From Gemmata palustris (lineage in GTDB: Bacteria; Planctomycetota; Planctomycetia; Gemmatales; Gemmataceae), in contig NZ_JAGKQQ010000001.1 in assembly GCF_017939745.1 (NCBI RefSeq), positions 806,001 to 870,000 on the forward strand: a stretch of DNA of 64,000 nt, in the 5' to 3' direction. Below are positions 1-64,000 of the stretch, piece by piece; position 1 is the stretch's first letter; every line of letters starts with the position of its first letter. A program made the translations under genes and the position numbers. A model generated the notes under the pieces. The model was not told the DNA's origin, searched no databases, and worked only from the letters and a program-made list of their open reading frames with translations.

Positions 1-327
1 TTTCCACTGCGAGCACCGTTGCGCGATCCTGCGGGAAAGGGATGTGCGGCCCGTTTCTGGGCAGATCTTGGCAGAGAAGACGGACACAAAGAAACCGCTG
101 GCGTCGGGCTCGAATCTGCACTCGTGTCGCCGGGTGATTCCGGCTGCGTTGCTGTCACGGAATCCGTCACGGAAAAGGGTGTGAAACGGGCCATTCCGTG
201 ACAAATGTGCGATCCGTGCGATGACGCAAGTGCCTGCTGATTCAATAGCTTAGGGGAATTGAATTTTCGGCGGTGACATTGGGGACGTGGTTCAGTTCGA
301 GAAGGTTTAGTGTGCCGTTCGCGCGGT
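1..327. other. Intergenic, no gene supported
   Basis: No convincing gene is seen before the end of the minus-strand patatin gene. The small open frames lack recognisable domains. The stretch contains a 10-bp perfect inverted repeat (arms 153-162 and 193-202, core GTCACGGAAT), which could form a hairpin of about 50 nt. Its role is unknown. Confidence 0.5.
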
Positions 328-1602
328 CTATCGGTCCACGGGGGCTGGGGGCTTTTCGTGCGGGGCGCGCGTCAGCCGCGTGCCCGCCCGTTGGGCCAGG
401 GTCTCGCCGTCGGCGGTTCCGGGCGGACCCGGGCGCCACGCGGTCCCCGCGAGCACTTGTCGGCGCCCCTCCTTGAACATCCGCGTCATCTCGGACGGAT
501 CGAACTCGGTGCTCGACGAGGGGGCGGGAAAATCTGCCGGGAGTGCCGCCAAATGGTAGTTCATCCCGGCTACCATCGCAGTCATGTACAGCTTGGTTAA
601 TTCGGCACGCGTTTCGGCGTAAATCAGGGTGGACACGCTTCCGGCGGCGATCTTCAGCACCCGCGGCCGGACCACTTCTGCGTCGGCAAACAACTTACCG
701 GCCACAATCACATACAGGTCCGATCCATACAGGAACTCGGCCGGGGGCCGGAGCCGCAGTTCGGGAGGCACCTGTGGCGGGCGGAAGAACACGTTCTGCG
801 TCACCCCGCCGTCCACGTGGCGCTCGACCAGGCGCCGGCCGTCCACGTCCACCGGGACTTCGACCGGCGGGAAGAAGGCGGGAATTGCGGCCGACGCCAG
901 GAGCAGTTTGGCGATCAAATCCCGGCACCACGGTTCGCCCCGCGCGGCGATGGCCCCGAGATCCCAGACGACGGGTCGGCGCCCCTCCAGATCGGTCGTG
1001 CCGATGTAGAGTCGGCGCCCCTTTTGGTGCTCGGCGGCCAACCGGGACACCGCTTCGGGGGTGAGCACGCGGTCGATCTGCCGGGCCAACGGCGCGTTGT
1101 CGGCGAGCGCATCGGACCAAAGGCTCCGCACCCCGCGCCGGCGGGTGTAGATGTCCTCGGTGCGGAGGCTCGTGTAGACGCGCCGCAGTTCGCCGTCGAA
1201 CTCCGGACCCAGGAACGCCAGGACCGCGACCAGCGCGCCGGTACTCACGCCCGTCACCGCATCGAACGCGGGGCGCGTGCCGCCCTCGCTCCAACCGACC
1301 AGGAGCCCCGCCTGGTACGCCCCGTATGCCCCACCCCCGGACAGGGCCAGGCAGGTCTTGCGCCCCGGCAGTTTGGTCGGGCGTTGGGCCGCGCGGATGC
1401 GCTCGCCCACGCGAAAAATGTCACGGTCCACGGGCAGAGAGGGGCTGTCGCCGTACCCGGTTGGGTCGATCAATTCGGCCGGCGGGATTCCGGCGCTCGT
1501 TGGTGTGGGTCCGCCGGACGGGGACTGGCACCCGACCAACGCAATAACGGCGGCGAGTGCCACGATTGTGGTCCGGGCTGCGAAAAACGGCATTGCACTC
1601 AC
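328..1602 (-). CDS. Patatin-like phospholipase lipoprotein (copy A)
   Basis: Predicted 424-residue acyl hydrolase of the patatin family, probably anchored to a membrane as a lipoprotein. The N-terminus has a hydrophobic stretch ending in a lipobox-like LVGC with Cys25. The oxyanion-hole glycine motif GGGAYG is at about residues 89-94. The nucleophile motif GVSTG carries Ser120, and the catalytic DGG carries Asp264, so the Ser-Asp dyad is intact. A closely similar paralogue lies at 6336-7724 in the opposite orientation, with shared blocks such as GRRLYIGTT and VVWDLGA. Family members hydrolyse phospholipids or other acyl esters; the substrate here is unknown. The gene stands alone, upstream of and divergent from rlmN. 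Confidence 0.85.
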   Translation of the reverse strand: MSAMPFFAARTTIVALAAVIALVGCQSPSGGPTPTSAGIPPAELIDPTGYGDSPSLPVDRDIFRVGERIRAAQRPTKLPGRKTCLALSGGGAYGAYQAGLLVGWSEGGTRPAFDAVTGVSTGALVAVLAFLGPEFDGELRRVYTSLRTEDIYTRRRGVRSLWSDALADNAPLARQIDRVLTPEAVSRLAAEHQKGRRLYIGTTDLEGRRPVVWDLGAIAARGEPWCRDLIAKLLLASAAIPAFFPPVEVPVDVDGRRLVERHVDGGVTQNVFFRPPQVPPELRLRPPAEFLYGSDLYVIVAGKLFADAEVVRPRVLKIAAGSVSTLIYAETRAELTKLYMTAMVAGMNYHLAALPADFPAPSSSTEFDPSEMTRMFKEGRRQVLAGTAWRPGPPGTADGETLAQRAGTRLTRAPHEKPPAPVDR

Positions 1603-1986
1603 TTCACGGGGCGGTGGTCGCGCGGCAGTTCGACGGGGAGTGATCGACCGGCCCGTAACGCTACTTATCGGCCCCCTGGCGCCATTTCTTCACGCACGTG
1701 TTCCCCACCGATTTTGCACCCCTTCACCAATCTCACAGCCGTCGAGCGTTTCGCCGGGCCGTGGCCGAGCACGCGATCGGTCGGTTGCGCCGGTTCCGGG
1801 CCGTGATACACGTCAACCGGCACGCGCGGATGAGGGAGCGAGATCCGGTTCCGGGCCACCGCCGAATTGGTCAACCGGATGCTCGACCGCCGAACTGCCT
1901 CCGTGACGGATGTGCGGAAGGGCACTGCTGAGACGTCTTGCCCGATTTGCTTCCCCGATTCCGCTCGGCGCGCTAGAATAACAGCT

Positions 1987-3111
1987 ATGTCTGCAACGCT
2001 ACCGCTTCTTGCCTCCGATGTGCCCGCGGGCGCCAGCCCCGCGCCCCTCAAACCCGGCATCCTCGATGTGCCGACCGACACGCTGCGCGCGTGGCTCCAG
2101 GAGCGCGGACAGCCGCTCATGCGCGTGGGCCAAATTCGGCGCCAAGTCCTCGCGAGCCGGGCGACGACGTTTGAAGCTATGTCCGATCTGCCCAAACAGT
2201 TGCGGGCGGAACTGGCCGAATCCTTCAGCGCGTTCTCCATGCGCGTCGAGCGGCACCTGTTCGCCAAGGACGACACGCACAAACTCGTCCTGCGGCTCGC
2301 CGACGATCGGATGATCGAAGCGGTCCTCATCCAGGACGACGGCCGCGCGACCGCGTGTATCAGCACGCAAGTCGGCTGCGGGATGGGTTGCGTGTTCTGT
2401 GCCAGCGGATTAAACGGCGTTGTGCGGAACTTAACGACCGGCGAGATGCTCGAACAACTCGTGATGCTCCGCAACCTGACGGACGCGAACAGCACGAACC
2501 CGGACCGGGCGCCGCGATTAACGAACGTCGTCGTGATGGGCATGGGCGAGCCGCTCGCAAATCTGGAGAACCTGCTCGACGCGCTCGCGGTCGCGGGCGA
2601 CAAGAACGGGCTGGGCATCGGCGCCCGGCACGTCACGATCTCGACCGTGGGATTGCCCGCCAAGATTCGCAAGCTCGCGGAGAGCGGTAAACAGTACAGC
2701 CTCGCGGTGTCGCTGCACGCCCCGACCGACGACCTCCGCACGCGGATCGTGCCGACTAATGACAAAACGGGCCTGGACGCGATCCTCGCCGCGGCCGACG
2801 AGTTCTATGAGAAAACCGGCCGGCAAGTGACCTATGAATACGTTGTTCTCGGTGGGCTGAACGACCAGGCCCAACACGCGCGGCAACTCGCGGGGCTGCT
2901 CACGCGGCGCAAGGCGCACGTGAACCTGATCCCGTGGAACGACGTGGAGGGGCTGCCGTACCGCCGCCCGCAGGACGCGGACCTTCAGTACCTGATCGAT
3001 ACGCTCCGCAAGGGGGGCATCAGTGTGAAGGTTCGCAAGCGCAAAGGGTCCGAGATCGACGCCGCGTGCGGCCAACTGCGCCGGAAAGTCGAGAGCGGCC
3101 AGCCGGTGTGA
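1987..3111 (+). CDS. rlmN: 23S rRNA (adenine(2503)-C(2))-methyltransferase RlmN
   Basis: Radical SAM enzyme that methylates C2 of A2503 in 23S rRNA and A37 of some tRNAs. The radical SAM cysteines appear as CGMGCVFC (Cys131, 135, 138). The VVMGMGEPL motif follows, and the C-terminal IDAACGQL holds the methyl-carrying cysteine expected in RlmN. The open frame extends upstream to 1867, but the extension is not family-like; ATG 1987 gives 374 residues, the usual length. The stop codon is immediately followed by a GTG in the sigma factor frame, so the downstream gene may be co-transcribed. Confidence 0.93.
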   Translation: MSATLPLLASDVPAGASPAPLKPGILDVPTDTLRAWLQERGQPLMRVGQIRRQVLASRATTFEAMSDLPKQLRAELAESFSAFSMRVERHLFAKDDTHKLVLRLADDRMIEAVLIQDDGRATACISTQVGCGMGCVFCASGLNGVVRNLTTGEMLEQLVMLRNLTDANSTNPDRAPRLTNVVVMGMGEPLANLENLLDALAVAGDKNGLGIGARHVTISTVGLPAKIRKLAESGKQYSLAVSLHAPTDDLRTRIVPTNDKTGLDAILAAADEFYEKTGRQVTYEYVVLGGLNDQAQHARQLAGLLTRRKAHVNLIPWNDVEGLPYRRPQDADLQYLIDTLRKGGISVKVRKRKGSEIDAACGQLRRKVESGQPV

Positions 3112-3198
3112 GTGAACCGGCTCTTATCGGACACGAACGGGCCGCTCGGCCCAGTAGTCAAGGACCGGCCGGTATCAACCGCCGGGCGCGGGGGGCGG

Positions 3199-3882
3199 AT
3201 GGCGATCGGTCACACCAGCGCGCAGATGGCGCTCCGCGACCCGGACATCCGGCTCATGCTGCTGGTCCGGGACGACGACACATCCGCGTTCGGTGAACTG
3301 GTGGAGCGGTTCCAACATCGCCTCGTGGCGGTTATGCACCACATCGTGGGCAGTGCGGAGGAGGCCGAAGACCTCGCGCAAGAAGTCTTCCTCCGGGTCT
3401 ATCGCACGCGCAAGAAGTACACGCCAAAAGCCAAGTTCTCGACCTGGCTGTTCACCATCGCCAATAACCTCGCGCTAAACACCCTTCGCGACCGGAAGCG
3501 CCGGCCCGTCATGCCGTTAGAAGTGCGGGACTCGGGGCCGCTCGGCCCGCGCCCCACCGAGGCCCTCGCCCCCACGCGCGACGACCCGCCCGCCCACAAC
3601 CTTCAGCAGCAGGAACTCGCCGACGTGATTCGGACCGCGCTCGACGGCCTCAACGAGCGCCAGCGGATGGCGATCGTCCTCAACAAGTTCGAGGACATGA
3701 ACTATTCCGACATCGCGGACGTTATGGGGCTGACCACGAAAGCGGTGAAATCGTTATTAAGTCGCGCCCGGAGCAAGCTGCGCGAGGCCCTTCAGGGTTA
3801 TATTTACATGGACGGGGAAGTACCTCCGGCCGAAGATGCCGAGGTACCGGGGGAGAGCGTGACCGGGGACGCGGACCAGTAG
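3199..3882 (+). CDS. ECF-type RNA polymerase sigma factor
   Basis: Extracytoplasmic-function sigma factor of about 227 residues. Region 2 is clear: FGELVERFQHRL, then EEAEDLAQEVFLRVYR, then FSTWLFTIANNLALN. Region 4 has LNERQRMAIVLNKFEDMNYSDI followed by a helix-turn-helix and SLLSRARSKLRE. ATG 3199 is chosen because a G-rich stretch precedes it and region 2 follows at the usual distance; a GTG at 3112, directly after the rlmN stop, would add 29 residues. The neighbour starting at 3891 looks like its membrane anti-sigma factor, so the pair probably forms a signalling unit. The signal is unknown. Confidence 0.9.
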   Translation: MAIGHTSAQMALRDPDIRLMLLVRDDDTSAFGELVERFQHRLVAVMHHIVGSAEEAEDLAQEVFLRVYRTRKKYTPKAKFSTWLFTIANNLALNTLRDRKRRPVMPLEVRDSGPLGPRPTEALAPTRDDPPAHNLQQQELADVIRTALDGLNERQRMAIVLNKFEDMNYSDIADVMGLTTKAVKSLLSRARSKLREALQGYIYMDGEVPPAEDAEVPGESVTGDADQ

Positions 3883-3890
3883 CGGGGGCG

Positions 3891-5636
3891 ATGATGGCTT
3901 CCGAGAACACGGAAATTGAAGACGGCCCCGCGCCCGATCCGTTCGAGGCCGAGTTGGTCGCGTACCTGGACGGCGAACTGGACGCGCCCGCCGCGCGCAA
4001 GGTCGAAGCGCGGCTCGCGGCGGACCCGGAGGCGCGTGCCCGAGCCGCGGCGCTGAAGAAGTCCTTTGATTTACTCGATTACCTTCCTAAACCCGAGCCG
4101 TCGGCGAACTTTACGACGCGCACGCTCGAACTGCTTCCCCCGGTCAAGTCCCCCGCGTCGCGCACGGCCGGAACCACCTCCGTCCGGGCGGTCGGTTCAA
4201 AATTCGGTCCGACCGCGAACGTTTCCACTTCAATGCCGGTCGTGCTCTTTGATGATGAAGCGCCGGCAACTGGTCGGCGCTCGCGCCCACTACTGCGCGC
4301 GGCGGGGGTAACCGCCGCGATCGTGGTGTTCGCCGTGCTGGGGTACTTCGCAACCGCGGCGGCGCGGCCCTTTTTCTTCCCCGCACGCGACGAGGGCACG
4401 AAGCACGACCCCGACGCGCGCGTAATCGAGAACCTCCCACTGTTTGCGGTGGCCGACGACATCGCGTTCGTTCAGGACCTCGCGAAGCCGGAACTGTTCG
4501 GCGACGAACCGGCGGTCGTTTACGACGTGAGCCTCAAAATCCCGCACGGTGACACGGCCGACAAGCCGACCGGCAAGCAGTTCGAGGCGCTCGCCAAGTC
4601 GTTCCGCGCGCTCCCACCAACCCGCCAGGCCGAGATCGTGAAGCTCGATCAGGAGCTTTACGCGAAAGAGCCGCGGGAGCGCGACCGCCTGTTCCGCGCG
4701 CTGGAAGCGTTCGCCGTGTGGCTCGATCGGCTCCCGGACGCGGACCGGCGCGGCGTGCTGGGCGCTGCCACCCCGCACCTCCGGCGCGAGGTGGTCCGCG
4801 ATCTGCGTGAGCAGCAGTGGCTGGACGCGCTCCCAACGGCACTGCGCAAGAAAGTGGACACGCTGACGAGCGCGAACGAGAAGGCCGAACTCATCAAGCA
4901 GTGGAAGGATGACGAGGCGGTGCGCCGCGACCGGCTCGCGTTCGTGCGCCAGCACGCAGAGGCGTTCGCGGCGAACAAGTCGCCGTGGCCGTTCGACACC
5001 GAGGCCGGGCGCAAAGAGGTGATGGAATTCGCGCAGTCGGTTTTCCGCGTGGACGACACAAAGCGCGGCCGGTTGTCGCCCGATCAACTGGCCGAGTACC
5101 GGCGCACGCTCGAACTCGCCCGGCGCGACGGCACTTGGGCCTGGTACGGGTTGACCGTTTACGAACTCAGTCGGCTGCACCCGTACCTGCCCGAACCGGC
5201 AGAAGCGAAACAGATGATTACCGAGCCGAACGACTTGCCGGAATTATACGCGCGCGCGACGACGAAGAAGGGGGGCGCGAGCCGGCTCAAACCGAACACG
5301 TTCGGGAAGTGGCCCGAGTTCCCACTGGAAGTGCTGAAGGACGTGCCGCTGGGTAAGTTCGGACCGCCCAACTTCCCGCAACTCGGCCCGGCCCGACTCA
5401 GTGAGTTCAAAGAACCTGTGCGAACCTTTGCGACGAAGGAACTGTTCCCCAAACTGACCAGCGAGGAGAGGGGGGCGCTGCGGTTCTTTGAAGGCAAGTG
5501 GCCCGAGTACCCGCGCGAACTCGTGCGCTACGCGACCAAATACGACCTCTCCGTGCCCGGTGTCACGCTCCCGGGTTCCCCGAAGAAGTGGGACGCGACT
5601 TACGGCGCGCCTGCCATTGCGCGCCCCTCTCATTGA
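3891..5636 (+). CDS. Large membrane anti-sigma factor-like protein
   Basis: Protein of 581 residues starting 8 nt after the sigma factor stop. The N-terminus (ELVAYLDGELDAPAARKVEARL, then AADPEARARAAALKKS) resembles the cytosolic anti-sigma domain common next to planctomycete ECF sigma factors. No HxxxCxxC zinc motif is visible. One transmembrane helix follows at about residues 140-163 (AAGVTAAIVVFAVLGYFAT). About 400 residues then form a charged domain rich in Arg, Lys, Glu and Pro that I do not recognise. By context it probably binds the sigma factor and senses an extracytoplasmic cue. A second ATG lies one codon downstream. The long C-terminal part is unusual for an anti-sigma factor. Confidence 0.7.
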   Translation: MMASENTEIEDGPAPDPFEAELVAYLDGELDAPAARKVEARLAADPEARARAAALKKSFDLLDYLPKPEPSANFTTRTLELLPPVKSPASRTAGTTSVRAVGSKFGPTANVSTSMPVVLFDDEAPATGRRSRPLLRAAGVTAAIVVFAVLGYFATAAARPFFFPARDEGTKHDPDARVIENLPLFAVADDIAFVQDLAKPELFGDEPAVVYDVSLKIPHGDTADKPTGKQFEALAKSFRALPPTRQAEIVKLDQELYAKEPRERDRLFRALEAFAVWLDRLPDADRRGVLGAATPHLRREVVRDLREQQWLDALPTALRKKVDTLTSANEKAELIKQWKDDEAVRRDRLAFVRQHAEAFAANKSPWPFDTEAGRKEVMEFAQSVFRVDDTKRGRLSPDQLAEYRRTLELARRDGTWAWYGLTVYELSRLHPYLPEPAEAKQMITEPNDLPELYARATTKKGGASRLKPNTFGKWPEFPLEVLKDVPLGKFGPPNFPQLGPARLSEFKEPVRTFATKELFPKLTSEERGALRFFEGKWPEYPRELVRYATKYDLSVPGVTLPGSPKKWDATYGAPAIARPSH

Positions 5637-5646
5637 TGGGCGCGCG

Positions 5647-6075
5647 ATGAGTGACTCGTGGGTGTTCTGGGCACTTCTCTCCGCCGCGTTCGCGGCAGCG
5701 ACGGCCGTTCTCGCGAAGGCCGGTTCCGACGGCATCGATCCCGACCTCGCCACGCTCGTTCGCACCGCGGTTGTGCTCGTCTGTTTGCTCGTCCTCGTCA
5801 CAGCCACCGGGAAGTGGAACACGTCCGAACCGTTGCCCCGGCGCACGGTGGCGCTGCTGGTGCTGTCCGGTTTCGCAACGGGCGCGTCGTGGGTGTGCTA
5901 CTTCCGCGCGCTGAAGGCCGGTGAAGTATCGAAGGTTGCGCCGGTGGACAAACTGAGCGTGGTGCTGGTCGCGGTGTTCGCGGTGGTGTTCTTGCGCGAG
6001 CGGTTGGGCGTTCGCGAGTGGACCGGCATCGGACTGGTTACCGCCGGCGTCGTTGTGCTCGTGCTGAAGCGGTGA
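5647..6075 (+). CDS. EamA-family small transporter (DMT superfamily)
   Basis: Hydrophobic protein of 142 residues with about five membrane segments, matching a single EamA half-domain. The last part, VFLRERLGVREWTGIGLVTAG, is the typical EamA C-terminal signature. One-domain members usually act as dimers and export small metabolites or drugs; the substrate cannot be read here. It begins 10 nt after the anti-sigma stop in the same direction, so it may share that transcript. Confidence 0.82.
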   Translation: MSDSWVFWALLSAAFAAATAVLAKAGSDGIDPDLATLVRTAVVLVCLLVLVTATGKWNTSEPLPRRTVALLVLSGFATGASWVCYFRALKAGEVSKVAPVDKLSVVLVAVFAVVFLRERLGVREWTGIGLVTAGVVVLVLKR

Positions 6076-6335
6076 CACGTGTTGCCAGCCGCCCGCCGGG
6101 TTCGCTCCGCGCCGGCCGGCCGCGGACCATTTCCTCGGTTGAATTCGAGCGGTTTCCTCTTGCTCTCGAAGGGCATCGGCGTTAAGTGCCCCTTGTTCCC
6201 GATGTTCTCCTGAGCCGAATTGCACCCGACGGCGTGGGCAAGGGGGCAGGGCGAAGGCGTCGGCGCGGCGCGATCGGTGCGGTTGTGGCCCGATTCCGTC
6301 GCGAAGTTTTGCACCCAGTCTTTCGGAAGTCGCGT

Positions 6336-7724
6336 ATGGTCCGCACGTTCGCCGGCGGGCTACTGTTCGCCGCCATTCTGAGCCTGGTGCTCGGCCCGTC
6401 TTTCGGGTGCCAGTACAAGGCGATGGAGCCTTCACCAGCGGCCGCCGGGATCAACACGCGCGATTTGATCGACCCCGCTTCCCAGGCCGAGGCCGAAGAA
6501 CTCACGCCCACGGGCCAACTCGCTGAGACGGCCGAACGGCTGCGCAAAGATCGCCAGAAGAAGCTCGAAGAGCAGTCCAAGAAGGAGGGCGGAACGGCCA
6601 CCACGAAGCCGAACCGCAACGTCCTCTGCCTGTCCGGTGGCGGGTCGTTCGGGGCGTACTCGGCGGGCGTTTTGGTGGGGTGGTCGGAGCGCGGGGACCG
6701 CCCGCAATTTGACGTGGTGACCGGGATCAGCACCGGCGCTCTCATTGCCCCGTTCGCGTTCTTGGGGCCGAAGTACGACGGGCAACTGAAGCGGTTTTAC
6801 ACGGAGCTCGAGAGCCGCGACTTGTACCGACTGCGCCCGCTGCGCGCACTTTTTAGCGAGTCGTTCGCCGACACCGCGCCGATGGCCGCGCAGATCGATG
6901 CCTTCCTGACGCCCGAAGCAATGGCGGATCTGGCGGACGCGCACCGCAAAGGTCGGCGCCTGTACGTGGGGACGACCGAGGAAGAGGGCAAGCAGTTCGT
7001 CGTCTGGGACCTCGGCGCGATGGCCGTCCGGAACGGTCCCGGGGATCGCGCGCTGATGAAAAAAGTGCTCCTCGGTTCTGCGGCCCCGGCGGGGTTCTTC
7101 CCCGCGGCCAAGATCGAGGTGTCCGTGAACGGTGCCCTGTACACCGAGCGGCACGTGGACGGCGGGGTGTCGCAGTCCGTGTTCTTCCGCCCCCCGTATG
7201 TGCCCCCGTCGGAGCGGTCGGACGTGGCTGCGCGGGATCTGGCGGGCACCAAAGTGTACGTGATCGTGGCCGGGAAGATGTATGCGGACCCGGAAGTGAT
7301 TCGGCCGTGGTCCCTGGCTCAAGCCGGGAAAAGCGTTTCCACGCTGATCTACGCGCAGACGCGCGGCGACCTCCAGCGCCTGTACACGGTCTGTTTACTC
7401 ACGGGAATGGATTACTACGTCTCGGCCATTCCCCAGGCGTACCCGGCCCCGCTGTCGAGCACGGAGTTCAAACCGGTCGTGATGACCGCCATGTTCGAGG
7501 AGGGGCGGCGGGTGATCGCTTCCCAGGAACCGTGGCGCACGCTACCGCCCGGGGTCGGCCCGGGGGAAAGTACGCTGAGTCGGGCCGGACCGTGGTTGGA
7601 GTTCCAGCAGCGGGGGCCGCTACTGCCGATCGGCGGGCGGAAGGGGCTATCGATTTCGCCGCGGTACCCGGTCTCGGATCGCGGGAGCATCCCGACCGGT
7701 CCGCTCCAACCGCCGGAGAAATGA
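6336..7724 (+). CDS. Patatin-like phospholipase lipoprotein (copy B)
   Basis: Paralogue of the gene at 328-1602, 462 residues from ATG 6336. The frame is open back to 6186, but 6336 places a signal peptide directly at the N-terminus, ending in LGPSFGC with lipobox Cys25. A Lys/Glu-rich linker at about residues 66-90 separates the anchor from the domain. The glycine-rich loop GGGSFG starts near residue 101, the nucleophile motif GISTG has Ser132, and DGG has Asp275. All catalytic elements are present. Two inverted paralogues only about 5 kb apart suggest a local duplication. Substrate unknown. Confidence 0.85.
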   Translation: MVRTFAGGLLFAAILSLVLGPSFGCQYKAMEPSPAAAGINTRDLIDPASQAEAEELTPTGQLAETAERLRKDRQKKLEEQSKKEGGTATTKPNRNVLCLSGGGSFGAYSAGVLVGWSERGDRPQFDVVTGISTGALIAPFAFLGPKYDGQLKRFYTELESRDLYRLRPLRALFSESFADTAPMAAQIDAFLTPEAMADLADAHRKGRRLYVGTTEEEGKQFVVWDLGAMAVRNGPGDRALMKKVLLGSAAPAGFFPAAKIEVSVNGALYTERHVDGGVSQSVFFRPPYVPPSERSDVAARDLAGTKVYVIVAGKMYADPEVIRPWSLAQAGKSVSTLIYAQTRGDLQRLYTVCLLTGMDYYVSAIPQAYPAPLSSTEFKPVVMTAMFEEGRRVIASQEPWRTLPPGVGPGESTLSRAGPWLEFQQRGPLLPIGGRKGLSISPRYPVSDRGSIPTGPLQPPEK

Positions 7725-7780
7725 TCGGTTCGCACCCCGCGCTGTGATCCAGAAACGCGCGGGGTGGATGTTGCGAAGTG

Positions 7781-9196
7781 CTACTTCTCCAAGCCCAGGA
7801 ACCGCTGGTTGGAGTCGAATCGGCCCGTGAACGGCTTGTCCTTCAGGTAGTTCGCGCGCGTGTGCCGGACGATGCCCCTGCCCGTGATCGCGACGAGCAT
7901 CTCCTCGGGGTGCAGTTCGGAGGCGAGTTGCGCGTCCGCCTCACCGAGAATCACGCGCCAACTGTGGCGCGATGCGTGACCCGGTACGCCGAACGCCTGG
8001 AGCACCGCCGCATTGTTTACGAGCGCTTCCCAGTTGTTCGGGTAGAGCTTCATCATCTGGCTGAGGTCCTGCCAGAACGTCCACAACTGGAGCCCGTACC
8101 CGCGGAGCAGCGAGACGGCTTGGGGCAGCAAGTCGAGCGATCCGAGTTGCGCCGCTTCGTCCAACAAAAAGAGGGTGCGCTGTTTCGGGAGCTTGGTGCG
8201 GCGCATCACTACTGTTAAAAGCGTGACCACCCACAACCGCAGTAGCGCCCGGTGGCTGTGCAGTTTTTCCGGTGGGAGCACGAGGTAAATCGTCATCGGC
8301 TTGTTGTGGAGGAGGTCGTTCAGGTCGAACGTGGACCGCTCCAGGCACCGCCCGACGGCGGTGCTGCCCAAGCACTTTACGAACGTGGTCGCGGTGGTGC
8401 GGATGCACGGGCGCGTCTTGTCGGACGGGGCCGCGAGGTACGCGATGAACTCGTCGCGCGCCAGCGGCGACATCGTTTTCTTCCGCGTGTCGAGCGCGAC
8501 CGCGAGCGTGTAGTCGAGGTCGTCGTTGTAGAGCAGTTCGCGGAGCGTGCAGAGGTTCCGCTTGTCCGGCGGGGAGCTGGTCGCGACGTCCGCGATGAGG
8601 CCCGACACCAGCCCGCGGCCCGTGTCTTCCCAGTACCGGTCGGTGCTGAACTCGTGGCCCACCGCGAGTTGCGCCGCGAGCATTTCGGCGTCCGATTCCG
8701 GGTCCGATCCCGGAACGTGGAACAAATCAAAGGGGTTGAGCTTGTCGCCCTTGTCCTTTCCCGTGACCAGCCCGAACGGGTCGAGGACGACCACCTGCTG
8801 GCCCATCTCGCGCCGGCGCCGGGCCGTGACCTGGTAGTTCTCGCCCTTGACGTCGGTGACGATGACCGAGCCGGGGTACGTCAACAGCGCCGGGATGATC
8901 GCGCCGACGCCCTTGCCCGCGCCGGTGGGCGCGATCGTGAGCAGGTGCCCGTCGCCCCCGTATGTGAGCGCGGGCGCTTCGGCCGCGTCGATGTGCGCGG
9001 ACCGGAAGCCGAGGGTGGCTTTGTGCGCCGTGCCTTCCCAGCCGAGAAAGAGGGCGGAGCCGTCGTCCGGGAGCTTCGTGGCCGGTTCAGGCCGGGGCTG
9101 CTTCTTGACCGGGCCGCGTGCGCGCGACGGCTTCTTGGCCGCGCGCGGCGCGGCCTGTTTGGGGCCATCGGTCGGTACTTCGGCCGGGTCGAACAT
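7781..9196 (-). CDS. TraG/VirD4-type conjugative coupling ATPase
   Basis: ATPase of 471 residues of the type IV coupling protein family (TraG/TraM recognition domain). Walker A is APTGAGKGVG, followed by VIVTDVKGENY, typical of VirD4/TraG proteins; Walker B is TLFLLDEAAQLG. The start at 9196 has an AGGAG ribosome site; an upstream ATG at 9271 would add a non-family tail. The N-terminus is basic and Pro/Ala-rich, and no transmembrane helices are evident, unlike classical VirD4. No relaxase, pilus or other secretion genes are nearby. The protein may pump DNA or may have another chromosomal role. Confidence 0.85.
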   Translation of the reverse strand: MFDPAEVPTDGPKQAAPRAAKKPSRARGPVKKQPRPEPATKLPDDGSALFLGWEGTAHKATLGFRSAHIDAAEAPALTYGGDGHLLTIAPTGAGKGVGAIIPALLTYPGSVIVTDVKGENYQVTARRRREMGQQVVVLDPFGLVTGKDKGDKLNPFDLFHVPGSDPESDAEMLAAQLAVGHEFSTDRYWEDTGRGLVSGLIADVATSSPPDKRNLCTLRELLYNDDLDYTLAVALDTRKKTMSPLARDEFIAYLAAPSDKTRPCIRTTATTFVKCLGSTAVGRCLERSTFDLNDLLHNKPMTIYLVLPPEKLHSHRALLRLWVVTLLTVVMRRTKLPKQRTLFLLDEAAQLGSLDLLPQAVSLLRGYGLQLWTFWQDLSQMMKLYPNNWEALVNNAAVLQAFGVPGHASRHSWRVILGEADAQLASELHPEEMLVAITGRGIVRHTRANYLKDKPFTGRFDSNQRFLGLEK

Positions 9197-9619
9197 GGGC
9201 TGCTCCTGCGTGAGCGGCAAGACGAGTCTCCTGGTCCCAGTGACGGCGGAACTCGTACACGAATCGCTCACCCATAATACGCGAAAGCCGGTCTCACTTT
9301 GCTCGGATTTCGCGACTCGCCCCGAACTTACAGCGGGACGACCCGGGTGGACGTTTCTTTTGTGCCTAACTCACGTTACGTTTATTAGCATCTTTTTGGG
9401 GCACCGGTCCCAGACCGGTAAACCGGGCCGCGCGCTTTCCGTTTGCTGTTTTGTGGCGTGGTGGGCTACTGTTTGAGATGGGGCCACAAGAAAACAAACC
9501 GAATCGATTTTGGGTTGATGTGATGATAACTCGCCCGCGATGCACCCGCGAGGCCAGATGTGAAATACCCCGGGCCGATGAACTCACGGTCCCGGGGCAT
9601 CTCGCCGTTCACCACGTGC
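9197..9619. other. Intergenic between ATPase and cytochrome genes
   Basis: No coding region is supported here. The right end carries a likely terminator of the minus-strand cytochrome gene (listed separately). The left end should hold the promoter of the minus-strand ATPase gene, but I cannot define it. Confidence 0.5.
9566..9599 (-). terminator. Hairpin downstream of cytochrome gene
   Basis: Inverted arms CCCCGGG (9568-9574) and CCCGGGG (9591-9597) lie 20-50 nt after the stop of the minus-strand cytochrome gene. The stem is GC-rich, but the following U-tract is weak, so this is only a probable terminator. Confidence 0.35.
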
Positions 9620-10036
9620 TTATTTGTGCGCGTCGTGGCAGGCCTTGCAGTTGATGTTGAGCGCCGCTTTCAGGGCCTTGGCGTCCTTGTCGTCGGTTGC
9701 CTTGAGCGCGGCCTTGGTGCTCTCCGCGTACTTGTCGGTCAACTTCTTCCACGACGCGGCGTCGCCTTTCGGCGGCTTGTTCTTGCCCAGGTTCTCGCCG
9801 AAGAACGCCAGCGTCTTGGCGTATTTCTGGGCGTCTTCCCACTTCCCGTCCTTCACCGCCGCGTTGATCTTGGCCACGTAGCCTTCGGTCTTATTGTGGC
9901 CCTTCTTCATGATTTCAGAAATGTCGGGCAGCTTTTCGTCGGCCGCCGGGGACGCCGTGACGCTCCCGTAGGCGAGCAGAACCGCCGTCATTCCCAAAGC
10001 CGCGAACAAACTCGCCCGAATGAGCTTACGAAACAT
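9620..10036 (-). CDS. Periplasmic c-type cytochrome (C-terminal CxxCH)
   Basis: Small exported protein of 138 residues. It has a signal peptide (LIRASLFAALGMTAVLLAYG) and a helical, Lys-rich body. A single heme-binding motif, CKACH, sits at the extreme C-terminus. The arrangement of a four-helix-like body with a C-terminal CxxCH resembles cytochrome c' / c556-type proteins. It probably carries electrons or binds small ligands in the periplasm. A GAGGAG ribosome site lies just upstream of the ATG. It appears monocistronic. Assignment as a heme protein is firm; the subfamily is inferred. Confidence 0.8.
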   Translation of the reverse strand: MFRKLIRASLFAALGMTAVLLAYGSVTASPAADEKLPDISEIMKKGHNKTEGYVAKINAAVKDGKWEDAQKYAKTLAFFGENLGKNKPPKGDAASWKKLTDKYAESTKAALKATDDKDAKALKAALNINCKACHDAHK

Positions 10037-10438
10037 GGAAACTCCTCAACACAGACCGCCCTTCGGAGCGAGTGACCGTCAAACGCTCCTGGGGCGGCCT
10101 ATCTCAGTCCGTCCGGTGCGGGCCGGGCGGAAAATTGTTAGCTTTCGACAGAATCCCGTTCGCGAACCCTCCGTCGAGTTTTCGAGTGGTTCGCGCGTGG
10201 TGTGTTTGGGGCAGTGGCTCGCGGCGGGGATCGAACCCGCCGCCGACTGGACCGCCGCCGGAGCGCCCGGCCGGATCGTTGCCAATCACCGAGAGCGTGG
10301 GGTTCCTCTCACAGAATCACCTCTCGCGGTTCGGGCGCGCTGACGAAGGTCGTGAACATCGGCCTCTCGCCGGTTGAGACGCGAGCCGTGCGAACGATAT
10401 TCACGCGAACCTGCGCAAACGACTCGCGCCGCATCGGA
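10037..10438. other. Intergenic, T-arm-like hairpin only
   Basis: No gene is supported. On the minus strand a GCGGG-TTCGATC-CCCGC hairpin near 10219-10240 looks like a tRNA T-arm. A possible acceptor partner shows six of seven pairs, but no anticodon arm or CCA end can be drawn, so it is not called a tRNA. Confidence 0.4.
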
Positions 10439-11005
10439 TTAGGGTGCGGTGGCGAGTGGGTCGGCGGAGGGGCGGTCAATTCGTGGTGGTGGGGAGGGTG
10501 GGGGGAGAGGATTGATCGCGGCGAGCGGGAACAAGCGGGGCCGTTCGGGGCGCGAGGCGTGATCGCGCACTACCACAGGTACGACCACGGCCGGAACCGC
10601 TGGTTCCGCAGTCACTGTGTTGCTCGTTTTGTCGCACCGGCACTTACCGCCGGGAGCGAGCTTCGCGCCGGTTGCTCCGTGCGGAAGTGTGGCGACGGTT
10701 TGAGGGTGTTGGCGGTCTTCGGATTCACAACTCGAAGTGGGCGGCTTTGCCGCCGGAGGCGCTTTGCAACAACTCTTCGGTTCCGCGCTCTTGGGCGGAG
10801 ACTGTTCCGGTTTGCTGCAGCAACAGCCCATGAGGGCTTTCTTGATCGGCGCGCAATCGCACGAGAGCGGGGCACAGCCGAGAAGCGAAGAGCCCGCTTT
10901 TGGTCGGAGAGCGGCACCCACCGGCAACGCGACAACGGGCGTCAACTGGCCGAAAAGGGCCAGGACCGCGACCGCGAATCGGAGTGTGGCGGCCCGTGCG
11001 AACAC
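10439..11005 (-). CDS. Cys- and Pro-rich secreted hypothetical protein
   Basis: Predicted protein of 188 residues that I do not recognise. It has a GTG start with GGGGAG just upstream, and an N-terminal signal peptide (LRFAVAVLALFGQLTPVVAL). The mature part holds many cysteines in close pairs or triplets (LSCDCAP, MGCCCSKPEQ, KSCCKAP, KCRCDK) within a Pro/Ala/Lys-rich context. The C-terminus is Pro-rich. Clustered cysteines could bind metal or form disulfides, but no known motif fits. It may be membrane-attached by an unrecognised route. It is divergent from the TPR gene to its right. Confidence 0.55.
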   Translation of the reverse strand: MFARAATLRFAVAVLALFGQLTPVVALPVGAALRPKAGSSLLGCAPLSCDCAPIKKALMGCCCSKPEQSPPKSAEPKSCCKAPPAAKPPTSSCESEDRQHPQTVATLPHGATGAKLAPGGKCRCDKTSNTVTAEPAVPAVVVPVVVRDHASRPERPRLFPLAAINPLPPPSPPPRIDRPSADPLATAP

Positions 11006-11260
11006 GACGCTCCCCGGAATGACGCAACGAAGCGAGCTTAGGCACCGTCGGAAGCAGAGTCAAGCACCGATTCGCGTTGCGCACACCCCTACCAGAGGCG
11101 CGGGCGGCGCGATATTGTTAGGTGTGGCTTGCCATGCCTTCGGTCCCTTCTGCTGCTCTCGACCTTCCGGGGCGCGGCGCTGGGAGGAATCGACTCCGGT
11201 CCCGCGCCGACCTTCCGGCGACCCGGCGGGACACAATCCCCATCTATCCGGGTTACCCGC

Positions 11261-13909
11261 ATGACCCCCTGGCACCGTAACGAATACATCCTGAAGGGCT
11301 TGTTCTTCGGGTTGTGGGCCTTCTTCGCACTCCAAGTTCCCCCCACGTCCCAAGACGCCTGGAAGGACATCTTCTGGGTACTCGGCTGGGTCGGGACCGG
11401 GCTCGCCGTCGGCTTGGTGCTCGGCGTCGGCCGGCTCGTGCGCCGCGGCGTGAAACCGTGGGCCAACTGGAAAGCGTTCCCGCTGCTGGTTCTGCTCGAG
11501 AGCTCGGTGTTCATCTATGCCGGGATCATGACCGGCTTGATGTGCGGCATCTTGTCCGGCCGCGAACTCGCCGAGCCGTGGGCGCGACCGCTCGCTCAAC
11601 TTTTCGGCCTCACATGGGACGACATCAAGCACACACCGCCCGTCAGCGAATGGCTCTCGTTCTGCGCGTTCGGCGGGGCGGTCCTGGGTTTCGGTTTGTA
11701 CCGCATGCGGCAGATCGAAGACGGCCGGTGGCGGTTCCTGACCGGCATTGGCGTCGCTGCGGCGTTCGTGTACCTCGCGTCCGAGTACATCCTCGAAATC
11801 AAGGTGCCGGACCCGACTGACGCGACAAAGAGCGTGTCGCTGTTCGAGAGCGCTGCGTCGCGCGTCAACCTGGGCATTTACCTGCTCCTCGGGCTGCCGT
11901 TCTTCTACCTGCTCACCTTCTGCGGCGAGGCGGAAGAGTCCGAGGTCGAGATCATGACGTTCTGCGGCGTTCTCGGGATCGCGCTCCACCTGGTCGGGTT
12001 CGCCACGGCGGTTCCCGGTGTCGGCGCCGCGGCCCCGTTTCTGATTCCGATCGTGTTGTACTTCGTGTACGCGACGCGCGTCTTACCCGGCCTGCGGGTG
12101 TTCAAACACGTCCTCCGCGGGTTCAGTTACATGAACTTGGGGCAACTCGCGCTCGCCATCCGGTTCTTCCGCCGTGCGCTCGAACTGAACCCGAACAGCG
12201 AACTCGCGCTCGAGGGGATGCACCGGCTCCACAACAATCTCACACTGGCGACGCTCGAGCGGCACCCGGACCTGATCGAAGAACTCGATTTCAAACTCTG
12301 CCTCGATCGCTCCACGGCGCTTCTCATGGTCCCGCCGACGCAGGCGGCGCGTGATGAAGCCGCGCGGTTCCTCGACTTGGTGGAGAAGAAGAAGCCGGTT
12401 TACCTCGCGCGGGTCGATTACCTGCGCGTGATCTCCTTGGTTCACGCGAAGCAGTACGAGTTCGCGAGCGAGGCGCTCGCACGGCTCCTCAGCCCGGAGA
12501 CCCCCGGGTACCACCCGACCGTGCGCAACCAGGTGCTGTTCGATGCGTGGTTCCTGGCGATTGACGGCCCGAAGGGGCTGACCGACCGGATGGGCTGGCC
12601 CGAACTCAACAAACCCGGCCGGCGGATGGAAGCGATCGGCGCCGTCGAGCGGAAGCTCGCGGCCGATGCGAACAACGAGAAGGCGAAAGAGTACCGCAAC
12701 GTGCTCTATTCCGGCTTGCAGGAAGGGGAGTTCGTCGCGGCCGTGGCGGTCGGCGGGGCACCGAAGGACTTCAACTACGATTACGTCGAGCAACTGGGCT
12801 ACCAACTCGCGGACGACAACGACCCGGAGCGCCGGGAGCGCGGGTTGGGGTACCTCCGTATTGCCGGGCGCGGGCTACTTGCGCGTGCCCCCGGGATCTT
12901 CAAGAAGCTCGCGGACGCGAGTGAAAAATACGGGGACGCTCACACCGCGCGCGGCTACTCGGAGCAGATCAAGCTCGCCGGGCGGACGTTCGGCCCGCGG
13001 AACTTCGCGAAGGACCAGAAGGAAATCTACCTCAACGCGCTCCGCAAACTCGCGGCACTTGCGGAGGCCGAAGGCGACGTCATCAAGGCGGAAGCGGACG
13101 CGGCCGATGCGAACGGTGACGCGGTCGGGCGCGAGAAGAAGGACGCGGAGGCCAGGCCCTATTACGAGTCCGCGATCACCGACCTCCAGTTGTACCGCGA
13201 CGACGGCGGCGGGGCCGTTCTGGAAGCGTACCGCAAGATCGCCGAACTGTACGGCAAGACGCGCGACGCGCTGAACGCGGTCATCAACACGGCCGCGGCA
13301 CTGGAGTACAGCAGCAGCGACCCGGACCTGCTCCAGAAGCGCGACAGCTACTACTACTCGGTGACCATCGAGCGCCTGACCCGGGCGAAGGAGAGCGTCG
13401 GGAAGTGGTTCGACGTGGGGTACTGCGTGAAGAAGGCGATGAGCATCCTGAACCGCTCCGACGCGGACGCGGACCTGCTCGACTGGGCCACGCACCTCGC
13501 GCGGCTGGCCAAGGTGATCGAACCGACCAGTAACCGCGTGCGGATGCTGGAAGCGCGGTGCCTGCTGCGGCGCGGGGAGCGCGACGGGGGGCTCCAGCTT
13601 TTGGAAGACGTGCGCGAGGGGCCGAAGGGTTCGGGGGACGAAGAAGAGGCGTGGTACAACGCGACGCGGCTCCTGGGTCAGTTGTACCTCGAGGAACTGA
13701 GCCGCCCGGACCTCGCGGTGCGCGCCTACCTGGACTACAAGGACTATCACAAGAGCGGCGCGGACACGCTGTTCAACATCGCGAAGTGCTACGAGGCGAT
13801 GAACGAGCCCGCGAACGCGATCAAGTATTACAACGCGGTCACGGTGTACGAAGAGCACCCGAAGTATTGGGACGCGAAGGAAGCGCTCCGGCGCTTGGGC
13901 AAGGAGTGA
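11261..13909 (+). CDS. Multi-pass membrane protein with TPR repeats
   Basis: Protein of 882 residues from ATG 11261; the upstream open frame to 11129 is not hydrophobic or family-like. Roughly the first 290 residues carry about seven to eight membrane segments (for example FFGLWAFFALQV and VGTGLAVGLVLGVG). A cytosolic or periplasmic helical region follows, with TPR-like units such as LGQLALAIRFFRRALELNPN near residue 290. More are near the C-terminus (ADTLFNIAKCYEAMNEPANA, then IKYYNAVTVYEEHP). It is likely a scaffold for protein interactions at the membrane. No enzyme motif is seen. It stands alone on the plus strand. Confidence 0.75.
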   Translation: MTPWHRNEYILKGLFFGLWAFFALQVPPTSQDAWKDIFWVLGWVGTGLAVGLVLGVGRLVRRGVKPWANWKAFPLLVLLESSVFIYAGIMTGLMCGILSGRELAEPWARPLAQLFGLTWDDIKHTPPVSEWLSFCAFGGAVLGFGLYRMRQIEDGRWRFLTGIGVAAAFVYLASEYILEIKVPDPTDATKSVSLFESAASRVNLGIYLLLGLPFFYLLTFCGEAEESEVEIMTFCGVLGIALHLVGFATAVPGVGAAAPFLIPIVLYFVYATRVLPGLRVFKHVLRGFSYMNLGQLALAIRFFRRALELNPNSELALEGMHRLHNNLTLATLERHPDLIEELDFKLCLDRSTALLMVPPTQAARDEAARFLDLVEKKKPVYLARVDYLRVISLVHAKQYEFASEALARLLSPETPGYHPTVRNQVLFDAWFLAIDGPKGLTDRMGWPELNKPGRRMEAIGAVERKLAADANNEKAKEYRNVLYSGLQEGEFVAAVAVGGAPKDFNYDYVEQLGYQLADDNDPERRERGLGYLRIAGRGLLARAPGIFKKLADASEKYGDAHTARGYSEQIKLAGRTFGPRNFAKDQKEIYLNALRKLAALAEAEGDVIKAEADAADANGDAVGREKKDAEARPYYESAITDLQLYRDDGGGAVLEAYRKIAELYGKTRDALNAVINTAAALEYSSSDPDLLQKRDSYYYSVTIERLTRAKESVGKWFDVGYCVKKAMSILNRSDADADLLDWATHLARLAKVIEPTSNRVRMLEARCLLRRGERDGGLQLLEDVREGPKGSGDEEEAWYNATRLLGQLYLEELSRPDLAVRAYLDYKDYHKSGADTLFNIAKCYEAMNEPANAIKYYNAVTVYEEHPKYWDAKEALRRLGKE

Positions 13910-13970
13910 TCGGCGTTCTTGTAGTTCGTGTCGGGTGGGCCCGGGCGCTGGGCTGGCCCACTAACCTCTT

Positions 13971-14060
13971 AGTGACTGTCCCATATGTGCGAAAAAGCCT
14001 GAGAAATCGTGGGTGACAACTCGAAAATACGGCGATTTCGAGGCATATGGGACAGTCACT
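13971..14060. repeat. 90-bp palindromic element with 17-bp arms
   Basis: Perfect inverted arms AGTGACTGTCCCATATG (13971-13987) and its complement (14044-14060) enclose 56 nt. The centre holds smaller inverted pieces (GAAATCG and CGATTTC). It lies between the convergent TPR and transporter genes. It could be a MITE- or REP-like unit, or a bidirectional terminator. The rest of the 13910-14209 gap shows no gene. Confidence 0.7.
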
Positions 14061-14209
14061 TACAGCCCCGACACGAAACCTACGCGCGGTTCTGTCGCTT
14101 CTCCTGCCGACCCTTGCGGTCGGTCGCGAGTGCGTCGCCGAGCAGGAGCGCGATCCCGGCCGAAGCCCATGTGAGCCCGCGCTTCACAGCGCGGGCGCCG
14201 CGGACGATC

Positions 14210-15490
14210 TCAGGGGGCGTACCCGCCGCTTTTGGTGTCGCCCGGCTGGGCTGCGCCTTTCCGATCGTCGTTCGGGTCCATTACGACCGTCTGCTCGCCG
14301 TTGCCCCCCATCGCTTGTTCGATGGCTTCGAGCCGCGCTTTTTCCGTCGCCGAGTTGTCGAGCTTCAGTTCGACCGCGGGGCCGGATCCCATGAGGTGGC
14401 CCCACCCCTGCCACCCCTCCACCTGCATACAGATCGCTTTGAGCGCCGCCATAAGTGGCATCGCCAGGAACAGCCCCGCGACGCCCCAAACCTGGTGCCA
14501 GTAGAGGCACGCGAGCAGGACCGTCGTGGCGTTCAAGTCCATGCTCCGCCCCATCACCCACGGCACGATAATGTAGCCCTCGAAGGTGACCACGCACGTG
14601 TAGAAGACCGCGATGCCGAACGCGGTGAGTAGTGCGCTGCCCATCGGCGCGGTGTACGGGTCGACGAACAGTAGCGCGTCCACGAGCGGCGGGATGCCGG
14701 CCGCGATCGTACCGATGTACGGCACGTAACTGAGAACCGCGACCAGCAGCGCCCACAGGTACCAGTGCTTCAGCCCCAGGTACCAGTACACGCTGCCCAG
14801 CACCAGCGCCAGACCGAGGTTCACGATCGTGCGCCACACGAGGTACGTGCGGATCGCCTCGGACATCTCCGCCAGCGCGACGGTCACGCGCCCGCGGATC
14901 TCCAGCGACGGGCCGAAAATGGCCTTCACCTTGTCGGCCAGCATCTGCCCTTCGAGCAGCAGGAACAGCGTGACGAACAGGACCAGGATCGCTTGCCACA
15001 GGTGGTCGAGGCCCAGCACGGACAGCTTGACGAGCCCGCTCGAAAGTTGCTCCTCGGTCAGTTGCTTGCGGACCAGACTGACCGCCTTCGGGGGCGTTCG
15101 GTTCAGGTCGTACCGGCCGAAGAACTCGTCGTTGTCCTTAATGGGGAAGAGCTGACTCAGGTTCGACTGGATCGTGTTGTACTGGGCGATCCACGCCTGC
15201 TCGTCTTGCGGCAGCCCGACGATGGTTTTTGGGATCGCCCACGCGAACGCGCCGATCACGACCAGGTGGAGTGCGACCAGCCCCAACAGCGCGGTGAGGC
15301 ACGCGAAGAACCAGGGCAGGTGCAGGCGCTCGTGCATGAACTTCGCGAACGGGAACAGCACCGAGGCGAGCAGCACCGAGAACACGATCGGGATGAAGAT
15401 ACTACTGCCGAGGAACAGCGCGGCGGTGATGCCGAAAATGGCACACAGGTTCAGCCCGATGCGGGTCGCGAGCGTGATGTTTAGATTCAT
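14210..15490 (-). CDS. AI-2E family transporter (PerM-like)
   Basis: Membrane protein of 426 residues with about eight transmembrane helices. The family pattern is visible: an N-terminal hydrophobic pair (SIFIPIVFSVLLASVLFPF), a soluble insert at about residues 110-160, and the C-terminal VLSYVPYIGTIAAGIPP block that marks the family. The C-terminal tail is long and polar. Members have been linked to quorum-signal or ion export; the substrate here is unknown. ATG 15490 is preferred to an upstream GTG at 15526. It follows folD by 57 nt and may belong to the same transcript. Confidence 0.88.
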   Translation of the reverse strand: MNLNITLATRIGLNLCAIFGITAALFLGSSIFIPIVFSVLLASVLFPFAKFMHERLHLPWFFACLTALLGLVALHLVVIGAFAWAIPKTIVGLPQDEQAWIAQYNTIQSNLSQLFPIKDNDEFFGRYDLNRTPPKAVSLVRKQLTEEQLSSGLVKLSVLGLDHLWQAILVLFVTLFLLLEGQMLADKVKAIFGPSLEIRGRVTVALAEMSEAIRTYLVWRTIVNLGLALVLGSVYWYLGLKHWYLWALLVAVLSYVPYIGTIAAGIPPLVDALLFVDPYTAPMGSALLTAFGIAVFYTCVVTFEGYIIVPWVMGRSMDLNATTVLLACLYWHQVWGVAGLFLAMPLMAALKAICMQVEGWQGWGHLMGSGPAVELKLDNSATEKARLEAIEQAMGGNGEQTVVMDPNDDRKGAAQPGDTKSGGYAP

Positions 15491-15547
15491 CGTGAGTTCG
15501 TACCCGCAGAGGTCACTCCCGGGCACGAGCGCCGGGCCGAGTTCACG

Positions 15548-16423
15548 TTACCCGTCAATTTGCTTGGCCGCGTCCAGCGTGTTGTAGAGCAGCATCGTGA
15601 TCGTCATCGGTCCGACGCCGCCGGGCACCGGCGAGAGCCACCCGGCTACGGATTCAACATCCTTGTGAACGTCCCCGAGCCAGCGGCCGTCCACGTTGTT
15701 CGTACCCACATCGACCACCGCGGCGCCCGGTTTCACCATCTCCGCGGTGACGATTCCGGGGACACCGGCCGCCGCAATGAGGATATCGGCACGCCGGCAC
15801 ACGTCGGCGAGGCCCCGGGTGCGAGTGTGCGCCACGGTCACCGTCGCGTCGCCGGCCGCGGGGTTCGTCGCGGTCGGTTTCTGCATCAACATAACCGCGA
15901 GCGGCTTGCCGACGATGTTACTGCGCCCGACCACGACGACTTCTTTCCCCGCGGTCGCGATGCCGTTGCGCTCCAGCAACTGTAACACGCCGTGCGGCGT
16001 GCAGGGGTAGAACCGCGGGTGCCCGGCGGCGAGGAGGCCCACGTTTTCGGGGTGGAAACAGTCCACGTCCTTACTGGGGGACACCGCGCGGATGATCGCG
16101 CCGTCGTCGATCTGCTTCGGGAGCGGGAGCTGCACCAGGATGCCGTGAACGGCCGGGTCCGCGTTCAGGCGCGCGACGAGTTCGAGTAACTCCGCTTGTG
16201 TCGTGGAGGCGGGGAGCCGGTGAACGGTGGTGGCGAGCCCCGCGTCCTGACACGCCTTGTGCTTGTTCTTCACGTACTGCTGACTGGCCGGGTCTTCGCC
16301 GACGAGCACGGCCGCCAACCCGGGCACGCGCTTCCCGGCCCGCGCGCGTTCGGCCACGCGCGCGGCGATCTCCGACCGCATCGTTGCGGCCAGAGCTTTT
16401 CCATCGAGTCGTTGAGCCGCCAT
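15548..16423 (-). CDS. folD: Methylenetetrahydrofolate dehydrogenase/cyclohydrolase
   Basis: Bifunctional enzyme of one-carbon metabolism that interconverts 5,10-methylene-THF and 10-formyl-THF using NADP. Its 291 residues match the family length. Diagnostic segments are YVKNKHKACQDAG (active-site Lys), VQLPLPKQID, and the dinucleotide-binding GRSNIVGKPLAVML; PGGVGPMTITML is near the C-terminus. The gene starts 7 nt after the sirtuin stop, so the two are almost certainly co-transcribed. Confidence 0.95.
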   Translation of the reverse strand: MAAQRLDGKALAATMRSEIAARVAERARAGKRVPGLAAVLVGEDPASQQYVKNKHKACQDAGLATTVHRLPASTTQAELLELVARLNADPAVHGILVQLPLPKQIDDGAIIRAVSPSKDVDCFHPENVGLLAAGHPRFYPCTPHGVLQLLERNGIATAGKEVVVVGRSNIVGKPLAVMLMQKPTATNPAAGDATVTVAHTRTRGLADVCRRADILIAAAGVPGIVTAEMVKPGAAVVDVGTNNVDGRWLGDVHKDVESVAGWLSPVPGGVGPMTITMLLYNTLDAAKQIDG

Positions 16424-16430
16424 ATCGTCT

Positions 16431-17189
16431 TCACCCCAACCGCTGCATCAGTTTCGGTAGTATTTCGCCGGACGGCCCGTACAACCCGACGTCCGCGTAG
16501 GCGCTGGCCTCGGTGGGCGTCAGGTTCACTTCGATCACCTTCGCGGGTACCGCTTTGTGTCGCTTGGAGATCGGGATCAGCGACGCGGCCGGGTGGACGA
16601 CCGCCGACGTTCCCACAACGAGGAGCACGTTGCACTCGTGTGCCGCGACCATCGCCGCGCTCCAGACGTCGTCGGGCAGACCCTCACCGAACCACACGAT
16701 GTGCGGGCGCAACCGGCCGTGGCACTGCGGGCATTCGGGCGCGTCACCGAGCGGCTCTAATCCGCGATTCGCGACGGATTCACACGCCGTACAGCGGGTC
16801 TGTCGAAGGCTGCCGTGAATCTCCAACACGTTCACGCTGCCGGCTTCAAGGTGCAACCCGTCAACGTTCTGCGTGACCAGGGTGAAGCGGTCGCCCCACC
16901 GCTTCTCCATCTCCACGAGCGCGTGGTGCCCGGGGTTGGGTTTCACGGTCGCCACGTTCGCGCGGCGGGCGTTGTAAAACTGCCACACCAATAAGGGATT
17001 GCGGTCCCACCCGTCGGGGCTGGCCACGTCTTCGATGCGGTGCCCTTCCCACAAGCCGTCACTCGCGCGGAACGTGGGCACTCCACTTTCGGCGGACACT
17101 CCCGCGCCGCTCAGCACGCACACGCGCTCCGCGATACGGAGCCAATCCGCCGCCTCATCGAGCGCAGCGCTCAGTTCTGTGTCAGTCAT
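16431..17189 (-). CDS. cobB: NAD-dependent protein deacylase (sirtuin, CobB type)
   Basis: Sir2-family enzyme of 252 residues that removes acyl groups from lysines using NAD. Visible motifs are GAGVSAESGVPTFR for NAD binding, TQNVDGLH, and the catalytic-His segment LEIHGS. There are two zinc CxxC pairs, CTAC and CPQC. VVGTSAVVHPA is the family's GTS motif. It heads the folD transcript with a 7-nt gap. Its target proteins are unknown; an acetyl-CoA synthetase is a common target in other bacteria. Confidence 0.92.
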   Translation of the reverse strand: MTDTELSAALDEAADWLRIAERVCVLSGAGVSAESGVPTFRASDGLWEGHRIEDVASPDGWDRNPLLVWQFYNARRANVATVKPNPGHHALVEMEKRWGDRFTLVTQNVDGLHLEAGSVNVLEIHGSLRQTRCTACESVANRGLEPLGDAPECPQCHGRLRPHIVWFGEGLPDDVWSAAMVAAHECNVLLVVGTSAVVHPAASLIPISKRHKAVPAKVIEVNLTPTEASAYADVGLYGPSGEILPKLMQRLG

Positions 17190-17336
17190 CGGGCAATTTC
17201 TCCGGTGGCCGACCGGGACGCCATGAGAATAACGGATTTGCGCGCTCTGGGCAACGTGGTATGAACCGGCACGGTGGCGAAAGTTCCCGATGCGCGAGGC
17301 TTTTTTCGTCTCGTTGTGGTGGGGGGCGCCGGCTCG

Positions 17337-18143
17337 TCACACTGTGGCGAGTCGCGAGACGGCTTCGGCATGGATGGAACCGTTGGTCGCGATCAGTCCG
17401 CGTGTTTGTTTGAAGTTCTCGCCCTGGTAGACGATCGAATTGCCTCTCAGATCGGTGACCACACCGCCGGCCTCGGTCACGAGCAAGTGCCCCGCGCAGA
17501 TGTCCCAGTCGGCGAACGCCTCATAAGTGTTCGCGTACACGTCGGCTTCTCCGCGTGCGACGTGTGCGAGTTTCACTCCGCCGGAATACGTCTCGACCAC
17601 TCGAACCGGTGTGAGAGCTTGAACCGGCTTCGGCGACATGCCCGTTTTCGACCAGCTTTGAACCAAAACTAACTCGCTGAACCCGTGAGCCGACACCCGG
17701 CAGCGGGTCGGCTCCGCGTCGCCCGTGTGGGTCCAGCACCCGCCTCCAACGGATGCGAACGTCGTCCGGTTCTGGGCGGGTTCCGCCACGACTCCCACGA
17801 CCGGCTGTCCGTCGACAAGGAAACCGATCATCACCGAGAACTGCCCGACCTTCTTCGCGAACCCGCGGGTGCCGTCGATCGGGTCGACCACCCACGCCCG
17901 GCGCCCGATTTTCGGGAGCGAATCGAACGCGGGGGTGGATTCTTCCGCGCACAGTGCATCCGCCGGGAAGCGGTCGTGGAGGAACCCCAGAATCAGTTCT
18001 TGGGACGCCTTGTCCGCGTGGGTACTGATCGTCACCGGTGCGTCGGGGATCGCGGTGAACTGCTCGTACTCGCGCCGGAGTAAATCGCTCGCCCGTGCTG
18101 CCGCTTCGCGCGCCGCGGACAGTTCGTCCTGAAACGTCATCAT
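17337..18143 (-). CDS. Inositol monophosphatase-family phosphatase (CysQ/HisN-like)
   Basis: Metal-dependent phosphatase of about 268 residues. The metal-binding signature WVVDPIDGTRGF is intact, an upstream Glu pair is in LCAEES, and the second-site segment is EAFADWDICAGHLLVTEAGG. The family includes 3'(2'),5'-bisphosphate nucleotidase, inositol monophosphatase and histidinol-phosphatase. GTRGF and the overall layout fit the nucleotidase or histidinol-phosphatase branches best, but I cannot choose. Start is ATG 18143 or 18140. A palindromic repeat (18159-18226) lies just upstream, between this gene and the ABC gene. Confidence 0.85.
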   Translation of the reverse strand: MMTFQDELSAAREAAARASDLLRREYEQFTAIPDAPVTISTHADKASQELILGFLHDRFPADALCAEESTPAFDSLPKIGRRAWVVDPIDGTRGFAKKVGQFSVMIGFLVDGQPVVGVVAEPAQNRTTFASVGGGCWTHTGDAEPTRCRVSAHGFSELVLVQSWSKTGMSPKPVQALTPVRVVETYSGGVKLAHVARGEADVYANTYEAFADWDICAGHLLVTEAGGVVTDLRGNSIVYQGENFKQTRGLIATNGSIHAEAVSRLATV

Positions 18144-18158
18144 CACTCCGAAGTTGTA

Positions 18159-18226
18159 CCACCCGCTCGCGAACACGCGGTTCGCCAAGAAACTTCCGGG
18201 CGAACCGCGTGTTCGCGAGCGGGTGG
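18159..18226. repeat. Palindromic repeat, 28-bp arms (family P1)
   Basis: Perfect 28-bp inverted arms at 18159-18186 and 18199-18226 are separated by 12 nt. The outer core is CCACCCGCTCG and the inner core CGCGGTTCGCC. A related copy is at 40725-40794, with the same cores and a similar loop. It fills the gap between two minus-strand genes and could form a strong hairpin in RNA. Confidence 0.85.
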
Positions 18227-18232
18227 ACTTCC

Positions 18233-20458
18233 TTACGAATCGGTCTTCAGTGCGGGGTGCTCGGTCGCCGTCGCGTCGGCGAGAATTTGCAGCCGGCGGT
18301 AACTGTCGTTGGATTTCCAGAGTTCGTCGTGCGCGCCGTCCGCTTCGACCTGGCCGTTCTTCAAGAGGAACACGCGGTCCACGTTGCGGAGCGTCGAGAG
18401 CCGCTGCGCGAGGAAGATGACCGTGCGGCCCCCGGACACGCGCGCGAGCGTGTCGTCGAACAGCGCGAGCGTGTCCTCGTCCACGGGGCCGGTCGGCTCC
18501 TCGATGATGAGAATCGACGGGTCGCGGAGCAGGGCACGCGCCAGTGCGATCCGGAACCGCTCGCCCGGGGTGAGCGAGTGCCCGCCGTTCCCGACGAGCG
18601 TTTCGTAGCCGAACGGCAACTTCTCGATGAACTGGTGGGCGTGGGCGAGTTTTGCGGCCTCAATGATTTGCGGGAGGTTGTGCGACGGGTCGCCGACGCC
18701 GATGTTGTTCGCCGCGGTGTCGGTGAACGTGAGGTCGTCCTGCATCACGAGGGCGACCTGGGTGCGGAGCGATTCGTGCGTCACCCAGCGAATGTTCTTG
18801 TCCTCGATTCGGACCTCGCCGGACGTCGGATCGAGGAACCGCGGGATCATGGACACGAGCGCGTGCTTTTCTGCGGCGTTCTGCCCCACAATGGCGATGC
18901 TCGCGCCGGCGGGCACCGCGAACGTCACGTCCTCCAGAATCCGCCGCCCGGTCGCCGGGTCGTTGAGCGTGACGTGCCGGAACTCCATCCGGGTCGTCAG
19001 CCCCGGTAGGAACTCCGCGTCCGCGGCCTCGGCCGCTTCGCCGCGCCGTTCGAGGAACTCGAGGATCGCGTCCGCGGCCTCGTGCCCGCGCCGGACCTTC
19101 AGTGCGTGATCGAACAGCCTAGCGATCGGTACGGCGAGCGACACGAGCGCAACGGCCATAACCGCGAGCCCCGCGACCGAGAACCCCCCCGCGAGTACCC
19201 CGCGGGCGGCAAGATAAAGTAGCGCGACCCCGGTAACGAGCACGACCGAGCCGAGCAACGGGGCGGCCATTGAGGTGCCCCGCAGCCGGCGCCAGTTCGC
19301 GCGGCCCGATTCCGTCAACTGCCGCTCGACCCGCGCCTGGTTGAACCGCTCCATCTGGAAGCACTTCACCAGTCGGAACAGCGCCATGCTTTCACTTAAA
19401 AGCGCGAGCGTGGCCGCTGCCTGGCGCTCGCCGATCCGCCCCTCGCGCCGGAAGTGTGCCGCCACCTGTCCCCCGACCAACCACACCAGTGCGGCGAGTG
19501 CCAGGAAACTGAGCGCCAACCAGAAGTTCACCAGTACGATCAACCCGACCAAGAAGACCACGAGCAACCGGTACCGGACCGCGGACGTGAACCGCGCCTG
19601 GATCGCGTCGCCGATCTCCTCGACGCGCCGGGTCAGCAGGTCCGCGACCTCGGCCGTGCCCAGGGTCTGCATCGTGAGCGACCCGAGCCGGTACGTATGG
19701 AAGTAGACGGCCCGCCGGAGCCGGGTGACGGCGTCGAGCGTAACCGCGGCCGAAAGGTACGCCAGCGCGTTCACGAGTACCCCGCGCACCGCGGCGAGGC
19801 CGAACGCCAGGACGAACAGCCCTGTCAGATAGGGGACGTTGGCCGAACCCTTCGGCCCCGGCGCCCAGGTCCATTTGTTCCACGACGCGAGCCAGCCGAG
19901 GACCGGACCGGTCCACCGGTTGCGTTCGCGCACAACGAGACTCAGAATTCCGAACTGCGGGCGCGCCTCCGGGTCGACGTTCTCGGACTTGTCCGTGCGT
20001 TCCCAGCCCGGGGGCGGCAAGTAGTTATCGGCCGCGGCTTGGTTCACGCGGTCGCGGAGCGCGAGGTACACGCCCGACTGCCAGCGCGCTTCCCACTCGT
20101 CTGCAAAGAGGTGCTCCTCGCCCTGCGCCTTCGCGAGCGGTTTCAGGTCTTCGTCCGTGCGGGCTTCGAGCCGCTTGGCGCGGAGCACCGGCCACCCCAG
20201 GCGCGCGACCGCCTCGGCTCGGTCCGCGTCCGAGCGCCCGGCCCATTCGTCGGCGAACTCGCGCTTCCGCGTGGCCGAGAGTTGCGCGTAGGTCGGGATT
20301 TCGCCGCGCCAGACGAGAAGATCGACGAAGAGGTACAGGAGCAGTAGGAGCAGCGCGTAGGTAACGGCCGCCCCAATGGAACTGACGAGTGCCGCCCAGC
20401 GAGCGCTGGGCGATTTGACGAAGCTTTTGTGGATTTGCGCGAGTGCAGTGCTGCCCAC
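18233..20458 (-). CDS. ABC exporter-like protein with degenerate ATPase motifs
   Basis: A 741-residue half-transporter with membrane segments from about residue 28 to 440 and a C-terminal nucleotide-binding domain. The N-terminal domain has a long soluble insert between the first and second helices (about residues 57-200). The nucleotide domain is recognisable but altered. Walker A reads GQNAAEKH instead of GxxGxGKS/T. The signature reads LTPGE, Walker B ends LIIEE, and the switch His is replaced in FLAQRL. The Q-loop (VMQDD) and the D-loop area remain. It may bind ATP poorly or act as a non-hydrolysing partner. No second half-transporter is adjacent. Confidence 0.85.
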   Translation of the reverse strand: MGSTALAQIHKSFVKSPSARWAALVSSIGAAVTYALLLLLLYLFVDLLVWRGEIPTYAQLSATRKREFADEWAGRSDADRAEAVARLGWPVLRAKRLEARTDEDLKPLAKAQGEEHLFADEWEARWQSGVYLALRDRVNQAAADNYLPPPGWERTDKSENVDPEARPQFGILSLVVRERNRWTGPVLGWLASWNKWTWAPGPKGSANVPYLTGLFVLAFGLAAVRGVLVNALAYLSAAVTLDAVTRLRRAVYFHTYRLGSLTMQTLGTAEVADLLTRRVEEIGDAIQARFTSAVRYRLLVVFLVGLIVLVNFWLALSFLALAALVWLVGGQVAAHFRREGRIGERQAAATLALLSESMALFRLVKCFQMERFNQARVERQLTESGRANWRRLRGTSMAAPLLGSVVLVTGVALLYLAARGVLAGGFSVAGLAVMAVALVSLAVPIARLFDHALKVRRGHEAADAILEFLERRGEAAEAADAEFLPGLTTRMEFRHVTLNDPATGRRILEDVTFAVPAGASIAIVGQNAAEKHALVSMIPRFLDPTSGEVRIEDKNIRWVTHESLRTQVALVMQDDLTFTDTAANNIGVGDPSHNLPQIIEAAKLAHAHQFIEKLPFGYETLVGNGGHSLTPGERFRIALARALLRDPSILIIEEPTGPVDEDTLALFDDTLARVSGGRTVIFLAQRLSTLRNVDRVFLLKNGQVEADGAHDELWKSNDSYRRLQILADATATEHPALKTDS

Positions 20459-20622
20459 GTGCGCCCTCGGTGCAGGGAATGGGCGGGTCGGGACCGCGGC
20501 CCCGCGACGCTCGTGGGGCCACGAAGTTCAGACTAGCAGAGAACCGGGGCGCGTGTGAGCGGGAGTACGAGCGAAGCCGGAGAAAACGTCACCCGGCCCC
20601 GTTTCCACCCCACCTACCTGCG

Positions 20623-21957
20623 TTACGCCAAGTCCCGGTCTTCAAACAGGAGTAGCCCGACGAGGAGCGCGATGACGGTGTAAATCAGCGAGTAACCGGT
20701 CACGGTCAGCACATAAGTGCCGAACTGCCACAGGTCGAGTTCGGTTTCGCGGATGATGGCGCGGCTCATGTTGAACGACTCGAGCGACGGGAGCAGCGCG
20801 TCGAACAGCCGCCCGAGGAAGCCGACGAGTCTGACGCCCGTGCCCCCGCCCTGTGTTTGTGCGCGCTGGGTCACCTGCACCACGACGGGCGCGAGGTGGC
20901 CCAAGAAAAACACGAGCAGGCACAGAACGAGGTTCACGATGAACGCCAGTCGCGTCGCCAGGGCCGACGCGACCGCGACCAAGATCATGACCTGCCCGAA
21001 ACCGAGCATGACGCCGAACGTGTGCGCAACAGCGTCGGAGAACCACAACCCGGCACCAGCGGCGACGGCTTTCCCTTGCACACTCGGCACGACCCGCTTG
21101 AACGGCGGGACCACGGTCTTCTGCGCCTGATAGGTCATCGGGTCGACGATCTTTTCCGTGGGCGTGGCGAGCGGGTCCGTCGGGTCCGCGGCGTTGTTGA
21201 TCGAATCGTACTCGCGGTTCGCCCGCAGCGCGTAGGTCAGCGTCCAGTTGAGGAGCATCGACATGACCAGACACGCCATCACGATGCCGAGGAACTTGCC
21301 GATGAGGAACTGGCGCCGGTTCACCGGCTTGCTCATCAGCGTGACCGCCGTGCGCCCCTCGATTTCCTCGCTGATCGACATGCTCGCGGCCAGCACCCCG
21401 AACAGGGTCGCGGCCAGCATCACCATGTCGAACCCGATCTGCTTCATGAACTTGTAGTCGTCGCCGAACGTGAAGTACGGGATCGCGACCGAGATCCAGA
21501 TGGCGACCGTGGCGCCGCCGGTAATGAGCCAGAACATGGGCTGCCGACAGCTCTCGCGGAACGCGGCGAACGCGACCACCCCGCCCTTCGGCCACACCAG
21601 CATCACGACTTGCGGCAGGAGCAGGAACAGGTCCACGATGAGTTGCAGGTGGAGCAGGCCGCCGTAAATGTAGCGCCCGTTCACCGAGAGGTTCGAGGCG
21701 TCGCCCTTGTAAACCAGGTACGCGCCCGCCGCGACCCCGGCCACGAGTAGCCCCAGGATCGCGTAGACGAGCGACGCGGGACTGGACGCGGCGGACTTGA
21801 AGCCCTTCGGGTCGATGGCCCAGAGCCACGGAAGGGCGGCGACGAACTGTAAGGTGGCGAGTACCACGCCGGCCAACAGCACGGTCGGATCGTTGGTCAA
21901 CGTCGAAAACATGCGCGGGGTCCGGGAGTCGGTGCGAATCGAGACGTTACCCGCCAT
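20623..21957 (-). CDS. ABC-2 type transporter permease
   Basis: Membrane protein of 444 residues with about seven helices, a large loop and the typical SISEEIEGRTAVTLMSKPVN segment seen in ABC permeases of the NatB/NosY/GldF kind. It would form the membrane part of an ABC system; no cognate ATPase gene is adjacent. ATG 21957 and ATG 21912 are both possible; the hydrophobic region starts soon after the latter. It lies upstream of the degenerate ABC exporter in the same direction but with a gap of about 165 nt. Substrate unknown. Confidence 0.82.
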   Translation of the reverse strand: MAGNVSIRTDSRTPRMFSTLTNDPTVLLAGVVLATLQFVAALPWLWAIDPKGFKSAASSPASLVYAILGLLVAGVAAGAYLVYKGDASNLSVNGRYIYGGLLHLQLIVDLFLLLPQVVMLVWPKGGVVAFAAFRESCRQPMFWLITGGATVAIWISVAIPYFTFGDDYKFMKQIGFDMVMLAATLFGVLAASMSISEEIEGRTAVTLMSKPVNRRQFLIGKFLGIVMACLVMSMLLNWTLTYALRANREYDSINNAADPTDPLATPTEKIVDPMTYQAQKTVVPPFKRVVPSVQGKAVAAGAGLWFSDAVAHTFGVMLGFGQVMILVAVASALATRLAFIVNLVLCLLVFFLGHLAPVVVQVTQRAQTQGGGTGVRLVGFLGRLFDALLPSLESFNMSRAIIRETELDLWQFGTYVLTVTGYSLIYTVIALLVGLLLFEDRDLA

Positions 21958-22103
21958 ACGCCGTCCCCGGCCCGGCGGTTCGCACTCTGTTTAGGAGTTC
22001 CCGGTTCTAACTTCCAGAGTTTCGCGCCGAAGGCGAACGAACGCGAGCCGGGACCGACCTCTTCTTCGGAACTCCCGAGACAGGGAGAACGCTCCGCAGC
22101 GCG

Positions 22104-23597
22104 CTAAACCCACAGTTGCAGCACGCGCATCACGGTTTCCTGCCACACGTCGAACGGGTCTTCGCCGTCGAGGGCCGCGACCGCGCCGTCGCCCGCACCG
22201 ATCTCCGGGCGCGGACCACCCACGATCAGTTCCGTGACCACCACGTTGTCCATCTCCATATCAAACGGCTCGGTCGCGGACGCGAGGCAGTGAACCTGGG
22301 AGTTCCGTGACAACCGGTTGAGGTAGGTCATCACCGCTTCCCGGCTCTCGGTGGCCCGCTCCGCGGCCTCTTGTTCCTGAGTGCTCTTGCCCGATGCGGT
22401 CCGGTCGCCGGTCGCCACCAACCCGTCGCCGCGCTCGATCGGCTCGCGGAGCAGCAGACGCAAGAGTGCGGCCTCTTCTGCGAGCGGAGCTTTTCCGCCG
22501 TCCTGTACGAACAGCACCTCGAACCGGATCGCGTCGGTACTCAGCCAGTCGGTCAACTTGCGAACGAGCGCGAGAATTGTGGACTGGAGCAGCACGATGC
22601 GCTGGTAGGGCAACTCGCCGTCCTTGAACCGCGCCGCGATCAGGTCCGGGAAGATGACGAACACGAACGCCCGCCGGCGCCGGAGGAACTGGTTCTCGTC
22701 GCGCGAGTAGTAGAACAGTTCGTCGCGCACGAACTTCATGTCGAAGAGGTCCGGGCTCTCGTCCTCCATGTACGCGAGCTGCGAGTGCAACAAACTCTCG
22801 ATCGAGCCCTTCGTGGAGATCGACGTGTACCCGCCGACCGGGTACTGGTCCTCGTCGAGCACGCGCGTGGGGACTTCCTTGCGCCCGACGAGCGGCTTCA
22901 CCGGGCGCGCGGGGAGCCGGGACTCGATCCGCGCCGTGGTTTGCAGGATTTGCCGGTGCGCAACGTACTGGCCCATGTCGGCGAGCGCGGTTCCCTGTTC
23001 GAGCGCGATCACGTCTTCGGGCGCGAGAACCTCCGCGATCCGGCGCCCGGCGGACACCAGAGCCTCGTACATCTGCACGAGCAGCGGGGACGGGCCATCT
23101 CGCACGAGCCCGTCGTAGCCGGTTTGAATCACCTCGTCGGGGTTGGTCGTTTGCAGCGCGCGGATCACCGCGGGCGGGAGTAGCACGCCCGAGATCCCCG
23201 CGCGCTCGCAAATTTGGTTCACGATGTACGCCAACCCGCGCACGCGGTCCTTTTCCTTGTACTTACGCAGCGCGTCCCCGGCGCGCTCGAAGGTCCAGTC
23301 GGCGTAGAGTTTGCCGAGGACGTGGTCCTCGTAACTGCGCCCGAGCGCGGGGGGCCAACCCGGAACCGGCTGCGCTTCGCGCACGCGCTGTTCGGCATCG
23401 ACTCCCAGAGCCACGTTACCCACGTCCGCGACGAACCCGATGGGCGGGAGCGGGTGCCCCCCGGACGCGATTTCCATCGCCCATTCGAGGGCCGGTTTGA
23501 CGGTTTTCGCGGTGGGTTTGAGGGCGCGCTGGAGCAGCAACCCGTCGAGTATGTATCGGCGGGCCGCGTCGAGGTCGCGCAGTTCGATCGGGTCCAT
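22104..23597 (-). CDS. Hypothetical protein, 497 residues
   Basis: I do not recognise this protein. It is soluble, with no signal peptide or membrane segment. The middle region alternates charged helices with a hydrophobic core (AFVFVIFPDLIAARF, then IVLLQSTILALVRKLTDWL) that resembles an alpha/beta fold. A segment near residue 400 is rich in Glu and Ala (TQEQEAAERATESREAVM). The C-terminus ends in a conserved-looking DVWQETVMRVLQLWV. Codon use matches the host genes, and a clear ATG is present, so it is likely expressed. It is upstream of the ABC permease on the same strand. Confidence 0.6.
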   Translation of the reverse strand: MDPIELRDLDAARRYILDGLLLQRALKPTAKTVKPALEWAMEIASGGHPLPPIGFVADVGNVALGVDAEQRVREAQPVPGWPPALGRSYEDHVLGKLYADWTFERAGDALRKYKEKDRVRGLAYIVNQICERAGISGVLLPPAVIRALQTTNPDEVIQTGYDGLVRDGPSPLLVQMYEALVSAGRRIAEVLAPEDVIALEQGTALADMGQYVAHRQILQTTARIESRLPARPVKPLVGRKEVPTRVLDEDQYPVGGYTSISTKGSIESLLHSQLAYMEDESPDLFDMKFVRDELFYYSRDENQFLRRRRAFVFVIFPDLIAARFKDGELPYQRIVLLQSTILALVRKLTDWLSTDAIRFEVLFVQDGGKAPLAEEAALLRLLLREPIERGDGLVATGDRTASGKSTQEQEAAERATESREAVMTYLNRLSRNSQVHCLASATEPFDMEMDNVVVTELIVGGPRPEIGAGDGAVAALDGEDPFDVWQETVMRVLQLWV

Positions 23598-23939
23598 TGG
23601 CCTTCCAGAGTTCGCAGTTTCTCCCCCTCACTTATACCGCGTGCGCCGCGTTGCACCAAACCCCGTTACTGCGACGGGTGTTGCGCGCCGGCGTGTTTGC
23701 ACGTTCCACCGGCCGTCCGCGGTCTGATGCGGGCAGAGAGCGACGAATCGCGGGTTTCTTCAGATCGGTGCTCCAGAACACAATTGCAGAATTCGAGGTG
23801 CGACTGCCCCAATCGAAACAATCGCGCAGGTCGTTAAAGTTTCCCGCGCTCGATGCCGATCAGAAAAGCGACGTGGATTGGGATCGAACTGTTTACGGCT
23901 GTCGCGTGGCGGTGTTCGCGGTGGCCGGGCGAGGGGCGC
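23598..23939. other. Intergenic between divergent genes
   Basis: This holds the 5' regions of the minus-strand hypothetical and the plus-strand BBP7 gene. No gene is supported. The plus-strand frame open here is continuous with BBP7 but lacks a signal peptide in the right place. No promoter could be assigned with confidence. Confidence 0.45.
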
Positions 23940-24962
23940 ATGAGGATCACGCGATTCCTTCTTCCCGGATTCGTGGTGGCGTTGGGTGTCGGGCCGGCTC
24001 TGGCCCAACCTCAACCTCGCGGCGGGGCCTGGTCGGATTCTCCCGACTTTGTACCGAACGTGAGGCCGGTTGGGGCCGAGGAGCCGGGGCTGCCGGGGCC
24101 GCCCATGCCCCCGGGGCGCCCGCCGGCCGCGGTCACGAGTCTGGAGCAAATGAACGTACCCCCCGGTTACGGGAGGGGCGATCCCGTGGGCACGCTCACG
24201 GGGCAACCGACGCAGCCGGGACCGGGCGGGCTGCCACCCGGGAGCTATTCCAGTCCGTACTACACGGACGGACCGGGGTGCTGTGGGCCGCTCGGGCGCG
24301 ACGGGCGCATCGGGTACGATGTCTACAGCTACGCCGGGCTGAACTTCACGATCGGGAACGGGCTCCCGGACCTGCTGAAGACCCCGGGGTGGACCGTTGG
24401 GGGCGGCGTTCGCACGCTGTTCTTCAACCCGACCCACACGGCCGCGTGGACCGTCGATCTCGGCGGGAGCTACACGTACAACCGCGGACAGGGCGAGAAC
24501 GAGCCGACCAACCTGTTTCTGCGGAGCCAGCCCGTACAGAACCAGCAGAACGGCGGGTTCCAGGTCCAACCGGACCGGTTCGTACTGACCGCGGTGCGCG
24601 GGGTGAGCCGGTCGAGCTTCAACTACGCCTTCGGCCGCGACGTGTGGCTCCTGGGCGACGGGAGCACCGGCGGGCAGAACGGGACCAACTGGCGCATCGG
24701 CGGTTGGGTCGGCGGGCGCTACGGTACCTCGCACGTGGACATGGTTCCGCTCGACGAGACCAACGGGTACTCCCGCCGCCAGAACGTGTACCACGGGATC
24801 TTCGTCGGGGCGCACACGACCTTCGACGTCCCGATGGGTTCGTGGATCTGGACGAACGGCATCCGGGTCGAGTACGGCTACGACTGGACGAACCTGGTGC
24901 CGCCGGTGCAGGGGAACCTGCACAACATTAACCTCCAGTTCACGACGGGGATTCGGTACTAA
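23940..24962 (+). CDS. BBP7-type outer membrane beta-barrel protein
   Basis: Exported protein of 340 residues. ATG 23940 follows GAGGGGCGC and opens a clean signal peptide (ITRFLLPGFVVALGVGPALA). A Pro/Gly-rich linker of about 100 residues with many PG pairs is followed by a segment with alternating hydrophobic residues, aromatic strands and short turns. It ends in GIRY, a terminal aromatic residue typical of outer-membrane barrels. This fits the BBP7 barrel family expanded in planctomycetes. Its role is probably structural or porin-like. It is monocistronic. Confidence 0.75.
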   Translation: MRITRFLLPGFVVALGVGPALAQPQPRGGAWSDSPDFVPNVRPVGAEEPGLPGPPMPPGRPPAAVTSLEQMNVPPGYGRGDPVGTLTGQPTQPGPGGLPPGSYSSPYYTDGPGCCGPLGRDGRIGYDVYSYAGLNFTIGNGLPDLLKTPGWTVGGGVRTLFFNPTHTAAWTVDLGGSYTYNRGQGENEPTNLFLRSQPVQNQQNGGFQVQPDRFVLTAVRGVSRSSFNYAFGRDVWLLGDGSTGGQNGTNWRIGGWVGGRYGTSHVDMVPLDETNGYSRRQNVYHGIFVGAHTTFDVPMGSWIWTNGIRVEYGYDWTNLVPPVQGNLHNINLQFTTGIRY

Positions 24963-25145
24963 CAGCGGTTCCCGTGAGTGCGATCAAAGCCGGGGTGTTT
25001 GGGGGACGCTCCGGCGCGACCCCGCGATGCGACGCATCGCGGGGTCGTTCTCATTGAAGCGGGCGCTGTGCCCGCGTACAAAGGCGGTATCGCCAGGGGT
25101 GCTCGCGCCGGCTGCGCGGGCTGAGAACACACCCTCGGAACTTGA

Positions 25146-26612
<1,467 letters not shown>

Positions 26613-26621
26613 CTCCTGTTT

Positions 26622-26783
26622 GAAAATCCGCCGCGGATGAACGCAGATAACGCGGATCAAGACAAGAAGCAGAAGAGCATTTGACAGGATTAACAGGATC
26701 GGCAGGATTCCGAATGTTAATCCTGTCCAAAAATTCTGCGGTTTTGATCCGCGTTACCTGCGTTCATCCGCGGCGGATTTTCC
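26622..26783. repeat. Nested palindromic element (family P2)
   Basis: Outer arms of about 39 bp (26622-26660 and 26743-26782) match with one mismatch; the core is CCGCCGCGGATGAACGCAG. Inside, shorter arms built on ACAGGATTAA and TTAATCCTGT form a second stem. It starts just after the thiC stop. Related single-arm copies are at 26874-26908 and 47297-47330. Confidence 0.8.
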
Positions 26784-26873
26784 GGCTTCTCACGCGGAGT
26801 CCGCCAGGGGTTGCGCTTCACCCCTGGCTACGCGCTGTCGCTCCTGACGGGGCTAAAACGCGATCTCTTGTCT

Positions 26874-26908
26874 TGATCCGCGTTATCTGCGTTATCCGCG
26901 GCGGCTTT
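26874..26908. repeat. Single-arm copy of family P2
   Basis: Sequence TTGATCCGCGTTATCTGCGT and the following GGCGG-containing end match the right arm of the element at 26622-26783. No paired left arm is next to it. It sits about 75 nt before the next gene. Confidence 0.65.
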
Positions 26909-26984
26909 ATGACCGCACTCTTGAAATCGCGTCCGCCGCGCCGCGTCTGTATCCTGTTGGGGAATCACACCCTCGGGTACTTTC

Positions 26985-28190
26985 ATGAATCTTGACGCCG
27001 TCATTTTCGTTCCCGCGCTGACCGGGAGCGTGATCGTCGGGTTCGTGTTCCTCATGTTCGCCGCACACTACTACCTCAGCGTTTTGGAGGGCACCGCGGC
27101 CGGCGCGAGGGAGATCCCCTGGGAGGGGGACGCGATCACCAACAACTTCACGAAGGTGTTCTACCTCGCGTGGCTGATGGGGCTGTGGGCCGGCCCCGCG
27201 TACTTCGTGGGGCGCGCGATCGCGAGTGGGAGCGACGCCGCGTGGATCAAACTCGCGGCACCGTTATTGGTGATCTGGGTAGTGTACCCCTTGAGCCAGT
27301 TGGCTTCACTCAGCGCGTCGAGCGTGTGGGTGCCCATGAATTTGGACGTGTTCGCTCGACTCGCGCAAAAGCCTCTCGTGACGATCGGGTTCTTCGCCCT
27401 CACGCTGCCAGTGTTCGCGCTGATCGGGATCGCGTTCAAATGGGCGTACATGACGCGAGGGGAGTTCCCGCTCCTGTTCGCGGGCGTGCCGCTTCTGTGC
27501 TTCGCCGTACTTCTTTACGCCCGACTACTTGGAAGACTCGCGTTCGCGCTGATGTTCACCAAAAATCTCTTCAAGCGGAAGAAAAAGAAGAAGCCGAAGA
27601 ATGAGCCCGCGAAATCGGACGCGGACACCGAGTTTGACGAGGCGCCCCTCGCACCGATTCAACCCAGCGAGATGGCGCCGATCAACACGCCGGACGGTGA
27701 GTTGGCCGGTTACAACGTATTGATGGCGGACGACCCGCCCGCGCCGAAGAAGCGCGTGAAAGCGGTGATCGTGGAGGACGATCCGCCGCCGGAATTGGAG
27801 CCGCCGCTGCGATTTGCGCCCGAGCCTCCGCCACTTCCACCACTGCAATCACCCCCGCGGCGCCCGAAGTCCGACCGCCCGCTCGAACGCGCCCGCACGT
27901 GGACCGATGACGACGATGATTCGACACCCTACGGCGTGAACCCGTCGGAGGTGAAGGAAGACGAGCGCATTCCGGCCGAGGTCGTGAAACCGCGCGCCGA
28001 TGAAATGGCGCTTCTTGATCGCCGGGACGCGCCGAAGCCGCCGAAGGTCGTGTGGTCGGTGGAGCTGCTCGCGTTTTTGCTCCAGCCCGGAACGATCTCC
28101 GCTCTGGTGGTCATGTCGGGCTTGGGGGTGTTAGCGGGCGTGTTCGTCCGCGTCGCACGCGCGTTCGACCCGACTTTGGGCGCTGAGTGA
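26985..28190 (+). CDS. Membrane protein with Pro-rich cytosolic region
   Basis: Unrecognised protein of 401 residues. The N-terminal half has about five hydrophobic segments (for example PALTGSVIVGFVFLMFAAHY and LLFAGVPLLCFAVLLYA). A strongly basic KRKKKKKP patch follows near residue 200. The next 160 residues are acidic and Pro-rich with PPPELEPP-type runs, probably disordered. A final helix (TISALVVMSGLGVLAGVFV) closes the protein. It has no enzyme motif. The context (thiC before, leuA after) gives no clue. Confidence 0.65.
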   Translation: MNLDAVIFVPALTGSVIVGFVFLMFAAHYYLSVLEGTAAGAREIPWEGDAITNNFTKVFYLAWLMGLWAGPAYFVGRAIASGSDAAWIKLAAPLLVIWVVYPLSQLASLSASSVWVPMNLDVFARLAQKPLVTIGFFALTLPVFALIGIAFKWAYMTRGEFPLLFAGVPLLCFAVLLYARLLGRLAFALMFTKNLFKRKKKKKPKNEPAKSDADTEFDEAPLAPIQPSEMAPINTPDGELAGYNVLMADDPPAPKKRVKAVIVEDDPPPELEPPLRFAPEPPPLPPLQSPPRRPKSDRPLERARTWTDDDDDSTPYGVNPSEVKEDERIPAEVVKPRADEMALLDRRDAPKPPKVVWSVELLAFLLQPGTISALVVMSGLGVLAGVFVRVARAFDPTLGAE

Positions 28191-28291
28191 TTTTCCGTCT
28201 GACGACTGTAGTGGGTCGGGCGCTTGGTTGGGTCGCCACGCGCTCGGTGGGTCATTTCCGCACCCAAATTTCGAGCACCTCTTGGCGAGCA

Positions 28292-28363
28292 GGAACCCTC
28301 CTCTCCGACAAATCAGAATTCGTGCGCGAGGCCGTCACTAAGGCTCTGGATGGCATCAAGTAA
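28292..28363 (+). pseudogene. Possible HEAT-repeat remnant
   Basis: A 24-codon stretch ending in TAA reads LLSDKSEFVREAVTKALDGI, which looks like one HEAT-type helix pair. No start codon or upstream coding frame supports it. It may be the tail of a decayed gene, or chance. Confidence 0.2.
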
Positions 28364-28471
28364 TCTTTGCCAATGGGCACGCGGCTAAGATTGTGCCCTC
28401 ACTTCCTGTTGATCCGTAGCGTTTCGCGCCGTACACTTTGGGGAGATCAACCCGAAAGAGACGTGACCCCG

Positions 28472-28555
28472 ATGACCGTTCTGCCGCTGCTCCTCGATAT
28501 TCGACTTCTTGGACCGCCGCGGGGCCGGTCTTCTTCGCGTTTCGATCCGAGGTGA
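28472..28555 (+). CDS. Putative leucine-rich leader peptide of leuA
   Basis: A short frame of 27 codons beginning MTVLPLLLDIRLLG lies about 70 nt before leuA. Six of its first 13 residues are leucine, with a valine and an isoleucine. A GC-rich hairpin follows at 28576-28602. A segment inside the leader (CGGGGCCG, 28520-28527) is exactly complementary to the left arm of that hairpin, so alternative pairing is possible. This is the architecture expected for ribosome-mediated attenuation by leucine. The weak ribosome site is a reason for caution. Confidence 0.45.
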   Translation: MTVLPLLLDIRLLGPPRGRSSSRFDPR

Positions 28556-28575
28556 TTCGATCCACGAGGTTGCAG

Positions 28576-28611
28576 CGGCCCCGGAACTCAGTTCCGGGGC
28601 CGTCTCTGTTT
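28576..28611 (+). terminator. Candidate attenuator hairpin before leuA
   Basis: Perfect 12-bp stem (CGGCCCCGGAAC, 28576-28587, and its complement, 28591-28602) with a three-base loop. TCTCTGTTT follows, a moderate U-rich tract. It lies between the leader peptide and the leuA start at 28624. Confidence 0.5.
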
Positions 28612-28623
28612 CTGGAGCTACTC

Positions 28624-30210
28624 ATGCCTGTGCCGACCGACCCGAACCGCGTCATCATCTTCGACACCACGCTGCGCGACGGGGAGCAGAGCCCCGGGTG
28701 CAGCATGAACCTTCCCGAGAAGCTCGAGATGGCCCGCGCGCTCGCGGACCTCGGCGTGGACGTGATCGAGGCCGGGTTCCCGATCGCGTCGCCCGGCGAC
28801 TTCGAGAGCGTACAAGCCATCGCGCGGCAAATCCACGGTCCGATCATCGCGGGGCTGGCGCGGTGTAACCCGGCCGACATCGACCGCGCCGCCGACGCGG
28901 TAAAAGACGCCCCGAAGCCGCGCATCCACGTGTTCCTCGCGACCAGTGCGATTCACCGGGAGTTCAAGCTCCGCATGACCTCGGAAGAGGTCGCGAAGCG
29001 CGCCGTCGAGGGCGTGAAGCGCGCCCGCGACCGGTGCGCGGACGTGGAGTTCTCGCCCGAGGACGCCGCGCGCACCGAACTCGACTTCCTGGCCGAAGTG
29101 GTCGAGCGCGCGATCGAGGCCGGCGCGACCACGCTCAACATCCCCGACACGGTCGGCTACGCGGTCCCCACGCACTACGCCGCCATCATCCGGCACCTGA
29201 AGCAGCACGTGCGCGGGATCGACAAGTGCGTGCTCTCGGTCCACTGCCACAACGACCTGGGCCTCGCGGTCGCGAACAGCCTCGCGGCGCTGGGCGAGGG
29301 CGCGCGGCAAGTGGAATGCACCGTCAACGGCATCGGCGAGCGGGCCGGCAACACCTCGCTCGAAGAAGTGGTGATGGCGCTGCACACGCGCTCCGACTTC
29401 TACAAGCTCACGACCGGGATCAACACCCGGCACCTGTACCCCGTGAGCCGGAAACTGGCGCACGTCACCGGCCAACAGGTCCAGCGGAACAAGGCCATCG
29501 TCGGCCAGAACGCCTTCGCACACGAAGCCGGTATTCACCAGGACGGGATGCTGAAGGAGCGCAGCACTTACGAGATCATGAAGCCCGAAGACGTGGGCAT
29601 TCCGCAGACGGAACTGGTGCTGGGCAAGCACAGCGGGCGGCACGCCCTCAAACAGCGGGTCACCGATCTCGGGTACCGGCTCACCGATGAACAACTGAAC
29701 CGCGTGTTCGAGGAGTTCAAGAAGCTCGCGGACAAGAAGAAAGAGATCTACGACGGCGACATTGAGGCGCTGGCGGAGAACCTGCTCCAAGCGGGCACGG
29801 GGAACCTGTGGACCCTCGTCGGCTTCACCAGCACCGCGGGAACCGGCTCTCAGACTTCCGCCGCGGTCACGCTGAAGCACCTTGATGGCACCGTGCGCCG
29901 CGACGCCGCCATCGGCAACGGCCCGATTGACGCGCTCATCAAGGCGATCAACCGCATCACCGGCGCGGTGGTGAAGGTGGTGGATTACCGCGTGCGGTCG
30001 GTGAGTCAGGACATGGACGCGCTGGGCGAGGTGAACATCGAGATCGAGCACGCCGGCAAGCGGTCGCGCGCCCGTGCGGTGAGCCTCGATGTGGTGGAAG
30101 CGAGCGCGCTGGCGTACCTCGAAGTGGTGAACCGCGTCGCGTCGCGCCTGCTCCGCGACCGCCTCAAGCCGACCGACGACGTGCCGACCGAAGTTGTCCC
30201 CGCGAGCTGA
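28624..30210 (+). CDS. leuA: 2-isopropylmalate synthase
   Basis: First committed enzyme of leucine synthesis; it condenses acetyl-CoA with 2-ketoisovalerate. It has 528 residues from ATG 28624. The HMGL-like catalytic barrel starts with [13 protein letters not shown]. It contains [16 protein letters not shown] (metal-binding HxH), [12 protein letters not shown], and [21 protein letters not shown]-terminal regulatory LeuA dimer domain is present from about residue 390 (sensitive to leucine in the family). A likely attenuator is upstream. No other leu gene is adjacent. Confidence 0.95.
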
Positions 30211-30244
30211 GTTGTGGTATGACTGGCGCAAAGGAGGGCTCGCG

Positions 30245-30961
30245 GTGAGTACGAAACTCGCGGAACTCGAATTCGGGTCCGAGTCGATGGGCCAACTGCT
30301 GGTCAACTTGGGCGGGGTTTCCCCGGATCGCGTCCGGCTGTACCCCGCGCCGGGTACAGCAACTGTTGGCGACGTGGTCCGGTTACTCAACCTGTACAAA
30401 CGGAAGTTCGAGCTGATCGACGGCACCCTCGTGGAGAAAATCATGGGGGCGAAGGAGTCGTTCGTCGCCCTCGAACTCGTTTTCGCTCTGAAGATGTGGA
30501 ACGCGGAAAACGGCAACTTGGGCATGGTACTCGGCGCGGACGGGCCGGTTAAACTGATGGACAAGTTGGTCCGCATGCCGGACGTGTCGTTCACGAACTG
30601 GGACCGCGTTCCCGAGCGCCGCGTGCCCGACGAACCGGTTCCCGAACTCGCGCCCGATCTTGCCGCAGAGGTCATCAGCGAGGGCAATACGCGCGAGGAA
30701 ATGGACCGCAAGCTCAAGGAATACTTCCTCTCCGAAGTCGCGCTGGTGTGGTTCATTGATCCGCGAAAGCGCACGGTGCGGGTCTACACATCACCCGACG
30801 ACGTGACCGAATTGAGCGAAACGGACGCGCTCGATGGGGGTGACGTGCTGCCGGGGTTCGAGGTCGGGGTGGGGCAATTGTTCGAGCAACTCCGGCCCGC
30901 ACCCAAGCCCACCAAGCCGCCGAAATCCGGTGGCACGAAGAAGCCCAAGAAGCGGAAGTGA
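30245..30961 (+). CDS. Uma2-family endonuclease-like protein
   Basis: Protein of 238 residues of the Uma2 family, which has a PD-(D/E)xK-type restriction-nuclease fold. GTG 30245 is chosen because AAAGGAGGG lies 8 nt before it; the upstream open frame overlaps leuA. Typical blocks are LLNLYKRKFELIDGTLVEK, MPDVSFTNWDR, and LAPDLAAEVISEGNTREEMD, followed by VWFIDPRKRTVRVY. The C-terminus is Lys/Pro-rich (KPPKSGGTKKPKKRK). Planctomycetes often carry many copies; none has a firm cellular role that I know of. Confidence 0.85.
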   Translation: MSTKLAELEFGSESMGQLLVNLGGVSPDRVRLYPAPGTATVGDVVRLLNLYKRKFELIDGTLVEKIMGAKESFVALELVFALKMWNAENGNLGMVLGADGPVKLMDKLVRMPDVSFTNWDRVPERRVPDEPVPELAPDLAAEVISEGNTREEMDRKLKEYFLSEVALVWFIDPRKRTVRVYTSPDDVTELSETDALDGGDVLPGFEVGVGQLFEQLRPAPKPTKPPKSGGTKKPKKRK

Positions 30962-30963
30962 CC

Positions 30964-31398
30964 ATGCCGCGCCGCGCGCCCAAGTGGATGTACTTCGTGT
31001 TGATCCTCGCGGGGGTGTACAACCTCGCGTGGGGCGCGTGGGCGGTGCTGTTTCCGACACTGTCGTTCGCCAACTCGGGGATGCGAGACCCGGACAAGCC
31101 GCTCTACTACCCACAACTGTGGCAGTGCATCGGGATGATCGTCGGTGTTTATGGCGTCGCGTACATTCTTGCCGCCCGTGACCCGGCGCGCCACTGGCCC
31201 GTAATTCTCGTCGGTTTGTTGGGCAAACTCTTCGGACCGGTGGGATTGGCGTTCGGTGTCGCCACCGGACAGGCGCGACCGGAGGGGTTGATAACCTGCC
31301 TCACGAACGACTTGATCTGGTGGGTTCCGTTCGTGCTCATTTTGTGGTACGCATATCGCGAATCGCACGTCAGTGAAGCAACTCACCCAAGTCCGTGA
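30964..31398 (+). CDS. Small four-helix membrane protein
   Basis: Unrecognised protein of 144 residues with four hydrophobic segments (YFVLILAGVYNLAWGAWAVLF; CIGMIVGVYGVAYILAA; ILVGLLGKLFGPVGLAFGVA; WWVPFVLILWYAY). It starts 2 nt after the Uma2 stop. Its last 29 nt overlap the end of the convergent HAD gene. It has no catalytic motif. Confidence 0.7.
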   Translation: MPRRAPKWMYFVLILAGVYNLAWGAWAVLFPTLSFANSGMRDPDKPLYYPQLWQCIGMIVGVYGVAYILAARDPARHWPVILVGLLGKLFGPVGLAFGVATGQARPEGLITCLTNDLIWWVPFVLILWYAYRESHVSEATHPSP

Positions 31399-32062
31399 TG
31401 CGGTGCGGGATGTGGGCGTGGTCCGCACGCGGGTCGAGGAGCACCGCGTGCATCCCGGCGGCGGTCGCGCCGGTGTAGTCGTTCTCCAAATCGTCGCCCA
31501 CAAACAGCACTTCGTTCAGCGCGCAGTTCGCGACGCGCGTAACTTCCCGGAAGAACCCTCCGCCCGGTTTTCGCACACCCACCGCGGCACTGATGACCAC
31601 ATGATCGAGCCGCGCGGCGAGTTCTGGGAAGCCGCCCAACACGGGCCACAGTCGGGCGTCGTAGTTGGAACCCATTCCCAGCATCAGGCCGCGTGACTGA
31701 AGCGCCGTGAGCACTTCTGCGGCATCGGGCGCGACGCGCCACGCGGCCGGCAGTGCGAAGTGGTCGAAGAGGTCGCGGTAGCACGCTTCCGGGTCGGAAA
31801 CTCCGGTCAGTGTTTGCGTCACGATACGGTGCCAGCGCTCGCGCTCGCGGGCTTCGCTCGTGGCCCACGATGTTGCGACGTCCGCGGCTTCTTCGACGCG
31901 GTACGCGGCAACGAAGCGGCTCCGCACTTCGCCGGGAGCGAGTTGGAGGCCGTAGCGCCGGGCAGTGTCGGCATAGACCGCCGGGGCCGACGGCTCGGGG
32001 AAGAGCAGGGTGCCGACCGCGTCGAAAAAGATGGCGCGTGCGTGAACGGGAATGATCGGCAC
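31370..32062 (-). CDS. HAD-superfamily hydrolase
   Basis: Phosphatase-type HAD protein of 230 residues. Motif I is FFDAVGTLLF, with the nucleophile Asp and a Val in place of the usual second-position residue. A helical cap is at about residues 20-110. Motif II lies near LGMGSNYD, motif III has the Lys in VGVRKPGGGFF, and motif IV is FVGDDLENDYTGA. The family acts on small phosphate esters; the substrate is unknown. It is the last gene of a long minus-strand run and starts 1 nt after the previous stop. Confidence 0.85.
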   Translation of the reverse strand: MPIIPVHARAIFFDAVGTLLFPEPSAPAVYADTARRYGLQLAPGEVRSRFVAAYRVEEAADVATSWATSEARERERWHRIVTQTLTGVSDPEACYRDLFDHFALPAAWRVAPDAAEVLTALQSRGLMLGMGSNYDARLWPVLGGFPELAARLDHVVISAAVGVRKPGGGFFREVTRVANCALNEVLFVGDDLENDYTGATAAGMHAVLLDPRADHAHIPHRITDLGELLH

Positions 32063-32063
32063 G

Positions 32064-32405
32064 TTAATCCGCCATCCCGTTCGCGGCCGCAGCCGCTGCG
32101 CGGCTCTTCGGTCCCGGCACCACTGTCTTCACCGGGGTGGGCGCGACCGATCGCGTTGCCATGCGACTCGCCTTGCGCGTGTGTGGTTGCGCCGGGTCCG
32201 CGAGCGACCGTGCCGCCTGCGCCGCGACCGCGACTTTCAGCAGGTGCAACCCGCCGCGGAAAATGATGAACGCGATGAACGCGGACGGCCCGGCCTCGAA
32301 GATGCGCCGGTTCGTGAGCAGGGTATAGGTGTTCCAGAACTGCCACAGTCCGACCGCGATCAGCCCCCACCCGGCCAGTTCGCGGCTCCAGTATGCGAAT
32401 CTCAT
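32064..32405 (-). CDS. Small membrane protein of the DUF58 operon
   Basis: Protein of 113 residues, with two hydrophobic segments (GWGLIAVGLWQFW and AFIAFIIFRGGLHLLKVAV) and a basic, Ala/Pro-rich tail. I do not recognise it. Short gaps (18 nt upstream, 1 nt downstream) place it in one transcript with its neighbours. Confidence 0.6.
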   Translation of the reverse strand: MRFAYWSRELAGWGLIAVGLWQFWNTYTLLTNRRIFEAGPSAFIAFIIFRGGLHLLKVAVAAQAARSLADPAQPHTRKASRMATRSVAPTPVKTVVPGPKSRAAAAAANGMAD

Positions 32406-32423
32406 GACGAACCCTTTTGGTAC

Positions 32424-33350
32424 TCAGTTTCGCCGCTTCGTGCTCTTGGGTGCGTTCGCCCGTTTCGCTTGCGCCTCGGGCCGCTTCGCTTCTTCTCCGG
32501 CGCGCTGGCGGCCCCAGATGCGCCACTTCTCCACGCGGACGCGCTCGCGGTGCGACTCCGCCCAACTCGTGTCGGTCAGCACCATCGCGCCCTCGGCCGG
32601 ATTCATGACCCGGAGCCGCCAGTAGCCGAACACGAGGCGCAAGAGGAGCGCCCCGAAGAACAGCACGCCGATCAGGATGAAGAACCGGTTCTGGCCGGGC
32701 CGAAATTCACCGGGTGCCAGTGCGCGCCGGTACGAGGTCATGGAGGTCTTGTCGGCCCAGCGGAGCGGGAAATCCTCCAGTGGCGCGAATTCGAGTGAGT
32801 TCACCAGCCACCACACCATCTGGCCGACGATCACGATGCCGGCCGCGATCCCAATGAGCCACGCGATTTCGTCGGAGCGGATGTGACTCGGCGGGCGGCG
32901 CGTGGGCACGTCGCCCTTGCGCCGCAGCACGTTCTCGAACGGCACGATCTGGTGGACGAACCCGAAGACGCGGTACTGCGCGCGGAGGTACACGAGAACC
33001 GCCATCACGAGTACCGCGTCCGTTACGCGGAAGTGGGTTTCGCGGATCTCGAACGGGTTCTCGGTGCCGGGGTCCGGGATGCCGAACGGGAACACCAGAA
33101 AGTACCCGATGACGAGCAGCAGGAACGGGGGCACTGCGGTCCACCGGAGCGCCAGTGCCGCGCACCCGAAGATCGCGACGAGCGCGCCGCCTAAGTCGCT
33201 CCCGTTCATGAACATGACCACGAAGATCACGGCCAGTGCGCCGAGTGTGGTGAACGTGTACGCGCGCACGGCCCGGTCGCGGAACAGGAGGTCGAGCACC
33301 TGCCGCTGCGTCGGGTCGGCCGCATTTTGGATCTCGTTGGGGCGGCTCAT
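32424..33350 (-). CDS. Membrane protein, partner of DUF58 gene
   Basis: Protein of 308 residues with about five to six hydrophobic segments (for example TTLGALAVIFVVMFMNGSDL, PFLLLVIGYFLVFPFG and FFILIGVLFFGALLLRLVFG). The C-terminus is basic (RQRAGEEAKRPEAQAKRANA). It overlaps the DUF58 gene by 4 nt, which indicates translational coupling. I do not recognise the family. It probably works with the MoxR/DUF58 module at the membrane. Confidence 0.65.
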   Translation of the reverse strand: MSRPNEIQNAADPTQRQVLDLLFRDRAVRAYTFTTLGALAVIFVVMFMNGSDLGGALVAIFGCAALALRWTAVPPFLLLVIGYFLVFPFGIPDPGTENPFEIRETHFRVTDAVLVMAVLVYLRAQYRVFGFVHQIVPFENVLRRKGDVPTRRPPSHIRSDEIAWLIGIAAGIVIVGQMVWWLVNSLEFAPLEDFPLRWADKTSMTSYRRALAPGEFRPGQNRFFILIGVLFFGALLLRLVFGYWRLRVMNPAEGAMVLTDTSWAESHRERVRVEKWRIWGRQRAGEEAKRPEAQAKRANAPKSTKRRN

Positions 33351-35416
33351 CGGCGGCTCCTCATCCCGCGGAGTCGGTCGAGGCGGTCGAGCACGAGGCG
33401 CACCGCGTCGCCGTCGTTCACGCGCATGACCGTGGCGCCGACGCCGCCGAGGGCGCGCCGCATTTTGCGGAACGTTTCGTGGTACTGCCGCGTGAGATTG
33501 TCCTGCACGATCTTCGTGATCTTCTTTTGCCGCGCCGCGTGGTCGAAGTCGTCCGGGCGGCGCTTCTTTTTCTTCTTGTCCGGGGCCGCGGCCACCGGCC
33601 CGGGAACGTCATCGGGTGAGGGCACGTCCGCGGGCCAGGGAACGATCACCATGACGTGGTGCCGGCGCGCGCGGGCCACGCGGCACGCCTTCACGAGCGG
33701 TTCCAGCTCGGGGCCGAGTTCCGCGATGTCAGCGAGCAGCACGTAGAGCTCGTTGTCGCGGGCGCGGCTCACCGCGCGGACGATCGCGCCCGCGAGTACC
33801 TCGGCCTTCTCCGCGCACCGGAACCGGTACCGGCCCTGTTCGTCGTACAGCGGGATCGGGCAGCGCAGTTGGTGGTGCTGGAGGAACTGTGCCACGCGCT
33901 CGGCATAAACTTCGTCGTCGTGAACGTAGCGCTCGATGGCGTCCGGGCCGGTGCCGTCCTGGAGCGAAAATAGCGCGGCCAGGCGCTTCCGCCGCGTGAG
34001 TTCGCCCGCGCTCGGCCCGAACCACCCGCGGACCCCGTGGATGAGCCAGAACAACCCGGCGATGACCGAGGGGAGGATCAGCAAGTTGATCCAGATGAAG
34101 AGCGTGAGCGCGATGCGAACGGCCCACTGCATCCCGCGGGTGCGCTGCACCGCGAACTCGAACGTGCCGCTCATCCAGCTCGCGTAAACCTTCTGGAGCC
34201 ACCCCGGGAGCGGGGCGCTGCCGGGGCTGAACATCCCGCCGAGCCGGTACGCCAGCAAACACGGTGGCGCGACCACGAAAAACAGGACGATCCAGCCCCA
34301 CCATTTGTCGAGCAGCGGGATCCACAATCGGCCCAGCGGCATCGAGTTCGCCGATTTCGCCATCAGTTCCGGGTACAGTTCGTGCGCGAGCGGGTACGCG
34401 CGGCGCGTGAGGTGCTCGGCCGGCACGCCCTTCGTTCCGGGTTGCAGCGCGGACACTTCCGCCAACCGGCGCAACACGTTAATCATGTGCGTCTGCGTGC
34501 GGGCCGGTGCGATCGGTTGTGCCGTCTGGTCGTCGAAGGTGGTGAGCCCCACGAGGTCGCGGTTCGCCGTGGACGCTTGCGCCACGACGGCCGCGACCCC
34601 GGCCATGCGCGTGAGCAGCGTGTTGCCCGGCGGCCCCAGGCGCACGCCCTCGCTGGTGTCGAGGAACAGCACGCACCGCACGGGCACGTCGCTCTCGTAC
34701 TCCTTCGTGATGAGCTTGTCTTTGCGGGCCGACGCCTTCCACGCGATCATTTTCGGCGCGTCGCCGGGCCGGTAGTCCCGCAGGTCCAGTAGTTCGTCGC
34801 CCGAACCGGGCCGGCGCAAGCGGTGAATCCCGGGGGGCGGCAGCGTGTTGAACCGCTTATCGGCGCGCTGCTTGCCCTCCTCGTTCACCAGTGGGGGGAG
34901 CACGAGGAACTCGATCGCTTCACGCAGGAACACCCGGCGGTAGAAGAACCCCTGGAGGTCGGCGACCCGCACCTTCACGCCCTCGAACCGGAGCACGCCG
35001 GGCGCGGGGCACTTGAGCGTGTAGATCACGTCGGCCGGTTGGCCCGGCGCGATCGTGGCGTGGTCCCCGGTTTCGCCCTCAATGATGTCCGCGCCCGAGG
35101 GGAGCCGGTCCTCGACCACCGCGTAGTCTATGGTCGCGAACCCGTCGTGCCGGACGCGCACGCGCACCTCGAACGGCACGTTGGCCCACAACATGGGGGC
35201 GTCGCGCCCGCCCTGCATGACCCACCGGCGCACGCGCAACCGGGACACGGCCGCGTTCGACTTGAAATGGAACTGCACCCACTCCCACACGAACCACACG
35301 AACAGTGTGACCGCGAGAATGGCCGGCACCGCGGTGTAATTGGGGACGACGAACGCCCCGAACACCAGGATGAAGCTGACGATCAGGACGAACCACCAGC
35401 CCCGAGCGGTAAGCAT
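33347..35416 (-). CDS. DUF58 domain-containing membrane protein
   Basis: Protein of 689 residues. Two N-terminal hydrophobic segments precede the DUF58 core, with LLDLRDYRPGDAPKMIAWKA and the VWA-like VRCVLFLDTSEG. Two more membrane segments follow near residues 360-450. A C-terminal region has charged and KKKKKRR-type stretches. DUF58 proteins are usually coupled to a MoxR ATPase, whose gene is next upstream on the same strand (36118-37128). The proposed role is assembly or maturation of envelope complexes. The start at 35416 is an ATG without a strong ribosome site. Confidence 0.85.
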   Translation of the reverse strand: MLTARGWWFVLIVSFILVFGAFVVPNYTAVPAILAVTLFVWFVWEWVQFHFKSNAAVSRLRVRRWVMQGGRDAPMLWANVPFEVRVRVRHDGFATIDYAVVEDRLPSGADIIEGETGDHATIAPGQPADVIYTLKCPAPGVLRFEGVKVRVADLQGFFYRRVFLREAIEFLVLPPLVNEEGKQRADKRFNTLPPPGIHRLRRPGSGDELLDLRDYRPGDAPKMIAWKASARKDKLITKEYESDVPVRCVLFLDTSEGVRLGPPGNTLLTRMAGVAAVVAQASTANRDLVGLTTFDDQTAQPIAPARTQTHMINVLRRLAEVSALQPGTKGVPAEHLTRRAYPLAHELYPELMAKSANSMPLGRLWIPLLDKWWGWIVLFFVVAPPCLLAYRLGGMFSPGSAPLPGWLQKVYASWMSGTFEFAVQRTRGMQWAVRIALTLFIWINLLILPSVIAGLFWLIHGVRGWFGPSAGELTRRKRLAALFSLQDGTGPDAIERYVHDDEVYAERVAQFLQHHQLRCPIPLYDEQGRYRFRCAEKAEVLAGAIVRAVSRARDNELYVLLADIAELGPELEPLVKACRVARARRHHVMVIVPWPADVPSPDDVPGPVAAAPDKKKKKRRPDDFDHAARQKKITKIVQDNLTRQYHETFRKMRRALGGVGATVMRVNDGDAVRLVLDRLDRLRGMRSRR

Positions 35417-35458
35417 TCGTCATCGATCCTTTGTTGTGGGTCTGGTGGCCCCGGCCGG

Positions 35459-35655
35459 GCTAACAATTGCTAACATTTTCGGCTCTGCGGGGCGTACCCA
35501 CCGACGGAGAACCGGCGGGCGACGCGCAACTACTGATGGTCCAAGACTTTCGGCACAACTTCTGACCGTGCCGTGCTCCACGGGGCACTCAACGCGGCTA
35601 ACAAACGCTAACAATCCGCGATTGCCGGTCCTCATTCGACTCGATCCGGCTAACA
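35459..35655. promoter_or_regulatory. Paired GCTAACA repeats upstream of DUF58
   Basis: Five copies of GCTAACA lie at 35459, 35469, 35597, 35607 and 35649. Two are in pairs spaced exactly 10 bp, one helical turn. Such phased pairs resemble binding sites for a dimeric regulator. A near match, GCTAACT, occurs at 37211 upstream of the MoxR gene. Confidence 0.35.
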
Positions 35656-35716
35656 TTCGACCCCAAATTAGCTCTCAACACTGCTCTTCTGAAACGATGG
35701 ATTCGAGTTTGATTTC

Positions 35717-35771
35717 GTGGTACAGGCCTCTGGCCTGTGTAGTGCTTTCACAGGCCAGAGGCCTGTACCAC
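35717..35771. repeat. Palindrome with 23-bp arms
   Basis: Perfect 23-bp inverted arms (35717-35739 and 35749-35771), core ACAGGCCTCTGGCCTGTG, separated by 9 nt. It lies in the 700-nt gap between MoxR and DUF58 genes. No coding region is supported in that gap. Confidence 0.8.
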
Positions 35772-35971
35772 TAACAGGAGAGCACGCGCCTTCAACAACC
35801 CCTCTCGTACCTTTGCGGGTGATGTCCGCCAATAAGTTGCCGTAAATCGATTGTATACTAGTGTTCGCAATGCCAAGAGGCAGTTTCGTGCCCCACTACC
35901 ATAAACACACTGACTTAGATGCGGTGACAATATTTCGAGCGATATTAACCCGTTTTCGGGCTCATTTTAGT

Positions 35972-36024
35972 GAGCCGTAACCGCAAGGGCGGGAGGCGCT
36001 TCCGCTCCCTTGCGGTCGCGGCTC
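35972..36024. repeat. Palindrome with 18-bp arms
   Basis: Arms GAGCCGTAACCGCAAGGG (35972-35989) and its near-complement (36007-36024) match in 16 of 18 positions. The loop is GC-rich. It could also act as the terminator of the minus-strand MoxR gene, which ends at 36118. Confidence 0.7.
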
Positions 36025-36117
36025 GTCCGACCTAACCGGGGCGATCATGAAACGACACTTACTCGTTGAGACACCTGGGACATCGGCCGACGTGTGCTCG
36101 CGCGAGTAAACGTCACG

Positions 36118-37128
36118 CTAGACCGTTTCCAAAACGGGAACGGCGTCCAGGATCTCGCGGACGATTTCGGCCACGTGCTTGCCCTCGATTTCGGCCTCCG
36201 GGCGCAGGATGAGCCGGTGGCCCAGGACGCCGAACGCGACCGCTTGCACGTCTTCGTGCGTGAAGAAGTGGCGCCCCTCCAGTACCGCCCGCGCGCGGGC
36301 GCAGCGGAGCAAGTTGAGCGCGGCACGCGGGCTCGCCCCGAGCGCCACGTCCGGGTGCTTGCGGCTCTCCTCGGCGAGTTGCACGATGTACTCGTAGAGC
36401 GATTCCGCGCCGTACACACCGGGCAGCTTCCGCTGGAGGCCGATAATCATTTCCGGCGTGAACATCGGCTGCACTTCGACGATCGGTTTGCTGTAGAGCT
36501 TCAGCAACCCCACCTCGTGTTTGAAGCCCGGGTACCCCATCTCGACGCGGAGCAGGAACCGGTCGAGTTGCGCTTCCGGCAACCGGTACACGCCCTCTTG
36601 TTCGATGGGGTTCTGCGTCGCCAGAACGAGGAAGGGCAGGGCGAGCGGCAGCGAAACGCCGTCGACCGTGACCTGGTACTCCTGCATCGCTTCGAGGAGC
36701 GCGGATTGCGTTTTCGCGGGGGCGCGGTTGATCTCGTCGGCGAGGAGCACTTGCGTGAAGATCGGCCCCTTGCGGAGCACGAAGTCGTTCTTGTTGCGGT
36801 CGAAGATGGACGTCCCGGTGACGTCCGAGGGGAGCAGGTCCGGTGTGAACTGCACGCGCTGGTACTGGCACCCCAGGAGCCGGGAGAAGACTTTGGAGAG
36901 CGTCGTTTTCGCGACGCCCGGGACCCCTTCGAGCAGCACGTGGCCGCCCGCGAGCAGGGCGATGAGCAACTGCCGCGTCACGTCCTCGGCCCCGACCACC
37001 ACGCGGGCGACCTCGGCCGTAACCTTGTGGCTGAGTTGCTTCGCTTCCTGGGCCAGTTCGTGGGCCGCGGCGCGCGGGTCGGTCGGCGGGGCCAGGGTGC
37101 CGGGGTTCGATGTCGAGGCCAAACTCAT
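36118..37128 (-). CDS. MoxR-family AAA+ ATPase
   Basis: ATPase of 336 residues. Walker A is LLEGVPGVAKTTLS, Walker B VLLADEINRAPAKTQ, and sensor 1 LATQNPIEQEG, then LPEAQLDRFLL. The lid domain follows from about residue 230. MoxR proteins act as chaperones that mature enzyme or envelope complexes, generally with DUF58 or VWA partners. It is the centre of a minus-strand cluster with DUF4350-like and DUF4129 genes upstream and DUF58 downstream. Confidence 0.93.
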   Translation of the reverse strand: MSLASTSNPGTLAPPTDPRAAAHELAQEAKQLSHKVTAEVARVVVGAEDVTRQLLIALLAGGHVLLEGVPGVAKTTLSKVFSRLLGCQYQRVQFTPDLLPSDVTGTSIFDRNKNDFVLRKGPIFTQVLLADEINRAPAKTQSALLEAMQEYQVTVDGVSLPLALPFLVLATQNPIEQEGVYRLPEAQLDRFLLRVEMGYPGFKHEVGLLKLYSKPIVEVQPMFTPEMIIGLQRKLPGVYGAESLYEYIVQLAEESRKHPDVALGASPRAALNLLRCARARAVLEGRHFFTHEDVQAVAFGVLGHRLILRPEAEIEGKHVAEIVREILDAVPVLETV

Positions 37129-37389
37129 GCCGTACTCCCGTCGGTGTCGATCACGAATCGCAGTCTACAGTCTCTCACCCGCAAAGGGCGCGGGGCGCTC
37201 ACTCACATTCGCTAACTTTCTGGCTTTCGGGGACGATTAGCCGGGTGGGAACTGCACCAACTGCTGGTGTTTCGGGCTCGTGGATGATGTTTTGCATGTC
37301 GTCGATCCGCGCCAACCGTCAACGGTGCGGCTCCATAGGAAAGCCGAACCGCGGCCGACGAGCAAAAGTCCGCACCCGGGGACTCCGTA

Positions 37390-38967
37390 TTACACTTCGT
37401 TTCGGACGAAGCGCCATTTGTCCTCGGTGTGGGCCAGTTTCAATCGCTCGAAGTACGGTTCTAACTCGAACCAGCGCTGCGCGCTCATGGGCGTGGGGGG
37501 GCCGTAGGCCAGGCGCCACATGTCGCGGAGCGCCTGGCGGAGCGAGTTCGGCTTGCGCACCGCGTCGGAGATTTCGAGGTCCGGCATCTGCGGCCCCGGG
37601 TTCTCCGGCGCGCCCGCGGTGGCAAAGAACTCGCGCGTCAATTGGCGCACCGGCTCGTACACGTTGTTCCGGCGGACCAGTTCCTTTTGCCGGCGATCGA
37701 ACACCCCGGGCGGCCCGGTGGACGCGGCCCCGGCCCCGGTGACGGGTGCGGGCGGAATGTCCTGCGGGTGCTTCGCGCGCCACAACCGCCGGAGCAGGAA
37801 CAGTATTACGGCGACCGACGCGACGATCGCGGTGCGCTCGATCCAGTTCGCCGCGGAGTTGCGCTCCCGTTCTGAGCCGGGCTCGCCGACCAGCATTTTG
37901 TGGATCGCGTCGCGGTTCTGCAACTGGTCGGCGAACCCGTTCGCCGCGTCGATGAGCTTGTCCTGGTTCTTTCCGAGCACGCCGCCCAGGTTCGGCATCG
38001 CTTCGGGCGGAATCTTCGGCCGCGGTTTGGCCATTGCGTTGCGCAGCCCGTCGAACTTTTCGACGACGCGGCCGTTCTCGTAGAAGAGGCACTTGGTCCG
38101 CGTCTTGTCCGGCCCTTGTAGGTACTCGATGGCGCGCAGCGTCAATTCGAGATTGTCCGTGTTCTGCTCCATCAACATCTGGTTGATGAACACGCTCGAA
38201 TCGGCCATCGCGAGGAACGAGAAGCCGGGGTTCCCGAACCAGTCGGGACCGTCCCCACCGACCGCGAACAGGGGCGAATTGATGGCCCGGCTGACATTGG
38301 GATTTTCGTCCGCGCTCGCACGCGACGATTTGGGAAGCCGCGCGAGCGGGTACTGGTACTCTTGCCGGAAGCGCCTCTCTTGGAAGTACGTGGGCTGATT
38401 GGTGACGACGCGCTTTAACCCCCGGAACACGTTCCAGACCCGGCCCGGGCGCTCGGGCGCGTCGCCCACTTCGTCCGGTGAAACCGGTACGACGATGGGG
38501 CAATCGGGGCGCGAATTGTAAGTGTGTTGGGGATTTTGCCAGTCGGCCGTGACGGTGCCGCGGTGGAACCAGCCGACCGGGTTGTTCGTCCGGGGGTCGC
38601 GGTCGTGTTCGTGGACCCGCGAGAAGCTATCGGTCGCAATCAGTGCCGCCCCGCCGACCGCGATCACCCGGCGCACGTGCTGAAGGGGATCGTTCCAGTC
38701 CGTTCCGTCCAGGAGGCCGATCGAAATGACGATCGTGTTGCGATCGAGGGGTTTGTTAGCGTCAAACTCTCGGATCGGCTCGATGCCCTCGCGGTCCAGG
38801 AGCGCGCGAAGGAGTTCGGTTCCGCCGCCGGGGATCTGAACCTGCGGGGGCTGCGGCTCGGGGAACCGGTTCGGCTGCGCGCTCGCGGCCGGCACCGTGA
38901 GCAGGGCCGCCGTCAGCGCCCCGCCGAGAACCAACGACCAACCGTGAAAACGGGTCGGCGATTTCAT
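37390..38967 (-). CDS. Secreted/membrane DUF4350-like protein
   Basis: Protein of 525 residues from ATG 38967, which overlaps the upstream stop by 4 nt (ATGA), so translation is coupled. It has a signal peptide (HGWSLVLGGALTAALLTV). A region at about residues 50-250 (GIEPIREFDANKPLDRNTIV and then HVRRVIAVGGAALIATDSF) resembles the DUF4350 domain often found in MoxR clusters. A membrane helix (TAIVASVAVILFLL) is near residue 385, followed by a basic cytosolic part. Domain assignment is by pattern and is moderately sure. Confidence 0.65.
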   Translation of the reverse strand: MKSPTRFHGWSLVLGGALTAALLTVPAASAQPNRFPEPQPPQVQIPGGGTELLRALLDREGIEPIREFDANKPLDRNTIVISIGLLDGTDWNDPLQHVRRVIAVGGAALIATDSFSRVHEHDRDPRTNNPVGWFHRGTVTADWQNPQHTYNSRPDCPIVVPVSPDEVGDAPERPGRVWNVFRGLKRVVTNQPTYFQERRFRQEYQYPLARLPKSSRASADENPNVSRAINSPLFAVGGDGPDWFGNPGFSFLAMADSSVFINQMLMEQNTDNLELTLRAIEYLQGPDKTRTKCLFYENGRVVEKFDGLRNAMAKPRPKIPPEAMPNLGGVLGKNQDKLIDAANGFADQLQNRDAIHKMLVGEPGSERERNSAANWIERTAIVASVAVILFLLRRLWRAKHPQDIPPAPVTGAGAASTGPPGVFDRRQKELVRRNNVYEPVRQLTREFFATAGAPENPGPQMPDLEISDAVRKPNSLRQALRDMWRLAYGPPTPMSAQRWFELEPYFERLKLAHTEDKWRFVRNEV

Positions 38968-40523
38968 GCCTCGTCCACTCCCGCGAGGTCGCACACGAGG
39001 CGCCGGGCTTCGAGCACCTCGGCCCGCGTCAGCGGTTCGTCGATCGGTGCGTACCGGGCCAGTTCGTAAAGTCGGGCGAGCTTCAGCGCCGCACCGCCGT
39101 GGGTCGCGGCCAGTTCCGTCAACTCGTCGGCGATCGTGGAGTGCGTCCACGTCTTCGCGCCCGGCCCACAGATCAAGACGCTCAGGTACTCGAACGCTTT
39201 CACGACATCTTCCCGGGTGTTGATCGCGCGCGGGTCGATCGGCCACGGGCCGGGACCGTTGGCGGACCGAGCGGCTCCGGCGCCGGGCGAGAAGATCACG
39301 GCCCACTTCCACCACAGCACCGCGGTGAGGATCAGCGCCAACAGGATGAGGATCACGAGCCAGGGGACCTGCGTTCCGCCGAAGTTGAACGAGCCCATGC
39401 CGCCCATTGACGAACCCGAACCCCCGCGCCGGTCGGGCATGGACACGTCGGGCCACCGGCTGCGGCTGTTGCTGTCCGGGATGTCGATGTTGCGATCGTT
39501 TCGACCCCAGTTCATGTTGAAGTCGAGTTTGGGCCACTCGAACCCCTTCCCGTCACCGCCACCGAACAGATCCTTCATGCTCTCGCCGCCGCCGGTGTCC
39601 TTGAACATGTCGAAGATGCTGTTCCCCTTGCCGTCGGAGAGCGCGTTCATCGCGTCCGGGTCGCTCACGAGGTCGATGAGTGCGCGCCTGACCGCGGGCG
39701 ATTCGTCGATGGGGCCGACGTTCTTCTCCCAGAGGGCGGTCGCGGTCTCGATGGTCTTGGTCTTCGCCATTTTCTCGGGCGAGTCGTTCGGCGTGCCGAG
39801 CGGGTTCTCGGGGTCGAACTTCCGCCGCCCGTCCGGGTTCGGGTCCAGCGGTTGACCGGTCTTCGGGTCAATTATTGGTTGGGGCACGGGCGGGCCGCCC
39901 GCGTTCGGCGGCCCCTGACCGATATTCGGCGGGATCGGGGGATCGACCGGCCGCCCGGTGTTGGGATCGATGCGCGGCGGGGGGTTCGGATTGACGGTGT
40001 TGGGATCGATCTTCGGCAATTTGAAAGGGTCGCCGCCGTTGTCGCCGTTCGGCCGCAGGCTCTTGAGTTTCTCGAGGTCTTCGGGCGTGAGCCGGGGTAA
40101 ATCTCCCGGGTTGCGGTTGGGGTTCTCGTTCTTGTGCTTTTGCGCCAGGTCCATCATCCGGTTCATGAACTCTTTGTCGGCCATCATGCGTTTGATGGCC
40201 GCGTCCACTTGCTCGTCGTTCGCCCTCGGGTTCCGCTTTTTCACCGAGTCGCGGATGACGTCTTCGAGTTGTTTGTTCGCGCCGCCGTCGCCCTGGCCGA
40301 ATTTGGCCAGCAGGTCGCGGATCTGATCGGGGCGGAGGTCCCGCTGCCAGATGGTGTGGCGCCCGGCGTGCGGGTCGTGTCCCAGTATTAATTGGAAGTG
40401 TTGCTGATCGTTCCCCGGCTGGGGTTTGAGGGGTTGCGCGCGGGCCTGTTTGGTGGGGCTCACCCACAGCACGAGGCCGAAGAACGTGACCGAGAGCAGC
40501 AAACCGCGGCGGCCGGCGGACAT
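38964..40523 (-). CDS. DUF4129 domain-containing membrane protein
   Basis: Protein of 519 residues from ATG 40523 (signal peptide RRGLLLSVTFFGLVLWVSP). The middle part is Pro/Asn-rich with repeated PNTGRPVDPPIPPN-like text, likely disordered. A membrane helix (VPWLVILILLALILTAVLWW) sits near residue 385. The C-terminal block (VVKAFEYLSVLICGPGAKTW and ELTELAATHGGAALKLARLY) matches DUF4129, common beside MoxR/DUF58 genes. No transglutaminase domain is visible. It is the first gene of the MoxR cluster. Confidence 0.75.
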   Translation of the reverse strand: MSAGRRGLLLSVTFFGLVLWVSPTKQARAQPLKPQPGNDQQHFQLILGHDPHAGRHTIWQRDLRPDQIRDLLAKFGQGDGGANKQLEDVIRDSVKKRNPRANDEQVDAAIKRMMADKEFMNRMMDLAQKHKNENPNRNPGDLPRLTPEDLEKLKSLRPNGDNGGDPFKLPKIDPNTVNPNPPPRIDPNTGRPVDPPIPPNIGQGPPNAGGPPVPQPIIDPKTGQPLDPNPDGRRKFDPENPLGTPNDSPEKMAKTKTIETATALWEKNVGPIDESPAVRRALIDLVSDPDAMNALSDGKGNSIFDMFKDTGGGESMKDLFGGGDGKGFEWPKLDFNMNWGRNDRNIDIPDSNSRSRWPDVSMPDRRGGSGSSMGGMGSFNFGGTQVPWLVILILLALILTAVLWWKWAVIFSPGAGAARSANGPGPWPIDPRAINTREDVVKAFEYLSVLICGPGAKTWTHSTIADELTELAATHGGAALKLARLYELARYAPIDEPLTRAEVLEARRLVCDLAGVDEA

Positions 40524-40724
40524 GAGGGGTCGCCTCCGAACAGCGTTCAGCGCCGAACCCGCAATGAGATAGGTGCGGCCGGAACGGGCCGCGATCAGTC
40601 GGTTCGGAGCGCAACTCACCCATTGTGGCGGAACCGGATGTCTGAAGCAAGCAATAGACGCGAATAGCGGAAGAAGTGGGTAGTACGCTTCGCCTCGGCA
40701 CCCTTCATTAAGAATAGGGCGATT

Positions 40725-40794
40725 GTACCACCCGCTCGTTAGCACGCGCGGTTCGCCAAAAGACTTGGGCGAACCGCGAACGAGCGGGTGGTAC
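40725..40794. repeat. Palindromic repeat (family P1, second copy)
   Basis: Inverted arms at 40725-40757 and 40768-40794, outer core GTACCACCCGCTCGTT, with a 6-nt insert in the left arm. Same outer and inner cores as the repeat at 18159-18226, so the two belong to one family. It lies between the O-antigen ligase-like gene and the DUF4129 gene. Confidence 0.85.
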
Positions 40795-40803
40795 CGCGTC
40801 GTC

Positions 40804-42075
40804 TCACCCGTGTGGGCCGTGGAGAATCCACCCCGGTGGGAGTTCGGGTTCCATTTCTTCCTCGAACTCGGGTTCTGCTTCCGGGTCCCAGGCCGCGAGG
40901 CGCCGTTCGACGCAGTACCGCGCGATGATGAGGAACCCGCCGTACCAGAGCCACGTGAACCGGAACAGGTTGTGCCCGAAGTTGCCCATGAACAGCAGAA
41001 GAAACACCGCCATCCCGATCGCACTCGGGAGCGTAAAGACGAGGTCGTGCTCCCAGGCCGGGACTTCTTTTCGGATGCGCCGAACCATTCGCAGGTTGAT
41101 CCAGAAACACAGGAGCAGTGCAATAAACGCTCCCCCACCGAGCGACCCGGTTTCGCCGAAGAGCTGGCCGTAGAGGTTGTGCGACTCGATCTTGGTGTGA
41201 TTGGCCGGGCGCCACGCGCCGGGGCCGATCCCCGTGAGCGGGTTGTTCGCCCACTGCTGGAAGCCCATGACGAGGCCCTGGTACCGCCCCTCGCCAGACT
41301 CGCGGGCGTTCGCGGGGCCGACTTCTGGATTGATGATCGTCTCGAACCGCGTTTGGAGCGACTCCGGCAGTGCCACGAACGCGACCGGGGCCATCAGCGC
41401 GAACCCGACCAGGGCTTTGATGCGGTACTTCGTGCCCCAAATGATGATCGTGAACCAGAGGAGCAGTCCGAGCAGCGACGACCGGGAGCCCGTGAGCAGG
41501 ATGCACAGCGAGGACAGTCCGACGTAGCTGAGTAGCGCCCAGCGGCCGAGGCGCCCGCCGATCCCGGATTTCCACAGCGCGACCACCAGCGGCAGCGCGA
41601 AGACGATGCTCGCCCCGAAACTGTTGGGGTCGCCGAGCGTGGTGTCGACGCCGATCATGCGCGAGATGCCCATGCGGTACGTGTGCCGACCCGCCAGGTA
41701 CTCGCGGAACGAGTGGAGCAGGTAAAAACTCATTACCGCGAGGAAGCCCACTGCGATGTGTTTGAGCCCCTCTTCGTCGTGTATGCACGTCACGAGCAGC
41801 ACGTAGAAGACGACGATCTTGAGCCAGTCCTCGACCACGGGCTGGCCGTAAGCCGACCACGGGCTAAGCGCCCACGCGAACAGCACCGCACTTACGAACG
41901 CGACGTAAGCGCCGTGTTGAATGTTTGGCAGGAACCGCTTGTTCGGGTAGATGACCCACACGCCGAGCATGAACAGCATGTAGATGCGCTCGATGTGCAT
42001 GTCGCCGAGCCACGTCCACACTTCAAACGGGCGCTCGATGAACAGGAACATGTAGCCGATGAGCAGCCAGCGCAT
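40804..42075 (-). CDS. O-antigen ligase-like polytopic membrane protein
   Basis: Protein of 423 residues with about ten to twelve membrane segments. It has the pattern of the Wzy/WaaL family: a large periplasmic loop after ARESGEGRYQGLVMGFQQWA and the sequence NPLTGIGPGAW, then SHNLYGQLFGETGSLGGGAF, which is the typical signature. It likely joins or polymerises surface glycans. ATG 42075 gives a clean N-terminus; the upstream frame is not hydrophobic. The tail is acidic (EAEPEFEEEMEPELPP). Confidence 0.8.
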   Translation of the reverse strand: MRWLLIGYMFLFIERPFEVWTWLGDMHIERIYMLFMLGVWVIYPNKRFLPNIQHGAYVAFVSAVLFAWALSPWSAYGQPVVEDWLKIVVFYVLLVTCIHDEEGLKHIAVGFLAVMSFYLLHSFREYLAGRHTYRMGISRMIGVDTTLGDPNSFGASIVFALPLVVALWKSGIGGRLGRWALLSYVGLSSLCILLTGSRSSLLGLLLWFTIIIWGTKYRIKALVGFALMAPVAFVALPESLQTRFETIINPEVGPANARESGEGRYQGLVMGFQQWANNPLTGIGPGAWRPANHTKIESHNLYGQLFGETGSLGGGAFIALLLCFWINLRMVRRIRKEVPAWEHDLVFTLPSAIGMAVFLLLFMGNFGHNLFRFTWLWYGGFLIIARYCVERRLAAWDPEAEPEFEEEMEPELPPGWILHGPHG

Positions 42076-42362
42076 GACACCGTCCCTGGTGCGTCCCCGG
42101 AGCGCGAGCGTCCCGCCCGCTTCGGCAGACTCGGTCTGCCGACCCCCAAAATAGCTCTGCGGGCAATAGGCCCGCGCCCCCGAGATAGAACAGGAATAGT
42201 ACCGGGTCGAAAAGCGGCTTGGGAAGCCCAATCCGGTTCCGGTTGTACCGCCAGCGCAATTTGAGAGGGCGAGCCAAGAGATTCCGTGCTTGTGCTTTGT
42301 CCCGAGTTAGCGCCCGAGAACCCCGCACCCTTTAAAGTGATGGAAAGGCGAGGGGGGCTAAA

Positions 42363-43160
42363 ATGCGGCGCGAACTGACGGGCAAACGAGCAATTCTGAC
42401 GGGCGCGAGTGGCGGGATCGGCTTCGCGGTCGCGACCGCGCTGGCAAAAGCGGGTGCGCGCGTCGCGCTCGCGGGGCGCAACACCGATAAATTGAACGAA
42501 CTGGCCACCGCGATTCGTTCCGCGGGCGGCGAGGCGATCACGGTACCGACTGACCTCACCCGAGCGGACGACCGACAGCGGTTGGTCGAAAGCGCACTGG
42601 GTGCGTTCGGTGGGCTCGATCTACTCGTGAACAACGCGGGCGTCGGGAGTTGGGGGCACTTCGCCGACTCGACGGAAGCGATTTGCCGCACCGTGATGGA
42701 AGTGAACTTCTTCGCCCCCATCGAGTTAACGCGACTGGCCGTGCCGCACCTGATGCGGGGTAATCAGTCCGCGGTGGTGAACGTCACGTCCATGTGCGGC
42801 CGGAAGGGGATGCCCGCGTGGCCCGAGTATTCCGCGTCCAAGTTCGCACTGGTCGGAATGTCCGAGGCGTGGCGCGGCGAGTTCGAGCGCTTCGATATTG
42901 ATGTACTCACGATCGTCCCCGGGATGACGAACAGCGGGTTCGATCGGAACTGGCTTCGCAACGACGGCAAGGCGGATTTGCGGTTCCAGGAGGGCATGAC
43001 CCCGGAATATCTCGCAGCGAAGATCATCGACGCGGTCCAGAAGAACCGCACCGAGACGGTGTTGGGTTCGGAGGCCAAACGCCTGCTGCGATTCAACCGC
43101 TACTTCCCGCGGCTCACGAACTGGCTCCTCGCGCGCAAGGTGAAGAAGCTGTACTCGTAG
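42363..43160 (+). CDS. Short-chain dehydrogenase/reductase
   Basis: SDR-family oxidoreductase of 265 residues. The nucleotide-binding motif is GASGGIGFA, the NNAG motif is present, and the catalytic residues are Ser in VTSMCGRKG and YSASK (Tyr-Lys). ATG is preceded by a GAGGGGGG ribosome site. The substrate is unknown, and no pathway gene is adjacent. Its C-terminus has a basic segment (RLTNWLLARKVKKLYS). Confidence 0.92.
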   Translation: MRRELTGKRAILTGASGGIGFAVATALAKAGARVALAGRNTDKLNELATAIRSAGGEAITVPTDLTRADDRQRLVESALGAFGGLDLLVNNAGVGSWGHFADSTEAICRTVMEVNFFAPIELTRLAVPHLMRGNQSAVVNVTSMCGRKGMPAWPEYSASKFALVGMSEAWRGEFERFDIDVLTIVPGMTNSGFDRNWLRNDGKADLRFQEGMTPEYLAAKIIDAVQKNRTETVLGSEAKRLLRFNRYFPRLTNWLLARKVKKLYS

Positions 43161-43166
43161 GATGCG

Positions 43167-43325
43167 CTTTTGTAGGGTGGGTCAAGGCTTTGCGCAGGCC
43201 CACCAGCCCCCAGGGTATCATGAGCGCGAATGTAATCAGAGCCCGCGCGACACGGCCCGCCGTTTATCGGCCGACCGAAGACCGGCTGGTGGGCCTGCGC
43301 AAAGCCTTGACCCACCCTACAAAAG
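43167..43325. repeat. Long palindromic element, 42-bp perfect arms
   Basis: Two perfect 42-bp arms (43167-43208 and 43284-43325) flank 75 nt. The outer core is GTAGGGTGGGTCAAGGCTTT and the inner core GCGCAGGCCCACCAGCC. It lies between the SDR and HD genes. Size and symmetry fit a MITE-like or non-autonomous mobile unit. No target duplication was identified. Confidence 0.85.
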
Positions 43326-43381
43326 CCTCACGAATTGGCTTCTCGCGCACGGTGAAGAGGCGTTCGCACAGGGGACTACGG

Positions 43382-43864
43382 ATGGCCACGTTCGACCGAG
43401 CGGTGCAACTCGCGGCTTCCGCGCACGCCGGGCAGGTCGATAAAGAGGGGCAGCCGTATTTACTGCACGTGCTCCGGGTGGCGCTCGCGGTCAACGATCC
43501 GAACGCGCGCATCGCGGCCGTGCTGCACGACCTCGTCGAAGACACCAGCGTTACGCTCGCCCACCTGCAAGTCGAAGGGTTCGCGGCACCGATTCTGGAA
43601 GCAGTGGAGTGCCTGACGCGACCACACGGCGCGCAATATGCCGATTACGTGGTGCGGTTGAAGGGTAATGCGATCGCCCGGCAAGTGAAGCTCTCGGACC
43701 TGGCCGACAACTCCCGGCTCGACCGCAACGTGATCGACCCGGCGCGCTTCGACTGGGATCAACGGCGCATCGTGAAGTACCTGGTGACGTACAAGTTCCT
43801 CGCCGACCAGATCGACGAGGTGACGTACCGCACACTGATGACGAGCCTCGAAGACCCGAAGTGA
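43382..43864 (+). CDS. HD-domain phosphohydrolase (RelA/SpoT-like)
   Basis: Protein of 160 residues resembling the (p)ppGpp hydrolase HD domain of SpoT/MESH1-type proteins. Key residues are His in LLHVLRVAL, the HD pair in VLHDLVEDT, and a later Asp in VKLSDLADNSRLDR. No synthetase domain is present, so it would be hydrolase-only. It starts 57 nt after the long palindrome and 7 nt before the desaturase gene. Confidence 0.8.
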   Translation: MATFDRAVQLAASAHAGQVDKEGQPYLLHVLRVALAVNDPNARIAAVLHDLVEDTSVTLAHLQVEGFAAPILEAVECLTRPHGAQYADYVVRLKGNAIARQVKLSDLADNSRLDRNVIDPARFDWDQRRIVKYLVTYKFLADQIDEVTYRTLMTSLEDPK

Positions 43865-43871
43865 CCGCCTT

Positions 43872-45242
43872 ATGAGCACGAGCACCATCGACGCGCCCGC
43901 AAAAACGCTCTCCGATCCGGAGCTGAAAGCCGCGCTCCAGGAGCTGCGCCGAACGGACAACGTCCGGAACTGGTGGTTCGTCGTTCGGACGTATCTGTAC
44001 CTCGCGCTCGTGATTGGCGGGGCGGTGTGGTTCTTTGAGAACCGCGAATCCTTTGACGTTTCCTGGTGGGCGAACGTTCCCGTTGCGCTACTCGCGATCG
44101 TGCTCGTGGGGGCCGGACAGCACCAACTGAGCGGCCTCGCGCACGAGGGCTCGCACTACATCCTGTTCCGCAACCGGTTCGTGAACGATCTGGCGTCCGA
44201 CCTATTTACTATGTTCCCGCTGTTCGCGAGCATCTACCACTATCGGCTCCAGCACCTCGCGCACCACCAGTTCGTCAACGACCCGGACCGCGACCCAGAC
44301 GTGTCGCAACTCAAAACGAGCGGTCACTGGCTCGGGTTCCCGCTCGCCCGGCGCGAGGTGATCCGGGCATTCAGGCGGCAACTGTCGCCGTTTCGGTTGA
44401 TCCGGTTCATGCGAATCCGGGCACAGTACAACGCGACCGGTACCGACAAGAACCCCTACATGATTAAGGGACAGAAGCCCTCGAAGGGAGCGGTGCGAGT
44501 TGGCATCCTGTACCTGCTCGCGATGGTGGCGACGCTCACCGCGCTCTTCTACCTCGCGCAAGACTGGTGGGTGATGCCGGCGGCGACGTTCGCGATGTGG
44601 GTCATTGTTGTCGCGGTGTTCCTGAAACTCCCGGACCACAAGTACCACCAGAGCAAGCTCCGCCCCGTGATCCACGCGCGGTACACTTCCGCGCTGCGGG
44701 TCGGGTTCATCACGCTGTTGCTCACGTCACTCGCGGTCGCTACCAAACTGACCGGCGCGCCGGCCGTGCCGTACTTCCTGCTACTGTGGGTGGCGCCGCT
44801 GTTCACCGCGTTCGCGTTCTTCATGATCCTGCGCCAACTGGTGCAGCACGGGAACGGAGGGCGCGGGTGGATCAACAACACGCGGACGTTTCTCGTCGCG
44901 CCGGTGATCCGCTTCGCGGTGTTCCCGTTCGGCCAGGATTACCACCTGCCGCACCACATGTACGCGACCGTCCCGCACTACCGCCTCAAGAAGCTCCACA
45001 CGCTGCTAATGCGATACGACGAGTACCGGGCCGAAGCACTCGAGGTCCACGGCTACTTCGTGTCGCCGGAGCGCCCGCAGGTTCACCCCACGGTCGTGGA
45101 CGTGCTCGGACTGGAATACGCGCCGCGAACCGCGGACGTTCATATCGACGCGGAAGCGGTGTCGGTCGTCGAGTTCAACGACAAGGAAGGGTTGGCGAAG
45201 GAAGTGGAGATGTCGAAATCGCTGGGCGAACGGCCGGTGTGA
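43872..45242 (+). CDS. Fatty acid desaturase family protein
   Basis: Membrane di-iron enzyme of 456 residues. The three histidine boxes are HEGSH, HLAHHQF and HLPHHMY. Membrane segments flank the first box (VPVALLAIVLVGAG) and occur later. Such enzymes insert double bonds or hydroxylate lipids; exact chemistry is unknown. The start is 7 nt after the HD gene, indicating co-transcription. Its 3' end forms one arm of a palindrome at 45228-45335. Confidence 0.88.
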   Translation: MSTSTIDAPAKTLSDPELKAALQELRRTDNVRNWWFVVRTYLYLALVIGGAVWFFENRESFDVSWWANVPVALLAIVLVGAGQHQLSGLAHEGSHYILFRNRFVNDLASDLFTMFPLFASIYHYRLQHLAHHQFVNDPDRDPDVSQLKTSGHWLGFPLARREVIRAFRRQLSPFRLIRFMRIRAQYNATGTDKNPYMIKGQKPSKGAVRVGILYLLAMVATLTALFYLAQDWWVMPAATFAMWVIVVAVFLKLPDHKYHQSKLRPVIHARYTSALRVGFITLLLTSLAVATKLTGAPAVPYFLLLWVAPLFTAFAFFMILRQLVQHGNGGRGWINNTRTFLVAPVIRFAVFPFGQDYHLPHHMYATVPHYRLKKLHTLLMRYDEYRAEALEVHGYFVSPERPQVHPTVVDVLGLEYAPRTADVHIDAEAVSVVEFNDKEGLAKEVEMSKSLGERPV

Positions 45243-45335
45243 GCCGGCCGGTGCGCCCCTGCTCTCGGCCTTTTCCGCGCCCCGGGCGACAAACTACCTC
45301 GGGAGCGTTTACCGGCCGGCTTACACCGGCCGTTC
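45228..45335. repeat. Palindrome overlapping desaturase stop codon
   Basis: Arms of 25 bp (45228-45252 and 45311-45335) match in 24 positions; core GGCCGGTGT plus GCCGGCCGG. The left arm includes the last codons and stop of the desaturase. It may act as a terminator for both convergent genes. Confidence 0.75.
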
Positions 45336-45355
45336 CGATGGTCGGCCGTTCGCCT

Positions 45356-47068
45356 TTAGCTGATGATCTGCTTGCGCCGCTTGATGTAATCCCAGATCAC
45401 GTAACGATCGAGGTCGCGGCCCGCGGTGAACACGACGCGGCCCTTCGTCGCCTGCGCCATCTTGTACGCGAACTGCACGTCTTCTTGCGACTGGTTCCAG
45501 TTCGAGAGCAGGAAAATGTTGATCGTGATCCCCTCGCGAGCGCAGAGCAGGGCCTCGCGCATGGTCGCCTCTTCGGTGCGCGGGTCCGGCGGGTAGAGCA
45601 TGTACAACGTGCCCCCCTCGAAGTGCGCGGTGGGTAGGCCGTCGGTAATGAGCACCACCTGCCGGTTCGGGGTGTCCTGGTTCGCGAGGAACCGGCGCGC
45701 GGTCTGGAGCGAGTGTTGGATGTTCGTGAAGTGGTGCGGGACGCGGAACTCGCTGATCTCCGGGTTGCTCATATCGGCCTTGAGTCGCACCACCGGGCTG
45801 AAGATCGTGACCGGTTTCGGCATCAGCCCCGCAACTTCCGACAGGTGCCGCGGTCTCGCGAACGTGTACATCTCAATGAACTGGAGGAAGTCGCCCGGGT
45901 ACTCGCTCCGAATGAGCCCGTCGAGGGCCAACCCCATGCGCTTCACGTTGGCGTACAGACCGTCGTAGCGCATCGAGCCGCTCATATCGAGCAGCACGCA
46001 GGTCGCGGCCTTCGGGTTCACGCGCGTGTGGTGAATCACGATGTCGTCGGGCTTCATTCGGACAGGTAGTCCCGGTCCGGCGCGTAAGAGCGCATTCACC
46101 ATGCTGGCCGGGATGTCCATTTGCGAGACGGAGTCGCCGAACTCGTAGGGCTTCGTTTTGGGCGACTCGACGGCCCCCTCTCCCGTCACCGCATCGGGGT
46201 GGCGGCCGCTCCGCGATGCCTGGAGTTCGCTAAAGATTTGCGTGAGGACTTTCGACTGGAACAGCCGGAGCGCTTTGGGTGTGAGCTTGAACTTGCCGCT
46301 CCCGTCACCTTCCAAACCCTGCTTTTCGGCCTGCTCGCGAATGTAGTCTTCGACCTGCTGCTGGAGCGCCTGGAGCTTTTCAATTTCCCCCGGCTCGGCG
46401 AATTTTTCGAGTTCTTCCAGGTCGATGATGGCGAGTTGCGCCGGTGACTTCTTCGCCTCTTCGAGTTGCTTCAGCAACTCGTCGATCGTTTCCAGTTCCT
46501 CTTTCACTTCGAGCGCGGTGGGGACGCTCATCTTTTCGCGACCGGTGAACTCGTATTTCCCCGCGAGTTCGTCCACCTGGTACTTGTCGCCGAGGCGCTC
46601 AACGAGCGGCACCAGCCCCTTTGCAAAGGGCGAGTTGTCGTCCCCCGCGCGGAAGTACAGCGATTCGAGGTCCGCGAGCTGCTCGTCCTTGACGGCCTTT
46701 CGGAAATCGGCCGCGAGTTTCTTGGGCGGGTTCACGTCCTGTGCGGCACTGCGGAACGCGGTCGCGGCGGCCTTTTGTGCGGCCTTCGTCTCGTAGGTCG
46801 CGAGGATCTTGCGCTTGCGTTCGAGGAGCATTTCCTTCAGCGCATCAATGCTCGGCCCCAGTCCCGCGATTTGTGACGCATCGAGGTGAATCGCGTTGGC
46901 CAACTGTTCTTCGGTGAACTCGTCGACGTCGCCGAACCGGAGCATGTGCTCCATGAGCGGCGAAACCATGTCCGGCGGGGGGGCGGTGGGGCTGGGGAAG
47001 TTCACCGGGTCGTACCCCTGGTACGTGTGAACGATCCCGCCCGGCGTTTGTGCTTCTTGGGGGTCCAT
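45356..47068 (-). CDS. VWA-domain (CoxE-like) protein
   Basis: Protein of 570 residues. The C-terminal von Willebrand A domain carries the MIDAS motif VLLDMSGSMRYDG. Later segments are RRFLANQDTPNRQVVLITDG and GITINIFLLSNWNQSQEDVQ. The N-terminal part is mostly charged helix (ELEEIDELLKQLEEAKK-type). It resembles VWA proteins linked to MoxR ATPases, but no MoxR gene is next to it. The upstream open frame to 47509 is rejected; ATG 47068 is used. Confidence 0.8.
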   Translation of the reverse strand: MDPQEAQTPGGIVHTYQGYDPVNFPSPTAPPPDMVSPLMEHMLRFGDVDEFTEEQLANAIHLDASQIAGLGPSIDALKEMLLERKRKILATYETKAAQKAAATAFRSAAQDVNPPKKLAADFRKAVKDEQLADLESLYFRAGDDNSPFAKGLVPLVERLGDKYQVDELAGKYEFTGREKMSVPTALEVKEELETIDELLKQLEEAKKSPAQLAIIDLEELEKFAEPGEIEKLQALQQQVEDYIREQAEKQGLEGDGSGKFKLTPKALRLFQSKVLTQIFSELQASRSGRHPDAVTGEGAVESPKTKPYEFGDSVSQMDIPASMVNALLRAGPGLPVRMKPDDIVIHHTRVNPKAATCVLLDMSGSMRYDGLYANVKRMGLALDGLIRSEYPGDFLQFIEMYTFARPRHLSEVAGLMPKPVTIFSPVVRLKADMSNPEISEFRVPHHFTNIQHSLQTARRFLANQDTPNRQVVLITDGLPTAHFEGGTLYMLYPPDPRTEEATMREALLCAREGITINIFLLSNWNQSQEDVQFAYKMAQATKGRVVFTAGRDLDRYVIWDYIKRRKQIIS

Positions 47069-47296
47069 CGCGGTCCTCGAATCGGTGGCGACGCTGCATT
47101 GTAACCGGTCGACCGCGGCCGCGTGCGCCGGACTTCGCCCGGGGAACGCCCGCCCCACCGTGTCCGTGGGTATTTCGCAGTGGCTTGTCTTGTGTTGAAA
47201 TCCTACCCGGCGGTGCGCGCGGATCGGTTCCTCGGGTGCGGTTGGATTAGGCTCTGTTTTGCGAATCGCGAGTGTCAACGAGCGGGTGGTGTTTGC

Positions 47297-47330
47297 TTGA
47301 TCCGCGTTGTCCGCGTGATCCGTGGCTCTT
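47297..47330. repeat. Single-arm copy of family P2
   Basis: TTGATCCGCGTT followed by a CCGCG and GATCCGTGG segment matches the right arm of the element at 26622-26783. No paired arm is next to it. The rest of 47069-47509 shows no gene. Confidence 0.5.
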
Positions 47331-47509
47331 CCTTGGCTTTCGGCTTGGCCCCGTCGCAGTTCATCACCTCCGAATACGCGAGTACGATGCGCGAAGGAGG
47401 TGCGAAAGTTTGAATTCCCCTCTCGCTTTTCTCCGCGCGCCGGCGCACGATGGTAAATAGCTGCCTCCCCACGCTTTCCTGCCAAAACCCCGAACCCAAA
47501 CGCTGCCAC

Positions 47510-48832
47510 ATGACGCCGTTCAGTCGTCGCGCCTTCCTGCGATCATCCGCCGGCGGGCTGACGTCCGCGCTCGTCGCCGGACACAGTTTGCCCTCCGCCG
47601 CCAACGTTGATGTCGCGCCGCCCCCGAGACGGGTCGGCGGACCCGTTCCCACGAATCTCACGCCCCAAGACACGCTGTTCCTGACGTGGCAGCGCGACCC
47701 GACGACGACGATCACCGTGCAGTGGGTCGGGCCAGAGACACAAGAACCGACGCCGCTTCGGGTCGTGCCGCGCGACGGGGATCTGTGGAAAACGGGCGCG
47801 ACGGAGCAGAAACCGTTCGGCCCCACGGACCTGAAGGTTCACCGGTGCGAGTTTACCGGGCTTCAACCCGGTACGGAGTACCTGCTCCAGGTCGGCAAGA
47901 ACGCGCTCGCGTACCAGATCGGCTGGCGGACGGAATCGTACCGGTTCCGCACGATGCCGGCGAAGGCCACGGACACGTTCCAGTGGGTGTCCGGCGGCGA
48001 TTGCGGCACGGGGCCGCACGCGATCGGCACGAACATCATCGCGGCCAAGCAGGAGCCGTACTTCGCGTTCATCGGCGGCGACCTCGGGTACGACAACGGG
48101 ACCTCCGCGAAGACCGCGATCCAGTTCCTCCAGAACTACGCGAAGCACATGGTCGACCCGAAGGGGCGGCTCATTCCGATGGTGTCGTGCCTCGGGAACC
48201 ACGAGGTGCGTGGCGGTTACAAGGGCAAGCGCTCCGACGCGACGTACTACCTCCCGCTGTTCGACGGGCTGTACAAGGACACCACCTACGGCGCGCTCGA
48301 CTTCGGCGACTACCTGAGCCTCGTGACGCTCGACAGCGGGCACGTTTCGCCGATCGGCGGCGAACAAACCGACTGGCTCGCGTCCGCGCTGGCGGAACGG
48401 GAGGGGCGCCCGCACCTGATCGTCGCGAACCACGTCCCGGCGTACCCATCATTCCGCGACCCCGCGACCGGCAAGGCCGGCGCGTTCGGCACGGGCGAGG
48501 CGAACCGCATCCACTGGTGCCCGCTGTTCGAGAAGTACGGCGTGGACGCGGTCCTGGAGCACCACGACCACACGTTCAAGCGCACCCACCCGCTCAAGGA
48601 CGGGCTGAAGGACAAGTACGGGGTGCCCTACCTGGGTGACGGCTCGTGGGGGCAGTTGCGGAAGCCGGGGACACCGGAGAAGCGCCCGTACCTGGCCTCG
48701 GTGGGCCACGCCTATCACATGACCGTTCACCGGCTGGAAGGCGAGCAGCGCTACCACGTCGCGCTCGAAGAGAGCGGACGGGTGGCGGACGTGTACGGCA
48801 CCTGCGGCAAGCGCCCGGCGAAGCGGGGGTGA
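47510..48832 (+). CDS. Tat-exported purple acid phosphatase-like protein
   Basis: Calcineurin-like metallophosphoesterase of 440 residues. The twin-arginine signal SRRAFLRSSAGG is at the N-terminus of ATG 47510. An N-terminal fibronectin-like domain (about residues 45-150) precedes the catalytic domain. Metal motifs are GGDCGTGPHAIG, FIGGDLGYDNG, CLGNHEVRGG, VANHVPAYP and LEHHDHTFKRTHP. It likely releases phosphate outside the cytoplasm. It is monocistronic and followed by the zinc-ribbon gene. Confidence 0.85.
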   Translation: MTPFSRRAFLRSSAGGLTSALVAGHSLPSAANVDVAPPPRRVGGPVPTNLTPQDTLFLTWQRDPTTTITVQWVGPETQEPTPLRVVPRDGDLWKTGATEQKPFGPTDLKVHRCEFTGLQPGTEYLLQVGKNALAYQIGWRTESYRFRTMPAKATDTFQWVSGGDCGTGPHAIGTNIIAAKQEPYFAFIGGDLGYDNGTSAKTAIQFLQNYAKHMVDPKGRLIPMVSCLGNHEVRGGYKGKRSDATYYLPLFDGLYKDTTYGALDFGDYLSLVTLDSGHVSPIGGEQTDWLASALAEREGRPHLIVANHVPAYPSFRDPATGKAGAFGTGEANRIHWCPLFEKYGVDAVLEHHDHTFKRTHPLKDGLKDKYGVPYLGDGSWGQLRKPGTPEKRPYLASVGHAYHMTVHRLEGEQRYHVALEESGRVADVYGTCGKRPAKRG

Positions 48833-48877
48833 ACGGGTTTCCGAGTACAGGTGCCCGGTTACTTTGGAGTCGGTTAG

Positions 48878-49459
48878 ATGCCGCAGTGCCCGCGCTGTGA
48901 AGCGTTAATGGACGCGGTGGAGTTGATCTGCCCTCAGTGCGGCCACCGTCTGAAGGAAGAAATCGTCTACCGCGCGGGCTACGAGCCGCAGGAGTTACTC
49001 GACCTCGGCTTGTCGCCGAGGTTCGTCACGTTCATTTTTCTCGAATCAAAGCCCAAACCGTTCGATTATTGGTGCGACTCGCCTCACGCGGGGTGGGCTT
49101 GTGCCATTCCTCGGGAAGTGAGCGGAGTTTACCCGCTCTGGTGTTGTGGCTCGGACCCGACGGTGCTCTGGATGCGACGCGGACGGATCGAGTTCGTTCA
49201 GTTGTACCACGACGACCCGACAGTACGTTTCTTGGCGCGAACCGAACAGGGATTACTCGCGCACCTCTTTATAAGGCTGTTAGAATCCGCGGATTGGCAT
49301 CACCCAGAGAGCGTATCGCGCCTGCGGCCAATGGCCGAACTCACCGGCTTCCACCATTTCGATCAACTGTGTGCGTGGTACCAGCACCTCGACGAAAGGG
49401 ACAACTATTCGGAACAGTTCGATCTGCTGATGCTGTTTATGGATGGGCGGACCAACTAA
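48878..49459 (+). CDS. Zinc-ribbon hypothetical protein
   Basis: Protein of 193 residues. An N-terminal zinc ribbon (CPRCEALM to CPQCGH, two CxxC pairs) is followed by a unique C-terminal domain with conserved-looking tryptophans and prolines. I do not recognise the rest. It starts 45 nt after the phosphatase stop in the same direction. Confidence 0.6.
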   Translation: MPQCPRCEALMDAVELICPQCGHRLKEEIVYRAGYEPQELLDLGLSPRFVTFIFLESKPKPFDYWCDSPHAGWACAIPREVSGVYPLWCCGSDPTVLWMRRGRIEFVQLYHDDPTVRFLARTEQGLLAHLFIRLLESADWHHPESVSRLRPMAELTGFHHFDQLCAWYQHLDERDNYSEQFDLLMLFMDGRTN

Positions 49460-49608
49460 TCCAATTCGTGTGGGTGGGTTCACTGCCAGAACTGGGGAGG
49501 CGGACCAGTTCCGTAACCGCGACGGTGAACGGCCCGCTCTCGCCGGTGGCGGCCCGATTCCGTTCTTCGCCGTGTTTCGCTGTATCAATTCGCCGCTACA
49601 CTACCTGT

Positions 49609-51099
49609 ATGAACACCCTCACCCCTCCCGTCCCCGCCGCAACTCCGTCCTTTAACCACGTCGCACTCGTCGCGCGCATGAAGGCCATTGTCGGGAACGA
49701 CAACGTGCTCACCGCGGCCGCGGACATGGCCGCGTATGAGTGCGACGGCTTCACCATTGCGAAGACCAAGCCCAATGTCGTTGTGTTCCCGACGTCCACC
49801 GAACACATCGTCGGCATCGTGAAGGCGTGCAACGAACTCGGCGTGTCGTTCCTCGCGCGCGGGGCCGGGACGAGTCTCGCGGGCGGGTGCGTGCTCGTCG
49901 GTGGCGGCGTGATGATCGCGCTCGCGCGCATGAAGCGCATCCTCGAAGTCAACGTCCGCGACCGGTACGCGGTCGTCGAACCGGGCGTCGTGAACGTGTG
50001 GCTCACCAACGCCCTCAAACCGCACGGGCTCCACTACGCGCCCGATCCTTCTAGCCAGGGCGCGTGTACCATCGGCGGGAACGTCGCGACCAACTCCGGC
50101 GGACCACACACGCTCAAGTACGGGGTCACGGTCAATCACATCCTCGGCGTCGAACTCGTGCTCCCGGACGGGCGCGTGGTGACGTGTGGCGGGCCGACCG
50201 AGGACGGCCCCGGGTACGACCTGACCGGCGCGATCGTCGGGAGCGAGGGGACGTTCGGCGTGGTGTCAAAGGTGTGGGTGCGGCTCACGAAGAACCCCGA
50301 AGCGTACCGCACGCTACTCGGCATCTTCGAGACCATCGATGACGCCACGAACACCATCAGTGACATCATCGGCGCCGGGATCGTTCCCGCCGCGCTCGAA
50401 CTGCTCGACAAGACGATGCTGTCCGCGGTCGAGGCCGCGTTCCGGTTCGGGTTCCCGCTCGACGCGGAAGCGGTCGTCATTATGGAGGTCGATGGGCTCG
50501 CCGCGGGCTTGCAGGAAGAGGCGGACCGGATCGAGGCCATCGCGAAGAAGAACCGGGCACGCGAGGTGCGGAAGGCGAACACCGAGCCCGAACGCATGGC
50601 GCTGTGGAAGGCTCGCAAACAGGCGTTCGGCACGATCGGGCGCCTCGGATACCCGAGTTATTGCACGCAAGACGGTGTGGTACCGCGGACGAAGCTCCCC
50701 GAGATCATGCGGCACATTCAGGCGACGGCGAAAAAATATGGCCTGGGTATCTGTAACGTGTTCCACGCGGGCGACGGGAACGTTCACCCCATTTTGATGT
50801 TCGACGAGCGCGACCCGGCGCAGGTACAAAAGGTACTGGACGCGAGTCACGAGATCCTCGCGGAGTGCATCAACCTCGGCGGCAGTGTGACCGGCGAACA
50901 CGGGATCGGCGTCGAGAAGATCGACTTCATGCCGCTGATGTTCACCCCCGACGACTTGCACTACATGGTGCGGTTGCGCACCGCGTTCAACCCCGACGGG
51001 CGGTGCAGCCCGGGGAAGATGCTCCCGACCGCGGGGGGGTGCTCGGAACCCTCAATGGGCATCACGCAAACGAAACCGGCTCGTCGCGCCGCGGTGTGA
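49609..51099 (+). CDS. glcD: Glycolate oxidase FAD subunit GlcD
   Basis: FAD-linked subunit of 496 residues. The FAD-binding domain shows LARGAGTSLAGGCVLVGGGV, YAPDPSSQGACTIGGNVATN and VGSEGTFGVVSKVWVRLT. The C-terminal cap has HAGDGNVHPILMFD and VTGEHGIGVEK. It oxidises glycolate to glyoxylate with GlcE and GlcF. ATG 49609 is used; the frame upstream lacks family features. The partner genes glcE and glcF lie 2-4 kb downstream, separated by other genes. Confidence 0.93.
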   Translation: MNTLTPPVPAATPSFNHVALVARMKAIVGNDNVLTAAADMAAYECDGFTIAKTKPNVVVFPTSTEHIVGIVKACNELGVSFLARGAGTSLAGGCVLVGGGVMIALARMKRILEVNVRDRYAVVEPGVVNVWLTNALKPHGLHYAPDPSSQGACTIGGNVATNSGGPHTLKYGVTVNHILGVELVLPDGRVVTCGGPTEDGPGYDLTGAIVGSEGTFGVVSKVWVRLTKNPEAYRTLLGIFETIDDATNTISDIIGAGIVPAALELLDKTMLSAVEAAFRFGFPLDAEAVVIMEVDGLAAGLQEEADRIEAIAKKNRAREVRKANTEPERMALWKARKQAFGTIGRLGYPSYCTQDGVVPRTKLPEIMRHIQATAKKYGLGICNVFHAGDGNVHPILMFDERDPAQVQKVLDASHEILAECINLGGSVTGEHGIGVEKIDFMPLMFTPDDLHYMVRLRTAFNPDGRCSPGKMLPTAGGCSEPSMGITQTKPARRAAV

Positions 51100-51145
51100 G
51101 GTTGAATGCGCGAGATTGTTGTTGCCGTTTGATTTTCCCGGTTCA

Positions 51146-51493
51146 ATGCCCCGTTCTTGGTTGAGGATGGGCATGTTCGGAATTGAGGTCGCACTCGTCA
51201 TTGTGGGCGTGTTAGCGCTGACGCGCCGGAGATTGCCCGTCACCCGGACGAGGGTGGTTATTGGCACGCCGGCACAGTTACTCGGGTTGGTGGCACTGAC
51301 CCCGCTCCCTCTGGCGGTGCTCGCCGGCGCCCTGTGTGCGATGTCCGAGAATTCGACAGAACCGACCCCGCCGGCGCGAATCATTTGGCTCCTTATGGGG
51401 ATCGAGTTGGGGACTTCGCTGTGTGTCGCGGGTATCGTGTTTGGTGTTGGTGCCCTCGTTGCGGTCCGCTCGAACGAAGCGGAATGCCGGTGA
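51146..51493 (+). CDS. Small membrane protein
   Basis: About 115 residues with three hydrophobic segments (GIEVALVIVGVLAL; LLGLVALTPLPLAVLAGALC; IIWLLMGIELGTSLCVAGIV). Start is uncertain: ATG 51146, ATG 51167 or an upstream TTG. I do not recognise it. It follows glcD in the same direction. Confidence 0.5.
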   Translation: MPRSWLRMGMFGIEVALVIVGVLALTRRRLPVTRTRVVIGTPAQLLGLVALTPLPLAVLAGALCAMSENSTEPTPPARIIWLLMGIELGTSLCVAGIVFGVGALVAVRSNEAECR

Positions 51494-51821
51494 CGATTGT
51501 GAATTTGTATTTATGATTTATTTTTGACTGTCTGGCGTTATGAGATCGCGAGCGGGCGATTGGCCCCGCCTCGATCCAGAAGTGTTGATCTCTAACTGAC
51601 GGATGAATCAGGATTTCCGCGCTCGTGCTCGGCGCGAACGGGGATCGCTCGGTGGGTCGGTGTGAAACGGTCGGGTGCGCGAATTCTCATTATTATTCGT
51701 GTTCTATACTTGCACACGATTGATTTTTGTTACGGCGCGCGAACCCCGCTCCCCGGTTCCGCGAAGACCCAACCCAGCTGGAAGTTTTCTTCCGGTTCGC
51801 CCCTCGTGTTGAGAGTCACGC
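51494..51821. other. Intergenic, AT-richer than surroundings
   Basis: No gene is supported. The left part (51500-51545) is clearly AT-rich, with TTTATGATTTATTTTTGACT, and may hold a promoter or terminator. A second AT-rich patch is near 51685-51735. Confidence 0.4.
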
Positions 51822-53453
51822 ATGGAGTCGCCGCGCGTCGTTCTTTCACTTTCGGAGAGTGGTGCGGCCCCGCGCACGTGGGCGTCCGCGTCTCAGTTGC
51901 GCATCGGCCGGTTGCCGGAACTGGAGGTCTCACTCGACGACCTCTCGGTGAGTCGGCTCCACGCCGAAATCTACCTGGCCGACGAGGGGTGGGTGGTCCG
52001 CGACCGCGGGAGCTCCAACGGGACCATTTTGAACGGCGTGCGGATCGGGCGGACCCCGCAACCGGTGAAGGCGGGCGACGCGATCCAGATCGGGAACCTG
52101 CGCTTCAAAGTCGAACACGTTCACGTGCGCCCGGTCACGGTCCGGCTCGGTAACAAAACGGTCCAGGTCGAGGCCGCGGCCCGGCGCCAGTTGGGGCCGG
52201 CGGAGTTCGACCCGCCGCAGAACCAAATGTCGCGCGACCTGAAGAGCTTCTTCCGGCTCGTGCGCGCCGCGCACCGGTTGTCGGAATCGGCGCGCATGAG
52301 CGACGCGCTCCAGGAGGTGCTCGACGGCGCGGTCGCGTTCTTCGGCGCGCGGCGCGGGGGGCTGTTCCTGCTCGACGAGGTGACCGGGAACCTCGCGGTC
52401 CGGTGCTTCTCGGCGACGTCGGGCGGGCTCGTTCCCGCCCGGGCGCCGGGCAAGACGCTGGCCACGCTCGCGTTCCGGCGCCGCCAGTCGCTCCTGTTCG
52501 CGGACCAGAGCGAGGCCGCGAAGTACCAGGCCGAGAGCGCCGTCCGCGGGGACATGAACTCGATCATGTGCCTGGTCCTCCGCGCGCCGGACCGCGAGTT
52601 CGGGGTGCTCCACTTCGACCGCGGGACCGACTCCGACCCGTTCACCGAGGCCGACCTGAACCTCGCCGACACCCTGGCCGACGCCGTCGCGCTGGGGGTG
52701 GACCGGCAGCAGCTCGTCGAGCGGAACCGGGCGCTGTTCGTGCAGACCGTGACCGCGCTCGCGCAGGCCGTGGAAATGCGCGACGAGTACACGGGGAACC
52801 ACACCCAGCGCGTGACCACCTACGCGCTCATGCTGGCCGAGGAAATGGGGCTGCCCGAGGACGAGCGCCGGCAGCTGCAGGTGGCGACGCTGCTGCACGA
52901 CATCGGCAAGATCGCGATCGACGACCAGGTGCTGCGGAAGCCCGGCCGGTTGTCGGACCACGAGTTCGCCACGATGAAGACGCACGTGCTCCGCGGGGCC
53001 GAGATCGTGCAGATGATCCCCGGGCTGTCGTGGGCGCTGCCGGTCGTGCGCGGGCACCACGAGCGCTGGGACGGGCGCGGGTACCCGGACGGTCTGAGGG
53101 GCGAGGCGATCCCGCTCCCGGCGCGCGTGGTCTCGGTCGCCGATGCGTTCGACGCGATGACCTCGGACCGCCCGTACCGCGCCGGGATGCCCGCGGCCCG
53201 CGCGTTCGCCGAGCTGCAGTCCGGGTCCGGGACGCACTTCGACCCGCGGTGCGTGGAGGCGTTCGTGCGGATTCGGCCGCAACTCGAGGTGCTCCTCGAG
53301 CGCGAGGCCGCCGAGCGCCGGAACGCGGCCAGCGGTGATCACACGCTCTCGCGCCAGGAACTCGAGCGCGAGCGCGCCGCGGTGTTCGCGGACCCCACCG
53401 CGTCCACGCTCCGCAATGCGTTCGCGGACAAGGCCCCGACGGACCGGCTCTGA
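51822..53453 (+). CDS. FHA-GAF-HD-GYP signalling protein
   Basis: Protein of 543 residues with three domains. The FHA domain (about residues 20-95) has IGRLPE, SVSRLHAEI and GSSNGTILNG, which bind phosphothreonine. A GAF-type domain covers about 140-300. The HD-GYP domain (about 310-500) has LLHDIGKIAIDDQVL, VRGHHERWDGRGYPDGL, and ADAFDAMTSDRPYR, and probably degrades cyclic di-GMP. It could link protein phosphorylation to second-messenger turnover. The ATG directly opens the FHA domain. The gene lies inside the glycolate oxidase locus. Confidence 0.9.
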   Translation: MESPRVVLSLSESGAAPRTWASASQLRIGRLPELEVSLDDLSVSRLHAEIYLADEGWVVRDRGSSNGTILNGVRIGRTPQPVKAGDAIQIGNLRFKVEHVHVRPVTVRLGNKTVQVEAAARRQLGPAEFDPPQNQMSRDLKSFFRLVRAAHRLSESARMSDALQEVLDGAVAFFGARRGGLFLLDEVTGNLAVRCFSATSGGLVPARAPGKTLATLAFRRRQSLLFADQSEAAKYQAESAVRGDMNSIMCLVLRAPDREFGVLHFDRGTDSDPFTEADLNLADTLADAVALGVDRQQLVERNRALFVQTVTALAQAVEMRDEYTGNHTQRVTTYALMLAEEMGLPEDERRQLQVATLLHDIGKIAIDDQVLRKPGRLSDHEFATMKTHVLRGAEIVQMIPGLSWALPVVRGHHERWDGRGYPDGLRGEAIPLPARVVSVADAFDAMTSDRPYRAGMPAARAFAELQSGSGTHFDPRCVEAFVRIRPQLEVLLEREAAERRNAASGDHTLSRQELERERAAVFADPTASTLRNAFADKAPTDRL

Positions 53454-53501
53454 ACCCGCACCCGTCGGACGACCCGACTTCGGGTCGTTTGACGCCCGCG
53501 C

Positions 53502-54731
53502 GTGGCGCGGTTCATACAACACTACGGTTGCCTTCCCACCCTCCCGGGCGTTCCCGCAACCGTGGCAAATTCCATTACCCTCGATTCATTCGGCCCGCTA
53601 CCCGTCGAGCGCCCCGCGAGCGTCGCGGACCTGTGCGCGCTCGTGACGCACGCGCGCGCCGCGAAACACGGGCTGTACCCCGTCGGCGGGCGCACGACCC
53701 TCGACATCGGGCTCCCACCGACGAAGCCCGGCGTTGTGTGCGACACGACCGCCCTTTCCGGCGTAATCGATTACCCCGCGCGCGACATGACGATCACCGC
53801 CCGCGCCGGGACCACGGTCGCGGCACTGCAGGCGGAACTGGGTAGGGAAGGGCAGTGGCTCCCGGTTGATGTGGCGGCGCCTGAAAGGGCCACGCTCGGG
53901 GGGGCGGTCGCGGTGAACGCCAGCGGCCCGCGGCGCTTCGGCTACGGCACGCTCCGCGACTACGTGATCGGCATCAGCTTCGTGAGCGACGACGGCGTGG
54001 AGGTGAAGGCCGGCGGTCGCGTGGTGAAGAACGTGGCCGGCTACGACCTGATGAAGCTGCAAATTGGTGCCCTCGGTACGCTCGGGGTTGTCACGCAACT
54101 CACGTTCAAAGTGAAGCCGAAGCCGGACGCCTCCGCCGCGGTGATTTTTGGTTGCGATTCCGCTTCGCTCAGCGCGGTACTCGATCGCCTCGCCGCATCC
54201 AAAACGCGCCCCGTCGCGGTCGAACTCTTGAATTCCGCCGCGTGGCGCGAAGCGCGCGTCACTGTCCCCACAACCGCGCAATGGCGAATCGTGGTCGGCT
54301 TCGAGGAAAAGACCGCGGCGGTTCGCTGGCAAGTCGCGATGCTGATCGACGAACTGAAGGCCGTTGCGGTGGGCGACGCGATCGAATTGCCCGATATGTC
54401 CATCTTCGACACACTGACGGCGTTACAACTGAGGGCCGAGTCGCGGTTCATCGGGAAGCTCTCCGTCTTGCCGAGCAATCTGGCCGATGCGGTCGTCAAA
54501 CTGCCGAGCGAATCGCTGGTTCACGCCCACGCACTGAGCGGCGTCGCGTGGGTACACGGTGCCGAAACGCTCCCCGAGGGCACAACCGTTCGGCGGTGCC
54601 CCACGGAACGCAAAAAGTCACTTCCCGACGGAGGGCAGGAGCCTTCGAGTTGGGAACTGATGCGGCACGTCAAGCGGACCCTCGATCCGGATAACGTGTT
54701 CAACCCCGGCCGTCTATTCGGGGACGTGTGA
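53502..54731 (+). CDS. glcE: Glycolate oxidase subunit GlcE
   Basis: FAD-binding subunit of 409 residues. FAD-domain blocks are GRTTLDIGLPPTKPG, TITARAGTTVAALQAELG and GGAVAVNASGPRRFGYGTLR. They are followed by GGRVVKNVAGYDLMKLQIGA and TLGVVTQLTFKVKP. C-terminal RTLDPDNVFNPGRL is typical of GlcE. ATG 53502 may be too early; a GTG at 53624 or a GTG at 53562 would shorten the leader. The stop overlaps the DUF559 gene start by 4 nt. Confidence 0.9.
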   Translation: MARFIQHYGCLPTLPGVPATVANSITLDSFGPLPVERPASVADLCALVTHARAAKHGLYPVGGRTTLDIGLPPTKPGVVCDTTALSGVIDYPARDMTITARAGTTVAALQAELGREGQWLPVDVAAPERATLGGAVAVNASGPRRFGYGTLRDYVIGISFVSDDGVEVKAGGRVVKNVAGYDLMKLQIGALGTLGVVTQLTFKVKPKPDASAAVIFGCDSASLSAVLDRLAASKTRPVAVELLNSAAWREARVTVPTTAQWRIVVGFEEKTAAVRWQVAMLIDELKAVAVGDAIELPDMSIFDTLTALQLRAESRFIGKLSVLPSNLADAVVKLPSESLVHAHALSGVAWVHGAETLPEGTTVRRCPTERKKSLPDGGQEPSSWELMRHVKRTLDPDNVFNPGRLFGDV

Positions 54732-55132
54732 TGAACCTCGCGACCTCGACCCGGATTCCGCTCTTGTACGCCCGGGCGCGTCGGCTCCGGGGCGATATGA
54801 ACTCGGCGGAGCGGATTCTGTGGAACGAGTTGCGGAACCGGCGCTTTGCCCGAGCGAAGTTCCGTCGGCAACAGCCGCTCGATTGGTACGTTGCCGATTT
54901 CTTTTGTGCGGCGAGCCGTCTTGTGATCGAGTTGGACGGCGATTCTCACATGGGCAAAGAAGACCGTGACGCCGTGCGCCAGTTGTACATCGAGTCTCAC
55001 GGCATCCGCGTGATCCGCTTCTGGAACTCGGAAGTATACGACGAGTTAGAATGGGTTCTCGATTGCATCGCCCTTGCAATCGATCAAGCCGCATCGTCGA
55101 GTTCACAAGAAGTGAGTTTGAAGCCGAGGTAG
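54728..55132 (+). CDS. DUF559 (Vsr-like endonuclease fold) protein
   Basis: Protein of 134 residues. It matches the DUF559 pattern: RLRGDMNSAERILWNELRNR, FRRQQPLDWYVADFFCAASR, LVIELDGDSHMGKEDRD, and IRVIRFWNSEVYDELEWVL. The family has a very-short-patch-repair-like nuclease fold. The ATGA overlap with glcE implies translational coupling, although the function does not obviously concern glycolate. The gene is followed by a strong palindrome that separates it from glcF. Confidence 0.85.
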   Translation: MMNLATSTRIPLLYARARRLRGDMNSAERILWNELRNRRFARAKFRRQQPLDWYVADFFCAASRLVIELDGDSHMGKEDRDAVRQLYIESHGIRVIRFWNSEVYDELEWVLDCIALAIDQAASSSSQEVSLKPR

Positions 55133-55142
55133 ACGTTCTTCT

Positions 55143-55275
55143 TGCCCTCTCCCCTTGCGGGAGAGGGTGGTCGGCGCTTCGCCGACCGGGTGAGGGGTTG
55201 CTTCCCGAGTACGGCGACCACCCCTCACCCGTCTCGCAAAGCCTCGACACCCTCTCCCGCAAGGGGAGAGGGCAA
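55143..55275. repeat. Nested palindrome, 28-bp perfect arms (family P3)
   Basis: Outer arms (55143-55170 and 55248-55275) carry GCCCTCTCCCCTTGCGGGAG. An inner pair (GGGTGAGGGGT and ACCCCTCACCC) forms a second stem. It fills the gap between DUF559 and glcF. The ORF open through it is not coding. Confidence 0.85.
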
Positions 55276-55318
55276 AAAACCGAAGACCCCCGACGACACC
55301 AACCACTGTAAACTTCAC

Positions 55319-56767
55319 ATGGCCGCGACCACTCCCGACCTGGCCGACTCCGAAGCGCAGCGGAAGTCGCTGCCCATTCTCTCCGCGAACGTGCCCGCCG
55401 CGACCGCGACCGGCGGGCCGATCCCCGCGCCGCCGCACACGTGCGGTTCGGGGGCGCACGGGCCGAACATCGATTACGAACTCGTTCTCGATTGCGTCCA
55501 CTGCGGGCTCTGCACCGCGAGTTGCCCGACCTACGTGGAAACGTCGAACGAGGCGGACTCGCCGCGCGGCCGCATCTACCTGATGCGGAGCGTGATCGAC
55601 GGCACGCTCGAACTCGACAACGACGTGAAGCAGCACCTCGACCTGTGCCTCAATTGCCGCGCGTGCGAAACCGCGTGCCCGTCCGGGGTGCAGTACGGTC
55701 GGCTCATCGAACCGTTCCGCGAGTTCATGAACGAACTCGAACCGGGGCGCCAGGTTCAGTCGCTCAACGCGCTCCAGAAGTTCTTGCTGTTCCACGTGTT
55801 CCCGTACCGGTGGCGCAACCGCGTGTCGCTCGCACCGGCGCGGTTGATGCAGTGGACCGGGCTCGACTGGCTGACGGAAAAGAGCGGCCTGATGGGGCTG
55901 GTACCACAATCGCTCCGCAGCATGAAGCAGATGCTTCCCGTGTTGAAGCCGCACTACGGGCAACTGCCGGAAGTGCTGGAGCCGATCGGCAAGCCGCGCG
56001 CCCGCGTCGCGCTCTTCCTGGGGTGCGTCGCGGACTCGCTCTACCCCGACACGAACTACGCGACCGCGAAGGTACTCCAGGCGAACGGCTGCGAGGTGTG
56101 GATTCCGCGGAGCCAGGGCTGTTGCGGCGCGCTGCACTATCACTCGGCGGAAGAAGCCCCGGCCCGTGCGTTTGCGGCCGCGAACTGCGAAACGTTCGGT
56201 GCGAACGACGCGGAAAAGTTCAAGTCGCTCGACGCGATCATCACCAACGCGGCCGGCTGCGGGTACCAGCTCAAAGATTACGCCCACATGATGCACAACA
56301 CGCCCGAGGCGGAATCCGCCGCGCGGTTCCAGAGCAAGGTGCGCGACGTGAGCGAGTTCCTGATGGAGCTCGGCCCGGTCCAGCCCACGCACCCGCTGAA
56401 CATCAAGGCGACGTACCACGACGCCTGCCACTTGCGGCACGCGCAGCAGATCTTCAAACAACCCCGCGCGCTGCTCGAAATGATCCCGGGGCTGGAACTG
56501 ATTCCGCTCCCGGAAAGCGAACTCTGTTGCGGCGCGGCGGGGAGCTACAACCTGACGCAGCCCGAAATGGCCGACCGCCTCGGTAAGAGGAAGACCTCGA
56601 ACATTGCCGCGACCGGCGCGAAGGCGCTGTTCACGGGTAACGTCGGCTGCCTGATGCAGATCACGCGGCACTTAAAGGCACTCGACCCGGACGTGTGGTG
56701 CGCGCACCCGGTCGATGCGCTGTGGGCGAGCTACAGCGGCGAAATGCCGAAGGAACTGGAAGGGTGA
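55319..56767 (+). CDS. glcF: Glycolate oxidase iron-sulfur subunit GlcF
   Basis: Protein of 482 residues. Two 4Fe-4S motifs, CVHCGLCTASCP and CLNCRACETACP, precede two CCG domains (QGCCGALHYHS and LCCGAAGSYNL). It passes electrons from GlcD/GlcE to the quinone pool in related systems. ATG 55319 lies after the palindrome; the upstream 59 codons of open frame are repeat-derived and are rejected. It is 78 nt before the ParD gene start. Confidence 0.93.
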   Translation: MAATTPDLADSEAQRKSLPILSANVPAATATGGPIPAPPHTCGSGAHGPNIDYELVLDCVHCGLCTASCPTYVETSNEADSPRGRIYLMRSVIDGTLELDNDVKQHLDLCLNCRACETACPSGVQYGRLIEPFREFMNELEPGRQVQSLNALQKFLLFHVFPYRWRNRVSLAPARLMQWTGLDWLTEKSGLMGLVPQSLRSMKQMLPVLKPHYGQLPEVLEPIGKPRARVALFLGCVADSLYPDTNYATAKVLQANGCEVWIPRSQGCCGALHYHSAEEAPARAFAAANCETFGANDAEKFKSLDAIITNAAGCGYQLKDYAHMMHNTPEAESAARFQSKVRDVSEFLMELGPVQPTHPLNIKATYHDACHLRHAQQIFKQPRALLEMIPGLELIPLPESELCCGAAGSYNLTQPEMADRLGKRKTSNIAATGAKALFTGNVGCLMQITRHLKALDPDVWCAHPVDALWASYSGEMPKELEG

Positions 56768-56845
56768 GTGGGACCGCGGGTGGGGCAACTCGTCTGGGTG
56801 AGCGAGAGTGGGTCGTGGTACGATGCGGTATCACCGGAGGCACGC

Positions 56846-57124
56846 ATGAAGACGTACCAGATCACACTACCGGACGATGTCGCCGCGTTCGTGGACCGCG
56901 TATTGGCCGAGAAGAAGTGGGGCACGCTCGATGACCTCGTGATGTACGCGCTGGGAACCGTCGGGACCGAACTGGAAAGTGACGCGGACACGGAAATTGA
57001 CGCGCTCCGAAAGGCCGTGCAAGTCGGCATCGACCAGGCCGACCGCGGTGAACTGGTGGACGGCGAGGTCGTGATGAAGCGGTTGCGGGACAAACTCGAA
57101 GCCGCGCGGAAACAGCCGACATGA
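56846..57124 (+). CDS. ParD-type antitoxin
   Basis: Antitoxin-like protein of 92 residues. The N-terminus MKTYQITLPDDVAAFVDRVL fits the ribbon-helix-helix DNA-binding fold of ParD. The C-terminal acidic and Ala-rich helix would bind the toxin. ATG 56846 has a GGAGG ribosome site. It overlaps the toxin ORF by 4 nt (ATGA), the usual toxin-antitoxin layout. Confidence 0.82.
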   Translation: MKTYQITLPDDVAAFVDRVLAEKKWGTLDDLVMYALGTVGTELESDADTEIDALRKAVQVGIDQADRGELVDGEVVMKRLRDKLEAARKQPT

Positions 57125-57381
57125 AGCGCTTTCGCAACACGCCCCAAGCGGAAGCCGATCTCGACGCGATCACCGATTACTACGCGGCCAACAACCCGGA
57201 CGCGGGGATTCGCCTGCTCGATCAACTCACCGCCCGGTGCCGGGCGTATCCCAAACCATTCCAGCAAGCCATACCAACTCCTCTTTGCTGCCACGTCTGT
57301 CACCGCCCGACGAAATCCGCTTCGTTCAGTTCACCACCTCTCGACATACCTTCTCCTTGTGTTTGGGTATGCTTTACGTAG
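57121..57381 (+). pseudogene. Truncated ParE/RelE-type toxin
   Basis: The first 40-45 residues (MKRFRNTPQAEADLDAITDY, then NNPDAGIRLLDQLTARCRAY) match the N-terminal part of ParE toxins. From about residue 45 the sequence diverges and lacks the usual C-terminal strands, ending after 86 codons. The coding base use changes at the same point, about 57245. Insertion of the restriction-modification segment probably replaced the C-terminal half. The toxin is likely inactive. Confidence 0.7.
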
Positions 57382-58129
57382 GGCTGAAGCTTCGGATCTA
57401 TTCTTCCGACTCCTCTTCCACTCTAACGCCAAACACCTTGCCGAAGTTGTACCGCCACTGAAGCGCGTAGCTCATCCCGATCCTGCCATCGAGCGGGCTA
57501 GCAAGGAACCTGTTCCATTCGTTGTCATTCGGGAACCGCCCGAAATCCTTCTGCACCTCAATGACCCAACTGTCAGCGGCATCGATCACGCCCATGTGAA
57601 GCGGCGTAATCTTCAAGATGCCCTTGATCGCATCGACTTCGGAATCAGGGATGAGCGGCTTGTCCGTCTTCGCCTTCTGGATGTTCTTCGTTTTGAAATC
57701 AGTTTCCGCCTCAGCGATGATAGTTTTGATTTGGGCATCATCTTGTAAGTGAGCAATCAGTCGCACCAAGATCTTTGCACGCCAATCACTCTGGTTGACG
57801 AACGCCAAAAAGCGGAAGGCTTTCTTCGCCCATGACTGGTTCTTCTCAAGTAGCCATTCCCGCTGAGCCTTCGCCAATTTGCAAAGGTTTTCATCCGCGA
57901 TTTGCGACTTGGTGAGGTACGACCACTTCGTGATTTGCAGCCGCAGCGGGGGCTTCTTCTTTGCCACTTGGTAGTCCGTCAAAAGGACCACGGCATCATG
58001 CTCGCTCCCCAGCAACCGCTCATACCCGGAGAAGAACGGCTCACTGGTGCAGTAGTTCTCTGAGGGCGACTTGACCCCCAAATCCAAGTCCGGGAGATCG
58101 ACACCACGCGCCGGGTTGATCTTGAGGTT

Positions 58130-58138
58130 CGGTAACCC
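58130..58138. repeat. Left target-site duplication
   Basis: CGGTAACCC, identical to the 9 bp at 58929-58937, directly adjoining the left IS1 end. Confidence 0.92.
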
Positions 58139-58148
58139 GGTAGTGGCC

Positions 58149-58576
58149 CTAATGTCGGGATTCGTTGTACAGGCGTATGAAATACCACAAGGCGCCGAGG
58201 TGGTTCCTGGGGCACTTGGAGAACGTGAGAGTCTTGCGCACGAGTCGGGCGCATCGTTGTCTCAGGGTAAGCCAGAACCGTTCGATGTGGGCGGTGAGGC
58301 CCGTGTCCTTGCCCACGGGTCGATGCCGGGCGCGTGGGATCACGCCACGGTACGAGGCGAGGAAGTCGGTGTACACGGTGACCCCGGTCCGGTACCCGCG
58401 CGGGAGCGCGTCCCAGAGCCGTTGGGCCGTGGCTGCGGACCGGTCCCCGAGAACCATTGCGAGCACCCGCCGGGTGCCCAAGTCCAGGGCTACCCAGACC
58501 CAATGGACATCACCCTTGGAACCCACGAAGCTCCACAATTCGTCGGCCTCGATCACGACCGGGCCGCACTTTTTGG
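58149..58576 (-). CDS. insB: IS1 transposase catalytic part (InsB-like)
   Basis: DDE-type catalytic domain of IS1 transposase. It shows VIEADELWSFVGSKGDVHW, VTVYTDFLASYRGVIP, and HIERFWLTLRQRCARLVRKT. It has no obvious own start; it is read by a -1 frameshift from insA (heptamer CCCAAAA, 58571-58577 on the complementary strand). The stop is at 58149. The start given is the approximate frameshift point. Confidence 0.85.
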
Positions 58577-58888
58577 GGGCGGTCCCGGCTCGTGTGGGGT
58601 CTCCTGTCGATACAGCTCGTTGACGAACCCTTGGAGCCACGACCGGGACACCCCGACGGCCCGCGCGATGGCCCGGATTCCCATGCGCTCGGCCAACAGG
58701 CGCCGCACCAGATCCTTCGTGGCCTCCGGGACCGGTCCGGTCTTCGGGTCCGCAACGAACCGCCGGTCGCACCCCCGGCACCGGAACCCCGGAGTGCCCG
58801 AGTGGGTGAGACCGTTGCGCACCACATGGGTCGCACCGCACCGGGGGCACGGCGGAATCGGGGGACGAGGGGGTGTTGCGTCCAGCAT
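58553..58888 (-). CDS. insA: IS1 transposase N-terminal regulator (InsA-like)
   Basis: Protein of 111 residues with an N-terminal zinc finger (CPRCGATHV, then CRGCDRRFV) and a helix-turn-helix (GIRAIARAVGVSRSWLQGFV). In IS1 this part binds the terminal repeats and InsA alone is a repressor. A CCCAAAA slippery heptamer near its end would shift ribosomes into insB. Confidence 0.88.
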   Translation of the reverse strand: MLDATPPRPPIPPCPRCGATHVVRNGLTHSGTPGFRCRGCDRRFVADPKTGPVPEATKDLVRRLLAERMGIRAIARAVGVSRSWLQGFVNELYRQETPHEPGPPPKSAARS

Positions 58889-58928
58889 CCCAACACTTTA
58901 GAGCAATCCCAACCGGTGGGCCACTACC

Positions 58929-58937
58929 CGGTAACCC
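58929..58937. repeat. Right target-site duplication
   Basis: CGGTAACCC, identical to the 9 bp at 58130-58138, directly adjoining the right IS1 end. Confidence 0.92.
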
Positions 58938-59190
58938 TAACCCGGCAAGTGTGGTGGTTTCCAGCACGGCAACGAGGAGCATCTCCACCACACTGCCTAT
59001 TGTCTTGCCATCGAGATTCGGCAAGGTAGCGTCACTCTTCAGCTTCTCATACCAGTGCGGAAGAAGTCCGCCGCGCCCAAGCCTCTTCAACACGGCTTCG
59101 ACGACATCAAGATTCTTGCCACTCAGCGCAGCGTTTACGCCCGCAATGGCTGCATTGAGTTTGTCGCGGACGACGGCGCGGAGTTCTTCT

Positions 59191-60345
59191 TTAGTTGGCA
59201 TCGTCAAAGAGGGTTGCGGGTTCTTTGCGGCGGGGTAATGCGTGCCGTGTAATACCGTCATCCGACAACCGGCTCAGCACCCATTCAACGAGCGGCGGCG
59301 GCACCGCGTTACCGAACAACTGGTACTGGTCATAAACCGACACTGCTTTGCAGTGTTCATCGGGGAAGCCTTGAATGCGTGCATACTCGATGTTCGTCAG
59401 CCGGCGGTAACGCTCACCGATCTTGTACCGTTCGTAGTGGCGGCTGGTTGTCGATGTCAGCGTCGGGGCAACACCGTTGGTGCCGAAGATGGTGTAGCCC
59501 ATCCTTGCGCCGCCGCGTTGGTTGCTCAGGATTTCGACACCGTGAATGAAGCGGTTCACCGGATCATTTTCGTGGGCCCACTTCAGCGTTGCTTCGGTGA
59601 AGTCGAACTCGGCGGGCACGGTGTCTTGAAGCACGGCTGCCAGCCTCACCAGTGGACAGGCAGTCGTGAACTTCTCCAAATCCAACCCGAAGAACCGCCC
59701 GGCTGATGCCAGCCCCCAATCAGGGAACCGTGCCTTATGTTCGGGGATCGTGTTCCACGTCGCGGGTTCTGCGAGCCGGTCACGCTGTCGCCCTTTGATC
59801 GTGCTGAAGTCTTCGGGCAGTGCCAGCCGGATTCGAGGGTCTAGCTGTTCCCGCGTCTTCCTCACTCCCAAGATGACAACGCGCTCGCGGTTCTGTGGCA
59901 GCCCGAAGTGCATCGCGTTCAGCAGACGCCATTCGAGCGCGTAGTCGAGTTCCGCGAGCGAACCCAGGATGGTGGCGAAGTGGCCGCCGTTTTCCATCGT
60001 CAGCAGCCGCTTCACGTTTTCGAGAACGAAGAACTTCGGGCGGCGCATCTTCAGCACATCAACGATCAACTCGAAGAGCGTGCCCCTTGCGTCCCGCGTC
60101 CCTTCCTTCTTCCCGGCGCTGCTGAACGGCTGACACGGGAATCCACCGGTCAGCACGTCATGGTCCGGCACAACCGCTTTTAGTTCGGTGAAGTCACCTT
60201 GATGTAGTTCTTTCGGCCCGAAGCGGTCGTGGTAGACGATACACGCCTTCTCGCTACTGTCGTTCGCCCAGACGGTTTCCCAGCCCAAGCGGTCAGCAGC
60301 GATGCGGAACCCACCGATACCAGCGAAGAGTTCAACCGTTCGCAT
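59191..60345 (-). CDS. DNA (cytosine-5)-methyltransferase of an R-M system
   Basis: C5 DNA methyltransferase of 384 residues. Motif I is ELFAGIGGFR, motif IV GGFPCQPFSSAG, motif VI FVLENVK, motif VIII PQNRERVV, and motif IX RLTNIEYARIQGFPDEH. Motif X is YQLFGNAVPPPLV. The target-recognition region (about 215-300) is not one I can assign to a sequence. ATG 60345 gives a correct N-terminus; the longer open frame upstream is not family-like. It overlaps the restriction gene start by 11 nt. It is intact, while its partner is broken. Confidence 0.93.
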   Translation of the reverse strand: MRTVELFAGIGGFRIAADRLGWETVWANDSSEKACIVYHDRFGPKELHQGDFTELKAVVPDHDVLTGGFPCQPFSSAGKKEGTRDARGTLFELIVDVLKMRRPKFFVLENVKRLLTMENGGHFATILGSLAELDYALEWRLLNAMHFGLPQNRERVVILGVRKTREQLDPRIRLALPEDFSTIKGRQRDRLAEPATWNTIPEHKARFPDWGLASAGRFFGLDLEKFTTACPLVRLAAVLQDTVPAEFDFTEATLKWAHENDPVNRFIHGVEILSNQRGGARMGYTIFGTNGVAPTLTSTTSRHYERYKIGERYRRLTNIEYARIQGFPDEHCKAVSVYDQYQLFGNAVPPPLVEWVLSRLSDDGITRHALPRRKEPATLFDDAN

Positions 60346-60629
60346 GACGTTCAAGATACCACCTAATCCGGTTGCACTGCCCCATATTGATTCGGTTAGA
60401 CATCGGCACTCTGCTACTCCCAACTTCAACAGTTCTGGCTGCCGCCGGGGACACCCGTTCATTTCTCCCGTATCGGCCGAACGGCGGCAGCCACCGGCAC
60501 GACTGAGTTGTCAAAGACAGTTCGGTCGTGTCAGTGAAGTCATTGAGTGAAATGTGAGCAAAAGAACAGTATACCCATCGCCTGGGCGCGGGCTAGGCAA
60601 ACAACAACCCAACCGAACAGGTATCAGCC
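60346..60629. other. Intergenic between R-M locus and aldolase gene
   Basis: No gene is supported. A hairpin with arms TGGCTGCCGCC and GGCGGCAGCCA is present near 60437-60500. The right edge of the acquired segment probably falls here, but no direct repeat marking it was found. Confidence 0.4.
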
Positions 60630-61517
60630 ATGAAACTCGCAGGTATCATCCCGCCCGTCGTTACGCCGCTGACCGCGGACCAAGCCGTCGATCTCCCCGG
60701 CCTCCGCAAGCACATCGACCTGATGCTCGCGCGGGGCGTTCACGGAATCTTCGTACTCGGAACGACGGGCGAGTTCTACGCGCTCGACGAACACGAGAAG
60801 CAACAGATCGTCGCGGACGCGATCGCACACGTCGGGGGGCGGGCGCCCGTGTACGCGGGCACCGGCGCGGAGACCACGCGCGAAGTCATTCGACTCACGA
60901 AGATGGCGGAGAAGGAAGGGGCCGCGGGCGTGTCCGTTATCACGCCGTACTTCATCAAGCCCAACCAGGCCGAACTCTTCGATCACTTCCGCCGCGTCGC
61001 GGAGAGCACGTCGGTGCCCGTTGTGCTGTACAACAACCCGGCAACGTGCGGCGGGCTCAGCATCGAGCCCGAAACGGTCGCGAAGCTCGCCGAAGTGCCC
61101 AACATCATTGGGATCAAAGATTCGTCCGGCGACTTGCAGAACACAATCGAGATCATTCGCCAAACGCCGCGCGACACGTTCAGTGTTCTGAACGGGCGCG
61201 ACACGCTCATCCTCGCCGCGCTTCAGGCCGGCGCACAAGGGGCGATACCGGCGTCGTGCAACATCGCGCCCGAACTGTGCGTGGGGATTTACGAGTCCTT
61301 TAGTAAGGGAGATGTCGAAGGCGCGAAGGTGTTTCAGTCGCGACTACACGGCGTGCGGATGGCAATGAGTTTGGGCACCGGTAACAGCGCCGTGAAAGAA
61401 GCGATGACGCTGTTGGGGCGCAGCGCCGGGCCGATGCGCGCCCCGGTTGCGCCGTTCGGTGACGCACAGAGGGCCAAACTGAAAGCCATTTTGGAAAAGG
61501 CCGGGCTACTTGGGTGA
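60630..61517 (+). CDS. DHDPS/NAL-family aldolase
   Basis: Class I aldolase of the dihydrodipicolinate synthase superfamily, 295 residues. The substrate loop GTTGEFYALD, active-site Tyr in VVLYNNPATCGG, and Schiff-base Lys in IIGIKDSSGD are present. The Arg that follows YN-x-P in true DapA (binding the substrate carboxylate) is missing: YNNPATCGG has T at that place. It is therefore more likely another aldolase of the family than DapA. No lysine gene is adjacent. Confidence 0.85.
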   Translation: MKLAGIIPPVVTPLTADQAVDLPGLRKHIDLMLARGVHGIFVLGTTGEFYALDEHEKQQIVADAIAHVGGRAPVYAGTGAETTREVIRLTKMAEKEGAAGVSVITPYFIKPNQAELFDHFRRVAESTSVPVVLYNNPATCGGLSIEPETVAKLAEVPNIIGIKDSSGDLQNTIEIIRQTPRDTFSVLNGRDTLILAALQAGAQGAIPASCNIAPELCVGIYESFSKGDVEGAKVFQSRLHGVRMAMSLGTGNSAVKEAMTLLGRSAGPMRAPVAPFGDAQRAKLKAILEKAGLLG

Positions 61518-61926
61518 TGTGGGACAATTTGGAGCGAGAAGTGAAATGGTCGCGGTCCATTAACGGAGGGTTCGCGAGGTTCGCGCGGGAATTGGTGCTT
61601 ACCTAAATTACCTACGCGGTACCAGTGTAGTTCAGAAGCGGGGACGAAAGAATCTGCGAAAAATCCTAGCGCGGGGGGACATTCCTCTTGATAAAGTCTA
61701 CCACAACCAACGGAGTTGTCCCGTTGACCGACGCCGAACGCTCGCTTCTCCCGCTCGAAGAGTCCTGGATCGATTATCGGAGGCGGCTCCGAAATGCCAG
61801 GATCGCCCGACAGGTGTGGCTAGCGGTGGTTCACCCACTTGCCAGTTCGTTCGTCCCCGCCGCGCGGTCCCGCGCGGGAAGTTGATCCAAGCAGCGGCCG
61901 GGGACCGGGCCGCGGGAGAGTTCGTT
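61518..61926. other. Leader and intergenic region before RRM gene
   Basis: No gene is supported; a 65-codon open frame at 61688 has no family features. The 3' half may form the long untranslated leader common to cold-regulated RNA-binding proteins. Confidence 0.4.
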
Positions 61927-62307
61927 GTGGGTAAGAAATTGTACGTCGGCAACTTGAGTTGGGGCGTTACCGACTCGCAGCTGCAAGACATGTTCACCCC
62001 TTACGGGTCCGTCGTTTCGGCCCAGGTGATCATGGACCGCGACACCGGCCGCTCGAAGGGCTTCGGGTTCGTCGAGATGGGGACCGACCAGGAGGCGCAA
62101 GCCGCCATCACCGGGATGCACGGGCAGGTCATCGAGGGCCGCCCGCTGACGGTGAATGAAGCCCGTCCGAAGGAAGGTGGCGGTGGCGGCGGTGGTGGCG
62201 GCGGCCGTCGGGGTGGCGGCGGTGGTGGTTACGGCGGTGGCGGTGGTGGTTACGGCGGTGGCGGTGGTGGTTACGGCGGTGGCGGCGGCGGTGGCCGTCG
62301 CTACTAA
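61927..62307 (+). CDS. Glycine-rich RRM RNA-binding protein
   Basis: Protein of 126 residues with one RRM. RNP2 is LYVGNL and RNP1 is KGFGFVEM. A Gly-rich tail of GGGGGYGG type follows, ending GRRY. GTG 61927 has GGGAGAG 7 nt upstream and opens the RRM directly. Proteins like this act as RNA chaperones, often in cold. The tail carries three perfect 21-bp tandem repeats (62221-62283). Confidence 0.9.
   Translation: MGKKLYVGNLSWGVTDSQLQDMFTPYGSVVSAQVIMDRDTGRSKGFGFVEMGTDQEAQAAITGMHGQVIEGRPLTVNEARPKEGGGGGGGGGGRRGGGGGGYGGGGGGYGGGGGGYGGGGGGGRRY
62221..62283 (+). repeat. Three 21-bp tandem repeats in RRM tail
   Basis: The unit (begins GGTGGTGGTTACGGC) is present in three perfect copies, encoding GGGYGGG-type segments. 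A triplet-based tandem array can change tail length without a frameshift. Confidence 0.85.
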
Positions 62308-62442
62308 AGTTCCGAATATAAGCTAAACTCTCTGTGGGGCGGCGAGTGTCGCCGCCCCTCGCCCTCCTTTTCAGGTGCTGGCGGCCGGGATTCTCGCTCC
62401 CGACGGCACGCGCCTGTCACTTTTAAGTCAGGAACCCTCAGC

Positions 62443-63468
62443 TTGCCTACTCTGTCAAGCACCAGCTTGCCTAGTGCCCCGCCCGCAACCGAACCGAACG
62501 AGTCGGTTCCCGAGGCCATCCTCCCGCCGCCGCAGCAGGTGTTTAGCACCGGCCGGAAGGTGTTGTCGTGGGTCACGACGTTCGTCGGCGTCTCGGTCCC
62601 CCTGGTGGGGTTGGCCGCGGGCATCGTTCTGGCGGTGGGCTGGGGCTACTTCGGGTGGGTCGATTTCGCGCTGTTGGTCGGCATGTACCTGATGTCCATG
62701 CTCGGCGTCACGGTCGGGTTCCACCGGCTCTTCACGCACCGCTCGTTTCAAACCGTGCGCCCGATCCAGGTTCTCTTCGGCGTGCTCGGGTCGATGTCCT
62801 TCCAGGGGCCGCTGCTCGACTGGGTCGGGCGGCACCGGCTCCACCACCAGCACAGCGACAAGGACGGCGACCCGCACTCCCCGTACCCGCACACCCGCGG
62901 GCTCAAGGGCTGGCTCCAGGGCTTCTGGCACTCGCACATCGGCTGGGCGTTTTCCCCCATGCCCGACGGCCTGGACCGTTACGCCGGGGACTGGCGCCGC
63001 GACCCGGTGATCCGCACGGTCAGCGCGCTGTTCCCGCTGTGGGCGCTCCTCGGCGTCCTGATCCCGGCCGCGATCGGGTACGCCTTCGGCGGGTGGCACG
63101 GTGCCCTCACCGGGTTCGTGTGGGGCGGGCTCGTTCGCATTCTGCTCGGGCACCACGCCACCTGGAGCGTGAACTCGATCTGCCACTTGTGGGGCAGCAA
63201 GCCCTACGCGGCCGGCGACGAGAGCCGCAACAACGTGCTGGTCGGTGTGGTGGCGCTGGGCGAGGGGTGGCACAACAACCACCACGCCTTTCCGTCGTCG
63301 GCCCGGCACGGGCTCCAGTGGTGGCAGTTCGACCTGAGCTGGCTGGTGATCCGGGGGCTGGCCCTCTGCGGGCTCGCGTGGCGGGTCCGGCTGCCCTCGC
63401 GCGGCGAACTCATCGCCCGTGCCGCGGACGGCGAACGCTCGATGCCCGCGACCGGGACCGCGTCGTAG
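62443..63468 (+). CDS. Acyl-CoA desaturase (delta-9 type)
   Basis: Membrane di-iron desaturase of 341 residues. Histidine boxes are FHRLFTHRSF, RHRLHHQHSD and WHNNHHAF. About four helices surround them. It likely introduces double bonds in saturated acyl chains. A TTG at 62443 is the assigned start, with AGGAA upstream; a later start cannot be excluded. A strong hairpin terminator follows at 63496-63530. Confidence 0.88.
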   Translation: MPTLSSTSLPSAPPATEPNESVPEAILPPPQQVFSTGRKVLSWVTTFVGVSVPLVGLAAGIVLAVGWGYFGWVDFALLVGMYLMSMLGVTVGFHRLFTHRSFQTVRPIQVLFGVLGSMSFQGPLLDWVGRHRLHHQHSDKDGDPHSPYPHTRGLKGWLQGFWHSHIGWAFSPMPDGLDRYAGDWRRDPVIRTVSALFPLWALLGVLIPAAIGYAFGGWHGALTGFVWGGLVRILLGHHATWSVNSICHLWGSKPYAAGDESRNNVLVGVVALGEGWHNNHHAFPSSARHGLQWWQFDLSWLVIRGLALCGLAWRVRLPSRGELIARAADGERSMPATGTAS

Positions 63469-63495
63469 TATCACGTGGCCGAATCACGATTTCCG

Positions 63496-63530
63496 AAGCC
63501 CCGCGGAGGTACCGCGGGGCTTTTGCGTTT
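63496..63530 (+). terminator. Rho-independent terminator
   Basis: An 11-bp stem (AAGCCCCGCGG and its complement, 63496-63506 and 63512-63522) with a 5-nt loop is followed by TTTTGCGTTT. It ends the desaturase transcript and may also act on the convergent gene. Confidence 0.75.
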
Positions 63531-63762
63531 AAACGCCCCCGTACTCGTCGGCTTTCTCTTTCCCCGCGGCGGACAGCCCGAAGGGCGACGCGCGCCCCCC
63601 ATTGAGGCGCTCGAACCACTCGCAATTCAGTACCCGTTCGATCGCGTGTCGCGACGAACCCGTTTCGAGCGCGAGTTGCTGAATCGTGAGCGGTCCTCGA
63701 CTCGACAGGATTCTCAGAACCGCCGCGCGGCGTTCCGTGAGAGTGGCAAATGGGTCGGGCAT
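63529..63762 (-). CDS. Small winged-helix protein
   Basis: Protein of 77 residues with a helix-turn-helix pattern (TLTERRAAVLRILSSRGPLT, then IQQLALETGSSRHAIERVLN). A short wing and tail (GRASPFGLSAAGKEKADEYG) follow. It resembles small MarR/ArsR-like or restriction-regulator-like DNA-binding proteins. Its target is unknown. Confidence 0.55.
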   Translation of the reverse strand: MPDPFATLTERRAAVLRILSSRGPLTIQQLALETGSSRHAIERVLNCEWFERLNGGRASPFGLSAAGKEKADEYGGV

Positions 63763-64000
63763 GGTGGGCGCTGGTCGGAACGGAAGGCGCGATCTTGCGG
63801 GAGATTCACCAATCCTAATACGAGAAAATGGAAATGTGAAGGAAACGAATTAGAAGAGTTGATTCGGGCACGGACTGTGAGACTCGTACCGAATCGGTGG
63901 CTACCCGATCTCCGCCGGTGAGCTTCGACCGGTGCCCGGAGCGCGTAGGCGTTTCTTGGTGTGGGGCAAACGGATGTGGAGGGGGATGGTTCGCGAAGGC
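63763..64000. other. Window end, no gene supported
   Basis: The last part shows no confident coding region. It may hold the promoter of the small minus-strand regulator. Confidence 0.4.

Follow-up and report, generated by a model that had tools for sequence, protein, structure and literature searches.

An ABC exporter-like protein of Gemmata palustris with erased ATPase motifs, member of a family usually encoded beside an ABC-2 permease

The conservation of NBDs in ABC transporters is usually ascribed to ATP chemistry. A gene of Gemmata palustris that encodes an apparently complete exporter, with its ATPase motifs altered together, raises the question of whether such a protein is a decaying copy or belongs to a family that has kept its NBD for another role, and which partner it may then work with. 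The window analysed is a stretch of 64,000 nucleotides, and its features are listed in Table 1, numbered from the first base of the window. The protein is referred to below as the pseudo-exporter.

Table 1 Features of the pseudo-exporter and its neighbours in the window.
Feature	Coordinates	Strand	Details and basis
Pseudo-exporter ORF, putatively ATPase-dead type IV ABC exporter	18233..20458	(-)	741 aa, GTG start; PF00664 + PF00005; model
Degenerate Walker A GQNAAEKH, residues 525-532	18863..18886	(-)	Sequence
Degenerate signature LTPGE, residues 629-633	18560..18574	(-)	Sequence
Walker B EEP (within LIIEEP), residues 653-655	18494..18502	(-)	Sequence
Switch-His position, Gln685	18404..18406	(-)	Sequence
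Long TM1-TM2 loop, residues about 51-205	19844..20308	(-)	Model helices 17-50 and 207-258
NosY-like ABC-2 (type V) permease, upstream	20623..21957	(-)	444 aa; PF12679 + PF12730; model pLDDT 88
Inositol-monophosphatase-superfamily phosphatase, downstream	17337..18188	(-)	PF00459; HisN/CysQ-like, below curated NCBIfam cut-offs

Fold and motifs of the window protein

Pfam still recognises the ABC_membrane and ABC_tran domains in the protein, and its top NCBIfam match is MsbA, at 275 bits, far below the cut-off of 602. The structural model has a pLDDT of 84 and a pTM of 0.66, and its NBD fold is complete. The model aligns to TmrAB, MsbA and TM287/288 with VIA-align Z scores of about 30, and Foldseek returned MsbA with an E-value of 1e-29. 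By Pfam, the model and the fold searches, the protein has the fold of a type IV exporter, comprising a six-helix membrane domain, long intracellular loops and a fused NBD. The TM1-TM2 loop is presumed to be extracytoplasmic from the topology of the family. Residues 356-381, a region conserved among the homologues, are taken here as the second coupling loop.

Both a Walker A of the form GxxGxGK[ST] and an LSGGQ-type signature, the marks of a working ATPase, are absent. The original prediction had read these motifs as GQNAAEKH and LTPGE, and both strings were found exactly, at residues 525-532 and 629-633, respectively. The Lys position of Walker A is still occupied by Lys (K531). The prediction also held that a second Glu replaces the Walker B Asp and that the switch His is replaced. 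Both claims were borne out in the window copy, where E653 of LIIEEP stands at the Asp position, the catalytic position remains Glu (E654) and the switch position is Gln. The A-loop Tyr is lost as well (Asp500), which makes this the fifth altered motif. An oddity specific to the window, or a sequencing artefact, was ruled out by the other ABC exporters of the same genome, which are intact.

Homologues, ancestry and selection

Within the taxonomic family of G. palustris, a homologue at E <= 1e-100 was found in 62 of 95 genomes, or 52 of the 66 of good quality, and some of the remaining genomes carry more diverged copies. A profile built from 40 members was used to find homologues in other families of the class; members confirmed by their motif tables occur in nine further families (f2, f3, f4, f5, f6, f7, f14, f17 and f18), of which we guess f3 and f4 to be Isosphaeraceae and Pirellulaceae. 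Outside the class, 43 genomes gave matches reaching E <= 1e-95; the best match in each retains a full Walker A, and 42 of these 43 best matches carry an LSGG-type signature, that of L332 being off-pattern. A strongly diverged member among the weaker matches there is conceivable. A plasmid search matched 2666 of 72,556 records, all below 60% identity and none spanning 80% of the query. Of the 27 loci from a scan of genome contigs, ten (L050-L059) are pseudo-exporter family members that mostly repeat the genome set, and the remainder are weaker ABC matches. Literature searches, with thin coverage of subscription journals, turned up no account of this family.

Motifs were counted in 93 homologue rows, each longer than 550 residues, and in 37 intact exporters. 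The two sets were split by Walker A pattern, so that a full Walker A in 37/37 intact exporters and 0/93 homologues is true by construction, whereas the other counts are not. The 93 exclude contig duplicates (L050-L058), fragments (L059, L091, L106, L108 and L109) and the far-diverged copies L281, L283, L285, L286, L288 and L300; L101 and L105 are truncated or shifted near the C-terminus and give some odd or gap cells in the motif table. Among the five standard Walker A residues, 32 homologues keep none, 16 keep one, 44 keep two and a single one keeps three. The Lys survives in 47/93, and the P-loop length is preserved, with gaps in only 1/93 rows. The LSGG[QE] signature is present in 37/37 intact exporters and in none of the 93 homologues. 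The Walker B Asp, found in all 37 intact exporters, is replaced by Glu (E653) in 88/93 homologues. The catalytic Glu (E654) is present in 91/93 homologues and 36/37 intact exporters, and the adjoining P655 is near-fixed (89/93), leaving "EEP" nearly invariant. The A-loop Tyr of 36/37 intact exporters is mostly E or D in the homologues (66/93), and the Q-loop Gln is retained in 50/93 homologues versus 37/37 intact exporters. Residues D668, D669 and R673, which are not the usual ones at these positions in intact exporters, are conserved at 90-93% in the homologues. The switch position, His in 37/37 intact exporters, is the least consistent of these changes, with H in 41 homologues, Q in 16, R in 16, S in 9 and N in 6. 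Conservation of the predicted substitutions across homologues therefore stands for Walker A, the signature and the Walker B Asp to Glu change, and fails for the switch His; the loss of the A-loop Tyr is conserved across the family as well. The return of standard motifs in homologues, named beforehand as the outcome contrary to the prediction, was not seen in the aligned orthologous homologues.

The degenerate set occupies one side of a single branch with an SH-aLRT of 100 in a 130-row tree computed from residue 200 onward, and the same branch, also with an SH-aLRT of 100, is recovered from the membrane domain alone (88 rows). Both trees are products of a quick search without bootstrap, have an unknown root and contain very long branches (L183, L185 and L198). 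Within the degenerate clade the branching mainly tracks families, and the pseudo-exporter probably belongs to an ancient family of pseudo-ABC exporters passed on by vertical descent. Because the homologues devoid of Walker A form one clade that lacks LSGG[QE] throughout the 93 rows, the altered motifs exceed what chance would give, and the 741-residue protein, judged by its sequence, is an exporter fold with its ATPase motifs erased.

Selection on the gene was estimated against three close relatives. The dN/dS of the whole gene is 0.11, 0.13 and 0.16, and that of the NBD 0.10, 0.10 and 0.14; a comparison of two of these relatives with each other gave 0.07 for the gene and 0.06 for the NBD. The NBD part of the gene has a lower dS than the part for the membrane domain, at 0.29/0.71, 0.30/0.56 and 0.65/0.83 versus L021, L022 and L024. 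The NBD identity was also compared between the degenerate family and intact exporters at matched membrane-domain identity. The respective values are 0.54 and 0.53 at 30-40% membrane-domain identity, 0.57 and 0.57 at 40-50%, 0.68 and 0.64 at 50-60%, and 0.76 and 0.67 at 60-90%. Below 30% the degenerate NBD is less conserved than the intact one, with 0.48 versus 0.51 at 25-30%, 0.43 versus 0.48 at 20-25% and 0.41 versus 0.47 at 15-20%. Since above 30% the degenerate NBD is no less conserved than the intact one, the domain over this range appears to be constrained as in working exporters without possessing the ATPase motifs.

In some lineages the NBD is much more eroded. Extremely diverged versions adjoin an ABC-2 gene at L281:2663-4600 and L283:5158-6978, and in both the signature and switch regions are also disintegrating, together with Walker B in L281. 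Such copies speak for a reading of the window gene as a decaying exporter, an explanation that we consider very improbable given dN/dS values of 0.07-0.16, retention across families, the new near-fixed residues and a conserved linkage to a neighbouring gene. Decay of a single copy is ruled out by the homologue motifs and the selection tests. The motifs, the single clade and the purifying selection on the NBD support the original prediction of a conserved non-hydrolysing ATPase or a distinct mechanism, and the pseudo-exporter is accordingly inferred to be non-hydrolysing. Weak phosphate binding is conceivable, as the Walker A Lys survives in about half of the homologues.

The upstream permease and the possible role of the pseudo-exporter

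The product of the gene just upstream has a type V fold, and its model aligns to NosY with a VIA-align Z score of 18.2 and an rmsd of 4.3 Å over 252 residues. The Foldseek E-value is only 3.8e-3, with a probability of 1.00, and the top seven matches are all NosY chains. The hmmsearch match to NosY covers 53 profile positions with an E-value of 5e-4. The permease thus shares the type V (ABC-2) fold with NosY of the NosDFY system and differs from it in having extra N-terminal helices in the window protein and, in the neighbourhoods drawn, no adjacent gene for a NosF-like ATPase.

In 65 of the 89 assessable loci, spread over ten families, a permease homologue on the same strand is the immediate upstream neighbour of the pseudo-exporter (f1 39/57, f2 2/7, f3 6/6, f4 11/12, f5 1/1, f6 1/1, f7 1/1, f14 2/2, f17 1/1 and f18 1/1). 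The count omits L050-L059 and L091; a locus was assessable if it had at least 1000 bases upstream or if the permease was found, and adjacency was defined as a gap of -400 to 700 bases between stop-to-stop frames. Strongly diverged pseudo-exporters also keep their place by the permease (L198, L281, L283, L285, L286, L288 and L300). The permease is not adjacent in 24/89 loci. A search of ten genomes in which the pseudo-exporter lacks this linkage, or in which its upstream gene is cut off, found the permease in each. It was found in 33 of 34 genomes of the class, chosen to include those without a pseudo-exporter or with an unlinked one. A permease without a neighbouring pseudo-exporter occurs, for example, in families f6, f8, f9, f10, f11, f13, f19 and f20 and in G066 and G067 of the G. 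palustris family, and those of these genomes that were aligned hold no degenerate match at E <= 1e-60 elsewhere. The permease therefore does not need a pseudo-exporter everywhere, and the pseudo-exporter is an accessory in many but not all lineages. Weaker homologues of the permease extend beyond the class, and in the seven such loci fetched a pseudo-exporter was found in none and a metallophosphoesterase nearby in five. In loci drawn from rough longest-ORF calling no NBD gene lies directly beside the permease, so its ATPase comes from elsewhere or none is needed. A distance correlation over 32 loci was dropped as backing for the link, as the partial r of 0.42 for the permease does not single it out over the neighbouring phosphatase (0.53).

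The reading that we favour, by a little over even chances, is that the pseudo-exporter is a non-hydrolysing partner of the upstream ABC-2 permease. It would retain the body of a type IV exporter, with the membrane domain, coupling loops and folded NBD, and would have given up ATP binding and hydrolysis at that NBD. The NBD pair may form a permanently assembled structural or regulatory module, and the exporter body with its long, presumably extracytoplasmic loop may scaffold or gate the NosY-like permease with which it would work. Any ATP would be hydrolysed by a separately encoded NBD docking on the permease. The substrate is probably a lipid or an envelope component, a guess from the fold alone. 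A bolder possibility, which we put forward only tentatively, is that this exporter family, spread through one bacterial class, has abandoned ATP altogether and now supplies the non-catalytic half of a machine made of two transporters, in which a type IV body is coupled to a type V (ABC-2) permease. We know of no described counterpart of such a hybrid between a type IV body and a type V permease, and if it exists it would represent a surviving stage between exporters driven by ATP and transporters devoid of an NBD. The NBD of the pseudo-exporter is about as conserved as that of working exporters although its ATP chemistry is erased, and the family would therefore separate the mechanical from the catalytic roles of the domain. 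Through it one could study how exporters come to dispense with ATP, and whether ABC folds of types IV and V are able to combine in a single machine.

Altered NBD motifs under selection are also found in TM287/288, TmrAB, TAP and MsRv1273c/72c. In heterodimeric exporters with a degenerate site, as described in PMC7756269, one site stays catalytic and the other is degenerate. The pseudo-exporter could likewise be the degenerate half of a heterodimer, paired with an intact MsbA-like paralogue from another locus (the L002 type in G. palustris). The same genome does contain an intact exporter whose TM1-TM2 stretch is long, at least two matches occur in 89 of 102 genomes of the order (in some cases fragments of a single split gene), and those weaker matches in the order that were aligned (L177-L181) are intact. 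We nonetheless regard this arrangement as unlikely. The pseudo-exporter differs from the known cases in that one chain loses Walker A and the signature together, which, with the site geometry described in PMC7756269, would compromise both composite sites, so that an explanation by one degenerate and one working site fits badly. No intact half-transporter adjoins the pseudo-exporter and permease pair in 31 neighbourhoods under rough longest-ORF calling, and an ABC-type NBD gene occurs only in two of them (L157 and L159), a few genes off. The intact paralogue is also present where no pseudo-exporter was found, for example in G066, G067, G105, G114 and G140. A different doubt concerns the site itself, since nucleotide might still be bound or slowly hydrolysed at an unorthodox site formed around the EE pair. 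The retention of E654 and, in half of the homologues, of K531 would suit such a site, which is improbable with the Walker A glycines, A-loop Tyr and signature lost together, about a third of the homologues retaining not one of the five Walker A residues and no homologue more than three. Compared with MsbA and other homodimeric type IV exporters, the pseudo-exporter shares the membrane domain, NBD fold and length, and differs in lacking the A-loop Tyr, a standard Walker A and signature, and the Mg-binding Asp, and in being usually encoded beside an ABC-2 permease gene.

The membrane domain might instead be driven by a proton gradient as in SbmA/BacA, with the NBD serving only to hold the dimer. 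SbmA is a proton-driven transporter whose ancestor is believed to have been an ABC exporter, the NBD having been lost (PMC13316013), and transport by MsbA is reported to be proton-coupled (PMC4979069). Acidic residues that reach at least 70% among the homologues and exceed the level of intact exporters number only two within the predicted TM helices, D46 and D242 (82% and 72% versus 35% and 3%, respectively). SbmA/BacA and the pseudo-exporter have in common an ABC-exporter membrane domain without a working ATPase. However, these SLiPTs have no NBD and no coupling helices (PMC13316013), whereas the pseudo-exporter keeps a constrained NBD and a conserved 356-381 region. The SLiPTs also carry a glutamate ladder (PMC13316013), and no ladder of conserved glutamates was evident in the predicted membrane helices of the pseudo-exporter family. 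A secondary transporter is thus a doubtful alternative to a non-hydrolysing partner of the permease.

Other neighbouring genes

A gene of the inositol-phosphatase family, like that downstream in the window, lies near the pseudo-exporter in 48 of 70 f1/f2 loci (Gemmatales). In f4 loci a RelA/SpoT-like HD protein is encoded downstream in 5 of 12 cases. These phosphohydrolase neighbours, like the metallophosphoesterase near the permease outside the class, differ by group. Upstream of the ABC-2 gene, some Gemmatales encode an NAD kinase (12 of 52 f1/f2 loci with the permease) and a DXP synthase (7 loci). Such neighbours were noted at L281, L283, L285, L087, L104 and other loci, and may point to a phosphate or nucleotide theme. 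In the window, a PF19997/PF19996 gene (vWA domain of 'FtsH ternary systems') at 22104-23597 (-) lies upstream of the permease, as it likewise does in L050-L053, L055, L057 and L077.
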